Shown one piece after another: positions 1 through 64,000 of a stretch of DNA of 64,000 nt. Both the position numbers and the translations under genes were made by a program. A model generated the notes under the pieces. It did no database searches, was not told the DNA's origin, and saw only the letters and a program-made list of their open reading frames with translations. Positions within the stretch are counted from its first letter, which is position 1; every line of letters starts with the position of its first letter. Source of the stretch: Leptospiraceae bacterium (lineage in GTDB: Bacteria; Spirochaetota; Leptospiria; Leptospirales; Leptospiraceae); the NCBI GenBank assembly GCA_022402465.1, contig JAKRSH010000043.1:1-64000 (forward strand). Direction: 5' to 3'.

Positions 1-1
1 G

Positions 2-58
2 AAGGCTAATGGATTCGAAGAGCGGAAGATTGATGCAAGTGTTCAAAATGTTAGATGA
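2..58 (+). CDS. C-terminal end of an upstream gene (partial)
   Basis: An open frame enters from the left edge and stops with TGA at 56-58. The 18 visible codons have an ordinary, charged soluble-protein composition (KANGFEERKIDASVQNVR). Nothing about function can be said from so short a piece. It is called coding only because the frame is open from the edge and the composition looks like protein, so the call is tentative. Confidence 0.35.
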   Translation, partial: KANGFEERKIDASVQNVR

Positions 59-481
59 TTCTTTTTTGAGGACATTTTGTAATGCAACAATAGCACAGAA
101 ACGGAAAAATTGTACAAAAAAAGGAAGCAGTGCTTATGCAATTTACAAAATCTATGTAGTAGCACTAAATTCTTGTTTGTAAAAACTATCATTACAACTG
201 TTTGCAAAAATATTTTGCAACAAAATGCTTTTACTCTTGAATTTTTTTTTAGAAAAATAAAATAGCGTAAATAACATGATACATGGAAGTTCCAGAAATA
301 AAGCAATGCACATAAGATCGAGGACAAGATATTAAATGAAGTTTGGTGATAATTCATTGGATACTGAGAGAAAGTGCAATTGGACCGCATCCATAATCTC
401 ATTCAATACTTTATTGATATTTAACTTTTTAGCATAAAAGTATCCTTGGATTTACTATTAAAATAAGAGAAGGGCAATACA
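59..481. other. Gene-poor AT-rich gap of 423 bp
   Basis: No convincing gene was found. The long minus-strand open frame here would give a Phe/Cys/Leu-rich peptide with no recognisable ribosome binding site, typical of AT-rich noncoding DNA. The gap holds one exact inverted repeat at 202-220 (separate entry). The next gene has AGAAGG just before its start, so its leader lies in the right end of this gap. Confidence 0.6.
202..220. repeat. Perfect 8-bp inverted repeat, operator-like
   Basis: TTGCAAAA at 202-209 and TTTTGCAA at 213-220 are exact reverse complements separated by ATA. The short spacer and the 19-bp size suit a dimeric regulator site more than a transcription terminator, as no T-run follows. 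It lies about 260 bp before the PilZ gene. Confidence 0.4.
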
Positions 482-1729
482 ATGACAAGCAATACAAACA
501 AGAACATTCCACTTAGCAATAAATACACTAGAACCTACTACCAGAAAGATTCTCTTGTTTCCAATGTAAGAAGAGCACTCCAACGTAGGATACCGAGTGA
601 ACTATTTGAAGCGAGTATGCAGAAATATTTAAAGGAAGAGGAAAGGGAGTTGCTCTTAAATAATTATATAAAGAGAACCGACATAGAGGGAGATTATTAT
701 AATTTAAAAAGTATTCCTTCTAAAATCAGCCTAGAAACAGCGAATCAGTTGCTACATGAAGTAAGCATAAGCGAGGAAGACAAGAATTATCTTTTAAAGT
801 TCTACCATTTCAATGAAAACGAGAAGAAGTATATTCTTCAAGAGCCCCTTAGTGAAAAAGATGAGATCAAGATGTTGAAGATGTTCAAACGCAAATCACT
901 TCATATTGGCAACTCAGAAAAAGCGATGATTTCCAAAATCATGGAACAAATCGAAGAAATTCCTAAGAAAGATATATTTTTTGCGAACCTCTATACTGCT
1001 CCTGATCATGAATTCTTTTCACCACCTAACTTAAAGCATATATCAGGAATGCAGATCATTGAATCTGCTAGGCAGTTTGGTATAGCTTGTCATCATATAT
1101 TTGGCAAAGTTCCGCTTGATGGCGTTACCTTTCTACTCCAGAATCTTAATTCTGAATTCTACCAATATGCAAAGCTGAACATGCCAATTAAATTACGAAA
1201 TGTACTTAAATCTGTTAAATTTGCAAAAGATGGTAGCTGGAATCAAACCAAACTAGAAATAACCGTCTACCAAGAGAATGCAGAAATCAGTAAGGTTACT
1301 ATGGAAGCAACCATCTTGCCTCTTAAAGTCTATAAAAGATTGAAAGAAGGACAAGAAGAAGTTTATGAAATTGAACCACGCTATAAATTAATAGAGAAAT
1401 TTAAGCACAATATCTCTTTGAGACATGCGAATTTAAAATACATATGTACAATAGAAAATTTTTCCTTGAACGGATTTATGGTCGCCTCAGTAGGAAGCCC
1501 GCCTGTCGATTTCGAGGCAAGTGAGTCCATAGAATTTTTTATGCACTTTGATATAGCTGGATTTATCCATGGGAAATGCAAACTTCTGTGGATTCGAGAA
1601 AATGATCAAAATGATGATATTTTCTTTTCTGGTTATGAGATTACAGAGATTTCAAATCTTGATATGGAAAATTTAAAAGAAAGTATAGCACGTTATGGCA
1701 GATTAATTGAGGATAGAGAAATTCTATAA
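482..1729 (+). CDS. PilZ domain protein
   Basis: 415 residues, no signal peptide or membrane segment. The C-terminal third looks like a PilZ domain: the ENFSLNG segment at residues 325-331 fits the (D/N)xSxxG cyclic-di-GMP motif, and a basic stretch (RHANLKY) just before it stands where the usual RxxxR lies. PilZ domains bind cyclic di-GMP and pass its level on to partners. The first 300 residues are rich in Lys, Glu and Leu and match no family I can name. The start is supported by AGAAGG upstream. The gene is followed after 2 nt by a HAD-like gene and then an SDR gene, so they are probably co-transcribed. The first Arg of the binding motif is not obvious, so ligand binding is uncertain. Confidence 0.75.
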   Translation: MTSNTNKNIPLSNKYTRTYYQKDSLVSNVRRALQRRIPSELFEASMQKYLKEEERELLLNNYIKRTDIEGDYYNLKSIPSKISLETANQLLHEVSISEEDKNYLLKFYHFNENEKKYILQEPLSEKDEIKMLKMFKRKSLHIGNSEKAMISKIMEQIEEIPKKDIFFANLYTAPDHEFFSPPNLKHISGMQIIESARQFGIACHHIFGKVPLDGVTFLLQNLNSEFYQYAKLNMPIKLRNVLKSVKFAKDGSWNQTKLEITVYQENAEISKVTMEATILPLKVYKRLKEGQEEVYEIEPRYKLIEKFKHNISLRHANLKYICTIENFSLNGFMVASVGSPPVDFEASESIEFFMHFDIAGFIHGKCKLLWIRENDQNDDIFFSGYEITEISNLDMENLKESIARYGRLIEDREIL

Positions 1730-1731
1730 GC

Positions 1732-2418
1732 ATGAGCAGAATTCAAAACTTAGAATATATATTAGTTCATTTAGATGGAGTGCTTTTAAAGAATATTCTT
1801 GGACCTATTTTGTATTCAATGATGAATTCATTCAATATTCAATACACTCTAGAAGTAGAAAGAAATATTTTAGCAAGACCCTTGGAAGAAATAGGCAATT
1901 ACTTACGTACTGTACATAAAATTTCTTTAAGCAACCATGAACTCTTTGAAACTTACTTAACATTCAGATCCGAATATGAAAGGAATACTGTCATTCATAA
2001 ACAAAATGGTCTCATAGATTTCCTTAACAGAATCCAAGCTCTAGGTCTAAAGCTTATAGCTTATGGAGGAGCACCAAAAGAATATTTCAATCAACATCTA
2101 TCAGAGCATTTGAAGCATTTTATAGAGCCAAGGTATATTCAGACTAGGGACTTTAGACCAGGCTTAATTGAAATTATGAATCAATTGAATGTCTCCTCCC
2201 ATCAAATAATTTTTATAGATGAGGAAGCGAATGTAGGACGAGTTGCGATTTCAAATAAAATTCCATTTATAGGTTTTGAAGATAATTTTGCACACAGCTT
2301 CCAGCCGCTTGAATTAAAGAGTTTGAATTTAGATTATTCTGTATCCTGCTTGAATGAAATAACGGAAGATCTCTTATTGAAAATTGATTCCTCACTGAAT
2401 CGGATAAATCGAAAGTAG
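1732..2418 (+). CDS. HAD-superfamily-like protein with altered nucleophile motif
   Basis: 228 residues. The N-terminus reads ILVHLDGVLL, aligning with HAD motif I (hhhDxDGVL), but the position of the nucleophilic Asp is His13; the second Asp (D15) is kept. A motif IV-like segment (IIFIDEEANVG) and the following AISNKIPFIGF resemble the C-terminal half of beta-phosphoglucomutase-type HAD proteins. Motif II, normally Ser/Thr, appears as YGGAPKEY. If the alignment is right, the usual phospho-aspartate chemistry is lost and the protein may be a binding or regulatory relative. It begins 2 nt after the PilZ stop, implying translational coupling. HAD family is fairly likely; inactivity is inference. 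Confidence 0.6.
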   Translation: MSRIQNLEYILVHLDGVLLKNILGPILYSMMNSFNIQYTLEVERNILARPLEEIGNYLRTVHKISLSNHELFETYLTFRSEYERNTVIHKQNGLIDFLNRIQALGLKLIAYGGAPKEYFNQHLSEHLKHFIEPRYIQTRDFRPGLIEIMNQLNVSSHQIIFIDEEANVGRVAISNKIPFIGFEDNFAHSFQPLELKSLNLDYSVSCLNEITEDLLLKIDSSLNRINRK

Positions 2419-2443
2419 AATAGAATAAGGCAAGGTATGAATC

Positions 2444-3217
2444 ATGAGTGAATTCAATGGTAAGACATTATTAATAACTGGCGGAACGGATGGCATGGGC
2501 TTAGTAACTGCGGAAATGTTTGCAGCCCAAGGTGCCAAGGTTTATATCTCAGGAAGAGATGCAATTAAGGGGAAAGAAGCAAGCGATCAAATTGCAAAGA
2601 AAGGTGGCAACATTAATTTTATACCTTGTGATGTATCTGATCCCAAGCAAGTAGAAGCCTTGGTTGAACAAATTGTCCGGGAGTCTGGCAATCTAGAAAT
2701 TGCATTCAATAATGCAGGGATTACATCTAAGTCACATAGCCCGCTTGACGCCTTCCCTATTGATGAATGGAATTCTATTCTCCAAATCAACTTAAATGGA
2801 ATTTTTTATTCTATGAAGTACCAAATCAAAGCCATGTTAAAGTCTGGGAAATCCTGTTCTATCATTAATAATAGTTCTGTGGCTGGAGTTGTATCCATGC
2901 CTATGCAAGCAGCCTACTCGGCGAGTAAAGCTGGTGTCATCGCACTTTCCAAATCTGCCGCTATTGATTATGCTCAATCGGGAATTCGTATCAATGTGAT
3001 TGCTCCCGGTCCTGTAATGGGAGGGATGAACACTCCAGAAAGATTAAAAGCCAATCCAGCCAGAACACAAAAGAAATTTGATTTAACAGCTATGCACAGA
3101 TTTGCGGAACCTGAAGAAATTGCAAAAACAGTAATTTGGTTAGGCTCAAGTGCTGCTTCTTATATCACCGGTTCAGTAATTATGGTTGATGGAGGTTTTT
3201 CAGCTGGCAAATGGTAA
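2444..3217 (+). CDS. Short-chain dehydrogenase/reductase (SDR)
   Basis: 257 residues, a normal length for a classical SDR. The cofactor motif TGGTDGMG is at residues 12-19, NNAG at 89-92, the catalytic Ser at about 144-145 (NNSSVAG) and YSASK with Tyr158 and Lys162. The C-terminus ends with the common VDGGF. The enzyme is expected to be a soluble NAD(P)H-dependent oxidoreductase of unknown substrate. The start at 2444 has AAGGCAAGG upstream; an ATG a few bases earlier runs straight into a stop. It is the third gene of a run with the PilZ and HAD-like genes, which gives no clue to the substrate. Confidence 0.9.
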   Translation: MSEFNGKTLLITGGTDGMGLVTAEMFAAQGAKVYISGRDAIKGKEASDQIAKKGGNINFIPCDVSDPKQVEALVEQIVRESGNLEIAFNNAGITSKSHSPLDAFPIDEWNSILQINLNGIFYSMKYQIKAMLKSGKSCSIINNSSVAGVVSMPMQAAYSASKAGVIALSKSAAIDYAQSGIRINVIAPGPVMGGMNTPERLKANPARTQKKFDLTAMHRFAEPEEIAKTVIWLGSSAASYITGSVIMVDGGFSAGKW

Positions 3218-3386
3218 TATTTTCTTAGTTGGCATGATTTTTGGGGAAAAAATATGGAAAATAATTATTTCATAGGAGAATTTACAATAATTTAATTTTT
3301 TGGGAATTTATTTTCTTGCATCCTAGTTTTTATTTATAAACAATATGCTTAGTTTAATGGAAGCTTCCTTTGAAGATTAAATTTTC

Positions 3387-6300
3387 ATGATAAATATAGA
3401 GAATTACCAAGATATAAAAGAGATTCATTCTGGCAAAAATAGCTTGGTTTTCCGTGCCTTGAAGAATGGCAAACAATACATCATCAAATTACTCAATAAC
3501 GAATACCCAGATGCAGCCCTCATCAACCGATTCCGAAATGAATTCAATAATATCAATAAATTAAAAAGTCCGGGATTGGTCGAAGCAGAAGAATTCATAC
3601 GATACAATAATACATATGCTATAGTTTTCAAAGATATAGATGGTGAGACTATCTATAATCTTTTTAAGAAAGATCATAATTTTTCAATTCAAGAAATTAT
3701 TGAAATTATGATTAAGATTGCACAAGCTTTAGGAAATATACATATTAAAAATGCAGTCCATAATGATATTAAATCTCAGAACATTATTTACAATCATAAA
3801 ACAGGTATATTAAATATTATTGATTTAGGCTCCGTAAGCTTTTTAAACAAACAATACCTCATTACACCTAACAACACATCTATAGAAGGAACTCTTGCGC
3901 ACATTTCACCTGAACAAACAGGACGTATCAATCGTAGTGTAGATTATAGAACTGATTTTTACTCTTTGGGTGTTACCTATTATAATTTATTAACCAATCA
4001 GCTACCTTTTGAATATAAGGATTCCATCTCTCTAGTTCATGCGCATATAGCCAAAAAACCAATCCCGCCTTTTGAGTTAAATAAAACACCTCTAGCTCTT
4101 TCGAATATAGTTCTTAAATTGATGGAAAAAAATCCAGAAGATCGTTATCAAACAGTAGAAGGTTTAGTTTGGGATCTAGAGAAATGCAAAGCTTCCTTAG
4201 AAAAATATGGAATCGATTATCTTAAAAGATATAAATTTGATATTGCTACTAAAGATTTTTCAAGAAAATTTATAATATCAAAAAGATTATTTGGTAGAGA
4301 TAGCGAATTAGAAAAGATTAAAGAAAAATTTGAATCATCATCTAACGGTCACTTTGAGATCTTGTTCGTCTCTGGAAGATCTGGAATTGGAAAGTCTGCA
4401 TTGATCCATGAATTGAATCGATCGATTTCGGAATCAAAAGGATTTTTTGCATCAGGAAAGTATGATAATTACAAAAAATCCATTCCATACCGAGCTTTAT
4501 CTAGAGCTTTTCAGAAGATCATTCAACAGATTTTAAGCCAGAGCCAAGATTCCATCCAAGGCTTTAAAGATAAGATACAACTCGCGCTAGGTGAAAATGG
4601 ACAGATAGTTACACAGGTTATTCCAGAATTAGAAAAATTAATTGGAATACAACCTGATTCAATTCAACTTGATCCTGCTGAAACAGAAAATAGATTTCGA
4701 CTTTCTTTCTTAAATTTTGTAAAAGCCTTATGCAAAGAATCTCATCCCATCACTATATTTTTGGATGATATGCAATGGGCAGATAATTCAAGTATTCAGC
4801 TCTTATCCAATATTATAGCTGATCCTGAACTAAAGTATTTATTCATTATAATGGCTTACCGCGATAATGAAATAAATCCAGCTATGTCATTTTATCATTT
4901 CATGGCCAATTTAAAGAAGAAAGGTCGAGAATTCAATAAAATAGATCTGAATCCAATCGAAGTAAATAGCATAGACAGTTTAATTGCCGATACACTCAAA
5001 ACAAGTCCAGAAGAAGTACATTCACTATCCCAAGTCGTTTTTGCTAAGACTAAAGGAAATCCTTTTTTTGTGAATGAATTTCTAAAGAATTTATATGAAA
5101 ATAAATTGATCTATTTTCAAAAAGAAAAGTGGGCTTGGAATCTAGATAAAATTAATTCCTTAACTATAACTGAAAATGTAATTGATTTAATTATCAAAAA
5201 AATTAGTTCCTTAACAGAGAATAGACTTCATCTCTTGAAAATAGCAGCCTGTATTGGAAATTGGTTTAGACTGGATGTTTTCTTAGATATAGTTGGTGAA
5301 GATGAAAACAAGGTTATGGAAGAATTAATTTTTCTTTCTAATGAAGAATATATTATTCTGGGTGAAAATAATGTTAACTTTGTTCATGATAAAATACATG
5401 AAGCAGTTTATACTTTCCTAACTCCCTCCGAGAAGGCGAAAAATCACAAGCACATAGGATTAAGATATTTTTCAATGCTTGATAAGTTTAAATTGGATGA
5501 ACATATCTTTACCATTGTCAACCAACTAAACTTAGGTGAACTAGATTCTAAAGATAAACAAGAAGTCACCCGATTAATAGATTTAAATTATAGTGCAGGA
5601 GAGAAGGCTCTCAATTCAAATGCATATGAGCAAGCAAACCTCTTCTTTGAAAAAGCGCAATCTTTGCTTCCAGCAAATTCATGGGAAGACAATTATTCTA
5701 GAAACCTAAAGATTTATATAGGTCTTGCTAAATCTGAGTATCTAATCAAGGATTTTACAAAAGCAGAATCGACTTTCAATTTCATCATTGATAAAGCGGA
5801 GTCAATCTTAGATAGAATTCAAATTTATGAAATGAAATCTGCCATGTATGCAAGCCAGAATAAAATGAGTGAAATCATTGAAATTCTGAAACTTGCACTT
5901 AGAGAATTAAACTATTCACTTCCCCAAAAACCTACAGCAGTCTCACCTCTTCCTGAATTAATAAAGTATAAAATTTACCTAAAGGGTAAATCGATTTCAG
6001 AATTAGAGCAATTACCAGAAATGACTGATCTTGTGGATCTCGCCATTATGCGTATTTTGAATGCACTAATTGCACCAGCCTTTATAGGACAGCCTGCACT
6101 TTTTCCAGTTATAGTATTGAAAATGGTTAACCTAACATTGCGTAAAGGTCTTTCGCCGATTAGCCCCTTGGCTTTTGCAGCCTTAGGCATGATCCAAGGT
6201 TTTGGCTTGGGCAATTTTTCCACAGGGTATGAGTTAGGTGAAATTGGGGTAAAATTACTCCAAAAGACAGAATCAAAAATAATAAAATGTAGGGTTTTAT

Positions 6301-9032
6301 TTTTCTTTGCATGCATGATTTCCCATTGGAAAAATCATGCTAAAGATTCATCCAAAATTTTTATTGAATCCCTCCAAGCGGGTTTTGAATCTGGAGAGTT
6401 GCAATATGCATCTTATGCTTTAAATAATCTACATTTTCAAGGAACTCTAAGAAGACAGAAACTTCCAGAATTACAAGAAAGCTTTAATAATTATTACACC
6501 TCTTTGCTTTCTTTAAACCAAATCAATGCTATCCAAATTTATAATTTAGATCGTCAGTTTGTTAATAATTTACTTGGGAATAGTAAAAACATACTACAAA
6601 TAGAAGGCGAACATTTTCAAGAAAGTAAGATCCTTGCGGAATGGATAGAAGCAAAAAACGAAAATGGACTTTTCCAATACTATCTCTCTAAAATGCGATT
6701 GGAATACCTTTTTGGAGATATGAACAAAGCATTTGAATATTCTAATTTATGCTTATCGTATGAATCAGCTGTTTTTAGCATGATGTTTATTCCTGAATCA
6801 GTTTTTTTTCGTGCACTAATTGCTTATCAATTATATAATAAAAATTCCAAAAAATCATTCTTCTTAAATATCATTAAGAGTTCAGCCAAAAGATTAAAAG
6901 TTTGGGCATCTTCAAGCCCTTACAATTACTTTCATAAATACCAAATCATACTAGGGATTTTGCAAGCATGCAAAGATAAACCAGAGTTAGCTTACAATCA
7001 TTTTCAACATGCAATAGACTCTGCTAAACTAAATGAATACTTGCTTGAGGAAGCTCTTGCCAATGAACTATGGGCATTAGTGCTAGAAAGAAACCAACAA
7101 AGCAAATATGCGAATGTGCATTTATTAGAAGCTCATTATATCTATTCAATTTGGGGTTCCAAGCCCAAGGTTAATCTATTAGAAGAAACAAATCCATATT
7201 TCAAATCCTACTCAAAAAGATATATCAAGCTCCAACAAATAGATACTAGCTCACCAACAGTAACCAAAAGAAGCAGTACAACAGATAGTTCTTTCCTTGA
7301 TATAGATACTATTATAAAAGCATCTAGGACACTTTCAGGAAGTATGAAATTAGGAAACCTCCTGGAGAGAATGATGACGATTCTGTTAGAGAATGCTGGT
7401 GCCGATAGAGGTTTCTTTCTACTGAAAGAAAAAGAAAAATGGTATATCCAAGCTGCTGGTCAATCTCAACCAGTAAAGATAGAAGTTCTTCAATCTCAAC
7501 TCTTTCTCGACAATGCAATTCGAGACAATAAAACATTAGATGATACATTTGCTTCAACTGTAATAAATTATGTAATTCATTCAGAAAAGATTGTAATTTT
7601 GCACGATGGAGCTAACGACTCCACTTTTATGAATGATCCTTACATACTTAAATCTAAACCTAAGTCCATCCTATGTTATCCTATCTTTAACCATGGCAAG
7701 TTAAATGCAGTAGTTTATCTTGAGAATAGTCTCACTTCGGATGTGTTCAACTCAGGAAGACTCGAACTTTTAAAAATTTTGGCCGCACAAATCTCTATTT
7801 CATTAGAAAACTCCTTACTTTATTCTAATTTAGAAAGAAAAGTAAGCGAAAGAACAACTAACTTAAATAAGGCTTTGAATGATGTTCAACAACTTAAAGA
7901 AAAGCAAGATGGTGACTACTACCTTACTTCCTTGCTTATTGAGCCCTTGAGTAAGAATCAAGCAAATTCACAAAATGTAAAGATTGAATTTCTAACTGAG
8001 CAAAACAAAAAATTCCAATTTAAAGATTTTAACTCAGAAATTGGTGGAGATCTTTCCGTTGCTGATAGAATAATTCTTCATGATAAAAATTATATTGTAA
8101 TTATGAATGGCGATGCAATGGGAAAATCTATGCAAGGTGCAGGAGGTGCTATTGTATTGGGTTCTGTTTTTGAATCTATGGTTAAAAGAAACCAATTCGA
8201 CAAATCATCAAATAATTTATTTCCAGAAGAATGGTTGAAAAATGCATTTAAAGAACTTCACACAGTCTTTACTACCTTCAATGGTTCAATGCTGGTGTCA
8301 ATTTTCATGGGCTTATTGGATGAGCAGACTGGATTACTTTACTTTATTACAGCTGAGCATCCAAGTCCTGTTTTATTCAGGGACAATAAGGCGAGTTTTA
8401 TCCCATCTCAATTTAATTATACCAAATTAGGTATGCTTAGAACGAATCGAAAAATTTTCATTAATACTTTTGAACTTAAGGATCAAGATGTAATAATTAT
8501 TGGTTCAGATGGCAAAGATGATATTTTTATAAGCTCAAATTCTGGTGATATGACGATCAATGAAGATGAAAATCTTTTTCTAGAAAATGTAGAGTCTTCT
8601 AAAGGAAATTTAATCGATATTATTCGAAGAATTAAAGCACAGGGTGATTTAATGGATGATATTTCTTTGGTGAGACTTAGCTACAGCGAAGCATTGCAAG
8701 AAGATTTTGCAAGCACACCTCCCCTATTAAATTCTATATTACTAAGCAATCCAAATATATTTAAGTCTGAATATTTCAATCAGATGATAAAAAAATATAT
8801 AAATTTTTCAATTAATTCCAGTTCAGAAAGCATCCAATACCTTTACTTAATTTCTTTAGTATTTAGAAAATTAAAAAATTTCCAATCTGCAATTCAATAT
8901 TCAGAGAGAATTCGCTTAAGAGATCCTTACAACCGTAGAAACTTAAATTTACTGAAAAATCTTTACCGCCTAAATGGCGACCAAATGCAAGAAGGCAAAA
9001 TCGCAATTCAAATTGCAAATCTTAAAAATTAA
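3387..9032 (+). CDS. Giant Ser/Thr kinase - AAA ATPase - GAF - SpoIIE phosphatase protein
   Basis: 1881 residues, cytoplasmic, no membrane segment. In order: a protein kinase domain (about 10-275) with HND at 125-127 in place of HRD, DLG from Asp146, and SPEQTGRINR after the activation segment; an AAA-type ATPase with Walker A GRSGIGKS (Lys336) and Walker B FLDDMQWAD (Asp460/461); a long helical repeat region (about 700-1290); a GAF domain (about 1305-1485); a short coiled coil; and a SpoIIE/PP2C phosphatase domain with GGD (Asp1555), GDAMGKS (Asp1576), SDG (Asp1708) and DD (1757/1758). The first GGDxxD Asp is kept but the second position is not. The SPEQTGR hallmark belongs to multi-sensor kinases of the cyanobacterial HstK type, which usually end in a histidine kinase; here a phosphatase takes that place. 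Kinase and phosphatase in one chain suggest a self-contained switch, probably acting on an anti-sigma antagonist type target. Confidence 0.9.
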   Translation: MINIENYQDIKEIHSGKNSLVFRALKNGKQYIIKLLNNEYPDAALINRFRNEFNNINKLKSPGLVEAEEFIRYNNTYAIVFKDIDGETIYNLFKKDHNFSIQEIIEIMIKIAQALGNIHIKNAVHNDIKSQNIIYNHKTGILNIIDLGSVSFLNKQYLITPNNTSIEGTLAHISPEQTGRINRSVDYRTDFYSLGVTYYNLLTNQLPFEYKDSISLVHAHIAKKPIPPFELNKTPLALSNIVLKLMEKNPEDRYQTVEGLVWDLEKCKASLEKYGIDYLKRYKFDIATKDFSRKFIISKRLFGRDSELEKIKEKFESSSNGHFEILFVSGRSGIGKSALIHELNRSISESKGFFASGKYDNYKKSIPYRALSRAFQKIIQQILSQSQDSIQGFKDKIQLALGENGQIVTQVIPELEKLIGIQPDSIQLDPAETENRFRLSFLNFVKALCKESHPITIFLDDMQWADNSSIQLLSNIIADPELKYLFIIMAYRDNEINPAMSFYHFMANLKKKGREFNKIDLNPIEVNSIDSLIADTLKTSPEEVHSLSQVVFAKTKGNPFFVNEFLKNLYENKLIYFQKEKWAWNLDKINSLTITENVIDLIIKKISSLTENRLHLLKIAACIGNWFRLDVFLDIVGEDENKVMEELIFLSNEEYIILGENNVNFVHDKIHEAVYTFLTPSEKAKNHKHIGLRYFSMLDKFKLDEHIFTIVNQLNLGELDSKDKQEVTRLIDLNYSAGEKALNSNAYEQANLFFEKAQSLLPANSWEDNYSRNLKIYIGLAKSEYLIKDFTKAESTFNFIIDKAESILDRIQIYEMKSAMYASQNKMSEIIEILKLALRELNYSLPQKPTAVSPLPELIKYKIYLKGKSISELEQLPEMTDLVDLAIMRILNALIAPAFIGQPALFPVIVLKMVNLTLRKGLSPISPLAFAALGMIQGFGLGNFSTGYELGEIGVKLLQKTESKIIKCRVLFFFACMISHWKNHAKDSSKIFIESLQAGFESGELQYASYALNNLHFQGTLRRQKLPELQESFNNYYTSLLSLNQINAIQIYNLDRQFVNNLLGNSKNILQIEGEHFQESKILAEWIEAKNENGLFQYYLSKMRLEYLFGDMNKAFEYSNLCLSYESAVFSMMFIPESVFFRALIAYQLYNKNSKKSFFLNIIKSSAKRLKVWASSSPYNYFHKYQIILGILQACKDKPELAYNHFQHAIDSAKLNEYLLEEALANELWALVLERNQQSKYANVHLLEAHYIYSIWGSKPKVNLLEETNPYFKSYSKRYIKLQQIDTSSPTVTKRSSTTDSSFLDIDTIIKASRTLSGSMKLGNLLERMMTILLENAGADRGFFLLKEKEKWYIQAAGQSQPVKIEVLQSQLFLDNAIRDNKTLDDTFASTVINYVIHSEKIVILHDGANDSTFMNDPYILKSKPKSILCYPIFNHGKLNAVVYLENSLTSDVFNSGRLELLKILAAQISISLENSLLYSNLERKVSERTTNLNKALNDVQQLKEKQDGDYYLTSLLIEPLSKNQANSQNVKIEFLTEQNKKFQFKDFNSEIGGDLSVADRIILHDKNYIVIMNGDAMGKSMQGAGGAIVLGSVFESMVKRNQFDKSSNNLFPEEWLKNAFKELHTVFTTFNGSMLVSIFMGLLDEQTGLLYFITAEHPSPVLFRDNKASFIPSQFNYTKLGMLRTNRKIFINTFELKDQDVIIIGSDGKDDIFISSNSGDMTINEDENLFLENVESSKGNLIDIIRRIKAQGDLMDDISLVRLSYSEALQEDFASTPPLLNSILLSNPNIFKSEYFNQMIKKYINFSINSSSESIQYLYLISLVFRKLKNFQSAIQYSERIRLRDPYNRRNLNLLKNLYRLNGDQMQEGKIAIQIANLKN

Positions 9033-9112
9033 GATCTTTTCTTTGTTTTGTCTCAAAATTTGTAACACATTTCGCTTTTCTGGTCAAACTCTTTGAACTA
9101 AGAGGTTTAAAC

Positions 9113-9757
9113 ATGAATATACAACAAAAGAGTCAATTGATAAGTATCTTACTTTTCTTTGGACTGTTTGCAACAAGCCCAATAATTTCCAAGGAGAAAA
9201 CTGTGAATCAGAATATAGTAGGAATTGTATCTGTTAAGGCAAAGTGGTATTACTTTGATAGCTTATTAATCAATGGGTACACTAAATCTATACCTGAATA
9301 CAAGGCAGCACCTGGTCTTTTATTCAAATACTATCATTACATTCAAAGAGATTCCCATAAAGATTTTGGAGGGATTTATCTTTGGAAGGATCTTGAATCA
9401 GCAAATTCTTGGTACAATAAAGATTGGTTTGAAAGAATAAAGGAAAAAAGAGGAAGTGAGCCCAAATTAGATCTCTTCCATGTTGAATCTATCCAAGATT
9501 TTGTATCAGAGGACTTTGATTATAATTCAATTGCCGAACAATCAGTTGCTCTTTTTATAAGCCAAGTGAATGAAACAGAAATCGACAAACTTCTTCTTCC
9601 AATACAAGGTTTAGTAAGGGCTTACATACTCAACAAAGATAAAACTAAATATGCAGTTTTACTTTTCGAAAGTAAGTATCTCGCCGAACAATTTGTAACA
9701 AATAATGGAATATTAAAAGTAGAATACTACTCGACTCCTGTTTTATTAAAAAACTAA
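9113..9757 (+). CDS. Exported YdhR-like (dimeric alpha/beta barrel) protein
   Basis: 214 residues. The N-terminus has a basic start and a hydrophobic stretch up to about residue 26, read as a signal peptide. The body contains a PGLLFKYYHY strand, then GGIYLWKDLESANSWYNKDW, which resembles the YdhR/antibiotic-biosynthesis-monooxygenase ferredoxin-like fold. Known YdhR proteins are cytoplasmic and about 100 residues; here export and a second half (about 130-214) that may be another, weaker copy of the fold are unusual. The start is set by AGAGG seven nt before the ATG. The ECF sigma factor gene follows after 56 nt. Function is unknown; a role as sensor or target of that sigma factor is only a guess. 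Confidence 0.65.
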   Translation: MNIQQKSQLISILLFFGLFATSPIISKEKTVNQNIVGIVSVKAKWYYFDSLLINGYTKSIPEYKAAPGLLFKYYHYIQRDSHKDFGGIYLWKDLESANSWYNKDWFERIKEKRGSEPKLDLFHVESIQDFVSEDFDYNSIAEQSVALFISQVNETEIDKLLLPIQGLVRAYILNKDKTKYAVLLFESKYLAEQFVTNNGILKVEYYSTPVLLKN

Positions 9758-9769
9758 AAAATAATTTAA

Positions 9770-9796
9770 TCCTGCAATCATTCAATAATTGCAGGA
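9770..9796 (+). promoter_or_regulatory. Perfect 9-bp hairpin in the leader of the sigma factor gene
   Basis: TCCTGCAAT (9770-9778) and ATTGCAGGA (9788-9796) are exact reverse complements around a 9-nt loop. No T-run follows, so it is a poor intrinsic terminator. It ends 17 nt before the sigma factor ATG and just before the AGAAGG ribosome site at 9801-9806. It could protect or attenuate the downstream transcript, or bind a regulator as DNA. Confidence 0.5.
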
Positions 9797-9813
9797 GAAT
9801 AGAAGGAAAGAAA

Positions 9814-10644
9814 ATGAATACAATAGCAAAACAGCAATTCTTAGATGAACCAACTGATGTTCTACTCATCCAAGAATCTTTACAAGGCAACAAGAAGTCC
9901 TTAGAAAGTTTACTTGCTAGGCACAAGGATTTTATTTACAATCTTTCATTGAGAATGTTTTTAGATCCTGATGATGCTATGGATGCAACACAAGATATCC
10001 TGATTAAAGTAATCACATCATTACAAAGTTTTCAAGGAAAAAGCCAATTTCGCACTTGGCTTTATAGAATTGTAGTGAACCATTTTCTAAATTCAGAAAA
10101 AAGAAAAATGGAGCACTGGATAGATCGTTCCTCAAGTATTTCAGAAATTAAATCGCAAGCAGAAAATGAAGATGAGATACCTGAAGAAACTATAGAAGAA
10201 GTTCGCATCTTATGTTCAACAGCTATGTTGATGTGCCTAAACAGAGAACAAAGATTGCTATATATACTTGGTGAGGTTTTTGAAATTGATCACAATATTG
10301 GAGCAACATTGTTCCAACTTACAAAAGGAAATTATAGAATCAAATTGCATAGGGCTAAGAAAGATTTATTGGAATTTGTATCAGGAAGATGCGGTTTGAT
10401 CAATCCATCGAATTCTTGTCGTTGCAAAAAGAAGACAAAGGCTTTAATCCAAGAAGGTAAAGTAAATTCTAAACAATTAAAATTTAACTCTTCTTATACT
10501 CAAAGCGTACTAAAAATACTCTACCAGCAAAGAATTCCTACGAGTTATAAGATTCAAATAGATATGAAAAATTTATTCCAAGAAAATCCCTACCAAATTA
10601 AAGAAGAATTAGATGATCTATTGGAAAATTTGCTAACTAGTTAA
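9814..10644 (+). CDS. ECF-type RNA polymerase sigma factor with Cys-containing C-terminal extension
   Basis: 276 residues. Region 2 is clear: DPDDAMDATQDILIKV followed by FQGKSQFRTWLYRIVVNHFL. Region 4 is more divergent (NREQRLLYILGEVFEIDHN, then YRIKLHRAKKDL). Beyond it lies CGLINPSNSCRC with Cys193, Cys202 and Cys204, a conserved-looking signature I associate with a subset of ECF factors and which could hold a metal or respond to oxidation. About 70 further residues follow with no known domain. ECF factors direct RNA polymerase to stress or envelope promoters; no anti-sigma factor gene is adjacent, so control may lie in the protein's own tail or in the leader hairpin. The start has AGAAGGAAAG in front. 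Confidence 0.85.
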   Translation: MNTIAKQQFLDEPTDVLLIQESLQGNKKSLESLLARHKDFIYNLSLRMFLDPDDAMDATQDILIKVITSLQSFQGKSQFRTWLYRIVVNHFLNSEKRKMEHWIDRSSSISEIKSQAENEDEIPEETIEEVRILCSTAMLMCLNREQRLLYILGEVFEIDHNIGATLFQLTKGNYRIKLHRAKKDLLEFVSGRCGLINPSNSCRCKKKTKALIQEGKVNSKQLKFNSSYTQSVLKILYQQRIPTSYKIQIDMKNLFQENPYQIKEELDDLLENLLTS

Positions 10645-10731
10645 AAGAACTTTTATCTAATCAAATTGATTTTCTATCAATTGAAAAACATTCAATTACA
10701 AATCAGAAGCTAAAGTATTTGTGACTTTTTA

Positions 10732-10760
10732 TTGACAAAATTGCTCTCAATTTACATTAT
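10732..10760 (+). promoter_or_regulatory. Candidate sigma-70 promoter
   Basis: TTGACA at 10732-10737 and CATTAT at 10755-10760 (4 of 6 matches to TATAAT) are separated by 17 nt. This is the best promoter match in the 250-bp gap after the sigma factor gene and would give a leader of about 140 nt for the DUF5683-like gene. Confidence 0.45.
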
Positions 10761-10908
10761 TTGAAAGAAATCCTTGATTTTTGAAACTTTGCTTAGAAAA
10801 AGTGCTCATAAGAATCCATAAAGAAGCCAAATACAATTGACTTTGGTTTCAAATACGATTTAATGTAAAAAATAAAGTCCTTTATGAAAAATATATTTGA
10901 GAAGCAAT

Positions 10909-11859
10909 ATGAAACAATTTCTTTCTAATTTAGCAATACTTTTTCTTTTCCTATTTCTAACTATAGAAATCTCTGCTGCCAACTCCATTATTTTAAAATC
11001 TGGTAAAACCATAAAAGGGACTGTTATTAACCAAAATGAGAAAGGTCTTACTGTAAAACTCGCAGATGGATCAACACAAACTATAGAAAAATACAAAATT
11101 CTAAAAGTAGTTTATAAAGATGTATCAGAAGAAGAAGAAAAAAAGATTCGTATAGCAGAAGAAAAGAAACTCTCCGAAAAATTAACTAAAGATGAAGAAG
11201 CTCGTAAGAAGAAAGAAGAAGAAGAAGCTAAGAAACAAGCAAAAATTGATGAGAAGAATCGCCTAGAATCAGAGAAAGACAGCCTAGCAAAGAAATCTAA
11301 AGAAGAAGAACTCAGGGAAAAAGCAAGACGAGAAGGAACTAGGAAAGTAACAGATGTTCTCTGGAGATCCGCAGTATTACCTGGTTGGGGCTTCTTTCAC
11401 GCAGATAGAAAAGTAACAGGTGCTGTATATTCAGGACTTTTTACGACCTCCCTCTTGTATGCACTTGCTACTCGAAGCAAGGTAAATAGTGCGAAGAGTG
11501 AATATGAAGATGCATCTCTTTATTATCAAGTTGCTAGACCTGATCCTATTAATTTTTTAACAGCTGATGGTTTCAATTTTGGTTCTTATTATCTGGTTGA
11601 TACGTATGCTACTGAATATGTTAAAGGTAAGAAGAACGACTTTAAAGGTTTATCTAACCGATACAATGGAGCTCTAGGTTTAGCACTAATTGTTTATATA
11701 ACACAGCTGACACATACTTATTTTATGGGTCAAGATTGGGTAGAAGAAGAATTTCTCTCTAATGGCAAAGCAGGATTAAACATAGATTCTAAATGGGAAT
11801 CCGCAGGTATCAATTCCTGGGAATTTAGATCTGATATGGGATATACTTGGAAGTTTTAG
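10909..11859 (+). CDS. Exported protein with coiled coil and DUF5683-like domain
   Basis: 316 residues from the ATG at 10909. A longer frame starts with TTG at 10897, but GAGAAG at 10899-10904 looks like the ribosome site for the ATG, which directly opens a signal peptide (MKQFLSNLAILFLFLFL...ISAA). A small beta-rich segment follows (LKSGKTIKGTVINQNEKGLTV), then a Lys/Glu-rich coiled coil of about 75 residues, and then WRSAVLPGWGFFHADRKVTG, the opening of a DUF5683-like domain with two or three hydrophobic segments. The protein is probably envelope-associated. The function of DUF5683 proteins is not known. It stands alone, in convergent orientation with the lipoprotein gene. Confidence 0.75.
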   Translation: MKQFLSNLAILFLFLFLTIEISAANSIILKSGKTIKGTVINQNEKGLTVKLADGSTQTIEKYKILKVVYKDVSEEEEKKIRIAEEKKLSEKLTKDEEARKKKEEEEAKKQAKIDEKNRLESEKDSLAKKSKEEELREKARREGTRKVTDVLWRSAVLPGWGFFHADRKVTGAVYSGLFTTSLLYALATRSKVNSAKSEYEDASLYYQVARPDPINFLTADGFNFGSYYLVDTYATEYVKGKKNDFKGLSNRYNGALGLALIVYITQLTHTYFMGQDWVEEEFLSNGKAGLNIDSKWESAGINSWEFRSDMGYTWKF

Positions 11860-11921
11860 GTTCTGGTATTTATAATTTTATTTGTTATTATTTTGTAAGA
11901 CTTTTATAAAATTCATAATTG

Positions 11922-12344
11922 TTAATCACCTATATTATAGAGTTCCTTGCAACCTTCAATAGATTGTGAGTCTTCCAATTGTTCACAACTAGCTTTTTCA
12001 ATTCCATGCATACATGATTTAACTTCATTTAGTCGTTCCATTGTAATTTCATTTATCAAAGGATCCTTTTTATCTATAGGCAATACCTTTGCCTCCATTT
12101 GATCCTCTATGCATTTTTCCTGATTGGGAAGAAAAGGCAAGGCTTCTGCTCTTTCTGCTGGAGATAATTGATTCATCTCTTCTTGAATGCAAGCTACAAT
12201 TTTTTCACAAAGTACTTTCGGATACAGAACTCCAAATTTCACAACTTCATCTGGATTCACTTTTTCATTTTTTTTACAATTCAGATGAATGAATAGAAGG
12301 AAGATTAGAATTATTTGATAAATTTTCCAAAAATGGTTTTGCAT
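11922..12344 (-). CDS. Small Cys-rich lipoprotein
   Basis: 140 residues. The signal sequence ends in LFIHLNCKK, a relaxed spirochaetal lipobox with the lipid-bearing Cys at about 23. The mature part carries further Cys residues spaced like helical pairs (LCEKIVACIQ, KCIED, SCMHG, SCEQL, GCKEL), so disulphides are likely. The product should sit in the envelope. The start overlaps the end of murJ by 34 nt; the lipobox position requires this start or one very close. It resembles small lipoprotein families of Leptospira of unknown role; I do not claim a specific family. Confidence 0.75.
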   Translation of the reverse strand: MQNHFWKIYQIILIFLLFIHLNCKKNEKVNPDEVVKFGVLYPKVLCEKIVACIQEEMNQLSPAERAEALPFLPNQEKCIEDQMEAKVLPIDKKDPLINEITMERLNEVKSCMHGIEKASCEQLEDSQSIEGCKELYNIGD

Positions 12345-13894
12345 TCTTCTACTCCAACATAATAAGCAACTACGAAGTACCCTACCATTCCAAAACTCAA
12401 AACGAAGGCAAGTAAAATTCTAGAACTATTCGCATGACCAAAACCAAAACTCTTTAGAGCAATCATCAAATCTAAATAAAAAAAATGATTCAATACATAA
12501 GTCCAGACAATCAAGAAGGTAAGTGGTAGCAAAATTTTTAAAACTTTCGGAATCATATCATTCAGGGGAATATAGACATTATGCCTTTTCATTGAAATGA
12601 AAAGTATGACACTGGTTGCAAGAGAAGAACAAGCTGATGCAAAAGCAATACTACCATGCTTTAAGCTTCCCATCAAACTAAGAGCAATTACCAAACTAAA
12701 AACAAACGTAAATGCCTGAACTCTCAAGGGCGTCTTAGTATCTTGAAAAGCATAGTAACATGATATCATAATTTTATTCAAACTATAAAATGGAATCGCT
12801 AATGCATAGAAGCCCAAAGGAACAATTGTTGTTTCTGTAGCAAGATCATCCCATCTTCCACCAAAATAAATAGAATCTAAAACCAATTTACCCACAGTAA
12901 TTAAGCCTACACTCGCTGGCAGAGTTAGAAATAATGAAAATACAAAGCTGTTACCTATTTCTTTTGGTATTAAATCATGTTCTGCTTTCTTAACCTTAGA
13001 TAGAACGGTAGGCAAGATTGTCGTCGCAAGTGCCACTCCTATAATTCCCGTTGGAAGCTGAACCAATCTTTGAGCATAGTCTAGACTCACTACAGCACCC
13101 AAACCTGGATTGTTGTTTTGAATATAATTTGCGATAAAAATATCAACCAAGAGTCCCAATTGGTAGAAACCCCCACCAAGAACAGCGGGTAACATCAGTT
13201 TGAATATTTTGCGAATTGCAGGATGCTTCCAATTCAGATTCATACTTGGACCGAATCCTTTGTATATCACATAATAAGCTTGCAATAGAAGTTGTAGAAC
13301 ACCTCCTGCAACTACTCCAAAAGAAAGTACGAAAACCTTATCTAGTATTGTTTTGGTAAAAGGGAATAGAACAATAAATACAAAAATATAACTTAAATTT
13401 AATAAAATTGGTGAGAGAGAAGGAATAAAGTAATTCTCATGCGAATTAGAAATTGCCATGAAAATGGAAGAGAGACTCGCAGTCATTATGAGAAAAAATA
13501 GTATAAAAGATAATTCAATTATTAGATTAGAATATTCTGCTGTTCCTCCCACTAAGGCAGGAATAAAGTATGGTGCAGAAATTAAAAAGCCAGCAATGAA
13601 TATACTTAATAAAAAGAATAAAAAAGAAAGAACTGAGCCAGTCATTACCTGAGCTTCTTCCTTGCTTCGATTTTCGTATTCTGCAAATATAGGCATAAAA
13701 GATTGAGAGAGAGTACCTTCAGCTAGAAGATTACGGAACATATTGGGAAGTCTATAAGCAACGGAAAAAGCTGAGGCAACCATTCCAGTCCCAAAGCTAG
13801 TTGCCATAAAATGATCACGAAGTAAGCCCATGACCCTTGAAAGCATAGTATAGAAGGAAAGAGCTATACTCTTCTTGGTACTAGAATTGCTCAC
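12311..13894 (-). CDS. murJ: Lipid II flippase MurJ
   Basis: 527 residues with about 14 hydrophobic segments, the usual MurJ size. The N-terminus has the family signature SRVMGLLRDHFMATSFG and then RLPNMFRNLLAEGTLSQSF. MurJ moves lipid II across the inner membrane for peptidoglycan synthesis and is essential in most bacteria. The start codon overlaps the stop of the STAS gene in a 4-nt ATGA arrangement, so the two are translationally coupled. It is the fourth gene of a minus-strand run beginning with lipB, and the lipoprotein gene overlaps its 3' end. Confidence 0.95.
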   Translation of the reverse strand: MSNSSTKKSIALSFYTMLSRVMGLLRDHFMATSFGTGMVASAFSVAYRLPNMFRNLLAEGTLSQSFMPIFAEYENRSKEEAQVMTGSVLSFLFFLLSIFIAGFLISAPYFIPALVGGTAEYSNLIIELSFILFFLIMTASLSSIFMAISNSHENYFIPSLSPILLNLSYIFVFIVLFPFTKTILDKVFVLSFGVVAGGVLQLLLQAYYVIYKGFGPSMNLNWKHPAIRKIFKLMLPAVLGGGFYQLGLLVDIFIANYIQNNNPGLGAVVSLDYAQRLVQLPTGIIGVALATTILPTVLSKVKKAEHDLIPKEIGNSFVFSLFLTLPASVGLITVGKLVLDSIYFGGRWDDLATETTIVPLGFYALAIPFYSLNKIMISCYYAFQDTKTPLRVQAFTFVFSLVIALSLMGSLKHGSIAFASACSSLATSVILFISMKRHNVYIPLNDMIPKVLKILLPLTFLIVWTYVLNHFFYLDLMIALKSFGFGHANSSRILLAFVLSFGMVGYFVVAYYVGVEECKTIFGKFIK

Positions 13895-14901
13895 AAAAGT
13901 TTTTCTAAGAAAGAGGTAGAGCCATTTTCGTTGAAAGTAAATTCAACTAGACAAGCAGGGCATTTGTATTTTCCAAAATCTCTGACTCTAAGTCTTGTTC
14001 CACATGCCTCGCAAAATACCAATTCAGATTTATCTTCAAGATTTGATTTAGTACTAGGATGTTCATTTTTATTGGATGAGGTAGTTTCTGGATGGTGCAA
14101 TCTATTAGCCTCAGAAGATTCCCCACTAGAACGAATGTTAGAAGGAATTGCGGAAAGAATTCTATTGATTCCTTCATTCACTTCCCATTTTAATTCTTTA
14201 CTGAGTTGAGACTTCATCTCTTGGATTTTTCCTTCCAAGGGATCTAACATACTGGGAGAATCTGAACTAATATTTTGCTCTTCAATTGGTTCCAGACTAG
14301 ATATTTTTTCAGATGAGATTTGACTCGCTTTTTGCCAAGAAGATAAAGGGCTTGGAGCATCTATCTTCCATTTTTGGCTTTTTACCAAGGAAGAAGTTCT
14401 TTCGTTTTCTGAACTGTCGAAAGAAGTAGAAGACCTTATTTTGGAAGATGGTTTTGCATGTCCCTTATAGTAGAACTGAATTTGATTTGCTTGTTTCGTT
14501 TTTCTCTCTAATGGATTAGCTAACTCTTGCTTAATTTTAGTTTGAGAATGGTAAAGTGGCAGTCTTGCAAGATAGCTCTTGGCTTCTTCAAGATTATTAT
14601 AAATTTTCAAACGATTCTCAAGACCAAATAAGCGAAGCAATTTTGTAACCTCTAGATTCATCTGGGTCAAGATATAGACTATTTTAGAATTGGATTTCAT
14701 CTTTACGGAAAGCCTAAGTAAGAAGGAAATTCCACCAGAGGAAAGAGATTCTAAGTGGGAACAATCCAATAGAAATTTCTGGTAACCTGCCGAAATTCTA
14801 GTTTCTAGATACTCTTCTAAATCTCTAGAATTGGAAGTATCTAGTATTCCTTTTAGATAGACGATCAAACTACTTTCTGATTCTAAGGCTCTAACTTCCA
14901 T
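13891..14901 (-). CDS. STAS domain protein with C-terminal zinc ribbon
   Basis: 336 residues. Residues 1-110 form a STAS (anti-sigma antagonist) domain: the segment LDCSHLESLSSGGISFLLRL matches the phospho-acceptor loop, with SSG in place of the usual DSSG. A long Ser/Lys-rich, probably disordered linker follows, and the C-terminus holds CEAC...CPAC, a four-Cys zinc ribbon. STAS antagonists work in partner-switching with kinases and SpoIIE phosphatases. The gene overlaps the sensor gene upstream by 11 nt and murJ downstream by 4 nt. The large phosphatase protein at 3.4-9.0 kb is a conceivable partner, but nothing in the sequence proves it. Confidence 0.8.
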   Translation of the reverse strand: MEVRALESESSLIVYLKGILDTSNSRDLEEYLETRISAGYQKFLLDCSHLESLSSGGISFLLRLSVKMKSNSKIVYILTQMNLEVTKLLRLFGLENRLKIYNNLEEAKSYLARLPLYHSQTKIKQELANPLERKTKQANQIQFYYKGHAKPSSKIRSSTSFDSSENERTSSLVKSQKWKIDAPSPLSSWQKASQISSEKISSLEPIEEQNISSDSPSMLDPLEGKIQEMKSQLSKELKWEVNEGINRILSAIPSNIRSSGESSEANRLHHPETTSSNKNEHPSTKSNLEDKSELVFCEACGTRLRVRDFGKYKCPACLVEFTFNENGSTSFLEKLL

Positions 14902-15922
14902 TTTTTCCTAAGTAGATTGCATCTACAACCTTTCGTTTTGTAAGTATGGGTTCTTCTTCATCTCTTGCATCCAATGATATATCTCGCGATTCTCCTAGCT
15001 TCTCAACTAGAATAGATGGTTCTGGTGTTAATGAGGATTCTTTAATAGGAACTTCTTTACTTTCTGGCTTATTTTGGCTCTCTTTATGAGTCAATTCTTC
15101 TTTGACAATAATTTTCTCTATCAAAGGAGGATTCTCTGATTCTTCAGGAATATGTTTTTTCTTAATATCAGAATTTCGTCTATTAAAGATGGATACGATT
15201 ACAAATAGTATAATCAGTGCTAGACTAATTACAAAGGCTAAGATGGCATAGGTTCTCAACATCCAGAGAAAAATGTCTTTTTGTTTATCAAGAAATAAAG
15301 AAATATTTCCTCTGCTATAAATTAAATGAATACTACCAACTACATCTAATTTGGTTTCATGGTATACAGCAACAGACACCATTCCTTTTTGTTCTTTGGC
15401 TTCAGGGAAGAATTTATAAACAAGAATCTCCAACTGATTGACCATCCAGTTTGAAGTCTGTCTAGGTTGAAGAATTTCGGGAAGGATGACTGGCTCTGGG
15501 TATTGCCACTTTCTCATACGCAAGGCACTTTCATACAAATTGGATTTGTATTTATCATCAGATTTGCGGTCTTTAAGTGCTAATGGATTTTCTACTCCAT
15601 CTGAATTAGCAAGTACTATGCCTTCTGGATTTAGCAGAACTATCTCTAAGATGCGAAATTCATCGGGATCTTTTTCCGTTACTGATTTCAATCTTGCAAA
15701 AGTTTTCTGAAGGTCCGAATATCCCTTAGCATTCATTCGAACTTCCGATGCCTTAGCAAGAGAAACTACAGTGTCTCGAGCGCGATTGTCTGAGGCAATT
15801 TTTATAAACTGAAAGGATGAGGTAGAAGATTCTAAGAAAGACCAGGTCACAGCTGAAATAGCTACAGCTTCGCCTAATAGTAATAATAAAATAGAAAATG
15901 CTATAGTTCGGAAGTAAAACAA
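14891..15922 (-). CDS. Two-TM membrane sensor-like protein without output domain
   Basis: 343 residues. One membrane segment at about 6-25, a periplasmic region of about 195 residues, and a second at about 222-246. The periplasmic part (ILEIVLLNPEGIVLANSDG, then GMVSVAVYHETKLDVVGSIHLIY) resembles Cache/PAS-like extracytoplasmic sensor domains. The cytoplasmic tail is Glu/Lys/Pro-rich and contains no HAMP, kinase, GGDEF or chemoreceptor domain that I can see. Its overlap with the STAS gene suggests the two proteins act together, with STAS as the missing output. lipB ends 9 nt upstream. No known family name is claimed. Confidence 0.7.
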   Translation of the reverse strand: MFYFRTIAFSILLLLLGEAVAISAVTWSFLESSTSSFQFIKIASDNRARDTVVSLAKASEVRMNAKGYSDLQKTFARLKSVTEKDPDEFRILEIVLLNPEGIVLANSDGVENPLALKDRKSDDKYKSNLYESALRMRKWQYPEPVILPEILQPRQTSNWMVNQLEILVYKFFPEAKEQKGMVSVAVYHETKLDVVGSIHLIYSRGNISLFLDKQKDIFLWMLRTYAILAFVISLALIILFVIVSIFNRRNSDIKKKHIPEESENPPLIEKIIVKEELTHKESQNKPESKEVPIKESSLTPEPSILVEKLGESRDISLDARDEEEPILTKRKVVDAIYLGKNGS

Positions 15923-15931
15923 AGTATTCCC

Positions 15932-16600
15932 TCATTTAATCCATCGGACTTTATTGGAAATAGGAGAAGGATATTTTTTTATTAAAAAATTCATCCAAGC
16001 TTCAGAAAAGTGGTCTATAAATTTTTGTCTTAAACTTGGATCTGCACCTAGCATAGAGATACTTTTCATGTTTTCAGACTTTTGGCCACAAGGATTGATA
16101 AATTGAAACACTGAACATTGATTAGAGAGATTGAGTGCGAAACCAAAACTGGTAAAAAATTGCTTAAAATAGATTCCTAGGCTTACAATCTTCCACTCAG
16201 GTTGGGATTTGAGATAGAGCCCAGGGTTTTCTTTGTCCATGATCAATGCAAGTCCCCAAATCTCATAAACAGAAACAATGAGCATCTCTTGCATTTCTCT
16301 TAGAAAATTCCCTATACTGAGATTTCTCGCTGCTAAATCTAAGTGGAAGTAAACCACCAATTGCCCCAATTCATGAGCAGTGAAGTCACCTCCTCTTTGG
16401 ATTTCATAAAAATGAATCCCTTTTTCTTGTAAAAAGCCAGGATTTACCAATAAATTTGTGGAAATTGCCGTACTACCACTTGTGATAGTAGCCTCATGTT
16501 CCAAGAAAAGTGTGGATTCACGCTTTTTTTTTCGTGACGTATCTTGGAATTTTATATAGTCTAAATAGGATACGGGTTTGGTAAATTGGTGAAAAATCAT
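15932..16600 (-). CDS. lipB: Octanoyltransferase LipB
   Basis: 222 residues, usual length. LipB moves octanoate from acyl carrier protein to lipoyl domains of 2-oxoacid dehydrogenases and the glycine cleavage system. The substrate-binding loop RGGDFTAHELGQ is present with His76, the acid/base Lys137 sits in WKIVSLGI and the acyl-accepting Cys171 in INPCGQ, matching the spacing of the E. coli Lys135/Cys169 pair. In most LipB proteins the loop reads THGPGQ; here the Gly and Pro after His are Glu and Leu, a notable substitution. It heads the minus-strand run to murJ and shares a 57-bp divergent gap with panD. A lipoate ligase gene lies at 44.2 kb. Confidence 0.9.
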   Translation of the reverse strand: MIFHQFTKPVSYLDYIKFQDTSRKKKRESTLFLEHEATITSGSTAISTNLLVNPGFLQEKGIHFYEIQRGGDFTAHELGQLVVYFHLDLAARNLSIGNFLREMQEMLIVSVYEIWGLALIMDKENPGLYLKSQPEWKIVSLGIYFKQFFTSFGFALNLSNQCSVFQFINPCGQKSENMKSISMLGADPSLRQKFIDHFSEAWMNFLIKKYPSPISNKVRWIK

Positions 16601-16657
16601 GTTTCTGAAAAATATCCCTTGAGCCTAGAAGACACCGTAGTTTTTGGTACAAATTAG

Positions 16658-17011
16658 ATGTTGATCACAATCTGCAAAGGCAAAATCCACCGCGCTACTG
16701 TAACTGAAGCCGATTTAAATTACGAAGGCAGTCTGACCATAGATATGGATTTAGTTGACGCTGCTGGGATGATTCCCTATGAAAAAGTACAAGTTGTTAA
16801 TGTCAACAATGGTTCCCGCTTTGAGACCTATATCATCGAAGGGAAGCGTGGTTCTGGAACAATTTGTCTCAATGGTGCCTGCGCAAGGCTTGGAATGAAG
16901 GGCGACAAAGTGATCATCATCACCTATGCCCAAGTGGAAGAATCACAGATTCCACCTTCCTACCAACCAAAAGTAGTACATGTGGATGATAAAAACTCTA
17001 AGACGAACTAA
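16658..17011 (+). CDS. panD: Aspartate 1-decarboxylase
   Basis: 117 residues, typical. The pyruvoyl enzyme makes beta-alanine for pantothenate and coenzyme A. The self-cleavage site Gly24-Ser25 lies in NYEGSLTID, and the active-site segments [14 protein letters not shown] and LNGACARLG follow. The proenzyme should split into a small beta and a larger alpha chain with an N-terminal pyruvoyl group. It is divergent from lipB, and the 57-bp gap must hold both promoters. No strong ribosome site is visible before the ATG. Confidence 0.95.
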
Positions 17012-17091
17012 AAGTTTTTTCCAAAGAAAGCCTAATCTTTCCCAACTTAAATCACGATAAGTAATAATAAGACCAACTCGGGATTGCAACT

Positions 17092-17958
17092 ATGAAGAAG
17101 ATACTCATCCTTTTAACCTCTATCTTATTTTCCCTGCCTTATTCACAGGATTCTTGGGCTCAGAACCAAGCTGGAGCGGAAGGAACAGGACAAAATACAG
17201 CCTCTGTGAACAATAAAGAGCCGTATTATCCACTCGCTTACTACGATCCAAGGCTAAGACTCAAGAAAGTTTCCTTCGTAAGAAGACACGCGGATACTGG
17301 GAAAGGCGAACTTCTGGATGTTCAAATTGAACTCGAATCGAGAACCAATAAGCCTCATAATTATAGCATTTATGTTATAGCCGTAAATGAAAGAGATGCC
17401 CAGAATGATGATGAAAGAAAATTAGTTCCCTATCCTTCTTGGAGACCTTGGAATCCTCAGGCTGATAAAAGAATCGTAACTTTTTCTAACATAATGCCTG
17501 TTAATGTAGAGCCTAAAGAAATTTGGGGAGAAGAGGCATACAATAAAAAGCAGGCTGAAGTGGATAAAATGATTCTTAGGGGTTTTGAAGCTGAAATGGG
17601 CGAACCCAATTTTGATGAATACATGAGATATCTTACTGAAAATCCTGCAAAAGCTCTTCCTTTTACCTTATACGGTGAAGAGGGACCTGCTAAGGACAAA
17701 ATCCTAGTTCACAATTATACAAACCAGACCCCTGAAGAAAAGAAAGCATTTCGCCATGAAACTCTAAAGGATCATTCTTATACCTTGTACAGCAATAAGT
17801 ACCAATCTACCATCATTACCCACCACTATACTCAATATAGACCGAATTTTAAAACATTCAATAAGGTTGGTATTTTGATCTTTGATCCCAACAAAGAAAA
17901 GAATAATCTTTTAGTTCGAAGAATCATAGATGTGGGCGATTTAAAAATGACTTACTAA
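17092..17958 (+). CDS. Exported hypothetical protein
   Basis: 288 residues with a clear signal peptide (MKKILILLTSILFSLPYSQ, cleavage near SWAQ). The mature protein starts with a low-complexity stretch and then a Tyr-rich, mostly beta sequence; YYPLAYYDPRLRLKKVSFVRR and YSIYVIAVNERDAQ are its most distinctive parts. No domain was recognised. It is expected in the periplasm or outer membrane. A strong intrinsic terminator at 18026-18050 closes the unit. Confidence 0.75.
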   Translation: MKKILILLTSILFSLPYSQDSWAQNQAGAEGTGQNTASVNNKEPYYPLAYYDPRLRLKKVSFVRRHADTGKGELLDVQIELESRTNKPHNYSIYVIAVNERDAQNDDERKLVPYPSWRPWNPQADKRIVTFSNIMPVNVEPKEIWGEEAYNKKQAEVDKMILRGFEAEMGEPNFDEYMRYLTENPAKALPFTLYGEEGPAKDKILVHNYTNQTPEEKKAFRHETLKDHSYTLYSNKYQSTIITHHYTQYRPNFKTFNKVGILIFDPNKEKNNLLVRRIIDVGDLKMTY

Positions 17959-18025
17959 TACAAAGTTCAAATTTTCTTAGCTCTCCCCTTGCTGAGAGTT
18001 TTGAGAGTTTAAGAATATTTTCAAG

Positions 18026-18050
18026 AAAGCACCCTAGTGGTGCTTTTTTA
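18026..18050 (+). terminator. Rho-independent terminator
   Basis: AAAGCACC (18026-18033) pairs exactly with GGTGCTTT (18039-18046) around a 5-nt loop, and the T-run extends to 18049. It follows the exported hypothetical gene by 67 nt. Confidence 0.85.
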
Positions 18051-18066
18051 TTTTCTGAATTGCTTG

Positions 18067-18297
18067 TTATTCGGAGGCTTTAGGATAGGAAAGAGGCAAT
18101 TCTTTTTCGAGACGAGTTCTCCACTCCCAAGGTGAAATATTCAACTGAACCCAGCCTGTTCCATGATCCCAAGTGGTTTCCTTGAGCAACTCTTCCATCA
18201 AGGCTGAATTCATATAGCGATAGGATTCCATAATATCTAAGAGATCCCTCTTTTGTGGCAGAACAAAATACGCGGAATTTTTAGCATGGTTCGGCAT
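18067..18297 (-). CDS. Small hypothetical protein
   Basis: 76 residues, Trp-rich near the end (TTWDHGTGWVQLNISPWEW) with a helical acidic first half. The composition is unlike random AT-rich frames, which supports a real gene, but the ribosome site is weak and no family is recognised. It is convergent with the exported hypothetical gene and ends just past that gene's terminator. Confidence 0.5.
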   Translation of the reverse strand: MPNHAKNSAYFVLPQKRDLLDIMESYRYMNSALMEELLKETTWDHGTGWVQLNISPWEWRTRLEKELPLSYPKASE

Positions 18298-18403
18298 ATA
18301 TTTCAGTCTTGGCTTAGATTCATGTTGCGTCTATCTTTTTCTATAAAAAGTACTTGCCATTCCCTGAAAATGAAGTGCAATAGGAGGAAATTAGGAGAAT
18401 TTT

Positions 18404-18598
18404 ATGGAAATAGGTACTCAAAATATCCACTCAGCGCATCCTATGGCTGTTCAGTCTAGCATACGTACAGAAAACCAAGTCCAAGACAGAGGCCCAGACT
18501 CAGTTCCTCCGATTTCTTCAGCTAGTTACAGTGCAGAAACTAATACAAAGGTGGACAATACCAAATCTTCTGGAAGAATGCTCGATACTACAGCTTAA
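18404..18598 (+). CDS. Small Ser/Thr-rich protein, strong ribosome site
   Basis: 64 residues, hydrophilic, with no signal peptide or membrane segment; probably disordered. The reason to call it is an excellent Shine-Dalgarno AGGAG at 18393-18397, 6 nt before the ATG, plus another AGGAG slightly upstream. The C-terminus reads SSGRMLDTTA. The size and ending remind me of small motility-associated proteins such as YjfB, but the similarity is too weak to name it. A coiled-coil protein gene follows after 72 nt. Confidence 0.65.
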   Translation: MEIGTQNIHSAHPMAVQSSIRTENQVQDRGPDSVPPISSASYSAETNTKVDNTKSSGRMLDTTA

Positions 18599-18670
18599 TC
18601 TATTTATTTGCAGGGATTAGATTTTCCTACAATCCATCTTCCCTTAGTCCGATAATGCTAAGGGTGACAC

Positions 18671-19486
18671 ATGGCTTTAACGAAAGAACAAAAACACGAG
18701 TTCAGCGAGAAAGTTGCTGATTTTAAAGTATACCTCGAAGAGCTAAAGAAAGAGCTCAATGTTTACAAAACCCAACTAAAGAAAAATCCTGAGATGACGC
18801 CATACTATTATATGGCTATGGCTATCAATGCAGTGAAAGTAATCAATACGAATCTATTGATGAATGACTTATCTGTATCTATACAAGGTATCAATGTCGT
18901 GAATTATTTAGAGACAGCCAAGAAAGAAATTTCCAATGCTATTAGCTACATAGAGCAATCCGTTGGCAATGATATAGATGGCTCCTTAAATGATAACAGA
19001 GAAAAGTTAGATAAAATAACTCGTCTTTCTCATACGCAGAGATTGAATTTTATTAAGGCTTTGCAAGAATGCACAAAAAAAACCATAGCAGCCTTTGGGC
19101 CCAATAGCAAGTGGAAATTCAGTTGGCCGGATGTTCACTACCGAATAGCAGGTGTAGCGAAGAATCTTTTTGATTTTAGAGAATTTGAAAAAGGGAAAGA
19201 TCTTGATAATCCAGACTACTATATCCAAAGAGAGCATTTCAATTTAATCATTTCCCTTGCTAACTTTGCAGCTCAGGAATATCGATCGAAATTTGACCTT
19301 TCCACTCAAAATGCCACCGATTTGAAATCATCCATAGCTATGCTTGATCTCAACCGAAAAATCATGCAGATTACAGGTGAGAATGAAGATCTAGAAAAAA
19401 CAAAAACTCTGATTGAGTCCTTGAAAAATAAGGTAGAAGATCTAGAAACTTCGGATGAAGAGAAAAAGAAAAAAAAGAAAAAATAG
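18671..19486 (+). CDS. Helical cytoplasmic protein with poly-Lys tail
   Basis: 271 residues, almost wholly helical, with AAGGGTG before the ATG. There is a coiled-coil start (residues 5-40), a central part containing [22 protein letters not shown], and a C-terminal coiled coil ending in seven Lys. No signal peptide and no family recognised. The trxA gene starts 47 nt later, so they may share a transcript. The Lys tail could bind nucleic acid or acidic partners; this is a guess. Confidence 0.75.
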
Positions 19487-19533
19487 ACTAAAACCCTTTC
19501 TTGTCTAATGTGGAGTTTGGAAAGGAGATTTAT

Positions 19534-19845
19534 ATGGCGCTTGAAGCAGTAACCGACTCGAATTTTGATTCAGAGGTTTCCCAAGGACTTGTATTAGTAG
19601 ATTGTTGGGCAGAATGGTGTGGACCTTGTAGAATGGTCGCTCCTGTTTTGGATGAATTATCTGGAGAAATGTCTGATGTTTCTATTAAGAAACTAAATGT
19701 TGATGAAAACCAAAATACTGCTCAGAAGATGGGAATACAATCAATTCCGACTCTACTTCTTTTCAAAGATGGCAAACTAGTTGATAAAATGATTGGTGCT
19801 CTACCTAAACCACAAATCAAAAAATTCATCGAAAACCATAAATAA
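19534..19845 (+). CDS. trxA: Thioredoxin
   Basis: 103 residues from the ATG at 19534, which has AAAGGAG at 19521-19527 upstream. A longer frame opens at TTG 19501 but would put the ribosome site inside the gene. The active site WCGPC has Cys29 and Cys32, and the cis-Pro loop reads SIPTL. The enzyme is a general cytoplasmic disulphide reductase. An extra Cys24 sits in VDCWAEWC. It lies between the helical protein gene and the MBL/cNMP gene. Confidence 0.95.
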   Translation: MALEAVTDSNFDSEVSQGLVLVDCWAEWCGPCRMVAPVLDELSGEMSDVSIKKLNVDENQNTAQKMGIQSIPTLLLFKDGKLVDKMIGALPKPQIKKFIENHK

Positions 19846-19871
19846 CCGATTAACATCAATTAGGTAGCAAA

Positions 19872-22022
19872 ATGGTCGTAACAGCGAAACAGAATTTTAC
19901 AGAACTTCCACGGGGAGGATATCTAGTTGATACCTCGGAGGGATATATTCAATTCGGTTCTCCACCTGAGACTATCAAGGATACTATGGACTTCGAGAAG
20001 AAGACTCCTCTTGTCTTTGTGCTACCTAATAAATTTTTTCATGTTGAGAAAGGAATCTCAGTAGCTGAGTTAGAATTTCCAATTTATTTTAATTTTTTTC
20101 TACGTAAAAAGAAGACTTATATTATCTGCACTCCCGAACAAAAAGAACAGCTAACAACTGTTCTGAAAGAATCATTGATGGGTCCAGAAAATGTAGACCT
20201 TGCCTCGGAATATATCGATGGGGAAGATTCATTTGGGTTTCCGGACATGGTTGCGGAGATGGCTTTTTTCCGAAGCTATAAAACCTTAGAAGATGTAGTA
20301 GAATTTATCCTATTTGATAACAACCAAGTGAATTTTGGATCTGTTCACATTAAGAAATTAGATACTGGTGAATTCTTATTAACAGACAAAGCCGATTCCT
20401 ACAAAATCCCTGGGGAAGTCGGCTTTAATATCAAATATGATATTGGGAAGAGAATGGAAGAACCCTTCCAGGCTCCCCTGCTTGGTATCACCTGCCTAGG
20501 TCCATCTCATGGCTTTGATCCAGACGATAATACTTCTGGCTTCATTCTTTGGATCAACCACCAAGGTATCATGGTTGATCCACCCGTGAATTCTACAGAA
20601 TGGCTGAGAGAATCAAATGTTAATCCCAAACTGATCAATAATGTAATATTAACTCATTGTCATGCGGATCATGATGCCGGAACTTTTCAAAAGATCCTAG
20701 AAGAAGGGAAGATAACTATCTTTGCAACTGCTACAGTTATGGAAAGTTTTCTTCGGAAATATTCTAGTTTAACTAAAATTCCCAAAAAAGAGCTGATGGA
20801 ACTCTTTAATTACATGCCCATCATCATAGGCAAACCAACTTTAATAGGTGGAGCTGAATTTTTATTTCATTATGCCTTGCATTCAATTCCTTCAACGGGA
20901 TTTCAATTTTTCTTCCATGATCAATCTTTTCTTTATACTTCTGATCATTTAAATGATCCAGAAGTTTTGGACAAAATGTACGCACAAAAGGTCCTTCCTG
21001 AGACAAGATGGAAATTCTTGAAGAATTTTCCATGGGAACCTTCTGTGATCTACCACGAAGCTGGTGTACCTCCGCTTCATACTAAAATTTCTTATCTCGC
21101 AAGTCTTCCAGAAGAAATACAAAAGAAGATCACAGTTTACCATATTGCAAAGAAAGATATGCCCAAAGATTCCCATTTGAAACTGGCAACATTTGGAATT
21201 GAAAATACCTTATATCCTAAAATCACCCCACCCTTCTACCAAGAGGCTTATAATCTTCTGGATATCATGTCTCAAATTGATATCTTCCAAGGCTATCCTA
21301 TTGAAAAAGCAAAGGAATTTCTCTTGATAGTGAAAGAGGAAAAGTACAAACGTGGTGAACAGATTATAGCAAAGGGAACTCCAGGTGATAAATTTTATAT
21401 CATCGCTTCTGGTAATGTAAAGTTTGAAGGACTTGGTGAGGATAAAGACACTCCAATCAAACGATATGGTACTTATGAGTACTTTGGAGAAGCATCTCTT
21501 ATTTTAAACACAACAAGACAAGCGGATGTTATTGCTGAGACAGATGTCGTTGCCCTAACTATAGAGAAATCCCGCTTCCTGCAATTTATACGTGGATCCG
21601 ATCTCAAGCAGAACCTTGAAAGATTGAATGAAGTTCGTGAATCCAATTCCTGGAAGACGATAATGGCTTCCAAAAGTTTTAAGGGTGCAACTAGCCATCA
21701 GATTACACAATTGGAACTTATTATGTTTCCAGAATCTTTTCCCGCACATACAGCTTTGATTCGGGAGAACGAGACATTTAACTCTGGCTATATCATTCGA
21801 GAGGGAAGCATAGAAGTGTTCCACAATGGAAGCTTAGTCAAAGAACTTGGAGTTGGCGATTTTGTAGGGGAAATTTTCCATTTAACAAAGAAACTTCCTT
21901 CAACCTACACCTTTGTAACCAAAACTTCGGCTGAAGTATATACTCTGGAGCAAGATCTTTTAGTTCAATATCTAAAGAAGAATCCAGGCGTTTATATGAG
22001 AATGAATACCGTCTATGAATGA
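19872..22022 (+). CDS. Metallo-beta-lactamase-fold protein with two cyclic-nucleotide-binding domains
   Basis: 716 residues, cytoplasmic. A metallo-hydrolase domain carries THCHADHD with His262, His264, Asp266 and His267, plus later ligands around LHSIPSTG, YTSDHLND and IYHEAG. The C-terminal part holds two cNMP-binding domains. The first (about 490-590) keeps the phosphate cassette FGEASLILNTTRQADV with its Glu and Arg; the second (about 625-716) keeps the Glu (VGEIFHL) but lacks the Arg, so it probably does not bind. The family contains proteins annotated as cAMP/cGMP-dependent cyclic-nucleotide phosphodiesterases, so feedback control of cAMP level is plausible. The N-terminal 200 residues match nothing I know. 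It follows trxA after 26 nt. Confidence 0.8.
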   Translation: MVVTAKQNFTELPRGGYLVDTSEGYIQFGSPPETIKDTMDFEKKTPLVFVLPNKFFHVEKGISVAELEFPIYFNFFLRKKKTYIICTPEQKEQLTTVLKESLMGPENVDLASEYIDGEDSFGFPDMVAEMAFFRSYKTLEDVVEFILFDNNQVNFGSVHIKKLDTGEFLLTDKADSYKIPGEVGFNIKYDIGKRMEEPFQAPLLGITCLGPSHGFDPDDNTSGFILWINHQGIMVDPPVNSTEWLRESNVNPKLINNVILTHCHADHDAGTFQKILEEGKITIFATATVMESFLRKYSSLTKIPKKELMELFNYMPIIIGKPTLIGGAEFLFHYALHSIPSTGFQFFFHDQSFLYTSDHLNDPEVLDKMYAQKVLPETRWKFLKNFPWEPSVIYHEAGVPPLHTKISYLASLPEEIQKKITVYHIAKKDMPKDSHLKLATFGIENTLYPKITPPFYQEAYNLLDIMSQIDIFQGYPIEKAKEFLLIVKEEKYKRGEQIIAKGTPGDKFYIIASGNVKFEGLGEDKDTPIKRYGTYEYFGEASLILNTTRQADVIAETDVVALTIEKSRFLQFIRGSDLKQNLERLNEVRESNSWKTIMASKSFKGATSHQITQLELIMFPESFPAHTALIRENETFNSGYIIREGSIEVFHNGSLVKELGVGDFVGEIFHLTKKLPSTYTFVTKTSAEVYTLEQDLLVQYLKKNPGVYMRMNTVYE

Positions 22023-22110
22023 TAGAATTTATACAAATTAAATTTATCAATTCATCCAAGCGAAAAACAAGAATTAGATTATATAATACTAACTTTACAA
22101 GGAAAAGATC

Positions 22111-23241
22111 ATGGAAAGAATTTTAGAATTTACAGAAGAACACAATCAATTTAGAGAAATGGCTAGGAAATTTTTTGAAACAGAAGTGAAACCGTTTCAT
22201 GAAGAATGGGAAAAGGCTCACATAGTTCCAAAAGAAGTTTGGAAGAAAGCTGGCGCAAATGGACTACTTTGCCCAGATGTTCCAGAAGAATACGGTGGAT
22301 CTGGTGCTGACTTTTTGTATAACATCATCATAATTGAGGAATCTTCTAAGGTAGGGAATTCTGGATTCTTTATCTCCTTGCACAATGATGTTATCGCTCC
22401 CTATATCACAACTTACGGAAACGAAGAGCAAAAGAAAAAATGGCTGCCGAAATGTATCAGTGGAGAAAGCATCCTTGCGGTTGCTATGACTGAGCCAGGA
22501 GCTGGATCTGATCTCAAAGGTATCCGAACTTCTGCTGTTGATAAGGGGGACCATTTTGTAGTGAATGGTCAGAAAACATTTATTTCCAATGGTCAATTAG
22601 CCGATTTAATCGTAACAGCCGTTAAACATGACAATGGTACAATATCACTTGTGATGATTGAAGAAGGAATGAAAGGATTTGAAAGAGGCAGGAATCTCGA
22701 TAAAATCGGATTAAAAGCCCAAGATACTTCCGAGCTTTACTTCAATGATGTTATCGTACCTAAGGAAAATCTTCTAGGTAAGCAAGGACAAGGCTTTCGT
22801 TATCTTATGATGAAATTGGCCCAAGAAAGATTGGTTTTGGCTGTAGCAGCTGTTGAAGCAACTCGTCTTGTTCATAATATTACTCTAAAGTATATAAAAG
22901 AGAGACAAGCCTTTGGCAAAAAAATTGGATCTTTCCAAAATACGAAATTCAAAATGGCTGAGATGGCAACTGAATTAGAAATGGCTCAAGTGTTCTGTGA
23001 CCAAGCTGTTATGACTCATATGAAAGGTGTCAACACAACTGTGGAAGCATCTATGGCGAAATGGTATGCAACAGAAATGCAAAAGCGTCACACAGATGAA
23101 TGCCTTCAATTCTTTGGTGGGTATGGCTATATGATGGAGTATCCTATAGCTAGAGCTTATATAGATGCTCGAATCCAAACAATTTATGCTGGAACAACTG
23201 AAATTATGAAAGAAATTATTGGTAGATCTTTAGGTCTTTAA
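22111..23241 (+). CDS. Acyl-CoA dehydrogenase
   Basis: 376 residues, standard length. The FAD/substrate signature AMTEPGAGSDLKGIRTSAV and the C-terminal IYAGTTEIMKEIIGRSL are present. In the short/medium-chain type the catalytic Glu sits in that C-terminal YEGT motif; here it is Ala, as in the long-chain/isovaleryl type, where the base lies in the ERLVLA segment, corresponding to Glu239 here. Function: first step of beta-oxidation or branched-chain acyl-CoA oxidation, passing electrons to EtfBA (45.6 kb). Ribosome site CAAGGAAAAG precedes the ATG. Substrate chain length cannot be told from sequence alone. Confidence 0.92.
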   Translation: MERILEFTEEHNQFREMARKFFETEVKPFHEEWEKAHIVPKEVWKKAGANGLLCPDVPEEYGGSGADFLYNIIIIEESSKVGNSGFFISLHNDVIAPYITTYGNEEQKKKWLPKCISGESILAVAMTEPGAGSDLKGIRTSAVDKGDHFVVNGQKTFISNGQLADLIVTAVKHDNGTISLVMIEEGMKGFERGRNLDKIGLKAQDTSELYFNDVIVPKENLLGKQGQGFRYLMMKLAQERLVLAVAAVEATRLVHNITLKYIKERQAFGKKIGSFQNTKFKMAEMATELEMAQVFCDQAVMTHMKGVNTTVEASMAKWYATEMQKRHTDECLQFFGGYGYMMEYPIARAYIDARIQTIYAGTTEIMKEIIGRSLGL

Positions 23242-23266
23242 GTCTTTTCTTTCTAAGCAAAACACT

Positions 23267-23311
23267 TGGGATTAGAATGTTTTTCGATTAGAAAAATCAG
23301 CTTTAATCCCA
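23267..23311. terminator. Nested hairpin between convergent genes
   Basis: TGGGATTA (23267-23274) pairs with TAATCCCA (23304-23311), and inside it TTTTTC (23280-23285) pairs with GAAAAA (23291-23296). It lies between the acyl-CoA dehydrogenase and thiE genes, which face each other, and may end transcription on one or both strands. No long T-run follows the outer stem, so a structured RNA or protein site remains possible. Confidence 0.4.
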
Positions 23312-23390
23312 GGTATATGAATCTCCACCTCTTGTTTCAATCCTCATAGCAAATCTGTTCAATGCTATTGTATACTTAGAGAAATCTTTA

Positions 23391-24071
23391 TTATATCAAA
23401 AATTGTTTTAATTCTGTGGCTGCAAGCCTAGGATCTTTAGCCGAACATATTGCAGAAACGACTGCTAGACTATCCGCCCCTGCTTTTACAATAGAGGCAC
23501 CATTTTCCAAATGAATTCCACCAATAGCAACCAAGGGCATATCTGTAGCATTGCGGAGCTCTTGAAGACCCTCAAGTCCCCAAGGTTTCTTAGTATCTAA
23601 TTTTGTTGAGGTCGGAAAGATAGGGCTCACCCCAAAATAATCCACAAAATTCTTTTCTTTAGTTTCTAAATTATGAGATTTTATTTTAGCAAAATAAGAT
23701 CTTAGATCATCCATAGATTCTAAGGACAAGCCTAGGATCTTCGATGAACTTAAAATTTTGCGAGCAGAGAGGAAATTTACATCAGATTGACCAATATGTG
23801 CTCCATCTGCATTTAACTCTAGTGCTAGGGAAAGGTCATCGTTAATAATAAAAAGCCTGCCATAGGCAGAGCATATATCCCGGATTTCGACTAACTCTTG
23901 TCTGTGCTTTTGTGGATTGTAGCTCTTTTCACGATATTGGACGATATCAACTCCACCAAGAATAGCCTGCTCTACTACCCAGGCCAAAGACCGACCTAGG
24001 CAGAGGGAGGAATCTGTCACAAGGTAGAGAGATTTTTTAGGAAAAGAACTTCTACCTTTAACATCATACAT
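23391..24071 (-). CDS. thiE: Thiamine-phosphate synthase
   Basis: 226 residues. ThiE joins the pyrimidine and thiazole phosphates into thiamine phosphate. The motifs VQYREK, INDDLSLALELNADGAHIGQ, SPIFPTSTK and VAIGGI are all in place on a TIM-barrel pattern. The second motif normally has Arg after ND; here it is Asp. The gene lies 22 nt downstream of the first PEPCK gene and may be read with it, though no other thiamine gene is near. Confidence 0.92.
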   Translation of the reverse strand: MYDVKGRSSFPKKSLYLVTDSSLCLGRSLAWVVEQAILGGVDIVQYREKSYNPQKHRQELVEIRDICSAYGRLFIINDDLSLALELNADGAHIGQSDVNFLSARKILSSSKILGLSLESMDDLRSYFAKIKSHNLETKEKNFVDYFGVSPIFPTSTKLDTKKPWGLEGLQELRNATDMPLVAIGGIHLENGASIVKAGADSLAVVSAICSAKDPRLAATELKQFLI

Positions 24072-24093
24072 TCAAAAATTTTCTAAATTGAAA

Positions 24094-25932
24094 TTACCTT
24101 TCTTCCGCTAGGGCCCATTTTTCAGGGGAACGCCATAAGCTAGAAACTATCAATTCTTTGATCCATGTGAATTCTTTTGGTAATCTATCATAAAGTTTTG
24201 AAAAAAGTTCATCATGAGAGGAAATTTCTTGTTTCCAAAGCTCACGATCAATTTCCATTGTTTTGTTAAAAGAATCACGATTAAAATCAAGTCCCTTCCA
24301 ATCTAAATCTTCGTACTTAGGAACCCAACCTATAGGAGATTCAACGGCAAATGCTCTTCCATGCACTCTGTCCACTATCCACTTTAGGACTCGCATATTA
24401 TCACCAAAACCAGGCCAGGTGAATTTACCATTTTCATCTTTACGAAACCAATTCACTCCAAAGATTCTTGGTGGGTTTGGAAGTTTTCGTCCAAAGTTTA
24501 GCCAATGATTGAAATAATCACCTGCATGGTAGCCAAGGAAAGGAAGCATAGCAAATGGATCTCGCCTAACGACACCCTGTTGGCCAAAAGCTGCAGCAGT
24601 AGTCTCAGAACCCATAGTTGCTGCAAGGTAAACTCCGTAATTCCAATTGAAAGATTGGTAAACTAAAGGAACAGTCGATGCACGTCTTCCACCAAACACT
24701 ATAGCAGAGATAGGAACTCCCGCTGGATCCTCCCATTTGGGGTCTATGGAAGGGCACTGGGATGCAGGAGAGGTGAATCTTGCATTTGGATGGGCTGCTG
24801 GCTTACCAGAAGATTTATCATAGGGCTTGCCTGTCCAATCTGTCATACCATCTGGAACGTCCTTACTCAATCCCTCCCACCATACATCTCCATCTGCTGT
24901 CAAAGCAACATTGGTAAAGATAGAATTCGACTGGAGGGTTGCCATAGCATTGTAATTCGTTTCAAAATTAGTACCTGGTGCAACACCAAAGTACCCAGCC
25001 TCAGGATTAATAGCACGAAGTTGTCCATTTTCATCTGGCTTAAGCCAGGCTATATCATCACCAACTGTAGTAACCTTCCAACCTTCCATAGACTTAGGAG
25101 GAACTAACATAGCAAAGTTGGTTTTGCCACAGGCTGAGGGAAAAGCAGCGGATACATAGGTTTTTTCACCCTTAGGATCTTCGACACCCAGTATTAACAT
25201 ATGCTCAGCAAGCCAGCCCTGATCTCGTCCCATAGTTGAAGCAAGTCTTAGAGCAAAACATTTCTTACCTAGTAAGGCATTTCCGCCATAACCAGATCCG
25301 TAAGAGACGATAGAATTTTCTTCAGGGAAATGACATATGTATTTTACAGTTGGATTGCAAGGCCAGGAAACATCTTTTTGACCTTTTTCAAGTGGTGCAC
25401 CTACAGAATGCAAAGCTTTTACAAACTCACCTTCCCCAAGCACTTCAAATACCTTCTTGCCCATACGAGTCATGATTTTCATATTCACTGCAACATAGGC
25501 AGAATCGGATAGCTCAACCCCAATATGTGCAATAGGAGAACCAAGAGGGCCCATACTAAAAGGAATCACATAGAGAGTTCTTCCCTTCATACTTCCATCA
25601 AATAATTTATTGAGGGTTTGTTTCATTTCACTTGGCTCAACCCAGTTATTGGTTGGCCCAGCATCTTCTTTGCGACGAGAATTGATGAAGGTTCTATCTT
25701 CCACACGAGCAACATCCGAAGGATCAGAAAAGGCTAAAAAGGAGTTGGGTTTTTTCTCAGGATTGAGCTTTCGAAAGGTTCCTGACGCAACTAAATCATT
25801 GCATAATTTGTCGTATTCTTCATCGCTTCCATCACACCAGTGAATCTTGTCTGGCTTACACAAGTCTGCGATCTCAGTCACCCAATCAATTAGGGCCTTG
25901 TTCTTAACATACGAAGGAACGGATAAATCCAT
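24094..25932 (-). CDS. pckG: GTP-dependent phosphoenolpyruvate carboxykinase, copy 1
   Basis: 612 residues, the usual size of the GTP class. It turns oxaloacetate into phosphoenolpyruvate, the first step of gluconeogenesis. The reactive-Cys P-loop SACGKTN has Cys268; [14 protein letters not shown] and [11 protein letters not shown] are further class signatures. A near neighbour at 26.2-28.0 kb is a clear paralogue. This copy has its own gap of 284 bp with a promoter candidate, so the two are probably not one transcript unit in all conditions. Confidence 0.95.
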
Positions 25933-26216
25933 GAATATTCTCCCAAATTCAGATAGTATTACTAAAATTTGCCATTATAGAAACGAGTCAATGGGTTTTC
26001 CCAAGGAAAAATTTACTTCGGAAAAGAGAATGGAATGTGAATTGTAAAAGTATATAATTTATTTTCAAGAATGGAGCCCTGATTCTTAAAAACGCAATTT
26101 CCTTAGACCACCTTGTTATCTTAGGCTTCTTAAAGATATGCAAAACCTATATAAAAAGACCTAAGTCCAATATCTAAATCAGACTCAGGCCAAAGGATTG
26201 GTATTGCTTTCTCCGA
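25933..26216. other. 284-bp gap between the two PEPCK genes
   Basis: No gene or RNA was found. A promoter candidate for the downstream PEPCK gene lies at 26041-26068 (separate entry). The rest is AT-rich and shows no strong hairpin, although the upstream PEPCK gene ends here. Confidence 0.5.
26041..26068 (-). promoter_or_regulatory. Candidate sigma-70 promoter for PEPCK copy 1
   Basis: On the minus strand TTGAAA (26068-26063) and TACAAT (26046-26041) are 16 nt apart; the -10 element matches 5 of 6. The leader would be about 100 nt. Confidence 0.4.
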
Positions 26217-28028
26217 TTAGGATTTTAGGTTCTTTTCGAGCTTATCTAATTCTTGCTTGAGTTCGGATGGCAATTTATCCCCAAAGATCGGATAATGATT
26301 TTCTCGTATATCTTTCAATTCTGCAAGCCAGCCATCTGTATCAACTGCAAGAATATCTTTGAGTTGATTCGAGCTTACTTCTTTGGGAAGGTCTATAGCA
26401 TCCTCAGTTGGCATAATTCCTATAGCCGTCTCCTTGGATTTACCAAGTCCATCACATTGCTCAAATATCCACTTGAGAACTCTAGAGTTCTCACCATAAC
26501 CGGGCCAAACAAATTTACCATCCTTCTTACGAAACCAGTTCACAAAGAAAAGTTTGGGCAATTTGTCCGCAGATGTCTTCTTTCCTATATTGATCCAATG
26601 TTGGAAGTAATCACCCATATTATAACCACAAAAAGGAAGCATAGCAAAAGGATCTCGTCTAACAGTTCCCGCTTTGAGATCCAAGGCGGCCGCAGTAATC
26701 TCAGAACCAACGATAGATCCCATAAACACTCCATGATTCCAATCTCTTGCTTGGGTTACGAGCGGAATGGTATTTGGTCTACGTCCCCCGAATAAAATCG
26801 CATCAATAGGAACACCATTTGGGTCTTCCCACTCAGAAGCTATTGCTGGGCATTGTGAGGCAGGAGCAGTGAATCTTGCGTTGGGATGTGCTGCTGGTTG
26901 ATCGGAACCTTGCTTCCAATCCTTTCCATGCCAATCCGTAAGTGGAAACTTCGGTTCTGTTCCCATTCCTTCCCACCATATATCTTTATCAGCCGTTAAA
27001 GCAACATTTGAAAAAATAGTATTAGATTTAATAGATGCCATTGCATTCGGGTTAGAATCCTCTGAAGTCCCTGGTGCTACTCCAAAAAATCCTGCTTCTG
27101 GATTTATCGCTCTCAGTCTTCCATCAGCACCAAACTTCATCCATGCGATATCATCACCGACAGTCTCTACCTTCCAACCAGGAATAGTTGGGACAAGCAT
27201 AGCCAAATTGGTCTTACCGCAAGCAGAAGGAAAGGCAGCCGCTATGTATTTTCTTAAGCCACTTGGATTGGTTAGTTTGAGGATAAGCATATGTTCCGCC
27301 ATCCAACCTTCTTCTTTGGCAAGGGAGGAAGCTATTCTTAGAGCAAGGCACTTCTTTCCTAATAATGCGTTGCCCCCATAACCAGAACCATAAGACCAGA
27401 TCAACCTTTCTTCTGGAAAATGAGAAATGTATTTTTTATCCAAAGGTGCACAGGGCCATTTCCCATCATCTGATTCACCTTCTTTTAATGGCTTGCCAAC
27501 TGAATGTAAGCATGGTATAAATTCCCCTGTCTCACCTAAAGTTTCTAGAACCTTAGAACCTACTCTCGTCATAATATGCATGTTAGTAACAACATAAGCT
27601 GAATCGGTAATCTCAACACCTATCTTTGCAATATCAGAACCTATAGGTCCCATAGAAAAAGGAATTACATACATAGTTCTTCCCTTCATACAACCATTGT
27701 ACAATTCTTTCATGGTTGACTTCAATTCTTCAGGCTCAACCCAATTGTTGGTTGGTCCTGCATCTTCCTTCTTCAAGGAAGAAATATAAGTCCGATTTTC
27801 AACTCTAGCCACATCAGAAGGATCTGTTCGAAACAAATAACTATTTTCTCGCTTAAGGGGAATTGCCATACCCTGTTCTACAAGTTCATGAATCAATCGC
27901 TCGTACTCACTTGGGGAACCATCGCACCAAATGATTTGGTCTGGTTGGGTCATAGCAGAAACTTCTTCTACCCAAGAGATTAGTTTTTTATTTTTAGTAG
28001 GGGCTGCACTTAAAGTATTTGAATTCAT
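26217..28028 (-). CDS. pckG: GTP-dependent phosphoenolpyruvate carboxykinase, copy 2
   Basis: 603 residues, same family and gene order as the neighbour. The P-loop SACGKTN has Cys270; [14 protein letters not shown] and [10 protein letters not shown] match. It differs from the first copy in its N- and C-termini and at the nucleotide-site segment (RRPNT against RRAST). All catalytic motifs are kept, so both copies are probably active. The ATG is preceded by AGAAGG, and a 21-bp palindrome lies 29-49 nt upstream. It is divergent from the glycogen synthase gene. Confidence 0.95.
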
Positions 28029-28056
28029 GTATACCTTCTGTTTTTTTAAAATGTTT

Positions 28057-28077
28057 CTAATTGAATCTTCAAATTAG
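28057..28077. promoter_or_regulatory. Near-perfect palindrome, operator candidate
   Basis: CTAATTGAA (28057-28065) and TTCAAATTAG (28068-28077) are reverse complements apart from one extra A. It sits in the 152-bp gap between the divergent PEPCK copy 2 and glycogen synthase genes, where a regulator could control both. Confidence 0.4.
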
Positions 28078-28180
28078 GAGGAGAAATCTTAATTCCAAAA
28101 TATCAGTTTATCCTAAATATACAACCGAAAAATAATTCCAAGCCCAAGTAAGCCCAATACAATGGCATTAGTACACCACT

Positions 28181-29611
28181 ATGAAAATCTTCCATGCTAC
28201 AGCTGAATTTTTTCCTTACATCAAAATGGGCGGTTTATCAGACATGCTTTCTTCTTTATCTAAGCAACAATCTGAGACCCATGAAGTATGCGTGGCTCTG
28301 CCTCTAATTCGGAATGTAAAAGTAGAACCGGATTTTACTGGCAAAACTTTTTCAGCAATTCATCCAAACTCTATCCTTGGAGCTGAATCTTCCTTCATCC
28401 TACGTGATTCCCTTTTTAGAGAAGCAAAATATGGGAATGTTACCTTGTATTTTTTTGATTCCCCTTTGTTCAACTCTCTGGATAAAATATATGAAAACCC
28501 AGATGAACACTATAGGTTTGCTCTGTTTTCCTATGCCTGCTTTCATTTGAGTTTAAGTATAGAAGTTGACATTGTCCATTGCCATGATTGGCATACAGCA
28601 CTGACCACTTACTTTCATAGTTCTTCGACAATAGGACTTCCAACTATTTTTACCATCCACAACCTAGCCTACCAAGGTGATCACCCAGAGTATCTTTGTG
28701 GATTTCTCAAAGGAGAGCCCTTTTATTTAAATCTAGACATTTTGAAACACAATGGAAAGATCAACTATCTCAAGGGAGCAGTATCCGTCTCTAATCGGAT
28801 AACAACTGTCTCACCAGGTTATAGAGATGAAGTGCTTTGGGAACCAAATGGTTGTGGACTTTCCTATAATCTCAGGCAGAGAGGAAAAGATTTTCTGGGA
28901 ATCTTGAATGGAATTGATTATCAAGAGTGGAATCCAGCAAGTGATAATAACATAGATTATAACTTCGATTTGCTTACAGTTGCCCAAGGGAAAATTAAAA
29001 ATAAATCCGCTCTCTACAAAGAAATTAAAAGAGATATCAATCCAAGTCGCCCACTCATCGGGCTTATAGGTCGACTAACTTGGCAAAAGGGCTACAAAAC
29101 TTTTCTTGAGAGTTTTAAGAATAAAACAAATTTACCATTTTTCTATGTCTTTCTTGGATCAGGTGACCCTGAATTAGAAAATGAATTATTCTATCACAGT
29201 CACCATTCACTGGATAGATTGTTTTTTTACAAAGGCTATAGTGAGTCTTTTGCTAGAAAAATCGAAGCAAGTTCCGATTTTTTCTTAATGCCTTCTCTCT
29301 TTGAGCCATGTGGATTAAACCAATTGTATTCTCATGCCTATGGTAGCATACCCATTGTTAGTCGAGTTGGAGGTTTAAAGGATACTGTTATAGAAGATCC
29401 TTATGAGTTCTCCATGAATACTGGGCTTTTATTTGAGCCGGGCGACTATCATTCTTTAGATTATTCATTAGAAAGAGCAAATACTTTGTATAATAATTCT
29501 CAACAATTAATAGATATTCGTTCAAGAATTATGAAATTAGATTGGTCTTGGTCAAATAGATTTAAGGAATATACAACAGTATACAAATCTATGCTTGCAG
29601 AAAAATCATGA
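28181..29611 (+). CDS. glgA: Glycogen/starch synthase (GT5 family)
   Basis: 476 residues, normal size. It extends alpha-1,4-glucan from a nucleotide-glucose donor. The donor motif near the N-terminus reads KMGGLSDM in place of KTGGLADV, followed by HCHDWHTAL, TIHNLAYQG, GIDYQEWNP, GRLTWQKG and the C-terminal FEPCGLNQLYSHAYG, all GT5 landmarks. The changed KxGGL residue does not remove the Lys. It is divergent from PEPCK copy 2 and overlaps the antiporter gene by 4 nt, so the glucan and ion-transport genes are co-translated. Confidence 0.9.
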   Translation: MKIFHATAEFFPYIKMGGLSDMLSSLSKQQSETHEVCVALPLIRNVKVEPDFTGKTFSAIHPNSILGAESSFILRDSLFREAKYGNVTLYFFDSPLFNSLDKIYENPDEHYRFALFSYACFHLSLSIEVDIVHCHDWHTALTTYFHSSSTIGLPTIFTIHNLAYQGDHPEYLCGFLKGEPFYLNLDILKHNGKINYLKGAVSVSNRITTVSPGYRDEVLWEPNGCGLSYNLRQRGKDFLGILNGIDYQEWNPASDNNIDYNFDLLTVAQGKIKNKSALYKEIKRDINPSRPLIGLIGRLTWQKGYKTFLESFKNKTNLPFFYVFLGSGDPELENELFYHSHHSLDRLFFYKGYSESFARKIEASSDFFLMPSLFEPCGLNQLYSHAYGSIPIVSRVGGLKDTVIEDPYEFSMNTGLLFEPGDYHSLDYSLERANTLYNNSQQLIDIRSRIMKLDWSWSNRFKEYTTVYKSMLAEKS

Positions 29612-31635
29612 AGCCTAGAAATCTTTATCTTACAATTCTCGCAATTTTTATAGTATGCATTATTTTAGTTTATAACAAATCCTTAGAGCTTTTTCCCAAC
29701 AATCATGGTTTGGGAATCTTCTTCAATCTGAATACAGATTCTAAAGGATTCTTTATAGCGATAGAACACTCAATCAATGATTCCATAGGTAAATTGCTTT
29801 TACAAATTCTTGTAATTCTCTGTACGGCAAAAGCCTTAAGTTATTTACTGAGTTATTTTAAATCACCTTCCGTAATTGGGGAAATGATTAGTGGACTCTT
29901 ACTTGGTCCATCTTTTTTAGGACTGTTCTTTCCTGAGTTTTATCAATTTCTTTTTCCTGAAAGCTCATTAATCACTTTAAAATTGCTTAGCCAAATCGGT
30001 CTGATTCTTTTCATGTTTCTCATAGGCCTAGAAACAAACTGGAACAATTTGCATGGAAAATTACACTCTGCCATTGTTATTAGCCACGCATCAATTATAG
30101 TACCATTTATATTAGGTATTTTCCTTTCGGTGTATTTATTTGAAGAACTATCCCCCAACCATGTAAACTTCCTGGGATTTAGTTTATTTATTGGTATTGC
30201 AATGTCTATTACTGCTTTTCCCGTTCTTGCAAGAATCATCCAAGAAAAAAATCTAATGAATGAAAGATCTGGACTATTAGCAATCACTTCGGCGGCAGCT
30301 GATGATGTTACCGCTTGGCTTCTTCTCGCATTGATCATAGGAATCACAGCCTCTACAAGTGTGGTATCAGTTTTATTGAATCTACTTAGCATAGTAATCT
30401 TCTTAGTTTTATCTTTCACGATTGTTCGAAAGACCTTCTTAACTACATTTCAAAAATACCTTGATTACAAATTTCTACCTAAATTTTTATTCTTTAGTAT
30501 TTTAATTTGGCTTACTTTTTCATCCTTGTTCACTGAAATGATGGGAATTCATTCTCTCTTCGGTGCATTTGTTGCTGGAACTGTTCTCTCTCCCCACTTG
30601 AAAATACGGGAAAGAATTTTCTTGCGATTGGAAGATTTTTCTACAGTTTATTTGCTTCCTATTTTCTTTGCTTACTCTGGTCTTAAGACAGAGATAGGTT
30701 TATTAAACTCCTTTCACCTAATACTTCTTACAGGTCTCATTATTAGTGTTGCTATCCTTGGAAAATTCGGAGGCAGTTTCCTTACAGCAAGACTACTAGG
30801 TGAATCATGGAAGGACTCTTTGATAATAGGAGTCTTGATGAATACGAGAGGTCTTATGGAACTCGTTATACTGAATATAGGCTATGAACTTGGATTTATT
30901 GGCGCTGAGCTTTTTACTATGATGGTAATCATGGCTTTGGTTACAACCTTCATGACCTCACCTTTGATTTCTTTGATTCAGAAAATCTTTCAACCCAAGG
31001 AAGTTAATTTCGATAAAAGTTCGAATTTGAAAGATCCCAAAATCTTAATCTCCTTTGCAAGACCTTCAACAGGAATCAATCTAACTAAGCTGGTATTTTC
31101 TTTATTTCCTAATTCAATGATAGAATGCTTTCATGTAAATCAGAACTTTAACTTTGATATAGAGAAAGGGCAGAATGAAATGGCGGTCTTATATGAAAAT
31201 CTTCGCCTAATTTCTGAGAACGAAAATAAAAACATTGAATTCAAATATTCTCTTTCGGAATACTTTGAGACTGCTCTCTATGATGAGATCAAGACGTATC
31301 AGCCAGATTTACTTTTATTTGGATCTTCAAGCCAGGAGAATTGGAAAGAAATTTACAACCAGATTCCTAAGCGCTTCTTGTCAAATCCCGATTTTAACCT
31401 TGCAGTATTTGTTGGTGAGCTTAGGGATACGATTCCAAAATTTTATTTCGATAAAAAAGATACAAAACTCGTTTCTATTCTCAAAGAATGGAATTTTAAT
31501 TTCAATCATATGCAAGAAATTAATCTAGACTTAGGAATTCTCTCTGAAGAATCTATAATCCTAAAATCGTTTCATGAATCAGAAGAACTCATTCTAGGTA
31601 AGGGCAATTATCTTATCCTAGTTAGCCAAAAATAA
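29608..31635 (+). CDS. CPA2-type cation:proton antiporter with soluble C-terminal domain
   Basis: 675 residues. After an N-terminal membrane segment and a short outside loop, about 12 segments (about 65-460) form a Na+/H+ exchanger domain with LFMFLIGLETNW, SITAFPVLARI, the ion-site AAADDVTAWL and MNTRGLMELVILN. The last 200 residues are soluble and look like a UspA-type fold. KefB/NapA-type proteins exchange K+ or Na+ for protons. The ATG overlaps the glgA stop. Ion specificity is not decided. Confidence 0.88.
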   Translation: MKPRNLYLTILAIFIVCIILVYNKSLELFPNNHGLGIFFNLNTDSKGFFIAIEHSINDSIGKLLLQILVILCTAKALSYLLSYFKSPSVIGEMISGLLLGPSFLGLFFPEFYQFLFPESSLITLKLLSQIGLILFMFLIGLETNWNNLHGKLHSAIVISHASIIVPFILGIFLSVYLFEELSPNHVNFLGFSLFIGIAMSITAFPVLARIIQEKNLMNERSGLLAITSAAADDVTAWLLLALIIGITASTSVVSVLLNLLSIVIFLVLSFTIVRKTFLTTFQKYLDYKFLPKFLFFSILIWLTFSSLFTEMMGIHSLFGAFVAGTVLSPHLKIRERIFLRLEDFSTVYLLPIFFAYSGLKTEIGLLNSFHLILLTGLIISVAILGKFGGSFLTARLLGESWKDSLIIGVLMNTRGLMELVILNIGYELGFIGAELFTMMVIMALVTTFMTSPLISLIQKIFQPKEVNFDKSSNLKDPKILISFARPSTGINLTKLVFSLFPNSMIECFHVNQNFNFDIEKGQNEMAVLYENLRLISENENKNIEFKYSLSEYFETALYDEIKTYQPDLLLFGSSSQENWKEIYNQIPKRFLSNPDFNLAVFVGELRDTIPKFYFDKKDTKLVSILKEWNFNFNHMQEINLDLGILSEESIILKSFHESEELILGKGNYLILVSQK

Positions 31636-31663
31636 ATCAGTAACAATTTCCAAAATAACTCCT

Positions 31664-32413
31664 TTAGACTTCTAATTTGCTAGGACAAAGCTTAGACAAT
31701 TTGCACTCACCACACTTGGGTCGATTTGCTATGCAAGTTTTCCTTCCATGAAAGATCAAATAAAGAGAAAGAGCATCCCAATATTTTTTGGGAACTTTTT
31801 CCATAATCTCTTTTTCTATGCGAATGGGATCCTTAAATTGACTTAGCCCCAAGAGAAAGGTAATCCGCCTAACATGCGTATCAACTACAAAGCCCTCTAC
31901 AATACCATAAACTTCCGAGAGAACAACATTTGCTGTTTTGCGGCCGAAGCCTGGGAGCTTAGTCATCTCATCTAAGGTCTTGGGTAAGATGGAATGGAAC
32001 TCATGAAAAAGCATTTTTGCAAAACCAACTATCGACTTAGCTTTGTTATGATAGAATCCTGTTGAGAAAATATAAGGCTCTATATCAATTGGCTTTGCTT
32101 TAGCAAAACTTTCTAAACTTGTGAAGGCAGAAAATAAGGCAGGAGTTACTTGGTTGACTCTTTCGTCTGTACACTGAGCTGAAAGAATGACAGCGATGCA
32201 GAGTTCATAGTCTTTACTGTATGTAAGAGGAGTTTCAACCTTACCAAATTCTTTAGTTAAGATTTTATAAATTGATTGAACGTGGGATTTGTAATCTTGT
32301 ATTCTCTCCCAAGGTTCTCCAATCGAATCAGGTTTCTGAGAGATTGAATTAGCCTTGGGATTGCTAGAGGGTTTTCTTAAGGAATTATTTCGCTGCGACT
32401 TCTTTCTTAACAC
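31664..32413 (-). CDS. nth: Endonuclease III
   Basis: 249 residues. This DNA glycosylase/lyase removes oxidised pyrimidines. The helix-hairpin-helix [13 protein letters not shown] carries the catalytic Lys, VDTHV the catalytic Asp, and the iron-sulphur motif CX6CX2CX5C is complete at the C-terminus ([17 protein letters not shown]). The reading gives an N-terminal extension of about 45 basic residues relative to E. coli Nth and a 29-nt overlap with rpmB; a later non-ATG start is possible. Confidence 0.93.
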
Positions 32414-32666
32414 CTACAAACTTCTTAGGCGCAATCGCAGATAAGCTACCACCATTGTCTAGGATAGCAGCCTTGAGACCTTTCTTCTTAAGAGTTCTCA
32501 ATGCACGAGTTGAAATCTTAACAGACACATAACGATTCTCATCTTCTAAGAAAATTCTCTTGGAAACAACATTTACTTTCCAAATTCTTCTAGTTTTCTT
32601 ATGAGAATGGGATACACTATTTCCTGCTTTGGTTCCCTTACCTGTTACGATACACTTTCTAGCCAT
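32385..32666 (-). CDS. rpmB: Ribosomal protein L28
   Basis: 93 residues from the ATG at 32666. Opening [21 protein letters not shown] is the standard L28 N-terminus, and GAGGA-like ATCGAGGAAAAT precedes it. The open frame extends 11 codons further, but no L28 begins there. It is a large-subunit protein. Its 3' end overlaps the predicted start of nth. Confidence 0.95.
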
Positions 32667-32712
32667 ATTTTCCTCGATTTGTCCAATTTTCCCCATCATA
32701 AGATAGGGTCAA

Positions 32713-33519
32713 TTAAAAGTGAATGTTTTCCTTGAGAAACGTGAAGGCATCTTCGGCACTATCCGCATAATGAAATAGCTTTAAATCTTCCTTCTGGATG
32801 AGACCATAGTCAACCAACATCTCAAAATGGATCATCTTTTTCCAGAAATTTGAATTGTACAGCACTATGGGGATCTTGGAAATTTTGTGGGTTTGAACTA
32901 AAGTCAATGCCTCAAAGAGTTCATCCATGGTTCCAAATCCACCAGGAAACGCTACCATTCCTCTACAAAGCTTGATAAACCAATACTTTCTCATAAAAAA
33001 ATACTTAAAACGAAAAGACATTTCTGGATCCGCATAAGGATTGGTGCCTTGCTCATAAGGAAGTTGGATATTGAGTGCAAGACTTTTGAAACCAGCTTCC
33101 TTGGCTCCTCTATTTCCCGCTTCCATGATGCCTGGACCTCCTCCTGTACAAACAACAAGTTTCCTTGGACCATTACTTACTGGGAGATTCTCACCCCACT
33201 CGCTGATTTTCTTGGCAAATTCTTGGGCATCCTTGTAGGAATTTAAGAGAGACTTTTTGTTCTGCCAAATTCTTTCCGCATCAGGTGAAGATCTGGATAG
33301 AATGATCTGCTCTTCTTTGGCTACTTCTTCTGGACTGGGAATCCTTGCGGAACCAAAAAGAACAATAGTATCTGTGATTTTCCATTTTTTTATTTGGTCT
33401 CGTGGATAGATCCATTCACTTAGAACTCTTATGGGAAATGCTTGGTTTGAATTTAAAAATTCTGAATTCTCAAAAATTAGGTCTTTCATCTTTGTTCCAA
33501 AATCTATTTTACTTTTCAA
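32713..33519 (-). CDS. LOG-family (TIGR00730-like) Rossmann-fold protein
   Basis: 268 residues. The motifs CTGGGPGIMEAGNRGA and FPGGFGTMDELFE are the signature of LOG/lysine-decarboxylase-like nucleotide 5'-monophosphate phosphoribohydrolases. Such enzymes split nucleoside monophosphates into base and ribose 5-phosphate; in plants they make active cytokinin. An N-terminal region of about 90 residues precedes the core. It lies just upstream of rpmB and nth on the same strand. Confidence 0.88.
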   Translation of the reverse strand: MKSKIDFGTKMKDLIFENSEFLNSNQAFPIRVLSEWIYPRDQIKKWKITDTIVLFGSARIPSPEEVAKEEQIILSRSSPDAERIWQNKKSLLNSYKDAQEFAKKISEWGENLPVSNGPRKLVVCTGGGPGIMEAGNRGAKEAGFKSLALNIQLPYEQGTNPYADPEMSFRFKYFFMRKYWFIKLCRGMVAFPGGFGTMDELFEALTLVQTHKISKIPIVLYNSNFWKKMIHFEMLVDYGLIQKEDLKLFHYADSAEDAFTFLKENIHF

Positions 33520-33611
33520 TCCAGCATTAGAAAAATCTAGATTCCAAATAAGAATTTTATTTTTTTATAGCTAGTAGGACTAAATAAAAGTAGTATAGAC
33601 CTGACAATAAA

Positions 33612-34664
33612 ATGAATCAATTGGCACAAAAATGGGAAAGCTTAAGAATACTTTGGAAATCAAAACTGCAATTTATCTTTAGAGCAAGATCCTTCACTTG
33701 GACAGTTCAATCAGCCTATTTGCCGCTTCCTAAGGCTAAAATCCCAGACCTTTGGGAAGAATTTTACCCCAAATCCTCTAAGCGTAGACAAATTCCAGTT
33801 TGGTGGGATAAATTTTTTTTAAACTCTTATACAATACGTTTCGAACAAGCTGTTGCAGCACATTCATTTCTTGAAGTAAGCTATGAGTGGAAATCTAAGT
33901 CGGGAATTCTTGCCCTGCTTTTTTCTTTCTCGCAAAAGTATATGGCCTCCGAGGAACAAAGATGGAATGAAATACTTTCAGAATTTTCCGATTACAGTAA
34001 AAATCCAAGAGCCTGGAACCTCTACCTTCGATTTCCACTCTTCAGGAAGAATTTATTTCCTGCCAATGACTTTGAGTTTGACTGGTGCCTGGTGTGGAGT
34101 ACTCAAATACCTTTTGCATTTGCGAAAGAATTTCCTCTTGGTGAGGCAATCCCAGCAAGCTTTGAGAAGTCAGATGCAAGATTAACAATTCTACACTGCC
34201 ATTTAACAAAAGCAAAATACCATCTATATGAAGAAAATTTTGAAACTAATGTTTGGTTGAGGGATTATTTTCTCGAAGTACAAAGCAAGGATAGTGCACA
34301 AGAATCAACAAAATCCTTCCTTTATGTGGGAAGTGATTATTCTCATCTTGAAATTGAAAAAAAATGTACTGGCATGAAACTCTACAGAAAGAAACTAAAC
34401 TTGGATATAAGAATACAATTTAACAATCCTTCAGCACAAATAACATTTAAAGAACAAACAAACTCAGTACAATCTTGGCACCAAAGCAAGATTCAATTGA
34501 ATCCAGGTTCAAGACTATCAACAAGAAATAAAGTTCTGAGATCTACGGAATTTCAACCAAAAGAAAACAATTATATATTTCTTATAACAAAGGGAACCTA
34601 TAATTTAGATCCAAAACTTATGGATCTAAATCCAATAGATTTCCATGGATCAGGCTTTATCTAA
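33612..34664 (+). CDS. Hypothetical protein, aromatic-rich
   Basis: 350 residues, rich in Trp, Phe and Tyr, no signal peptide or membrane segment. Segments such as RARSFTWTVQSAYLPLPKAKIP and FPLFRKNLFPANDFEFDWCLVW have no match I know. It shares its last bases with the stop of the convergent small HTH gene. Real gene by length and composition; function unknown. Confidence 0.7.
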   Translation: MNQLAQKWESLRILWKSKLQFIFRARSFTWTVQSAYLPLPKAKIPDLWEEFYPKSSKRRQIPVWWDKFFLNSYTIRFEQAVAAHSFLEVSYEWKSKSGILALLFSFSQKYMASEEQRWNEILSEFSDYSKNPRAWNLYLRFPLFRKNLFPANDFEFDWCLVWSTQIPFAFAKEFPLGEAIPASFEKSDARLTILHCHLTKAKYHLYEENFETNVWLRDYFLEVQSKDSAQESTKSFLYVGSDYSHLEIEKKCTGMKLYRKKLNLDIRIQFNNPSAQITFKEQTNSVQSWHQSKIQLNPGSRLSTRNKVLRSTEFQPKENNYIFLITKGTYNLDPKLMDLNPIDFHGSGFI

Positions 34665-34669
34665 GCCTG
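34651..34669. terminator. 7-bp hairpin spanning two convergent stop codons
   Basis: CAGGCTT (34651-34657) and AAGCCTG (34663-34669) are exact reverse complements with a 5-nt loop. The two facing genes end inside it. There is no T-run, so it may work as a bidirectional barrier rather than a textbook terminator. Confidence 0.45.
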
Positions 34670-34873
34670 TCTTCCTGGCTTCCACTTTTTAGCAAAATCA
34701 TCAATAATTACAAAACGAGAATTTTTACCTAAGGTAACCTCATTTAGCTTCTTTTCTTGCAGAGCACGGTAAACAGAAGTTCTGCTTGTATTCTTTTTTT
34801 CAGCGAAATATTTTATTTCCAAAATATTTTTACTAATTTCTTTGATTGATTTTGATATTTGTTCTGTGCTCAT
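34661..34873 (-). CDS. Small helix-turn-helix DNA-binding protein
   Basis: 70 residues. The central KYFAEKKNTSRTSVYRALQEKK looks like a helix-turn-helix, followed by a short wing (VTLGKNSRFVIIDDFAKKW), as in excisionase/MerR-type small regulators. AAAGG precedes the ATG by 5 nt. No integrase or phage gene is nearby, so a mobile origin is not supported. Its targets are unknown. Confidence 0.7.
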   Translation of the reverse strand: MSTEQISKSIKEISKNILEIKYFAEKKNTSRTSVYRALQEKKLNEVTLGKNSRFVIIDDFAKKWKPGRQA

Positions 34874-34914
34874 TGTTGCCTTTCTTTTTCAATAATATAC
34901 TAATACTTTACTTG

Positions 34915-35919
34915 TTATTTCTTTGACCTTAACTGTAAAGAAATTTGGAAAAAAAAATGATTTTTTCGAAATTTTCTTTCTGTATATTTGAAATACACTT
35001 TTTCAAAGTTCCCAGGAGTTAACATAGGCTCTATTGCAATAGATTCTCTGTTACTTGGTGTATAAATTTGGCAAAATGGAAATAATTTATTCGTATTGCT
35101 AGAGAATGATTCAATGGTTAAAGCGTACGGATGTTCAGGATGGTACAAGGAAATGGATAAACCCTCCGGAAAGTAGTAAAGATGATCCAAAGAAAGAAAT
35201 TTCAATGGTACAGTCTTTACATTAACATAAGGAAGTGTTTCAATCTGTCCAAAATTATCCATGATGGGAAAGCAATTTTGATCTAAGGGTATATTTTTCA
35301 CTCTTCCATGAAACTCTAAGACCCAATCATCTACCTTCCCATGAGGAAGTTGAAAGTACGGATGGTATCCTAAAGAATAATCCCAATTATTTGGATCTTG
35401 GTTTAAGATTTTTGTCTCTACGATCAAAGATGAATCTCTAAGTGTAAAACTTTGTTCCAATTGACACTTTCTATGCTGAACGGGGTCTAGGTAATCTAAA
35501 CAGAAGGAATTTGGACTTTTTGTACTCCTCCAAGGGCTACTAGATATACTTCCATGGAGTGGGAAACCATTTCCATCCAAGGTAAGAGGGAAATTCTCCG
35601 AAGAAGCAATTAATTTTAGTTCATTCTGTTCTATAAAACTATTGGGCCACATTCGATTCACCCATGGAAACATGCAGAAATTTCCAGATGAGAAAAAATC
35701 CTTATCCTCTTTATAACCTTGGATGACTGAAATAGATTTCTCACCTTGTATTTGATCTGGAATGGGAAGAACGAGTTCTGTCCACTGGCAGCCTAGTTCT
35801 GGTAGAAAGGAAAAATAGGAATTCTCTGTTCTAAGTGTAGTCGAAATTCTCATCCTTGATTGGACTAAGGACCAATACTGTTTTTCAATTTCTATGCAAA
35901 AAAGATTGAAGCCTACCAA
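34915..35919 (-). CDS. Aldose 1-epimerase-like protein
   Basis: 334 residues. The galactose-mutarotase fold is suggested by FPWVNRMWPN, LDGNGFPLHGS, SLGYHPYFQLP with its His, and IAIEPMLTPGN with the acid/base Glu position. These enzymes interconvert sugar anomers. The reading starts with TTG at 35919, one nt after an AGGGAG ribosome site, which is very tight; the ATG at 35853 is an alternative. It is divergent from sppA with a 20-bp gap. Confidence 0.75.
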   Translation of the reverse strand: MVGFNLFCIEIEKQYWSLVQSRMRISTTLRTENSYFSFLPELGCQWTELVLPIPDQIQGEKSISVIQGYKEDKDFFSSGNFCMFPWVNRMWPNSFIEQNELKLIASSENFPLTLDGNGFPLHGSISSSPWRSTKSPNSFCLDYLDPVQHRKCQLEQSFTLRDSSLIVETKILNQDPNNWDYSLGYHPYFQLPHGKVDDWVLEFHGRVKNIPLDQNCFPIMDNFGQIETLPYVNVKTVPLKFLSLDHLYYFPEGLSISLYHPEHPYALTIESFSSNTNKLFPFCQIYTPSNRESIAIEPMLTPGNFEKVYFKYTERKFRKNHFFFQISLQLRSKK

Positions 35920-35939
35920 TCTCCCTTTAAAACGGAATT

Positions 35940-36929
35940 ATGACATCAATTCGCAACTTCTCTCTTTCCTTAATTGTTTTTTTTAGCCTTAATTTATACA
36001 GTTGTATCTCCTTCTTTTCAGTTCTTCCTATTGGGAAATCAGGCTTCCCCAACCTGGAGGAAGTGGTCATCCAAGGAAAGGATGATGATAAAATTGCTAT
36101 GATTTCCATAGACGGGGTCATTTCGGATGAGACTCGAGAAAGCTTTTTTGGAGTAAAATCTGAATCTCCGATTTCTGTAATCAAAGAAAATTTGAAACGT
36201 GCCCAAGCAGACAAAGATGTCAAAGCCGTAATCTTAAAAGTAAATTCACCCGGAGGAACAGTAACTGCCTCTGATATTATCTACCACGAGATCATGGAAT
36301 TCCGCCGGATATCCAACAAACCAGTTATGACTATTTTTGTAGATGTGGGAGCAAGTGGAGCTTATTATCTTGCTATGGCGACTGATATAGTTGCAGCACA
36401 CCCAACAAGCGTTACTGGATCTATAGGAGTTGTACTACAAGGTTTTAATGTAAAAGATGGTTTAGATAAGATAGGAGTAAAAGACCAATCAATTACTTCT
36501 GGAAGTAACAAAGCAATAGGCTCACCCTTCCAAGAGTTAAGCCCTGAACAAAGATCTATACTGCAAGGAATTGTAAACAGTATGTATGATAGATTCTTTT
36601 CCGTTGTTAAAAAAGGTAGACCTAAAATGACAGAAGCAGAGTTGAAACCTCTCTGCGATGGAAGAATCTTTACAGGCGTACAAGCAAAGAAATTGGGTCT
36701 TGTCGACCATGTAGGTTATTTTGAAGAATTGGTTCCAGAGTTAATCAAGCATGGAAATTATGTTAAACGACCAAACAATGACCAACCTAAAATCATTACC
36801 TACACCAGAGGATCTGGAAAAGTTGAGAATATCTACCAGGCAAATATTGACCCATCTAAAGAAAACCTTTTAGAGAAGATAGTTGCCCCAAGTTCAACTG
36901 CCAAATTTTTCTATCTTTGGAGTTTGTAA
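35940..36929 (+). CDS. sppA: Signal peptide peptidase SppA
   Basis: 329 residues, the short single-domain form. Nucleophile Ser139 lies in GASGAYYLAM and the general base Lys191 in GSNKAIGSP, the serine-lysine dyad of SppA. The enzyme cleaves remnant signal peptides in the membrane. The N-terminus has one hydrophobic segment ending LYSC, which could be a lipobox, so it may be a lipoprotein or a membrane-anchored protein. The MBOAT gene follows directly with a TTG start after the stop. Confidence 0.9.
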   Translation: MTSIRNFSLSLIVFFSLNLYSCISFFSVLPIGKSGFPNLEEVVIQGKDDDKIAMISIDGVISDETRESFFGVKSESPISVIKENLKRAQADKDVKAVILKVNSPGGTVTASDIIYHEIMEFRRISNKPVMTIFVDVGASGAYYLAMATDIVAAHPTSVTGSIGVVLQGFNVKDGLDKIGVKDQSITSGSNKAIGSPFQELSPEQRSILQGIVNSMYDRFFSVVKKGRPKMTEAELKPLCDGRIFTGVQAKKLGLVDHVGYFEELVPELIKHGNYVKRPNNDQPKIITYTRGSGKVENIYQANIDPSKENLLEKIVAPSSTAKFFYLWSL

Positions 36930-38351
36930 TTGCTATTTAATTCTCTTCCTTACTTCTTCCTGTTTGCATTTACCTATCTGATTTATTGGAATGTAAACCA
37001 AACAGGCAAAAAGATAACAATTGTAATTGCATCTATCCTGTTTTATGCATATTTTAGCATACCATTTCTTTTTCATTTTATGGCTGTTGTTGTGGTGAAC
37101 TATTGGTATTCTGATTATCTTTGGAAGAAAAAGGCTAAACAAGAAGATACAGCCAAGTTTCTTAAAATTATTGTAGGTTTGAACTTAATCAATCTTGCAG
37201 TTTTTAAATATTTTTATTTTTTTACTGATTCACTTTACTATCTAACTAGAAGCCAATCTGTTAAAAGCTTTTCTATGGAGTGGGATATCCTTCTGCCACT
37301 TGCTATAAGTTTTTATACATTTCAATTGATAGCTCTTCAAGTTGATATCCACCGCGACCAAGCTAAAAATAGAATTTCTTTTTATGATTACTTCATTTTT
37401 ATTTTCTTTTTTCCTCAGCTAATTGCGGGACCCATTATGAGGACAGATAATTTCTTACCTCAACTGAATAGTCCTACCATAGATCCAGACCGAATGAAAA
37501 AAGGATTATTCCTAATTATAGGTGGACTCTTCAAGAAAGTCGTAATTGCAGAGAATGTTGCCACCATTATTTCCCCACTCTATCTTGCTCCTTCCCAATA
37601 TGATCCGTATTCTCTCTGGATCACCTTATTTGGATTTGCCTGCCAAGTTTATTGCGACTTCAGTGGTTATACAGATATCGCAAGAGGCTCAGCTAATCTA
37701 CTAGGTTACGAGATTCCTGAGAATTTTTATGGCCCTCTTCTTGCTAGTTCTATGCGAGATTTATTTACACGATGGCATGTTACTCTTTCTACTTGGCTTA
37801 GAGATTATATTTATATTCCATTAGGCGGTGGTAAGGCAAGTTTTGCAAGATCCAATTGGAATTTAGTGATCACGAACAGTTTAGGTGGACTCTGGCATGG
37901 AGCGAATATAAATTTCGTTTTCTGGGGAGCTTATTTAGGAAGTTTTATTGCTATAGAGCGTTGGCTCCTAAAAATCATTGGTAAGGATTCTTTCTTAGAT
38001 AATAAGCTATTAACCCCCTTCAAAATCATTCTCACTTTCGTTATTTTTTCTGTGTCAGGGATTTTCTTTCGATGCGGAGCAAATGGGATAGAAGCTGTCT
38101 CAGCGTCTATAGATTATTTTGTAGGACTTGTCCGATTCCCAGTGCAGGGTACCACCTTAGATAGGATAGATGAGATACTTAGTTTTTTAGTACTCACAAT
38201 GATCTTTAATGTTTTACAGAAGTATCCCTATTTTTATCAGAAATTAAAAAGATTCCAAGACATTCTCTTACCGATTTTTGGTGTAGTGATACTTTTATTA
38301 CTAGGAATCTTTGGCGAGAATGGGAAGGATTTTATCTATTTCCAATTCTAA
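36930..38351 (+). CDS. MBOAT family O-acyltransferase (AlgI-like)
   Basis: 473 residues, about 12 membrane segments. It starts with TTG immediately after the sppA TAA, with GGAG at 36919-36922 as ribosome site; the resulting MLFNSLPYFFLF is the usual AlgI-family opening. Signatures FFPQLIAGPIMR, CDFSGYTDIARG and GGLWHGANINF are present, with the catalytic His at 323. AlgI-type enzymes move acyl groups to exported sugars; no AlgJ/AlgX partner is here, so the acceptor is unknown. Being coupled to sppA is incidental or reflects the envelope setting. Confidence 0.88.
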   Translation: MLFNSLPYFFLFAFTYLIYWNVNQTGKKITIVIASILFYAYFSIPFLFHFMAVVVVNYWYSDYLWKKKAKQEDTAKFLKIIVGLNLINLAVFKYFYFFTDSLYYLTRSQSVKSFSMEWDILLPLAISFYTFQLIALQVDIHRDQAKNRISFYDYFIFIFFFPQLIAGPIMRTDNFLPQLNSPTIDPDRMKKGLFLIIGGLFKKVVIAENVATIISPLYLAPSQYDPYSLWITLFGFACQVYCDFSGYTDIARGSANLLGYEIPENFYGPLLASSMRDLFTRWHVTLSTWLRDYIYIPLGGGKASFARSNWNLVITNSLGGLWHGANINFVFWGAYLGSFIAIERWLLKIIGKDSFLDNKLLTPFKIILTFVIFSVSGIFFRCGANGIEAVSASIDYFVGLVRFPVQGTTLDRIDEILSFLVLTMIFNVLQKYPYFYQKLKRFQDILLPIFGVVILLLLGIFGENGKDFIYFQF

Positions 38352-38437
38352 TGAATAACTGAGGAACTGAGGAAGAATAGAAACTTCTTTATGCTCTGAT
38401 TTTAACGAATAATTTCCTAACAAAAGGTGGCAATCTT

Positions 38438-39178
38438 ATGATCATTAGAAAACGGTTTATTTCCTTTTTATTCCTCTCTTTTCTTAGCATCCCAAGTTAT
38501 GCCAAAGAATCTATTGTATCTATAAAGAATCCAGAAATAATAATTTCTGAACCTAATATCATCCTCAAACCAGATAGAAATGTAAAATCAGCAATCTATA
38601 AAAACTATATATACTCTAGCTTAGAATTTCAATCTGTGTATGGAAAGAACCCAAAGGAAGATGGAACTTTTGTATGCGAAGTTATTTCTGAAAAATCTCG
38701 AATAGAAAAGTCCAACAATAAACTTGAGTCCTCCCCAAGTGAAGGTTTCAAGTTCCTCGACGTACGATGCCGTATCCCCAAGAAAGAAATATTTGCTTAT
38801 CATAAATCTATTTTTGATTCCAATCCTGAGACTGCAAAAAACCAAGTTAGCTTTCTACTGAGTAAAATTGGCTGGGTAGCCTATAGGAACGATAAGGGTG
38901 TGTTGCACGAGGTTTTTAATTATGATAATGGACCAGATCCTATTATGGAAGGAAGCTATAGATTTATCCATGGAGAGAAAATGGGGTTTGCTAACTTAAA
39001 AGGAGAGGTTCTTATTCCAGCGGTGTATGACTGGGTGGAGCCTTTTGATAAGGATGAGGCGAAAGTATGCAATGGTTGTAAGAAAGTATATGAAGGGGAA
39101 CACTATACTGTAAAGGGCGGGGAATGGTTTAGTATCTCCCGTCCTAAAAAAAAGAATCCTGAAAAAATTAACCGTTAA
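38438..39178 (+). CDS. Exported protein with WG-repeat-like C-terminus
   Basis: 246 residues with a signal peptide (FISFLFLSFLSIPSYAKE). The C-terminal segment KMGFANLKGEVLIPAVYDWV matches the WG (KWG) beta repeat, and CNGC follows. WG repeats are found in surface or envelope proteins of unclear function. It ends 11 nt inside the convergent TPR-like gene. Confidence 0.75.
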   Translation: MIIRKRFISFLFLSFLSIPSYAKESIVSIKNPEIIISEPNIILKPDRNVKSAIYKNYIYSSLEFQSVYGKNPKEDGTFVCEVISEKSRIEKSNNKLESSPSEGFKFLDVRCRIPKKEIFAYHKSIFDSNPETAKNQVSFLLSKIGWVAYRNDKGVLHEVFNYDNGPDPIMEGSYRFIHGEKMGFANLKGEVLIPAVYDWVEPFDKDEAKVCNGCKKVYEGEHYTVKGGEWFSISRPKKKNPEKINR

Positions 39179-39647
39179 CAACCATTACTAAGCATGCATT
39201 TTTGTATTGATGAATACCATCATCAGCCATTTTTGCTTCTTTTTCATGATTTAATTTAAGATACAAATTTTTTGCTTTCTCTGCATGCTCTTTGGCATCA
39301 CAGGATGCTCCAAAACTATGCTCAGTCATAGAAGTAAGTAGTAGAATATTCGCATAACTTTTGGTAGAGTGAAGATTCAGACGTTCTCTTATACGTAGAC
39401 CTTGTCTGTAGTGCTTGATTGCATTATAATAATCTCTATCCAATTCTTCTTCATGTGCCATTTTAACCAATCGATTGGAAAGTTCAACTAGACTCTCATT
39501 ATCAAATCTTTCCATCAAGGAATTCACTTCATCCTCAACACTATCAAAATCATCGTTCGCTAAAAGACTAGCTGAGGCTTGGGGTGTAGTTAAAAATACT
39601 GCCAAAACAAGAGATAGGGTAAATAGAATAGTATTTGGTGATTTCAT
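39168..39647 (-). CDS. Exported TPR-like protein
   Basis: 159 residues with a signal peptide (MKSPNTILFTLSLVLAVFL, cleavage near ASA). The mature part has DRDYYNAIKHYRQGLRIRERL and a following helical pair, a TPR-type pattern. GAGGAA precedes the ATG. Its end overlaps the WG gene by 11 nt. No specific role. Confidence 0.7.
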   Translation of the reverse strand: MKSPNTILFTLSLVLAVFLTTPQASASLLANDDFDSVEDEVNSLMERFDNESLVELSNRLVKMAHEEELDRDYYNAIKHYRQGLRIRERLNLHSTKSYANILLLTSMTEHSFGASCDAKEHAEKAKNLYLKLNHEKEAKMADDGIHQYKNACLVMVVNG

Positions 39648-39928
39648 TGGCTTTCCTCTTACTATTGAATTGCAAGATCTATGCCAGATGGGATTTGCTG
39701 CTCTTAGAGATGGATGGCCTTAAAAGTAGATTTTGGAACCTTGGAAGGATTGAAATAATCTTGGCAATAGAACTTTTGCCTAGCAATAAAGGCAATGTGC
39801 TTAGAACTTATACATATTTCCAAGATGATCACCACAACAAAAGAAACCATTGAAGTAAATGATAGGAAAAAGAAAGGTTTAAGAAGAGAAACTAAAAAGG
39901 AAAATAATGCCGATCAGAGAACTTTCTC
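39648..39928. other. 281-bp gap with a weak small ORF
   Basis: No recognised gene. One plus-strand frame of 35 codons, Lys/Arg-rich, runs 39825-39932, but has no ribosome site; it is noted in the findings and not called. An inverted repeat TTGCCT/AGGCAA lies at 39776-39795. The divergent-side leader of the TPR gene also lies here. Confidence 0.45.
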
Positions 39929-42349
39929 CTAATCTTTGCCAATTTCCTCTTCAGTGAATTCGTATTCATTCTTCAAGAAATCCATAATATCCATAGATCG
40001 GTAGTGGTCTCTGTCGCCGTCACATTGGCGATTCCCTGGAACTGCTAAGGTTCTGCCACCAATAGTAATAGGTTTCAAATACAAATTGCTGCCTCCAGGA
40101 CAATTTACATTCGGTGCAAGTCCATTGAATCCGCAGACACCACCTTTGACAACATCCTCAGGGACAGGGTCTGGATTATCTTTGAAAGATGGATAGTTCT
40201 TACCCTCATAAAATCGTCGGTAGACCCTTCCCCATATAGGAGCTGAAAGTGCTGCTGCAGTCTGACCCTTTCCCAAAGAAAGCGAACTCTTATCGAATCC
40301 CATGTATACAACTGATGTCAATTCAGGATCGAATCCGCAATACCAAGCATTGGTATAAGAAGAGGTAGATCCCGTCTTCCCACCAGATTCTCCTTTGTAT
40401 CTCGCACCAAATTGGTCTCCGCGAAGAGCAGCAGTTGGTGTTCCACCATTCGCAACCCCTATTAACATTTGTTTAATAATATAAGCAGTTCCCTCTGGAA
40501 TTATTTGAATGCTTCCATCTTCCGTCTGCCTTGCTAGTTCTACACGAATTTCTTGTTCTTTGTTTAATAGTATGTTACCACTTTGATCAACCACATAACG
40601 AACAGTAAATGGAATTACATTCTTTCCACGATTGGCAAGTATAGAGTATCCCGTTGCCATTTCATAAGGTGTTAACTCTGCCACACCCAAGGCTAAGGCC
40701 GGACCCGTTGGGAAACGTTGTTTGGGAACCTTGGTTACTTTGCTTGCAAAATCAATAACAGCATCAACTCCAGCTCGAAGAAGAACTTGAACCGAAACTA
40801 TATTCAAAGACAAACTCAGAGCTCTGTTCAAAGGAACCATTCCACGAAAATCACCCGAAATATCTTGGGGTGACCAACCCTCACCCTCTTCTGTAATCGT
40901 TGTTAAAGGAGCATCCATAAGACCCGTTCCAGATCCTACTGCACGTTCATTGATTCCCGCTGCATAGACAAAAGGCTTGAATGCAGAACCTGTCTGCCGC
41001 CTAGCTTGCATAGCGCGATTGAATTGGTTCTTGGGAGTAAATTTAGAACCACCTACCATGGTCGTGATGTAGCCGGTTCTATGGTCAATCGTTATAAAAG
41101 CACCCTCTACATGAAGATTACGAGAAAAAACTGCTGAGAGCTTCTTGAATTCTTTGATACCAGAATGCACATTTTCTGTTGGAGTTAAAATACTCAGTAA
41201 TTCCATAGAATCGGAAAGATTCCCTTCTAAAGCTTGGCGAAACAATTGTTTCTCATCTAGACTAGTAATGAAAGGTACACCAACTGGAAAAATTGACCCG
41301 AACAAATTGTACAAACCAACCAAAGATTTGTCAGCACCACCAACGTAGCGATTGCTTACACCAAAAGAAACCTTATCTTGTTCTTTCAAAGCAATTCGCA
41401 ATTCTTCTTCAACAATTTCTTGTTTCTTGATATCTACAGTCGTATAAACTTTTAGACCACCAGAATAAACAAGTTCATCGCCAAGCTCTTTTTCTAAATT
41501 GTAACGAACCCATTCTGTAAAATACGGTGCTCTGTTTAATCTTGTTCCTCTTGTAGACCTTGAGGGAGATTGGGTAATAACAACAGGCCAATACCTTTTC
41601 CAGAAATCCTTGTGAAGAATGTTTACACTATCCTCAGAAATGTATCCATACTTAGCCATAAGTCGGAGCACATCTTTATGTGCCGACATTGCTATATCAG
41701 GATTTTTAAAAGGGGAATATTTTACAGGTGCCTTAGGAAGTCTTGCTAGTAAGGCTGCTTCAGCAATATCCAAGTCTCGAACATCCTTTTGAAAGTATAC
41801 CGAGGCAGCAGAAGAGAGCCCTGTTGTTCCATGACCAAGATAGATAAGATTGAAATATACTTCTAAAATTTCATCTTTGGCATATTCTTGCTCGATTTGC
41901 AGAGTAAGAAGTGCTTCTATAAATTTTCGTGCGAAGGTTTTCTTGCGATCTTGTAAAATTGTTTTGGCAAGCTGCTGGGTTAGTGTTGAACCACCTTGAA
42001 CTATCCTTAAATTAACAAGGTTCACGAGGCTTGCTCGAATAATCGCTTTAAAATCAATTCCAAAATGATTGTAAAAATTATCGTCTTCAACTGAAAGAAA
42101 TGCATTCACAACATGGGGAGGGATATCCTCAAATTTCAAGAGCTCTTGCTTGTGGCGATAGAGCTCGGCATACATGATTCCATTGATGTCATACAATTTA
42201 GTAGGTGTTGTTGGTTGGTAAGTTGCAAGCTTTGTGAGCTCCTTACCTTCAGATACCTCAGCAATAATATAACCGAAGAATAAACCACCTAATACTGCTA
42301 TTGTGAAAAATATTCCTAAAGTAATAGAAAGTTTCTTACTATCGTTCAT
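39929..42349 (-). CDS. Penicillin-binding protein 1A (bifunctional)
   Basis: 806 residues. One N-terminal membrane anchor (about 8-29), then a glycosyltransferase domain ([24 protein letters not shown]) and a transpeptidase domain with the acylated Ser455 in SAFK, SLN and KTG ([19 protein letters not shown]). It polymerises and cross-links peptidoglycan outside the inner membrane. The MBL gene lies upstream on the same strand, 16 nt away. Sequence is complete and all motifs are intact. Confidence 0.95.
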
Positions 42350-42365
42350 AAATACCTAATAAAAC

Positions 42366-43325
42366 TTAAATTTTAAAACTCATTCCTTCTCTTGCAAGAT
42401 GGATTTTAACTTTGCTGCTTTGCAGATGACTCTTGTGCTCTAGTGCTTCTTCCCAAATTCCAAAAACCTTCTTATCATCATAAGCTGGTTCATGGTGGGT
42501 TAAAACAAGATTCTTCACCTTCCACTGAGTAGCAATATTTACAGCCATAGTATAAGCTGTATGTCCCCAATCGAATTTGGCAAAGGATTCATCAAGGGTA
42601 TATTGAGAGTCTAGAACCAAAAGTTCAACCTTCTCAAAAAATGTAGAAATCCCACGAATGTATTCTAAATCTTCTCCTGTGAATTCAGCATCTGTTGCAA
42701 AAATAAATCGTTTGTTATTCTCTATAAATTTATAAGCATAGGAATTCCCCGGATGCTTTAAAGGATGAACCTCTACTTGCACATTACCATCCTCTAAGTC
42801 GAGTACATCTCCTGGTTGAAAAAGGTGAAACTCCTTCTTCGATGAAGTAGAATGAAATGTGATAGGGAAATATTCCTTATCCATCTGTCGAATCAGTCTA
42901 TCTTCTAAATCTTGGTAGGGGGAATGGAAACGAATCGTTACATTTGGAAAGTAAATGGGCTTGAAAAACGGAATCGCTTGAATGTGATCCCAGTGTGTAT
43001 GTGTAATAAAGACGTCAAGAAGGAAGTTTTCTTTACTGCTTAAGATCTTAGGGACCAAGTCATCTCCCAGGGATCTTGCTCCTGTACCAAAATCTATAAC
43101 GAAGGTTTTGCCAGAGTCAGATACAACGGAGACACAGGTCGTATCACCTCCAGCCGTATAGCGAAGATGCGGCGGAAGTGTCTGCCAGAAAGATTTCAAA
43201 TCTCCTGTTTTGGAAAAACTAGAATGGGAAAAATGGTGCAGGATTTCTAAGGCTTTTTCCTTATATTCTTTATTTTTTAAAGGAGCTGGAATGGAACCCC
43301 TTACACCATGTAGCGTGACTTTCAC
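42366..43325 (-). CDS. Metallo-beta-lactamase-fold hydrolase
   Basis: 319 residues, cytoplasmic. The metal site THTHWDHIQ gives His109, His111, Asp113 and His114; GGDTTCV at the N-terminal side and ATDAEF, DWGHTAY and LTHHEP complete the pattern. Similar proteins act as phosphodiesterases on cyclic nucleotides, phosphonates or RNA. It is the first gene of a pair with the PBP1A gene, but no common role is obvious. The first 20 residues (MKVTLHGVRGSIPAP) are typical for this subfamily. Confidence 0.85.
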   Translation of the reverse strand: MKVTLHGVRGSIPAPLKNKEYKEKALEILHHFSHSSFSKTGDLKSFWQTLPPHLRYTAGGDTTCVSVVSDSGKTFVIDFGTGARSLGDDLVPKILSSKENFLLDVFITHTHWDHIQAIPFFKPIYFPNVTIRFHSPYQDLEDRLIRQMDKEYFPITFHSTSSKKEFHLFQPGDVLDLEDGNVQVEVHPLKHPGNSYAYKFIENNKRFIFATDAEFTGEDLEYIRGISTFFEKVELLVLDSQYTLDESFAKFDWGHTAYTMAVNIATQWKVKNLVLTHHEPAYDDKKVFGIWEEALEHKSHLQSSKVKIHLAREGMSFKI

Positions 43326-43410
43326 TAACTACAAGGTAAATCCAACATGCTTCTAAAGTCACTCAGAAAATGGATTTGCAGAATCCAGAAATACTTCAAA
43401 TTCTGGTATT

Positions 43411-44232
43411 ATGGCTTCAAATTATGGCTACCAAACTCGTTTTGGACCAGAACTCACTCCCCTTGTTCGTAATCTTATTATTATCAATGTTGCTATCTTT
43501 ATTCTGCAATTTATTTCTGGAACTTTACTGCACCGATCTTTTCTAGAGCCAATTTTTGCCTTAAATCCAGAAAAAGTTTCCGATTTTTGGATCTGGCAAT
43601 TGCTCACTTATAGCTTTTTGCATGCTGATTTCTTCCACATTCTCTTTAATATGTTTTCTCTTTGGATGTTTGGTTCAGAACTAGAAAGCACCTGGGGCTC
43701 AGATATTTTTCTCAAGGGCTATCTTTTTGCGGCAAGCCTAGGTGGAGTTCTCACTTACCTAGTACACTTTTGGTGGCCACAAGGAATCGTTTTGGGAGCT
43801 TCGGGAGGCATCTATGGTTTATTGGTTGCCTTTGCAATGATTTGGCCCAATCGAGAGATTTTGTTTATGGCAATCTTTCCTCTAAAGGCAAAGTATTTTG
43901 TTATTATCATTATGCTCATGCTTGCCTTCTCTGGTGGAGGTGGACACATTGCACACTTTGCTCATGCAGGTGGAGCCTTGGGAGGATTTCTATTCGTACG
44001 CTATTTTGATTTCTTTAGGAACTTCTTGAATTGGAATTTTTCTATAAGTCGAAGTATCCAAAGAAGAAAAATGCGAAAGTACCAAGAAGAAATGGATATG
44101 AGAGTGAACGCCAAGACTCGGGTGGATGAACTCTTAGATAAAATTTCTAAGCAAGGAATGAATTCACTCACTCGCAAAGAAAAGAAATTTCTGAATGAAG
44201 CATCTACAAAATACTTCAACGACAAGAATTAA
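43411..44232 (+). CDS. Rhomboid family intramembrane serine protease
   Basis: 273 residues, six membrane segments. Catalytic Ser131 lies in GASGGIYG and His185 in HAGGALGG; the HILFNMFSLW segment with its Asn forms part of the oxyanion region. Rhomboids cut transmembrane substrates. A Lys/Arg-rich cytoplasmic tail of about 60 residues follows. Substrates are unknown. The lipoate ligase gene starts 8 nt downstream. Confidence 0.9.
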   Translation: MASNYGYQTRFGPELTPLVRNLIIINVAIFILQFISGTLLHRSFLEPIFALNPEKVSDFWIWQLLTYSFLHADFFHILFNMFSLWMFGSELESTWGSDIFLKGYLFAASLGGVLTYLVHFWWPQGIVLGASGGIYGLLVAFAMIWPNREILFMAIFPLKAKYFVIIIMLMLAFSGGGGHIAHFAHAGGALGGFLFVRYFDFFRNFLNWNFSISRSIQRRKMRKYQEEMDMRVNAKTRVDELLDKISKQGMNSLTRKEKKFLNEASTKYFNDKN

Positions 44233-44240
44233 TACATCGC

Positions 44241-45143
44241 TTGGGATTTTTTCTCTTCAACCAAATAAGTATTCGTGATCCCTACACGCAAATAGCCTGG
44301 GAGGAAGCACTTGCCCTGAGCATGAGAAAATTCGGGATCAAATATGGCATCCGCTTATGGCGCAATCTTCCCACTCTCGTTCTTGGCATCAGTGAAAAGG
44401 AAAATGAAACAATAGAGAACTCTTATCTTAAAGAATTTCAATTTGCATTTAGAAAATCCTATCAAGGTAAATTGCAATCGACTCCATGCAATAAAAAATT
44501 TCCAAATCTATCTTCTGCTTGGATAGCAAGACGAGCTTCTGGCGGTGGGACTGTTTTTCAAAATTCGACCAGCAATTTAAATTTTAGCTTATTCTTGGAT
44601 ATCGCAGATAAGCAAGAACTCTATCCTGTTCAAAATTCATACAATTTCTTGCTTGGTGTTGTTATCCAAGCACTCGCTAAGCAAAAAATAACAGCCATAA
44701 GTGCAGGCAAATCAGACCTGAGCATTAAAATGCCAAATGCAAGCCTTAGAAAAATTTCGGGAAATGCTCAATTTAGAAAGAAAGATATTATCGTTCAACA
44801 TGGTACTCTGATTTTGGATGAATCTCTTTTTCAAGAAATTGAAAGATACCAATTGCATCCACCAGAAGAACCAGAATACCGAGCAAAGAGAACTCATAGA
44901 GATTTTCTTGCAGCCATTGAATCGCCCCTCGATGCAAATCAATTTGGCAAAGATTTACTGAATCTTCTTTCGCAAAGCAAGCTTGCCGATCTTCCCTCAG
45001 AAAAGAATTTATCCCTAAGTTCCGAAAATATAAATAATACAAAGAATTTTGCCTTTCTTAAAGAATCGCTCAGGCTCCGCAAAACTCTCATGCTCCAGAA
45101 ATACAGTGACAACAATTGGCTTTGGAAAACCCAATCTGAATAA
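44241..45143 (+). CDS. lplA: Lipoate-protein ligase
   Basis: 300 residues, TTG start. Motif RRASGGGTVFQ and the catalytic Lys171 in KISGNAQFRKKDIIVQHGTLIL are those of LplA-type ligases. The enzyme attaches lipoate or octanoate via an acyl-adenylate, or may act as an amidotransferase. The genome thus has both LipB (15.9 kb) and a ligase. An insertion of about 20 residues (LKEF...CNKKFPNL) before the first motif is unusual. The start codon is unsure because no good ribosome site is seen. Confidence 0.85.
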   Translation: MGFFLFNQISIRDPYTQIAWEEALALSMRKFGIKYGIRLWRNLPTLVLGISEKENETIENSYLKEFQFAFRKSYQGKLQSTPCNKKFPNLSSAWIARRASGGGTVFQNSTSNLNFSLFLDIADKQELYPVQNSYNFLLGVVIQALAKQKITAISAGKSDLSIKMPNASLRKISGNAQFRKKDIIVQHGTLILDESLFQEIERYQLHPPEEPEYRAKRTHRDFLAAIESPLDANQFGKDLLNLLSQSKLADLPSEKNLSLSSENINNTKNFAFLKESLRLRKTLMLQKYSDNNWLWKTQSE

Positions 45144-45186
45144 TTTTCTTCTTGCTAGATTCAAGCCAAAGTTGGAAATTTAATTC

Positions 45187-45486
45187 ATGATTTTAAGTTT
45201 TGTATGGGGAATGACTACATTCATTTTGGCATACTTTTGTTACCAAAATTCAAAATCCCTCCAAATTAGATTGAGCGAAACCTTGCGTCTAGCTATGGTT
45301 CGCCATAGTACGAAAGAGGATTGGTTGGGGATTTTATTTCTTGTTTTTCTAATTTTTGCACCACTGGTAATTGGTTTTACCTTTTATCTTCAATCGGATG
45401 CAAATGTAGTTGTCGTTTTGGCTTTTTTGATCTGGACCTACCAATGGATCAAGGCAATTTGGAACTCAAGCATCGAAACTGAATGA
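45187..45486 (+). CDS. Small membrane protein, about three segments
   Basis: 99 residues with hydrophobic stretches at about 1-18, 47-67 and 72-92. No family recognised. It lies alone between the lipoate ligase gene and etfB, and a 69-bp gap separates it from etfB. Confidence 0.6.
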   Translation: MILSFVWGMTTFILAYFCYQNSKSLQIRLSETLRLAMVRHSTKEDWLGILFLVFLIFAPLVIGFTFYLQSDANVVVVLAFLIWTYQWIKAIWNSSIETE

Positions 45487-45555
45487 AAAAAAGTCTTCCC
45501 TCCTATACTTAGTATTGAAATCTGGAAATTGTAATAAAACCAACGGGGTTAATGA

Positions 45556-46317
45556 ATGAAAATCGTAGTTCTAGTCAAACAGGTTCCTGATACGGAAACC
45601 AATATCAAGGTTGGTGACAAGGCCATCAACGAAGCCGGTGTAAAGTGGATTATTTCCCCCTACGATGAATTTGCAATCGAGGAAGGAATTCGTATTCGTG
45701 AGAAAAATGGTGGAGAAGTTGTAGCTGTCTCCGTAGGACCAGACCGTGTTGTAGAAGCACTTCGAACTGCTTATGCAATGGGTGTTGATCGTGCTGTTCA
45801 GATTAAAGTGGATGATTACAATACTTTTGATAGCGCATACACCTCAGAGGTACTAGCAAATTTTGCGAAAGCTGAAAATGCTGATCTAGTTATCGGTGGA
45901 AGACAATCCATAGATACTGACAGCTCACAAGTAGCTATTCAAATCGCAGAACGTATGTCAGCTGCACATATCGCTATGGCATTAAAATTAGAAATCAGTG
46001 GAAACACAATTAAAGCCACCAAAGAAATCGATGGTGGAACTGCGAATGTAGAAGCTTCTACTCCAGCGGTTGTAACTGCTCAAAAAGGCTTAAATGAACC
46101 AAGATATCCTTCTCTAAAAGGTATCATGACTGCTAAGAAGAAGCCTATCGAAACAAAAACTCCTGCTGATCTAGGCGTTACCGCAGGTAAAATTGAAGTT
46201 GTATCTCTTGAGCCCCCTCCACCACGTATTGCTGGTAGAAAATTGGATGCAGGTGATGCGGCAGGATTTGCAAGCCAATTAGTAAAAGCTCTCAGAGAAG
46301 AAGCTAAGGTAATCTAA
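45556..46317 (+). CDS. etfB: Electron transfer flavoprotein beta subunit
   Basis: 253 residues. MKIVVLVKQVPDTE and VIGGRQSIDTDSSQVAIQIAE are ETF-beta signatures. It carries AMP and, with EtfA, passes electrons from acyl-CoA dehydrogenases to the quinone pool. Etf-QO is not in this window. etfA follows after 11 nt with an AAGGAGA ribosome site. Confidence 0.95.
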   Translation: MKIVVLVKQVPDTETNIKVGDKAINEAGVKWIISPYDEFAIEEGIRIREKNGGEVVAVSVGPDRVVEALRTAYAMGVDRAVQIKVDDYNTFDSAYTSEVLANFAKAENADLVIGGRQSIDTDSSQVAIQIAERMSAAHIAMALKLEISGNTIKATKEIDGGTANVEASTPAVVTAQKGLNEPRYPSLKGIMTAKKKPIETKTPADLGVTAGKIEVVSLEPPPPRIAGRKLDAGDAAGFASQLVKALREEAKVI

Positions 46318-46328
46318 GGAGAATCCAA

Positions 46329-47288
46329 ATGAGTAATGTATTAATCGTAGGCGAAACTAAAAACGGAGAACTAAAAAAGATCTCCAAGGAACTAAGCACT
46401 GCTGGTCGTAAGATTGCAGATGCATTAGGTGGTAAAGTTATAGCTCTTGTTATCGATGATAAGTCTGATGCAATTTCTGGTGAATTAAAAGCCGTTGGTG
46501 CTGATGTTATTGTCAATGCTAAAGCAAGTGAATTCAATCCAGAAGGATTTGCGAATATAGTAAGTGCTGTCGCAAAAGCAAAATCAGCTACCATCATCCT
46601 AATGCCACACACTCCGCAAGGAAAAGATTATTCTCCTCGAGTTGCCATTAAATGCAATGCAGGTATCATTGCTGATACTGTAGGACTTAGTGTAGATGGT
46701 GGTAAAGTTGTTGGTAAGAAGCCAATTTACTCTGGTAAAGCCTATGGCAATTTTAAACTAACATCCGATGTTCAAATCTTTACAGTAAGACCTAACTCTC
46801 AAGAAGTTATTGAGAAAGCTGGTGAAGGAGTTGTAGAGGCTTCTAGCGAAGGATTTGGTGATGTAAAAGTGAAGACTATTTCTACTGATGCATCTGGTGG
46901 ATCCAAAGTTCAACTAACAGAAGCTTCTATCATCGTCTCTGGTGGTCGTGGAATCAAAGGACCAGAAAACTGGCCTATCCTACAAGATTTAGCAGATACC
47001 TTGGGTGCAGCACTTGGCGCATCTAGAGCAACTGTGGATGCTGGTTGGATTCCTCACTCTCACCAAGTAGGACAGACTGGTAAGACTGTGTCTCCGAATT
47101 GTTACATTGCCTGTGGAATTTCAGGAGCCATCCAACACTTAGCTGGTATGGGTTCATCGAAATACATAGTCGCAATCAACAAAGATGGTGATGCGCCTAT
47201 TTTCAAAGTAGCGACTTATGGTGTAGTTGCTGATTTATTTGAAGTAGTTCCAGCCTTAACTGCTGAATTCAAAAAAGTTTTAGGTTAA
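46329..47288 (+). CDS. etfA: Electron transfer flavoprotein alpha subunit
   Basis: 319 residues. The FAD-binding C-terminal segment contains [40 protein letters not shown] and [13 protein letters not shown]. It forms the FAD-holding partner of EtfB. lolA starts 6 nt after the stop, so the operon continues. Confidence 0.95.
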
Positions 47289-47294
47289 ACTAAC

Positions 47295-47882
47295 ATGTCC
47301 CGTAGACCTCGAATCCTGCTATGGATAGGGTTATTCCTCATCATGGGAGGAAGTCTACGGGATATCCATTCCCAGTCCAATTCAAATCTCTCCTCCCTAC
47401 TTGCTGCAATGAATTCCTTTGATTCATTTCGTGCAAATATTACATTAAATGGATCTCTAACAGGAACTCTCTCCTACAAAAGACCTGGCAATCTTCATAT
47501 CAAATTCTCCGATGGTCGTGTTATTTCGGCAAATGGGAAAACACTTTGGTTCTATTCTCCTGACCGTGGAATCGCCGCCAAACAAGATTTAAAAGGAAGC
47601 AGCTCAGGACTTTCAGGACTTCTCTCTGGCTACGAGGATATCTCTGCTGGACGATCGGTAAAATTAAAATCCGAATCCAAAAGATACAGTGAAATCTCTA
47701 TAGCTCTTTCTGAATCCAATCTACCCAAATCCATTCGCATGAAACCATCTGGTAGCACAGAATCTACAGAGATTATTTTCAGTGGGATAGCAACAAACAT
47801 TGGATTAACTTCCAGCTTGTTTAATTTTCAACCTCCTAGCAGTTCCCTCATTGTGGAAAATCCACTCAACCAAAAGGAATAA
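47295..47882 (+). CDS. lolA: LolA-like outer-membrane lipoprotein carrier protein
   Basis: 195 residues with a signal peptide (LLWIGLFLIMGGSL). The beta-barrel-like half contains GTLSYKRPGNLHIKFSDGR and SANGKTLWFYSPD, the LolA core. It carries lipoproteins through the periplasm; Leptospira makes very many lipoproteins. Its last codons carry the AAAAGGA ribosome site of the next gene. Confidence 0.8.
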   Translation: MSRRPRILLWIGLFLIMGGSLRDIHSQSNSNLSSLLAAMNSFDSFRANITLNGSLTGTLSYKRPGNLHIKFSDGRVISANGKTLWFYSPDRGIAAKQDLKGSSSGLSGLLSGYEDISAGRSVKLKSESKRYSEISIALSESNLPKSIRMKPSGSTESTEIIFSGIATNIGLTSSLFNFQPPSSSLIVENPLNQKE

Positions 47883-47884
47883 TT

Positions 47885-49768
47885 TTGAATTCTATAAGTC
47901 GTACAGAAGCACATAAAGTTTTTGCCGATCTATATAGAAAAACAAGATCACCAGAACACCAAAAACTAATCGATGAAGCAATTCTCAGATCCAATGATGT
48001 CTTTATACGTATCGATCTAATTAAAAAAGTAGATGAGGACCAACAAGCAGCCGCAAGAGCGAAGTTACACGATGCTCCTGAAGAAAAACCTAAACGAAAA
48101 GAGCCAAGGCGGGAACAAGAATCTAGTCCCAAAGAAACTTCAAGACAAAAACAAGATCCAGATCCTAGGAAGAAGAAAAAAGAACCAACTCCCAGTGGAG
48201 GGGGAGGTTTTCTTTCTGCCTTATTTGGAGTTAACCCTAACATTGTAAAATTTGCCAAAGATAGCGATGCTATCGACATAGGAATTTTTGGTAGAAATCC
48301 TACAATTTCTAATTCTGTAGAGAAGATATTCAAGTATCTCAAAGAGGATCAAATCATTTATACCATCCAAGCTCTTCGCCTCTGCGAACAACAAGGTTGG
48401 AGGATGTGGAATCCATTAATTTATAATATTATTAATAACTTTAATCGTTTTTTTAATGCGTTTATCTCCTTGGATAGCTTGTTCTTAGATAGAATATCTC
48501 CTGAAGTCTTCTTAGATAGATCTATGAAGATGCAAATGTTTTATGCTAGACTACTATCCAGAGAGGACTCTAAAGAAGTAATTATCAATAACGTTCCTGA
48601 AATGGTAAAACAAGATGAAAAATTATCTTCAAAATTGCCTCAAATTCTTTCTGGACTGAATTATGGCTTATCATTAGAATCAACCCGACCTAAACTTTCA
48701 GAGGCAATCTCTGCCTTCTATATAGTCGTTCACAAGAAAATGACAACCTGGGATGACATTACCAAAATTCTTTCGGTGCCTGCGATAACCGAATCTAAGT
48801 ACCAAGCTGGACCAGAAATTACCAAAGAAGTTGAGCTAACGGTTGCTAGACTTACTGATGAAATTTCAACTAAAATTCATAAACGAAATGAATTAAACCA
48901 ACTAAAGAATAGATACTTCAAGATAGATGAAAAAGGAAAAATCTCATTTGATTTCTTAGGTCTCGTGATTGAAGATTATTTTGCTCACCATTATCCAGAA
49001 AATATGAACATTGAAGGTGTGAAGTCTCAATTTAAGACGATTCCTCACAAATTGCTCTACCTTTTACTCAGAGATTTTCAATCTGTATTTGCAAATTTTA
49101 TTGAAGGCTACATCAAAGTTGGAGATAAGAACCAGCAGAATGAAGTTTTGCTAGTAACTCCAGGGCTCTTCAAACCTGAATTAGAAGCAATCAATCTTAT
49201 AGTTCGATCGCTAGATGCCTTTAATCGTAAATACCCAAGCTTCCAATATAATTTCCAACAATTTTCTAAAGACTTTACCAATGGTGCAAGTGACCAAATT
49301 GCATCCAATATTCTATCCGTTCTTACAGAAGCGGCTGAATTTTTTGGTACTTTTGCCAATAAAATAAATGTTATCGTAGAAAATCATTTATTAGCCAAAC
49401 AATACGAAGCTGATGGAAATCTTAATGAGAAAGTATATTCCACCAAAGAAAAGATAATTGAAGAAATAAAAATCCTTCATAGATTCATTCCACATTATGA
49501 TTCAAGAGTTGTAACTAGAGATAGGATGAATGGTTTAATGGTTTCCGATGTCTTTGTTTCTATGGCAAAATTACTATACAATTACGCAATTATCTTTAAA
49601 GATAAGTTAACAACTAACAAATTGACATTGAATCGAAGAATTGAGGCTGATCTCCAAGCTCTTAATTCAGAATACGAAAGATTAACTGGAAAGCCCTTTG
49701 ATAATGCAATGATAGAAAAAAATCCAAATGAACAGGTAGAAGAATCATCCGATATAGGAGATTTGTAA
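47885..49768 (+). CDS. Conserved unknown 627-residue cytoplasmic protein
   Basis: TTG start 2 nt after the lolA stop, with AAGGA at 47874-47878 as ribosome site. Residues 50-105 are Lys/Glu/Pro-rich with a GGGGF hinge; the rest is helical and hydrophilic, with segments [18 protein letters not shown] and [19 protein letters not shown]. No signal peptide, membrane segment or catalytic motif is seen. It sits in the etfBA-lolA-trpS run. I cannot name a family. Confidence 0.8.
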
Positions 49769-49769
49769 T

Positions 49770-50735
49770 TTGAGAATTTTAACTGGCCTTCAGCCATCAG
49801 GTAAGCTTCATCTTGGCAATTATTTTTCAGCTATAAAAAAGATGCTTGAATACCAAGCAAACAATGAACTCTTCCTGTTCGTTGCCAACTTACATTCCTT
49901 AACTACGATTAAAGACCCCAATCTTCAAAGATCCAATACCTATGATGCCGTTCTTGACCTTTTAGCCTTAGGCATAGATCCTAACCGTTCCGTTTTCTGG
50001 GTACAATCTGAGGTGCCCGAAGTAACGGAGGTTACCTGGTATTTAAGCATGGTGATTACAACCAGCCAACTTTCCTTGGCACATTCTTTCAAGGATAAGA
50101 CAGCAAAAGGATTCACACCTTCGGCAGGTTTATATAATTATCCTATCCTTATGGCTGCGGACATTTTGTCCTTTCAATCCGATAAAGTTCCTGTTGGTAA
50201 GGACCAGAAGCAACATTTAGAATTTGCACGCGACATGGCAATTCGTTTCAATACAGAGTTTGGGGAAGTATTTAAAATTCCAGAACCAGATATAGATGAG
50301 AACACAGCGATTATTCCTGGTGTGGATGGAGCTAAAATGTCCAAATCTTATGGGAACACAATTAATTTCTTTGATTCCGAAAAAGAACTTAAAAAATCTA
50401 TCATGTCTATAGTGAGTGATTCCGCTGGTGTGGATGAAGCAAAAGATCCAGATACTAGTGTAATTTATTCTATCTATTCCTTATTCTTGGACAAAACACA
50501 GCAAGAAGAATTAAAGGAACGATTTAGAACTCCAGGTCTACGCTATGGCGATGTCAAAAAGGAGCTATTAGATAAGGTTCTGGAACATTTTTCTACCTTT
50601 CGAACTAAGAGAGAGGAATTAGCTTCCAAGCCTGATCTTGTCCATGAAGTATTAGAATCTGGTAAGACTAAAGCAAAAGCAGCCATAGCTCCAACCTTAG
50701 AAAAACTTAGAAGCAAACTCGGTTTAATTCTTTAA
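49770..50735 (+). CDS. trpS: Tryptophanyl-tRNA synthetase
   Basis: 321 residues, class I, normal bacterial length. TTG start 1 nt after the previous stop, with TAGGAG at 49756-49761 upstream. The HIGH-type motif is [10 protein letters not shown] and the KMSKS motif [10 protein letters not shown]. It charges tRNA-Trp. Nothing unusual apart from the start codon. Confidence 0.95.
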
Positions 50736-50796
50736 ACTATTTCCTTTTTTATTAGAATCTTATTCTTTAAACCAGCTAACTTAGAAATCATTCTAT

Positions 50797-53073
50797 GTGA
50801 GTAATCTTCTACCAAGATCCCAATTTGCGGTTTTTAGCCTTGGTTTTATTCTTGCCTATATTCTAATTAATCAGTTCGGTTCTGCAACAAACTTCCATGT
50901 CTTTCTCTTCAATAGAAATTTTTATACATTAGAAAATTTAGTAAATTACCTCATTAATGAGAGAGAAACTCTTATGCAATTTGAAATAATATGTTTCTTC
51001 ATTCTAAATATTTTATATATCTATTATTACCTTAAGCTTAGAAGAAGAATTCAACTGAGAAATATATTTCTATTCTCTATGGGATTTTTTTGGGGAATGT
51101 TGTATTCCTTCTATCTAGTTAATTTTTATTTTACCAAACGAATTTTTATAAAAGAAAACTTTACGAAAATAATTTCCTTAGATCCTAAACAAGGAAACAC
51201 TCAACATAGAATTATTCCGATAAAACCTATTACTGGAAATTACTACATGGTTCGAATTGAACCACTTGAAGACCTAGCTATTGATTATTCTCCGATTCAT
51301 CTTGCCATGGTTTCCTATGATGAGCTAAGAATAGAGATGATCTGTCCATCAACAGCAATTTCTTTCATTTCCTTAGAGAAGAAACATTCTCAATATAGAA
51401 ATCTCATAAACTTTGGAAGTAGCTATCTTAAAGTTTATAGAAAAAATTGCAAGCTTGTTAAGAATCATACTTTTGATTATCAAATTGCAAAAAATTCCAT
51501 TCGAACATTTATGGAAGAGAACAAAATCCAAACTCTCTACCAAGGAATAGCAATAGGTCTTTTATTTGGAGAAAGCAAAAGCCTGAATTCAGATATTTAT
51601 GAATCCGCCAAAGAGTCTGGCACCTTACACTTATTTGCTGCTTCAGGCTTACATCTCGGTATATTGCTAGCTGCCTTATTTTTCCTTTGTAAAAATATAC
51701 TAAAATTGAATTTCTACTTGTCACTTATATTGCCTTTGCTTCTGGGATATTTCTATTTAAATATTCTAAATTACCCTATTTCTTTAACTAGAGCCTATTA
51801 TTTTGCTATTGCTCTGGTGCTTGGTAAGCTTTTATTCAAAACAATACGGCATATGGATCTGTTAATTGCGACTTGCTTTTTCATTTTGCTCATTAAACCA
51901 GAAAGCTTTTTATCTATAGGCTTTAATCTTTCCTTCTCAGCTGTTGCTGGAATTTTTTTTATAAAACCTAGACTTGATCAATTCTTATTCTTTGAAAAGA
52001 AGAACATTTGGACGGAAAATCTTACAGTGAGTCTTTCTGCAACACTAGGGACATTTTTCTCTTGTTGGTATTTCTTTCCTGGGTTTAGTTTTGGAGGACT
52101 TCTTGCGAATCTGATTTTAGTTCCTTTTACCGGAATCTTATTACCATTATTATATACGAATGTAATGATTTCCTTTTTAAATTTACAATTCTTATCTTCC
52201 TTTCTTTGGGTATGGACAGATGTCTGTCTTAGAATTCTAGTTATACTAACGGAATATTTTAGCCAGACAATAAGCTTCTATTCAGAATGGGGCACTATGA
52301 AATCTTTTTCTTTATACTTCTACTTTATTCTCTTACTTTATCTTTTGATCTTTCCCTATTGGAAGAAAGCTAAATGGCTTTATACTATTTCTTCCATTTT
52401 AATATTGTTAGCATTCTTTTGTCTGGGTTATCTCAGCAATAAAATAAGCAGGGAGGTGATTGACTTAAAATCGAATTACACTTTAGTCTCTATCTCGGAA
52501 AAGTCTTCTATTATTTTACTAGACGAAGAATTATTTATTGGAGGCTATTGTAAGACTGAATTGAATCAACTCAAAAAGATGCTTACTTTCAATCTTTGTG
52601 AACAAGCAAAATCCATAAGAATTGATCATGAGACTTGTATGCCTTTACTCAGAAAGTGTATTTCACATAATAAAGATTTGTTGGTAACCTTAGCGAGCAA
52701 ACGTCTCAAAGATTGGACTCCTTATTTCCAAGATGGTAAAGTACAGATGGCAAAGAAGAATTCCCTTTTTCAAATCAATGATCAGCCAGTATTATTGTAC
52801 AATTATGGCTTCGATCCCCATTGGTTGCCTAAGGCAATTTCAAAAAAGAAACGTAAGGGAATTTTAGTTCTACTCAAAGAACCTAAAACAAACTGGAATT
52901 CTTTGGAACCCTTTCAAAGAAAAAAATCGCTTGGGCTAGCCTCCGACTGGATGATACTTGACAAAAGTGAATTTGCAAGATTTTCCTTATTTCAGCCCCA
53001 AAAGAATCCAAGAAGTTCTAGCGACTCATGGAGCAAGCCCAAGGAAATCTTGGGGGCAGAACTACCTCATTGA
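50797..53073 (+). CDS. comEC: ComEC/Rec2 family DNA uptake channel protein
   Basis: 758 residues, many membrane segments. The competence-domain motif HLFAASGLHLGILLAA is present and the membrane domain spans about 260-560. ComEC imports single-stranded DNA during natural transformation. The usual C-terminal metallo-beta-lactamase domain is not recognisable: the last 200 residues show no HxHxDH. The N-terminal region has two or three extra membrane segments. Start is GTG without a good ribosome site. The last 116 nt overlap the rsmA reading frame. Confidence 0.85.
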   Translation: MSNLLPRSQFAVFSLGFILAYILINQFGSATNFHVFLFNRNFYTLENLVNYLINERETLMQFEIICFFILNILYIYYYLKLRRRIQLRNIFLFSMGFFWGMLYSFYLVNFYFTKRIFIKENFTKIISLDPKQGNTQHRIIPIKPITGNYYMVRIEPLEDLAIDYSPIHLAMVSYDELRIEMICPSTAISFISLEKKHSQYRNLINFGSSYLKVYRKNCKLVKNHTFDYQIAKNSIRTFMEENKIQTLYQGIAIGLLFGESKSLNSDIYESAKESGTLHLFAASGLHLGILLAALFFLCKNILKLNFYLSLILPLLLGYFYLNILNYPISLTRAYYFAIALVLGKLLFKTIRHMDLLIATCFFILLIKPESFLSIGFNLSFSAVAGIFFIKPRLDQFLFFEKKNIWTENLTVSLSATLGTFFSCWYFFPGFSFGGLLANLILVPFTGILLPLLYTNVMISFLNLQFLSSFLWVWTDVCLRILVILTEYFSQTISFYSEWGTMKSFSLYFYFILLLYLLIFPYWKKAKWLYTISSILILLAFFCLGYLSNKISREVIDLKSNYTLVSISEKSSIILLDEELFIGGYCKTELNQLKKMLTFNLCEQAKSIRIDHETCMPLLRKCISHNKDLLVTLASKRLKDWTPYFQDGKVQMAKKNSLFQINDQPVLLYNYGFDPHWLPKAISKKKRKGILVLLKEPKTNWNSLEPFQRKKSLGLASDWMILDKSEFARFSLFQPQKNPRSSSDSWSKPKEILGAELPH

Positions 53074-53887
53074 TAAGAATACAATAGACCAAGTATTTGT
53101 AGATTTTCCAAAACTACTTCCACAAGGAACCAATCATATCTCTGAAATTGGAATTGGGCTAGGTGCATTCACTCAGAAAATTTTATCTTGGAATCTTCCA
53201 ACTACACTCTTTGAGATTGATCCTATTTCCTGTGAAATATATAGACAAGGCTTGGGAGCATACTATCCCCAAGCTGAACTCTATGAAGGCGATTTTTTAA
53301 AGAACTATACTGCCATTCAAAATGAATCAGTCTTTCTTTTTGGCAATCTACCTTATTATATCACATCCGAAATCATACTACTTTGCTTACTTCAATTTCC
53401 CAAACTCACTGGTTTTCTTTTTATGGCTCAGAAAGAATTTGCCGATCGTATCACTCTTGAATCATCTTCTTTATCTGCTCTTATTTATGGATTCGGAGAT
53501 GTAAAAAAATTTCGTACAATTCGTTCGGCTTGCTTTTATCCTAAACCAAAAATTGATTCAAGCCTACTTTATTTTGAATCTAAAATGGAAAGACTTGGTA
53601 GAAATCCTTTAGACCTTGCTTTGTATTCTTTATTACTCCGTGTTAGCTTCTGGGGGAAAAGGAAAAAACTTTCCACTGCCTTTCGAGAAGCGCCTTGGGA
53701 AAGTTTTCTGAGCGATGAAATTGTGGCTCTTATTCCTAGAGAGATTTTAATTTCTAGAATACAAAGCTTCCAAACAAAATGCGTAGATCATTTAGAAGTC
53801 TTAACCTGGCAAGACAGGCGAGCAGATTCCTTAATGCCCAGTGATTTCTACCATTTCTACCAAAAGGTTCGAAGTACCTTCGATTAA
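52958..53887 (+). CDS. rsmA: 16S rRNA dimethyladenosine transferase
   Basis: 309 residues, TTG start with GGATGA upstream. RsmA (KsgA) dimethylates two adenines near the 3' end of 16S rRNA. The motif FSPKRIQEV...KSWGQNYLID leads into GIGLGAFTQKIL (SAM site) and GNLPYYITSE (catalytic NLPY). The first 31 residues fit family members, so the start inside comEC is probably right; a GTG at 52967 is an alternative. The overlap of 116 nt is in a different frame. Confidence 0.9.
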   Translation: MTKVNLQDFPYFSPKRIQEVLATHGASPRKSWGQNYLIDKNTIDQVFVDFPKLLPQGTNHISEIGIGLGAFTQKILSWNLPTTLFEIDPISCEIYRQGLGAYYPQAELYEGDFLKNYTAIQNESVFLFGNLPYYITSEIILLCLLQFPKLTGFLFMAQKEFADRITLESSSLSALIYGFGDVKKFRTIRSACFYPKPKIDSSLLYFESKMERLGRNPLDLALYSLLLRVSFWGKRKKLSTAFREAPWESFLSDEIVALIPREILISRIQSFQTKCVDHLEVLTWQDRRADSLMPSDFYHFYQKVRSTFD

Positions 53888-53919
53888 TTCATTTTTCCAA
53901 TTGACATAAATGGAGCATT

Positions 53920-55185
53920 TTGCCACAGTTTAGCATTATGTTAGAAAATTTCAAAGCTCCCCCTTATGTGACATTTGCCATACCATTTTTCTTTCTATTG
54001 ATATTTATTGAAATGGGAGTTGGCTATTTTCGTAAGAAAGAATACTATAGACTCAATGATTCTATCTCCGACCTTTCCTTAGGTATCTTATCCCAACTTT
54101 GGGGAATCTTTCTCAAAGGTATAAGCTTATTTGGATATTTTTATCTCTATGAAAATTATAGATTAGCTAGCATTCCCATAGAATCAGTTCTCGGCTGGGC
54201 TGCTTGTATCATTCTTTGGGATTTCTGTTACTATTGGTTTCACAGAGTCTCTCATGAAGTAAATATTTTCTGGGCGGGACATGTCATCCATCATACTTCA
54301 GAAGAATACAACCTAATCGTTGCTTTACGACAATCTGGAATAGGTGGATTAATTTCATGGGTATTCTATCTTCCGCTTGCCTTGATAGGCTTTCATCCTT
54401 GGGTTTTTCTCGCTGCTGGACAATTGAATCTCATCTATCAATTCTGGGTACATACCAAAGCAGTAAAATCGATAGGCACAGTAGGAGAATTTATTCTGTC
54501 TACACCAGCCCACCATCGTGTCCATCATGCCATCAATCCAAAGTATATTGATAAGAACCATGGAGGAATCTTTATCATTTGGGACAGAATCTTTGGAACC
54601 TTTCAAAAAGAAGAAGAAGAATGTGTCTACGGAACCGTTAAACCTTTAGCTAGCTTCAATCCTATCTGGGCTAACTTCCAATATTTATTTGAAATACTAA
54701 GGCTATCTTGGAAAGCACATGGAGTGATCAATAAAATCAAAGTATTTTTCAAACCACCAGGTTGGATTCCTCCTATGAAAGAAGGTGAGACAGCTGTATT
54801 CTTAAGTCCTCCACCAGTTGATCCTGCAAGATACAAAAAGTATGATCCTCAAATTTCAAAGGGACTAAGGGTCTATGGATTTAGTTGGTTCGTACTAGTC
54901 TTGGTCTTGTCTTTTGCTGGGCTATTATTCCTAGGAAAAATGAACACAAATCAACTCATAGCTCTCACAATCTGGGTATCAGCCTCTCTTTTAAGTTTTG
55001 GATGGATCTTTGAAGGTCGAAGGATATCTTTAATTTGGGAACCGTTTCGCCTAATACTTGGTGTAATTGCCTTAGGTTTCTTCACTCAGGAACCCACTGT
55101 TCTTGCAAGCTACACCTTATTCGTCGTAATCAGCTTAGTCGCCTTCTACCAATTTAAATCCTCCTTGGTCATTTCCGCTCGATAA
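53920..55185 (+). CDS. Fatty acid hydroxylase/sterol desaturase family membrane oxygenase
   Basis: 421 residues, six or more membrane segments. The diiron His clusters are HRVSH, HVIHH and HHRVHH with an extra KNHGG, as in sterol desaturase and alkylglycerol monooxygenase relatives. The enzyme probably hydroxylates or desaturates a lipid in the inner membrane. TTG start with TGGAGC four nt before; ATG at 53938 is the alternative. The C-terminal 150 residues add three membrane segments. Substrate unknown. Confidence 0.85.
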   Translation: MPQFSIMLENFKAPPYVTFAIPFFFLLIFIEMGVGYFRKKEYYRLNDSISDLSLGILSQLWGIFLKGISLFGYFYLYENYRLASIPIESVLGWAACIILWDFCYYWFHRVSHEVNIFWAGHVIHHTSEEYNLIVALRQSGIGGLISWVFYLPLALIGFHPWVFLAAGQLNLIYQFWVHTKAVKSIGTVGEFILSTPAHHRVHHAINPKYIDKNHGGIFIIWDRIFGTFQKEEEECVYGTVKPLASFNPIWANFQYLFEILRLSWKAHGVINKIKVFFKPPGWIPPMKEGETAVFLSPPPVDPARYKKYDPQISKGLRVYGFSWFVLVLVLSFAGLLFLGKMNTNQLIALTIWVSASLLSFGWIFEGRRISLIWEPFRLILGVIALGFFTQEPTVLASYTLFVVISLVAFYQFKSSLVISAR

Positions 55186-55219
55186 ATTCTGTATTTGCAA
55201 TTTAGAATCATCCTATTGT

Positions 55220-55254
55220 AAAATACTCCAGACATAAACTGCCTGGAGTATTTT
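55220..55254 (+). terminator. Strong intrinsic terminator
   Basis: AAAATACTCCAG (55220-55231) and CTGGAGTATTTT (55243-55254) are perfect 12-bp arms around an 11-nt loop. The stem ends in TTTT. It follows the sterol desaturase-like gene by 34 nt, and its symmetry could serve both strands. Confidence 0.8.
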
Positions 55255-55288
55255 CTGAAAAATGAATAATATTTTACTTGTGTTATAG

Positions 55289-55450
55289 TTATGCGATCAA
55301 AAATTCGCATTACTATTCGTAGTTGACATCGCTCGTGGCAACATTGCTGCCCTCAGTAAATCTGGAACTACTTATACTGATAGCTTAACCAGAAAATTAG
55401 CAATCCTTGCTAGAGTAGCATCAGTTTGCGATTCGGTTCTACAACTCTAG
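55289..55450 (+). pseudogene. Probable gene remnant
   Basis: A 53-codon open frame ending at TAG 55448-55450 translates to protein-like sequence (VDIARGNIAALSKSG, LTRKLAILARVASV) but is preceded by a stop and has no start codon or ribosome site. Its base composition is richer in GC than the flanks. An out-of-frame ATG at 55291 could join it only with a frameshift near 55320. This suggests a decayed gene; no family was recognised. Confidence 0.4.
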
Positions 55451-55498
55451 TCGAGCAGCTTTAATTCTAATTAGAGTTTATATTTAAAAATTTAAGAA

Positions 55499-55524
55499 TT
55501 TGGTCTTTATTTTTGTAGACCAAA
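55499..55524. repeat. Perfect 8-bp inverted repeat
   Basis: TTTGGTCT (55499-55506) and AGACCAAA (55517-55524) flank a 10-nt T-rich loop. No T-run follows, so this is more like a binding site or attenuator-like stem before the lipoprotein promoter. Confidence 0.4.
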
Positions 55525-55560
55525 GTCTTATTACTGAATCTCTTAGCCACCTTACTTGAC

Positions 55561-55591
55561 TTGACAAGAATCCATTTCATTTAAGTATAGA
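55561..55591 (+). promoter_or_regulatory. Candidate promoter of the lipoprotein gene
   Basis: TTGACA (55561-55566) and TATAGA (55586-55591) are 19 nt apart, slightly long. The TTGAC sequence is duplicated in tandem (TTGACTTGACA). The implied leader is about 20 nt and contains TAGGAA, the ribosome site. Confidence 0.4.
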
Positions 55592-55615
55592 GTTTGAAAT
55601 CATAAGTAGGAAACT

Positions 55616-56113
55616 ATGCTAACAAAAATTTGCCAACTTTCATTCTTGGGTCTATTTATTCTTTTCATTAGTTGTAAGAAAAAGGATAATAATGATGACA
55701 CAGCCTCTGCTCTTGCTCTCTTGATAAATACTGGATCATCTCCTACCTGTACATCCGAAACCTCAGGTCTTACCCTAACCTTTTTAAATAATATTCCTAC
55801 AACCACCCAAGCTAGAATTAACTATTCTGAGATACTCAGTAATAAATACGCAGGTATACAAACAAGGGGTCTTACGACCGGTCGCAGAGTTGCATTTAGG
55901 AATACAGGGAACATCATAGCCTCTGTAAATAGGACTTCGGATTGTCGCATCGTGAATGGAACTACTGCCGTAGCGAGTCCAGTTACAGATTATACCCTAA
56001 ATACCAGTGGAAGTAACTATACTTATACGATCATCAATCCTGGAGATTATATTTTTATTCTCCAGACTCCGTCTAGCACTGATACAAGCTCACATACAGT
56101 TGGGTTGGAGTAA
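55616..56113 (+). CDS. Lipoprotein, Thr/Ser-rich
   Basis: 165 residues. The signal sequence ends LFILFISCKKK with the lipid-bearing Cys at about 20. The mature part has a negatively charged linker and then a Thr/Ser/Asn-rich, beta-type domain with two Cys (SPTCTSE, SDCRIV) that could pair. Likely exposed at the envelope surface. No family recognised. Confidence 0.75.
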   Translation: MLTKICQLSFLGLFILFISCKKKDNNDDTASALALLINTGSSPTCTSETSGLTLTFLNNIPTTTQARINYSEILSNKYAGIQTRGLTTGRRVAFRNTGNIIASVNRTSDCRIVNGTTAVASPVTDYTLNTSGSNYTYTIINPGDYIFILQTPSSTDTSSHTVGLE

Positions 56114-56216
56114 GGTAATTCGATTTCTAGATTAGAAAGTCTCTTCCAAAATTATATTTTCCATCTTTGAACTTTTTTCTTGCATCTCAGGTAAAAAGTA
56201 CTTAGAATAGTGAAAG

Positions 56217-58253
56217 ATGAAACCTATCTGGACTCCGCTATCCTCTCAATTGGAAGAAACTCAGATCTTCCAATTTAAATCAAAAATTGAAAAAAAATAT
56301 TCCGTAGAACTCAAGGATTATGAAAGTTTCTGGTCTTGGTCAGTGAGAAATATTCCTACTTTTTGGTCGGAGTGGATTACAGAGGCAGGAATTCTCTTCC
56401 AGAAAAAAGGGAAAGCGATTTGGAACAGAAAGCAGCATTTTGCTGAGACTGAATGGTTTCCTGGTTTTGAAATCAATTTTGCAGAAAATCTACTACGAAA
56501 ATTTGACCAAGATTCAGATCGTATAGCCATTCATTTTCAACCAGAATCTCAAACATCTCATCCTATAAATTTGACAAGACAAGAAGTTCTTCAAAAAGTC
56601 TTCTTGCTACAGAAGAGCCTGGGTGAACTAGGCTTTAAAAAAGCAGACCGACTAGCGGCCGTCTTGCCTAATTCTCATACATCAATCCTTGGAATGCTAG
56701 CAAGTACTTCCCTAGGTGGTATTTGGTCTTCTGCTTCACCAGACTTTGGTGCGAAAGGAATTTTAGATCGTTTTCAACAAATAGAACCCAAGCTTCTTTT
56801 AGTATCTGATGGATACTTTTTCAAAGGCAAAGAAATAAATTGCACAGATAAATGGATAGAAATACTTTCTTCTCTGCCTAGTGTTGAGACTATTGTTGTT
56901 TGGAATTTCCTAGATCCTAAGAAATCATCTGGTTTTGAGATTTTAAAATCTTGGTGTGATATAAATAATAAAAAATGTCTTTCTTATGATGCAATTCTAT
57001 CTAAGGAACTTCCATCAAGATACAACCATGTTCAACTAGCTGATTTAAAATTCACAGCAATTACTTTCCAAGATCCTGTGTACATAATGTATTCATCTGG
57101 AACCACTGGACTTCCTAAATGCATAGTCCAAGGTGCTGGAGTCTTAATAAATCATACTAAAGAATTAATCCTACACACTGACTTAAGAGAGTATGAAAAT
57201 ATTTCTTATTACACAACCTGCGGTTGGATGATGTGGAATTGGGTCGCCTCGTCTTTGTTTGTTGGAGCGAAGCTTTGCATTTATGATGGAAATCCTTTCT
57301 ACCCAGATTGGAAATTCCTCTGGCAGTGGATTAGTAAAGAAAAGATTTCCGTATTTGGTACTTCTGCAAAATACTTGGCAGTACTTGAGACTGAGACATC
57401 CGATCTAAAAGCGAAGTCTGATGCTTCAACATTCAAGCCTTTTGCTGGAATTGATTTGAGCTATTTAAGATGTATTCTATCCACTGGCTCCCCACTGCTC
57501 AGTTCAGGATTTGAATTCGTATATTCTAAAATTAAAGAAGATGTTTTGCTTTGTTCCATTTCAGGAGGAACCGATTTGAATGGTTGCTTTGCTTTGGGGA
57601 ATCCTATGCTACCAGTTTATTCTGGCGAATTGCAATCTAGGGGTCTAGGTATGGCAGTATCTATTTTTGATGATGAGGGAGGAAGAATAGTTTGTGAAAA
57701 AGGAGAATTAGTATGTGAGGAGCCTTTTCCATCTATGCCTTTGTACTTTTGGAATGATTCTCTAGGTGAAAAATACAATGATGCATACTTTTCTAAATTT
57801 CATGATATCTGGTGCCATGGAGATTTCGCAGAAATTACCGAAAATAATGGAATTATAATATACGGAAGATCAGATGCAACCTTGAATCCTGGTGGAGTAC
57901 GAATTGGAACATCGGATATCTATACTATAGTTGAGACCTTTCCAGAAGTACAAGATTCTGTGATTATTGGCCAAGAGTATGAGAATGATATCCGAATTAT
58001 TCTCTTTATTAAGATGAAAGACCAGTATGAATTGAACGAAGAATTAATATTCAAAATTAAATCAAATATCAAAAATCAAGTATCACCCAGACATGTTCCT
58101 TCTCTAATCTTTTCAGTCAGAGATATTCCTTACACTGTCAATGGTAAGAAGGTAGAGCTTGCAGTTAAAAATACAATGGAAGGTAAAGCTGTTAAGAACA
58201 GCAATGCACTTGCAAATCCTGAATGCTTAGAAGAGTATAAAAATTTTATATAA
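56217..58253 (+). CDS. Acetoacetyl-CoA synthetase
   Basis: 678 residues, full length. The adenylation motif YIMYSSGTTGLPKCIVQG, SGGTDLNGCFALGNP, the hinge-region LNPGGVRIGTSDIY and the catalytic Lys in YTVNGKKVELAV mark acetoacetate-CoA ligase of the acyl-adenylate superfamily. It activates acetoacetate for lipid or poly-hydroxybutyrate metabolism or for degradation. It lies alone on the plus strand. Confidence 0.92.
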   Translation: MKPIWTPLSSQLEETQIFQFKSKIEKKYSVELKDYESFWSWSVRNIPTFWSEWITEAGILFQKKGKAIWNRKQHFAETEWFPGFEINFAENLLRKFDQDSDRIAIHFQPESQTSHPINLTRQEVLQKVFLLQKSLGELGFKKADRLAAVLPNSHTSILGMLASTSLGGIWSSASPDFGAKGILDRFQQIEPKLLLVSDGYFFKGKEINCTDKWIEILSSLPSVETIVVWNFLDPKKSSGFEILKSWCDINNKKCLSYDAILSKELPSRYNHVQLADLKFTAITFQDPVYIMYSSGTTGLPKCIVQGAGVLINHTKELILHTDLREYENISYYTTCGWMMWNWVASSLFVGAKLCIYDGNPFYPDWKFLWQWISKEKISVFGTSAKYLAVLETETSDLKAKSDASTFKPFAGIDLSYLRCILSTGSPLLSSGFEFVYSKIKEDVLLCSISGGTDLNGCFALGNPMLPVYSGELQSRGLGMAVSIFDDEGGRIVCEKGELVCEEPFPSMPLYFWNDSLGEKYNDAYFSKFHDIWCHGDFAEITENNGIIIYGRSDATLNPGGVRIGTSDIYTIVETFPEVQDSVIIGQEYENDIRIILFIKMKDQYELNEELIFKIKSNIKNQVSPRHVPSLIFSVRDIPYTVNGKKVELAVKNTMEGKAVKNSNALANPECLEEYKNFI

Positions 58254-58278
58254 AAGATTTTAGAAAACTTAAGTATCC

Positions 58279-59031
58279 CTAGGAATTTACCATCTCATTG
58301 AATTTCAATAATTTAGTTTCTTCTGCGGCAAGTGAAGTTCTACTAAATTCAAGTAAAGATGAGTCTGCATGTTCATAGATTGATTTTAACTGCATATAAT
58401 AATCATTCTCTAGTCCAGCTTGGATAACTTCGCGCACTCTTTGTTCACCAAAATTCTGAAATAGCTTTAATACTCGTAACTTGTCTTGGCAGTTGTATGT
58501 AATCAAGATTAAGTGACCAGGGTCAGGAATTCCTTTTGCAATCTTTTCAACTGAACTTAGAGGTGTATAATCAATGAGTGAGCCTATGATAAAGAAATTT
58601 TTTCTTAGAATGAGTTCATTTACCACCTTTCTCATTTGTTCAAAAGGAGTTATGGATATCATTTCAGAGATTTTTTCAGGGACAAGATGTTCAACAACAT
58701 CTGCAAAGAAACTTGTTGTAAAATGTGAAGCTATAGCAATAGCTTCTTTGGCGCTCAAATAATAGGATAAATTAGCAGTAATTTGTGGACCAAGAATATC
58801 ATGAGAGACTTTAGCATTTAGGAAATTTGGCATAAATCGACTGACTTTTGCTATGGTAATAAAAATATCCTTTTGTCCATTTTGAATAGTCTCAAGTATT
58901 AAGTTCTTTAAGGAAATTAAATCATCAGAATTTAATTTACTTAGAAAACTGATCTTATCCAAGCTAGTTCCTAGGATATTTTGTAAGGAATGCAATTCAT
59001 ATTCTTTCTTTTCTTGTTTATCAATAGACAT
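58279..59031 (-). CDS. Helical repeat protein of unknown function
   Basis: 250 residues, all-helical, no membrane segment. The middle has repeated 35-45-residue units of the type LNAKVSHDILGP, LSAKEAIAIASHF, LVPEKISEMISITP, LILRKNFFIIGSLI, which resemble an alpha-solenoid. It is the last gene of the glpD-yhhN run, 9 nt after yhhN. No known family named. Confidence 0.65.
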   Translation of the reverse strand: MSIDKQEKKEYELHSLQNILGTSLDKISFLSKLNSDDLISLKNLILETIQNGQKDIFITIAKVSRFMPNFLNAKVSHDILGPQITANLSYYLSAKEAIAIASHFTTSFFADVVEHLVPEKISEMISITPFEQMRKVVNELILRKNFFIIGSLIDYTPLSSVEKIAKGIPDPGHLILITYNCQDKLRVLKLFQNFGEQRVREVIQAGLENDYYMQLKSIYEHADSSLLEFSRTSLAAEETKLLKFNEMVNS

Positions 59032-59040
59032 TTTAATATT

Positions 59041-59676
59041 TTAACTAACTTTACTACTAGTCTTGGCTCTTGTAAGAAGCCCTTGAGCTATATAATAGGT
59101 AGTCATAATCAAAAGAGCAGAATTTGGAAGAGCTTGAATAAACTTATTCCAGGCAATCAATCCATCGGACAACATAAAGATAAAGGCAGCCATAAAGAAT
59201 AATCCACCATTCTTCTTCTGAAGTGAGGCAAAACCAGCCATTACAGCAATCACAGTTAAATAAATTCCCACAGGAATCGCAAGAGCACCAGCCTTAGGCA
59301 ATATAAGTAGAGCCATAAATATTGCAAAAAAGATGATGATAGCTATCCAATTTCTTCGGCTCATAGGTTCTACTCTTTCTGATCTAAAAAAGGAATAGAT
59401 GTAAAACAGGTGAGCGATTAAAAATAAACCCAGCCCTATCATAAAAGATTTTTCTATAGGCAATGCCAATACTATATCACCCAAGGAAGAAAAAATTAAT
59501 CCTAGTCCAAAGATAAGTGTTGAAAACTCTTCTTTGTATAAATACAAAACAGAGCCTGCCAAAAGAATGATAGGCAATGCCTTGAAGATAGGGGAACCTG
59601 TATAAGGTAAAAAGGATAAGCTAACAAGATAAGCTACGGCAAGAATGGGGTAATATACGTTTAGAATTTTTTTCAT
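59041..59676 (-). CDS. YhhN/TMEM86 family lysoplasmalogenase-like membrane protein
   Basis: 211 residues, eight hydrophobic segments. Motifs SSLGDIVLA, LFLIAHLFYIYSFF and FIFMLSDGLIAWNKF belong to YhhN/TMEM86, whose animal member cleaves lysoplasmalogens. It begins 1 nt after the glpD stop. The link to ether-lipid or glycerol-phosphate metabolism is an inference from this pairing. Confidence 0.85.
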   Translation of the reverse strand: MKKILNVYYPILAVAYLVSLSFLPYTGSPIFKALPIILLAGSVLYLYKEEFSTLIFGLGLIFSSLGDIVLALPIEKSFMIGLGLFLIAHLFYIYSFFRSERVEPMSRRNWIAIIIFFAIFMALLILPKAGALAIPVGIYLTVIAVMAGFASLQKKNGGLFFMAAFIFMLSDGLIAWNKFIQALPNSALLIMTTYYIAQGLLTRAKTSSKVS

Positions 59677-59677
59677 T

Positions 59678-61351
59678 TTATTTTTTCTTAATAGTCATAG
59701 ATTTCAATTTAGAATTCTTAAGACTATTCCCAGGAGTCTTGCTGCCAGAAGATTTTCCAAAATACTCATCCATTCTAAGTTTGGATTCTTTGCCAAAAAG
59801 AATTTCACAAGCCTCTGTAATTCCAGGAGATTTACGTATGGTTTCTTTTCTTTCTATCAAAGCGATCTTTGATCTTCTACGAAGGAAATCTTCTAATTTT
59901 TCTATCATTTCCCTACGCGCCGCTTGGTGAATTTCGCAACGAATGTATTCTGTTCCTTTGATTAGAACTTCTGCTTGGCGCGGATCTTCCCTAATATTTT
60001 CAAGTAAGCCTATAGCCTGAGCACCATATCTTCTCCACAATCTTTGGGAGATTGGTTCAGAGGCATTTTCTTCTGTGTAGCTATCTACATTCATGAGTCT
60101 GGCTTGGTGGAAGTATTCATCTCGAATTGCTGGATCTGGTTCTCCATACCAACGTTTGTTAGGGTATGGAAATTCTATTCCAAAATTTTTCACAAAGGAC
60201 GCAACTTCTTCTCCCACATTGATACAATCTGTCAGCTTTCCACCAAAAACTGTTAGTTGATTGGATCCTTTAATTACCTCGACCTCATGCTTACGAGATA
60301 ATTGCATCCAATCTTTATTCGAACCTTTTGAACCCTTAACAACAAGGGGTCGAACTCCGCATCTTTCTGAGATGATATCATCTCGAGTGATAGGCTTTTC
60401 TAAATTTAGGCGTTTATTGATATTCGAAAGAACAAAGTCTCTATCCTCTTCCGTTACATGAGGAGTGGGAGTATCTACTTTATTGTCGGTAGTTCCTATG
60501 CAAGTTTTGTTGCCCATAGGAAGAACAAAGAACAATCTACCATCATCAGCAAAAAATGCCAATACTCGTTTGTGAGGAGTTATACGATCGACGATTAAAT
60601 GAATTCCCTTAGAAAAAACATGCCTATGCTCAGTACTAATCTTAGCCTTAGTATTCATATCATCAGCCCAAGGCCCGCAGGTGTTGATTAGAACCTTACT
60701 TCTTATCTCGAATCTTTTGCCAGAAATATTATCTTTAACGGATGTTATCCAGAAATCACCTTCTCGCTTAGAGCCCAATGATTCTATATAATTAGATGCT
60801 ATACATCCATAATTCAGGGACATTCGTATAAAATTAAAAACAAATCTTGCATCATTGTCATGCAGATAAGAATCGGAATACTCAAATCCACCTTCTGCAT
60901 TTGTTGTCTTAACAACTGGTTCTTCTCTTGCGATACGACCCTTGGTTAAAAATCTGGGAGACTTAGTAAAACAATTTCCAATAAACCAATAGATCCAAGT
61001 CCCTAAGTATATAAACCAGGAAGGAAATCGAAATCCTTTCTCTATTGTTGTGAAAAAACGAATTTCTTGAACAGTAGAAGGATAGTTTCGTATTAGATGG
61101 TTACGCGACATGCATAGTTTACGAACTAGGAAGAATTCTAAACTTTCTAAATATTTGATCCCACCCCAGGCAAGATTCGAGGACTCTTGGCTAGTGCCGG
61201 ATGCAAAATCTCCCATGTCTATCAAGCCTACTTTTGCACCCTTGGCTGATAAGGATGCAGCAGACACAGCCCCATTGATTCCACCTCCTAAGATGAGAAC
61301 ATCAAAGGTTTCATTCTTTAGTTTTTCAATATTGGATTCTCTTAATTTCAT
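59678..61351 (-). CDS. glpD: Glycerol-3-phosphate dehydrogenase (FAD)
   Basis: 557 residues. The FAD motif ILGGGINGAVSAASLSAKG is followed by GDFASGTSQESSNLAWGGIKYLE, the GlpD/GlpA hallmark. It oxidises glycerol 3-phosphate to dihydroxyacetone phosphate at the inner membrane. A TATAAT-type -10 sits at 61368-61363 just before the start, leaving a very short leader, with TTAGG as a weak ribosome site. Operon with yhhN and the helical protein gene. Confidence 0.92.
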   Translation of the reverse strand: MKLRESNIEKLKNETFDVLILGGGINGAVSAASLSAKGAKVGLIDMGDFASGTSQESSNLAWGGIKYLESLEFFLVRKLCMSRNHLIRNYPSTVQEIRFFTTIEKGFRFPSWFIYLGTWIYWFIGNCFTKSPRFLTKGRIAREEPVVKTTNAEGGFEYSDSYLHDNDARFVFNFIRMSLNYGCIASNYIESLGSKREGDFWITSVKDNISGKRFEIRSKVLINTCGPWADDMNTKAKISTEHRHVFSKGIHLIVDRITPHKRVLAFFADDGRLFFVLPMGNKTCIGTTDNKVDTPTPHVTEEDRDFVLSNINKRLNLEKPITRDDIISERCGVRPLVVKGSKGSNKDWMQLSRKHEVEVIKGSNQLTVFGGKLTDCINVGEEVASFVKNFGIEFPYPNKRWYGEPDPAIRDEYFHQARLMNVDSYTEENASEPISQRLWRRYGAQAIGLLENIREDPRQAEVLIKGTEYIRCEIHQAARREMIEKLEDFLRRRSKIALIERKETIRKSPGITEACEILFGKESKLRMDEYFGKSSGSKTPGNSLKNSKLKSMTIKKK

Positions 61352-61453
61352 AAATGAGCCTAATTATAGCTTGGTAAACTAGATAGTTTTGGCAAGGAAA
61401 AGAAAAATTCCAAGTATAGGAAAAAAGGTTTGATTCTAATCTTCCTAAATCGG

Positions 61454-61469
61454 TATATAGCGATATATA
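61454..61469. promoter_or_regulatory. ArsR-type operator candidate
   Basis: TATATA (61454-61459) GCGA TATATA (61464-61469) forms a 16-bp palindrome ending 3 nt before the arsR ATG. TTGATT at 61430-61435 lies 18 nt before the first TATATA, which would then be the -10 box. ArsR regulators bind such AT-rich palindromes at their own promoters. No ribosome site is visible, so the transcript may have a very short leader. Confidence 0.5.
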
Positions 61470-61472
61470 AGT

Positions 61473-61811
61473 ATGGGAATTTCCAAAACACAAGAGTTTA
61501 CCTGGGACGAAGTTCGAACAGCGGAATTCTGTAGAGTCCTGAGTTCTCCGTCCCGAATAGCGATACTTAAATGCATAGCGGACAAACGAGCCTGTATTTG
61601 TGGAGACTTAGTAACGGAACTACCCCTTTCCCAAAGTACAATTTCGCAACACCTCAAGGAATTGAAAAGCATAGGACTCATCCAAGGAGAAATCGATGGC
61701 CCTAAGGTGAATTATTGTATCAATCCTCAGGTCTGGGATCAGATGAGGTCTAGCCTCAATCAATTTATGCAAATAGCGGATAAGCTGAATGCATGCTCAC
61801 AAAAATGTTAG
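61473..61811 (+). CDS. arsR: ArsR family metalloregulator
   Basis: 112 residues. A winged helix-turn-helix: VLSSPSRIAILKCI, then LPLSQSTISQHLKELKSIGL. The metal-sensing site CIC (Cys41, Cys43) in ACICGDLV corresponds to the CxC of classical ArsR; Cys108 and Cys112 at the C-terminus may add a third ligand. It should release its operator on binding arsenite or antimonite. It heads the arsenic genes acr3 and the arsC-like gene. Confidence 0.9.
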   Translation: MGISKTQEFTWDEVRTAEFCRVLSSPSRIAILKCIADKRACICGDLVTELPLSQSTISQHLKELKSIGLIQGEIDGPKVNYCINPQVWDQMRSSLNQFMQIADKLNACSQKC

Positions 61812-61853
61812 CTGTTTACAAATGAATACAGAATGCCAAGGATAGAAATAAGA

Positions 61854-62891
61854 ATGAAGAATCTTAACTTAAAATTTTTAGATAGATACTTAACAATATG
61901 GATTTTTCTTGCTATGGCAATTGGAATTTGTATTGGCAAATTTTTTCCAAGTTTTCCTAGTCATTTTCTAAAACTGAATTCTGGAAATACAAATATCCCT
62001 CTTGCTATAGGATTAATCTTAATGATGTATCCACCTTTAGCTAAGGTGAAGTACAAGCAAATGGTCAAAGTTGTAGATAATAAAAAGCAAATTCTTTTAT
62101 CACTGGTATTGAATTGGATCATAGGGCCCATGCTTATGTTTCTACTTGCTGTAATTTTTCTAAGAGACCAACCAGAATACTTTGCAGGACTGATCTTAAT
62201 TGGAATTGCAAGATGTATAGCTATGGTTTTGGTTTGGAATGATCTCGCCTTGGGAAACAAAGAATATGCAGCAGGTTTAGTTGCCTTAAATTCATTATTT
62301 CAAATATTCTTTTATTCGATACTAGCATACTTTTATCTATATCTATTACCTAATTTTTTCAATTTAAGTTTCTTTGAAGTAGAGATCTCCTTCTTTCAAA
62401 TAGCGGAAAGTGTATTGATTTATTTAGGTATTCCATTTCTTCTTGGATTCCTATCCCGCACTTTCCTTACAAAATTCTTTTCGACGGAATGGTATGAACA
62501 AAAGTTCCTTCCGAAAATAAGTCCTATAACTTTAATAGCTCTTTTACTAACAATAGTCTTGATGTTTAGCTTTAAAGGTGATTTAATCTTTTCATTACCC
62601 TTGGATGTTATGAAAGTATCCATTCCATTAATAATTTATTTTGGAATTATGTTTCTATTGAGCTTTTATATTGCCAAATATCTGGGAGCTAGTTATGAAA
62701 AAAATGTTAGTATCTCATTTACTGCCTCTGGCAATAATTTTGAATTAGCGATTGCTGTTGCCATAGCATCCTTCGGAATCAATTCAGGACAGGCTTTTGT
62801 AGGTGTGATAGGACCCTTAGTAGAAGTTCCTGCACTCATACTCTTAGTAAACTTCAGTCTTTATCTAAAGAAAAAATATTATACTACTTGA
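61854..62891 (+). CDS. acr3: Arsenite efflux transporter Acr3
   Basis: 345 residues from ATG 61854; the longer frame from 61833 lacks a ribosome site, and the shorter protein begins MKNLNLKFLDRYLTIWIFLAM, as Acr3 proteins do. Ten membrane segments. The conserved Cys is in GIARCIAMVLVWNDLA. It exports As(III) using the proton gradient. arsR precedes it by about 40 nt and the arsC-like gene follows after 20 nt. Confidence 0.9.
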   Translation: MKNLNLKFLDRYLTIWIFLAMAIGICIGKFFPSFPSHFLKLNSGNTNIPLAIGLILMMYPPLAKVKYKQMVKVVDNKKQILLSLVLNWIIGPMLMFLLAVIFLRDQPEYFAGLILIGIARCIAMVLVWNDLALGNKEYAAGLVALNSLFQIFFYSILAYFYLYLLPNFFNLSFFEVEISFFQIAESVLIYLGIPFLLGFLSRTFLTKFFSTEWYEQKFLPKISPITLIALLLTIVLMFSFKGDLIFSLPLDVMKVSIPLIIYFGIMFLLSFYIAKYLGASYEKNVSISFTASGNNFELAIAVAIASFGINSGQAFVGVIGPLVEVPALILLVNFSLYLKKKYYTT

Positions 62892-62911
62892 TTCCTAGGG
62901 AAAATGAATAA

Positions 62912-63592
62912 ATGATACCAGAACCCAAACCAGACATTCAAAGTACCATTCTACCTAAATTGCATAATTCGATTGTTCAAAAGATTCTACCTAATTTAAA
63001 TACCATTTCGAAAGATCGATTTTCCATTCTAAATAGCATAGCTTATGAATTAAAGAATATGGTAGGCAACCTAGGAGTTGCTAAGATAAATTTTATCTGT
63101 ACACATAATTCAAGAAGATCTCATCTTTCTCAGATTCTATTCCATACTGCCTTGGTATTTTATAAAATGGATCATATTTCAACTTACAGCGGTGGAACAG
63201 AAGCAACAGCACTCAATGATAGAGTAGTTATAGCCTTAGAAGATTTTGGTTACAGGTTAGAGAAAGTTCAACCAAATCAATTCAATCAATCTCACAATTT
63301 CCAAGAAAATCCAGTCTATGAAATTTATCTTTCGAAAATTACCAAGCCTATTCTTGCATTTTCCAAAAAATACCAAGATGATCCCAATCCTAAATCTGAT
63401 TTCCTTGCAATCATGACCTGCGATCATGCTTCTGAAAATTGTCCTGTGGTATTTGGAGCAAGTTCAAAAATTAATTTAAACTACACAGACCCTAAGGCAA
63501 GTGATGGAAACCCAGATGAGAAGCTAGTCTATACTAATAAATTAATAGAGATAGGAATAGAAATGTTCGCTCTGGGAAAATTATTAAGCTAA
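62912..63592 (+). CDS. Arsenate reductase-like low-molecular-weight phosphatase with N-terminal extension
   Basis: 226 residues. The core has the CX5R loop CTHNSRR (Cys63, Arg69) and the general acid Asp in NYTDPKASDG, as in thioredoxin-type arsenate reductases and LMW tyrosine phosphatases. The first 55 residues form a helical extension not found in typical ArsC. Clustering with arsR and acr3 supports arsenate reduction. TAGGGAA is the ribosome site. Another possibility is a true tyrosine phosphatase. Confidence 0.8.
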   Translation: MIPEPKPDIQSTILPKLHNSIVQKILPNLNTISKDRFSILNSIAYELKNMVGNLGVAKINFICTHNSRRSHLSQILFHTALVFYKMDHISTYSGGTEATALNDRVVIALEDFGYRLEKVQPNQFNQSHNFQENPVYEIYLSKITKPILAFSKKYQDDPNPKSDFLAIMTCDHASENCPVVFGASSKINLNYTDPKASDGNPDEKLVYTNKLIEIGIEMFALGKLLS

Positions 63593-63632
63593 ATTTCTAA
63601 TACAATAGGAACTAGAACATTTTATGCTGAAC

Positions 63633-63654
63633 TTAAGGAAAATAAACTCCTTAA
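63633..63654. terminator. Hairpin between convergent genes
   Basis: TTAAGGA (63633-63639) and TCCTTAA (63648-63654) pair around an 8-nt loop, between the arsC-like gene and the dual-specificity phosphatase gene. Without a long T-run it is a weak terminator candidate for either strand. Confidence 0.4.
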
Positions 63655-63655
63655 A

Positions 63656-64000
63656 TCACCATGACTTGTTTCTTAAAAAAGCTAGCTGTTCCTTAGACTC
63701 AACAGCTCTTTGTGATCTATGCTCTCTAACTGTTGCTATAGCTTGCTCAGCTTGCAATTGAAATTTATCCATCAAATAGGCAGCGGCGACTGTACCAGAT
63801 CGTCCTAGTCCACCAACACAATGTAAGATGACAGAACCATCTCTGCTAAGTTCTTCATCAATAGCTTTTAGTAGATTAGGCAGTGTAGCCGAATCTGGAA
63901 TACCTTGGTCTAAGATAGGATAGGAAATAAGTTCTAAACCAGCATCTTTGTAGGCTTGTTTAAGTCCCTTCACGCCATATTCTGTATATTCCTGTTCAGT
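63656..64000 (-). CDS. Dual-specificity/CDKN3-like protein phosphatase (partial, cut by window end)
   Basis: The frame is open from the right edge to a stop at 63656, 114 codons visible. It reads TEYGVKGLKQAYKDAGLEL, PILDQGIPD and then the phosphatase loop HCVGGLGRSGT with the nucleophilic Cys, and the acid Asp is in PILDQG. A GTG at 63973 is in frame but the coding sequence clearly continues beyond the window. Similar phosphatases often sit beside arsenic genes; whether this one takes part is unknown. Confidence 0.75.
   Translation of the reverse strand, partial: TEQEYTEYGVKGLKQAYKDAGLELISYPILDQGIPDSATLPNLLKAIDEELSRDGSVILHCVGGLGRSGTVAAAYLMDKFQLQAEQAIATVREHRSQRAVESKEQLAFLRNKSW

Follow-up and report, generated by a model that had tools for sequence, protein, structure and literature searches.

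Organization of the locus

The window, meaning the whole stretch of 64,000 nucleotides of the Leptospiraceae contig that was analysed, carries at positions 3387-9032 of the forward strand a single open reading frame, running from an ATG to a stop codon and encoding a chain of 1881 residues (P0001). An earlier note had read a kinase, an ATPase, a GAF domain and a SpoIIE phosphatase in this one chain, and the Pfam domain search confirmed all four, each over its curated cut-off. The chain begins with a Hanks-type Ser/Thr kinase domain (Pkinase, residues 7-256, positions 3405-4154, E-value 1.6e-33), followed by a STAND-type ATPase (AAA_16, residues 300-488, positions 4284-4850, E-value 5.3e-34) with the Walker A motif GRSGIGKS and the Walker B motif FLDD. 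No Pfam match was found between residues ~640 and 1300; this middle region (about residues 641-1300, positions 5307-7286) is common to all family chains and, judging from its sequence, probably consists of helical repeats. The GAF domain (residues 1324-1473, positions 7356-7805, E-value 2.4e-13), detected by Pfam and present in the structural model, leads through a continuous helix (residues 1456-1521, positions 7752-7949) to the SpoIIE/PP2C phosphatase domain (residues 1567-1765, positions 8085-8681, E-value 2.6e-21). The C-terminal tail (residues 1781-1881, positions 8727-9029) is TPR-like: it is helical in the model and matches TPR_19 in relatives.

Three genes of the same strand lie upstream. 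The first encodes a 415-residue protein with an AfsA-type hotdog domain over the Pfam cut-off and a PilZ-like C-terminal domain (positions 482-1729), the second a HAD-like protein of 228 residues with a weak HAD match (positions 1732-2418), in which a histidine replaces the nucleophile aspartate, and the third a short-chain dehydrogenase/reductase (SDR) of 257 residues identified by Pfam (positions 2444-3217). The PilZ-like domain is just over its Pfam cut-off and hints at a possible control by cyclic di-GMP. On the other side, a sigma-70 family (ECF-type) sigma factor gene is located two genes 3′ of the chain (positions 9814-10644). Promoter and terminator scans gave results at chance level.

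The phosphatase end

The phosphatase assignment in the earlier note hinged on a PP2C/SpoIIE profile match, and that match was found over the Pfam cut-off. All the metal-binding aspartate motifs are also present in the 1881-residue chain (IGGD, NGDAMGK, SDG and MDD), and phosphatase activity is predicted. An AlphaFold model of residues 1300-1881 (mean pLDDT 83) shows, in order, the GAF domain, the unbroken helix of residues 1456-1521, a PP2C-type fold and the helical tail. Searched against the PDB by fold, this model retrieved RssB, the RsbU part of Rv1364c and then, lower, SpoIIE, while the phosphatase piece, when compared with the PDB by sequence, yielded RssB alone, as a weak match (E 0.22). 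Because the modeled helix runs unbroken from the GAF domain to the phosphatase, control of the latter by the former is plausible. SpoIIE itself is switched through a regulatory helix and switch helices (PMC5468089).

Exchangeable outputs on a common front

A search of the source genome with the chain returned 18 matches, consisting of four long chains, several stand-alone proteins that correspond to the phosphatase end only, and a few weak matches; many further long chains were found in 40 relatives. From the fetched loci, 76 family chains were taken and classed by their C-terminal end, the classes resting on Pfam for 20 ends, all in agreement, and on sequence clusters and motifs for the others. 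These outputs comprise 38 SpoIIE phosphatases, 21 members of the histidine-kinase class (including L030, whose sequence ends before the output), 15 nucleotide cyclases and two GGDEF-EAL ends. Chains ending in a phosphatase are not confined to the source genome: public sequences also show them in a Chloroflexaceae MAG, a Spirochaetes MAG and Marivirga, and the cyanobacterium Kovacikia minuta carries this architecture on a plasmid.

A quick tree of all 76 chains, for which the kinase part was left out, requires at least 25 changes of output, and 12 changes of the SpoIIE label are forced by well-supported branches alone. A more careful tree of 20 rows placed chains with different outputs as sisters: a SpoIIE-ended and a histidine-kinase-ended chain (L020 and L053, support 100/99), a SpoIIE-ended and a GGDEF-EAL-ended chain (L102 and L022, support 99/98), and a cyclase-ended and a phosphatase-ended chain (support 100/99). 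The first of these pairs shares 46-86% identity up to about residue 1500 and only the background level beyond. The alignments thus place the swap point at the helix after the GAF domain, and the phosphatase is, as far as can be judged from sequence, one of several exchangeable endings on a common front made of kinase, ATPase, middle region and GAF domain. The domain content given in the earlier note was correct, and the exchange extends beyond phosphatase and histidine kinase to cyclase and GGDEF-EAL outputs.

AfsA-type genes beside the sensor chain

In the relatives search, which included the source genome, an AfsA-type match was found in nine of 41 genomes, one in each, and over the phylum Spirochaetota the family occurs in 15 of 393 genomes. 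The AfsA gene adjoins a family chain, co-directional or divergent, in 11 of the 14 readable cases (G000, G005, G006, G007, G014, G015, G036, G088, G132, G157 and G174). Among the remaining cases, the gene lies at a contig edge in G026, stands without a chain on an 8-kb contig in G065 and is located elsewhere in G208 and G252. In these last two genomes, the AfsA and SDR genes adjoin a chemoreceptor-like gene (L202, L203) instead of a kinase chain; an MCP domain was detected by Pfam in L203, the Pfam assignment covering G208 only and that of G252 being made by similarity. The probability of the observed adjacency under random placement is below 1e-11, a value that assumes independent genomes, which these are not. 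Most family chains have no AfsA neighbour.

The composition of the cluster varies. In G014 and G015, the chain homologue is immediately preceded by homologues of the AfsA, HAD-like and SDR genes, while G006 and G007 carry AfsA and HAD-family genes upstream of the chain and the SDR is absent from the cluster in G006, G007 and G036. The HAD-like protein displays HLDG for DxDG in G000, G014 and G015 (window 1732-2418; L159 8234-8926; L160 17683-18360), so the HAD nucleophile is missing in these three genomes; the relatives in G005, G006, G007 and G036 retain it. Several local arrangements were also noted. A short AfsA-type remnant lies directly upstream of an otherwise intact chain in contig C51 of G003 (L155 8284-8505), and in contig C47 of G006 AfsA and two HAD-family genes are followed by a tandem pair of phosphatase-ended chains (L055 1498-7158 and 7228-12981). 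In three genomes that belong to one family, a gene of about 300 residues lies between AfsA and the chain (L204 13720-14631, L205 13417-14322 and L206 3373-4305), with a LytB match in L205, the one tested by Pfam.

The AfsA-linked chains do not all group together in the chain tree, and they end in SpoIIE, in GGDEF-EAL, in a PAS-histidine kinase-receiver module or, in one distant relative (G088), in SpoIIE joined to an RsbW-type ATPase within the chain. A 1951-residue chain of this kind, with kinase, ATPase, GAF, SpoIIE and RsbW-type ATPase, is found next to AfsA at L208 1353-7208. The constant elements of these loci are a synthase-like gene and a sensor, and it is the output that varies.

What the upstream genes produce can be read in two ways. 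They could supply a signal to the chain, or they could make an internal metabolite or lipid that is regulated by the chain and whose product the chain does not bind. This second reading carries a real, if minority, share of the probability. The AfsA-type protein scores well short of the 200 bits required by the NCBIfam butyrolactone synthase equivalog NF041195 (36 bits for the window protein and 43-70 bits for relatives), SDR enzymes are common, and the PilZ-like domain suggests intracellular control. However, the constant neighbour is a sensor with a varying output, as would be expected of a receptor, and the AfsA-SDR pair of G208, like that of G252 as judged by similarity, has a chemoreceptor-like gene as its neighbour instead.

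Kinase and phosphatase within one chain

The kinase domain contains the SPEQTGR motif reported in the earlier note (residues 174-180), which had also read correctly HND and DLG in place of HRD and DFG; the catalytic aspartate is retained in both. We rejected the idea that these changes indicate a dead kinase, since they are mild variants that keep the catalytic aspartate. The residue set of active kinases (Lys, Glu, HxD Asp, Asn and DFG Asp) is complete in the 1881-residue chain, and K34, E52, D127, N132 and D146 are invariant in an alignment of 18 sequences, the relatives carrying HKD, HRD or HND and DFG, DLG or DYG. The kinase aligns with PknB, and an AlphaFold model of residues 1-640 (mean pLDDT 82.7) matches the PknA and Stk1/PknB kinases. 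From these residues, the kinase of this chain looks intact and is predicted to be active. A genome search identified four Hanks kinases in the source genome, all in chains of this family and all with a SpoIIE end, established by Pfam for three and by motif alignment for the fourth.

The two activities are not conserved to the same extent. Every one of the 38 phosphatase-ended chains has its set of phosphatase motifs (GGD or SGD, D-x-x-GK/GH, DG and DD), and kinase catalytic residues are lost in eight of them, the HxD aspartate being gone in all eight. Loss of the kinase was also observed in cyclase-ended and histidine-kinase-ended chains. One decayed kinase belongs to the source genome itself (L050, contig C19), with YNR for HRD and GLG for DFG above an intact phosphatase end. 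Since the phosphatase has outlasted the kinase in the eight chains, opposition of the two on a common substrate cannot be the general rule.

The proposal that opposing activities on one target form a single-protein switch is consequently unsupported as a rule for the family, given the exchanged outputs and the eight lost kinases of 38. For the 1881-residue chain alone, whose kinase is apparently intact, an opposed switch is possible. A true bifunctional switch would have kinase and phosphatase share a Ser/Thr substrate, for instance a STAS protein, as the kinase and phosphatase domains of Rv1364c do, and the GAF domain would set the balance. The completeness of both active sites in this chain, the occurrence of all four Hanks kinases of the genome in phosphatase-ended chains and the precedents of Rv1364c and AceK speak for such a device, which we nevertheless regard as unlikely: elsewhere the same front bears a histidine kinase, a cyclase or GGDEF-EAL, the kinase has decayed in eight of the 38 phosphatase-ended chains, one of them in the source genome, and the usual kinases of STAS proteins are of the RsbW type, whose presence is suggested by the HATPase_c_2 matches of this genome. 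A kinase and a phosphatase in one chain do not in themselves make a switch; the comparison shows their pairing to be a single instance of modular construction. Action in cis, in which the phosphatase would mainly reverse the autophosphorylation of its own chain as a self-resetting timer, has the intact residues of both domains in one chain in its favor and is very improbable, as the phosphatase is retained where the kinase is lost and the phosphatase end shares 40-50% identity with phosphatases that stand alone, without a kinase, in this genome.

Regarding the substrate, the earlier note had pointed to the STAS protein encoded at 13.9-14.9 kb (positions 13891-14901), and no special link with the chain emerged. 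This protein is one among the genome's 29 STAS matches, 28 of them over the cut-off. It has only weak homologues in the relatives, and in the flanking sequence read around their chains neither its gene nor any other of that region has a counterpart; lacking linkage, it was rejected as the dedicated substrate. The same genome contains 13 HATPase_c_2 matches over the cut-off, a family that includes the RsbW-type kinases. The downstream ydhR-like protein and the ECF sigma factor were likewise rejected as partners, since the flanks analysed around the relatives' chains carry no homologue of either.

Proposed mechanism

The reading that we favor, with somewhat better than even confidence, is that of an HstK-like multi-domain sensor whose exchangeable output is here a SpoIIE/PP2C phosphatase and whose signal is plausibly made by the AfsA/HAD/SDR neighbours. 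The front would bind a signal and undergo an ATP-dependent rearrangement, perhaps accompanied by autophosphorylation of the kinase. By analogy with the regulatory helix of SpoIIE, this rearrangement would move the helix between the GAF domain and the phosphatase and thereby switch the latter. The target of the phosphatase would then be a phosphoserine protein, in all likelihood from among the many STAS proteins of the genome. Less certainly, the signal or its precursor would be made by the adjacent AfsA/HAD/SDR genes, making the locus a synthase-receptor pair. The intact appearance of the kinase in the 1881-residue chain is a counterpoint to this sensor reading, which leaves its purpose unexplained.

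The 1881-residue chain may thus be the receptor of a small-molecule signal. A butyrolactone-like ligand from the AfsA neighbour is only a hypothesis, because the AfsA-type protein is far below the synthase cut-off and the HAD-like protein has a histidine for the nucleophile aspartate. Extended to the phylum, we put forward as a tentative and rather doubtful proposal that Spirochaetota use an AfsA-type small-molecule signal between cells, with a receptor that, unlike those of Streptomyces, would be a kinase-ATPase-GAF chain delivering its output through a phosphatase, a histidine kinase, GGDEF-EAL or a phosphatase with an RsbW-type ATPase.

Should the locus prove to be a synthase-receptor pair, small-molecule signalling in Leptospira-like spirochaetes would have a candidate open to direct test, and HstK-type chains, whose inputs have been largely obscure so far, would have a candidate ligand source. 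The naturally swapped outputs also make it easy to compare chains with a shared front and to study how the signal passes from GAF to output.

Comparison with known systems

The likeness to HstK-type dual kinases (PMC2176072), proposed in the earlier note, was borne out: Hanks kinase, AAA-type ATPase, long middle region and GAF domain follow in the same order, with about 29-35% identity over residues 1-1468. Chains of this type are publicly named as in WP_259061109.1, annotated "trifunctional serine/threonine-protein kinase/ATP-binding protein/sensor histidine kinase". They end in HisKA-HATPase, whereas the 1881-residue chain has no C-terminal histidine kinase and ends in SpoIIE; it therefore shares the sensor half of HstK and is not a strict dual kinase.

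Fusions of a kinase with a PP2C/SpoIIE-like phosphatase, as well as dual kinases, were described by Krupa and Srinivasan (2005, PMC1262709). The Pseudomonas fusions likewise combine a Hanks kinase and a PP2C/SpoIIE-like phosphatase in one chain, but with the phosphatase N-terminal to the kinase and apparently without an ATPase-GAF middle. Bifunctional kinase-phosphatases, including Rv1364c and AceK, have been reviewed (PMC9138534). Rv1364c from Mycobacterium tuberculosis, whose RsbU-RsbW structure is the second fold match of the model of residues 1300-1881, also unites a sensor domain, an RsbU-type phosphatase and a kinase in one chain, but its kinase is RsbW-type instead of Hanks-type and it has its own STAS domain; neither an RsbW-type kinase nor a STAS domain was found by Pfam in the 1881-residue chain. 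SpoIIE from Bacillus subtilis shares the PP2C phosphatase fold placed after a regulatory helix, but is a membrane protein without kinase, ATPase or GAF.

The upstream gene resembles the AfsA/ScbA butyrolactone synthases in its AfsA hotdog domain, which is over the cut-off, and in the adjoining SDR reductase gene. It differs from them in its score on the synthase model (36-70 bits with its relatives, against the 200-bit cut-off) and in having a single AfsA match followed by a PilZ-like domain. AfsA/ScbA systems pair with a TetR-type receptor, and the sensor linked here is not TetR-type. In the open-access literature searched, no paper was found on kinase-AAA-GAF-SpoIIE chains, on SpoIIE kinases in Leptospira or on AfsA in spirochaetes. 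Fusion of a kinase with a PP2C/SpoIIE-like phosphatase and chains of the HstK type were already known; what is new is the conserved pairing of AfsA with the sensor, which is the part meriting follow-up.
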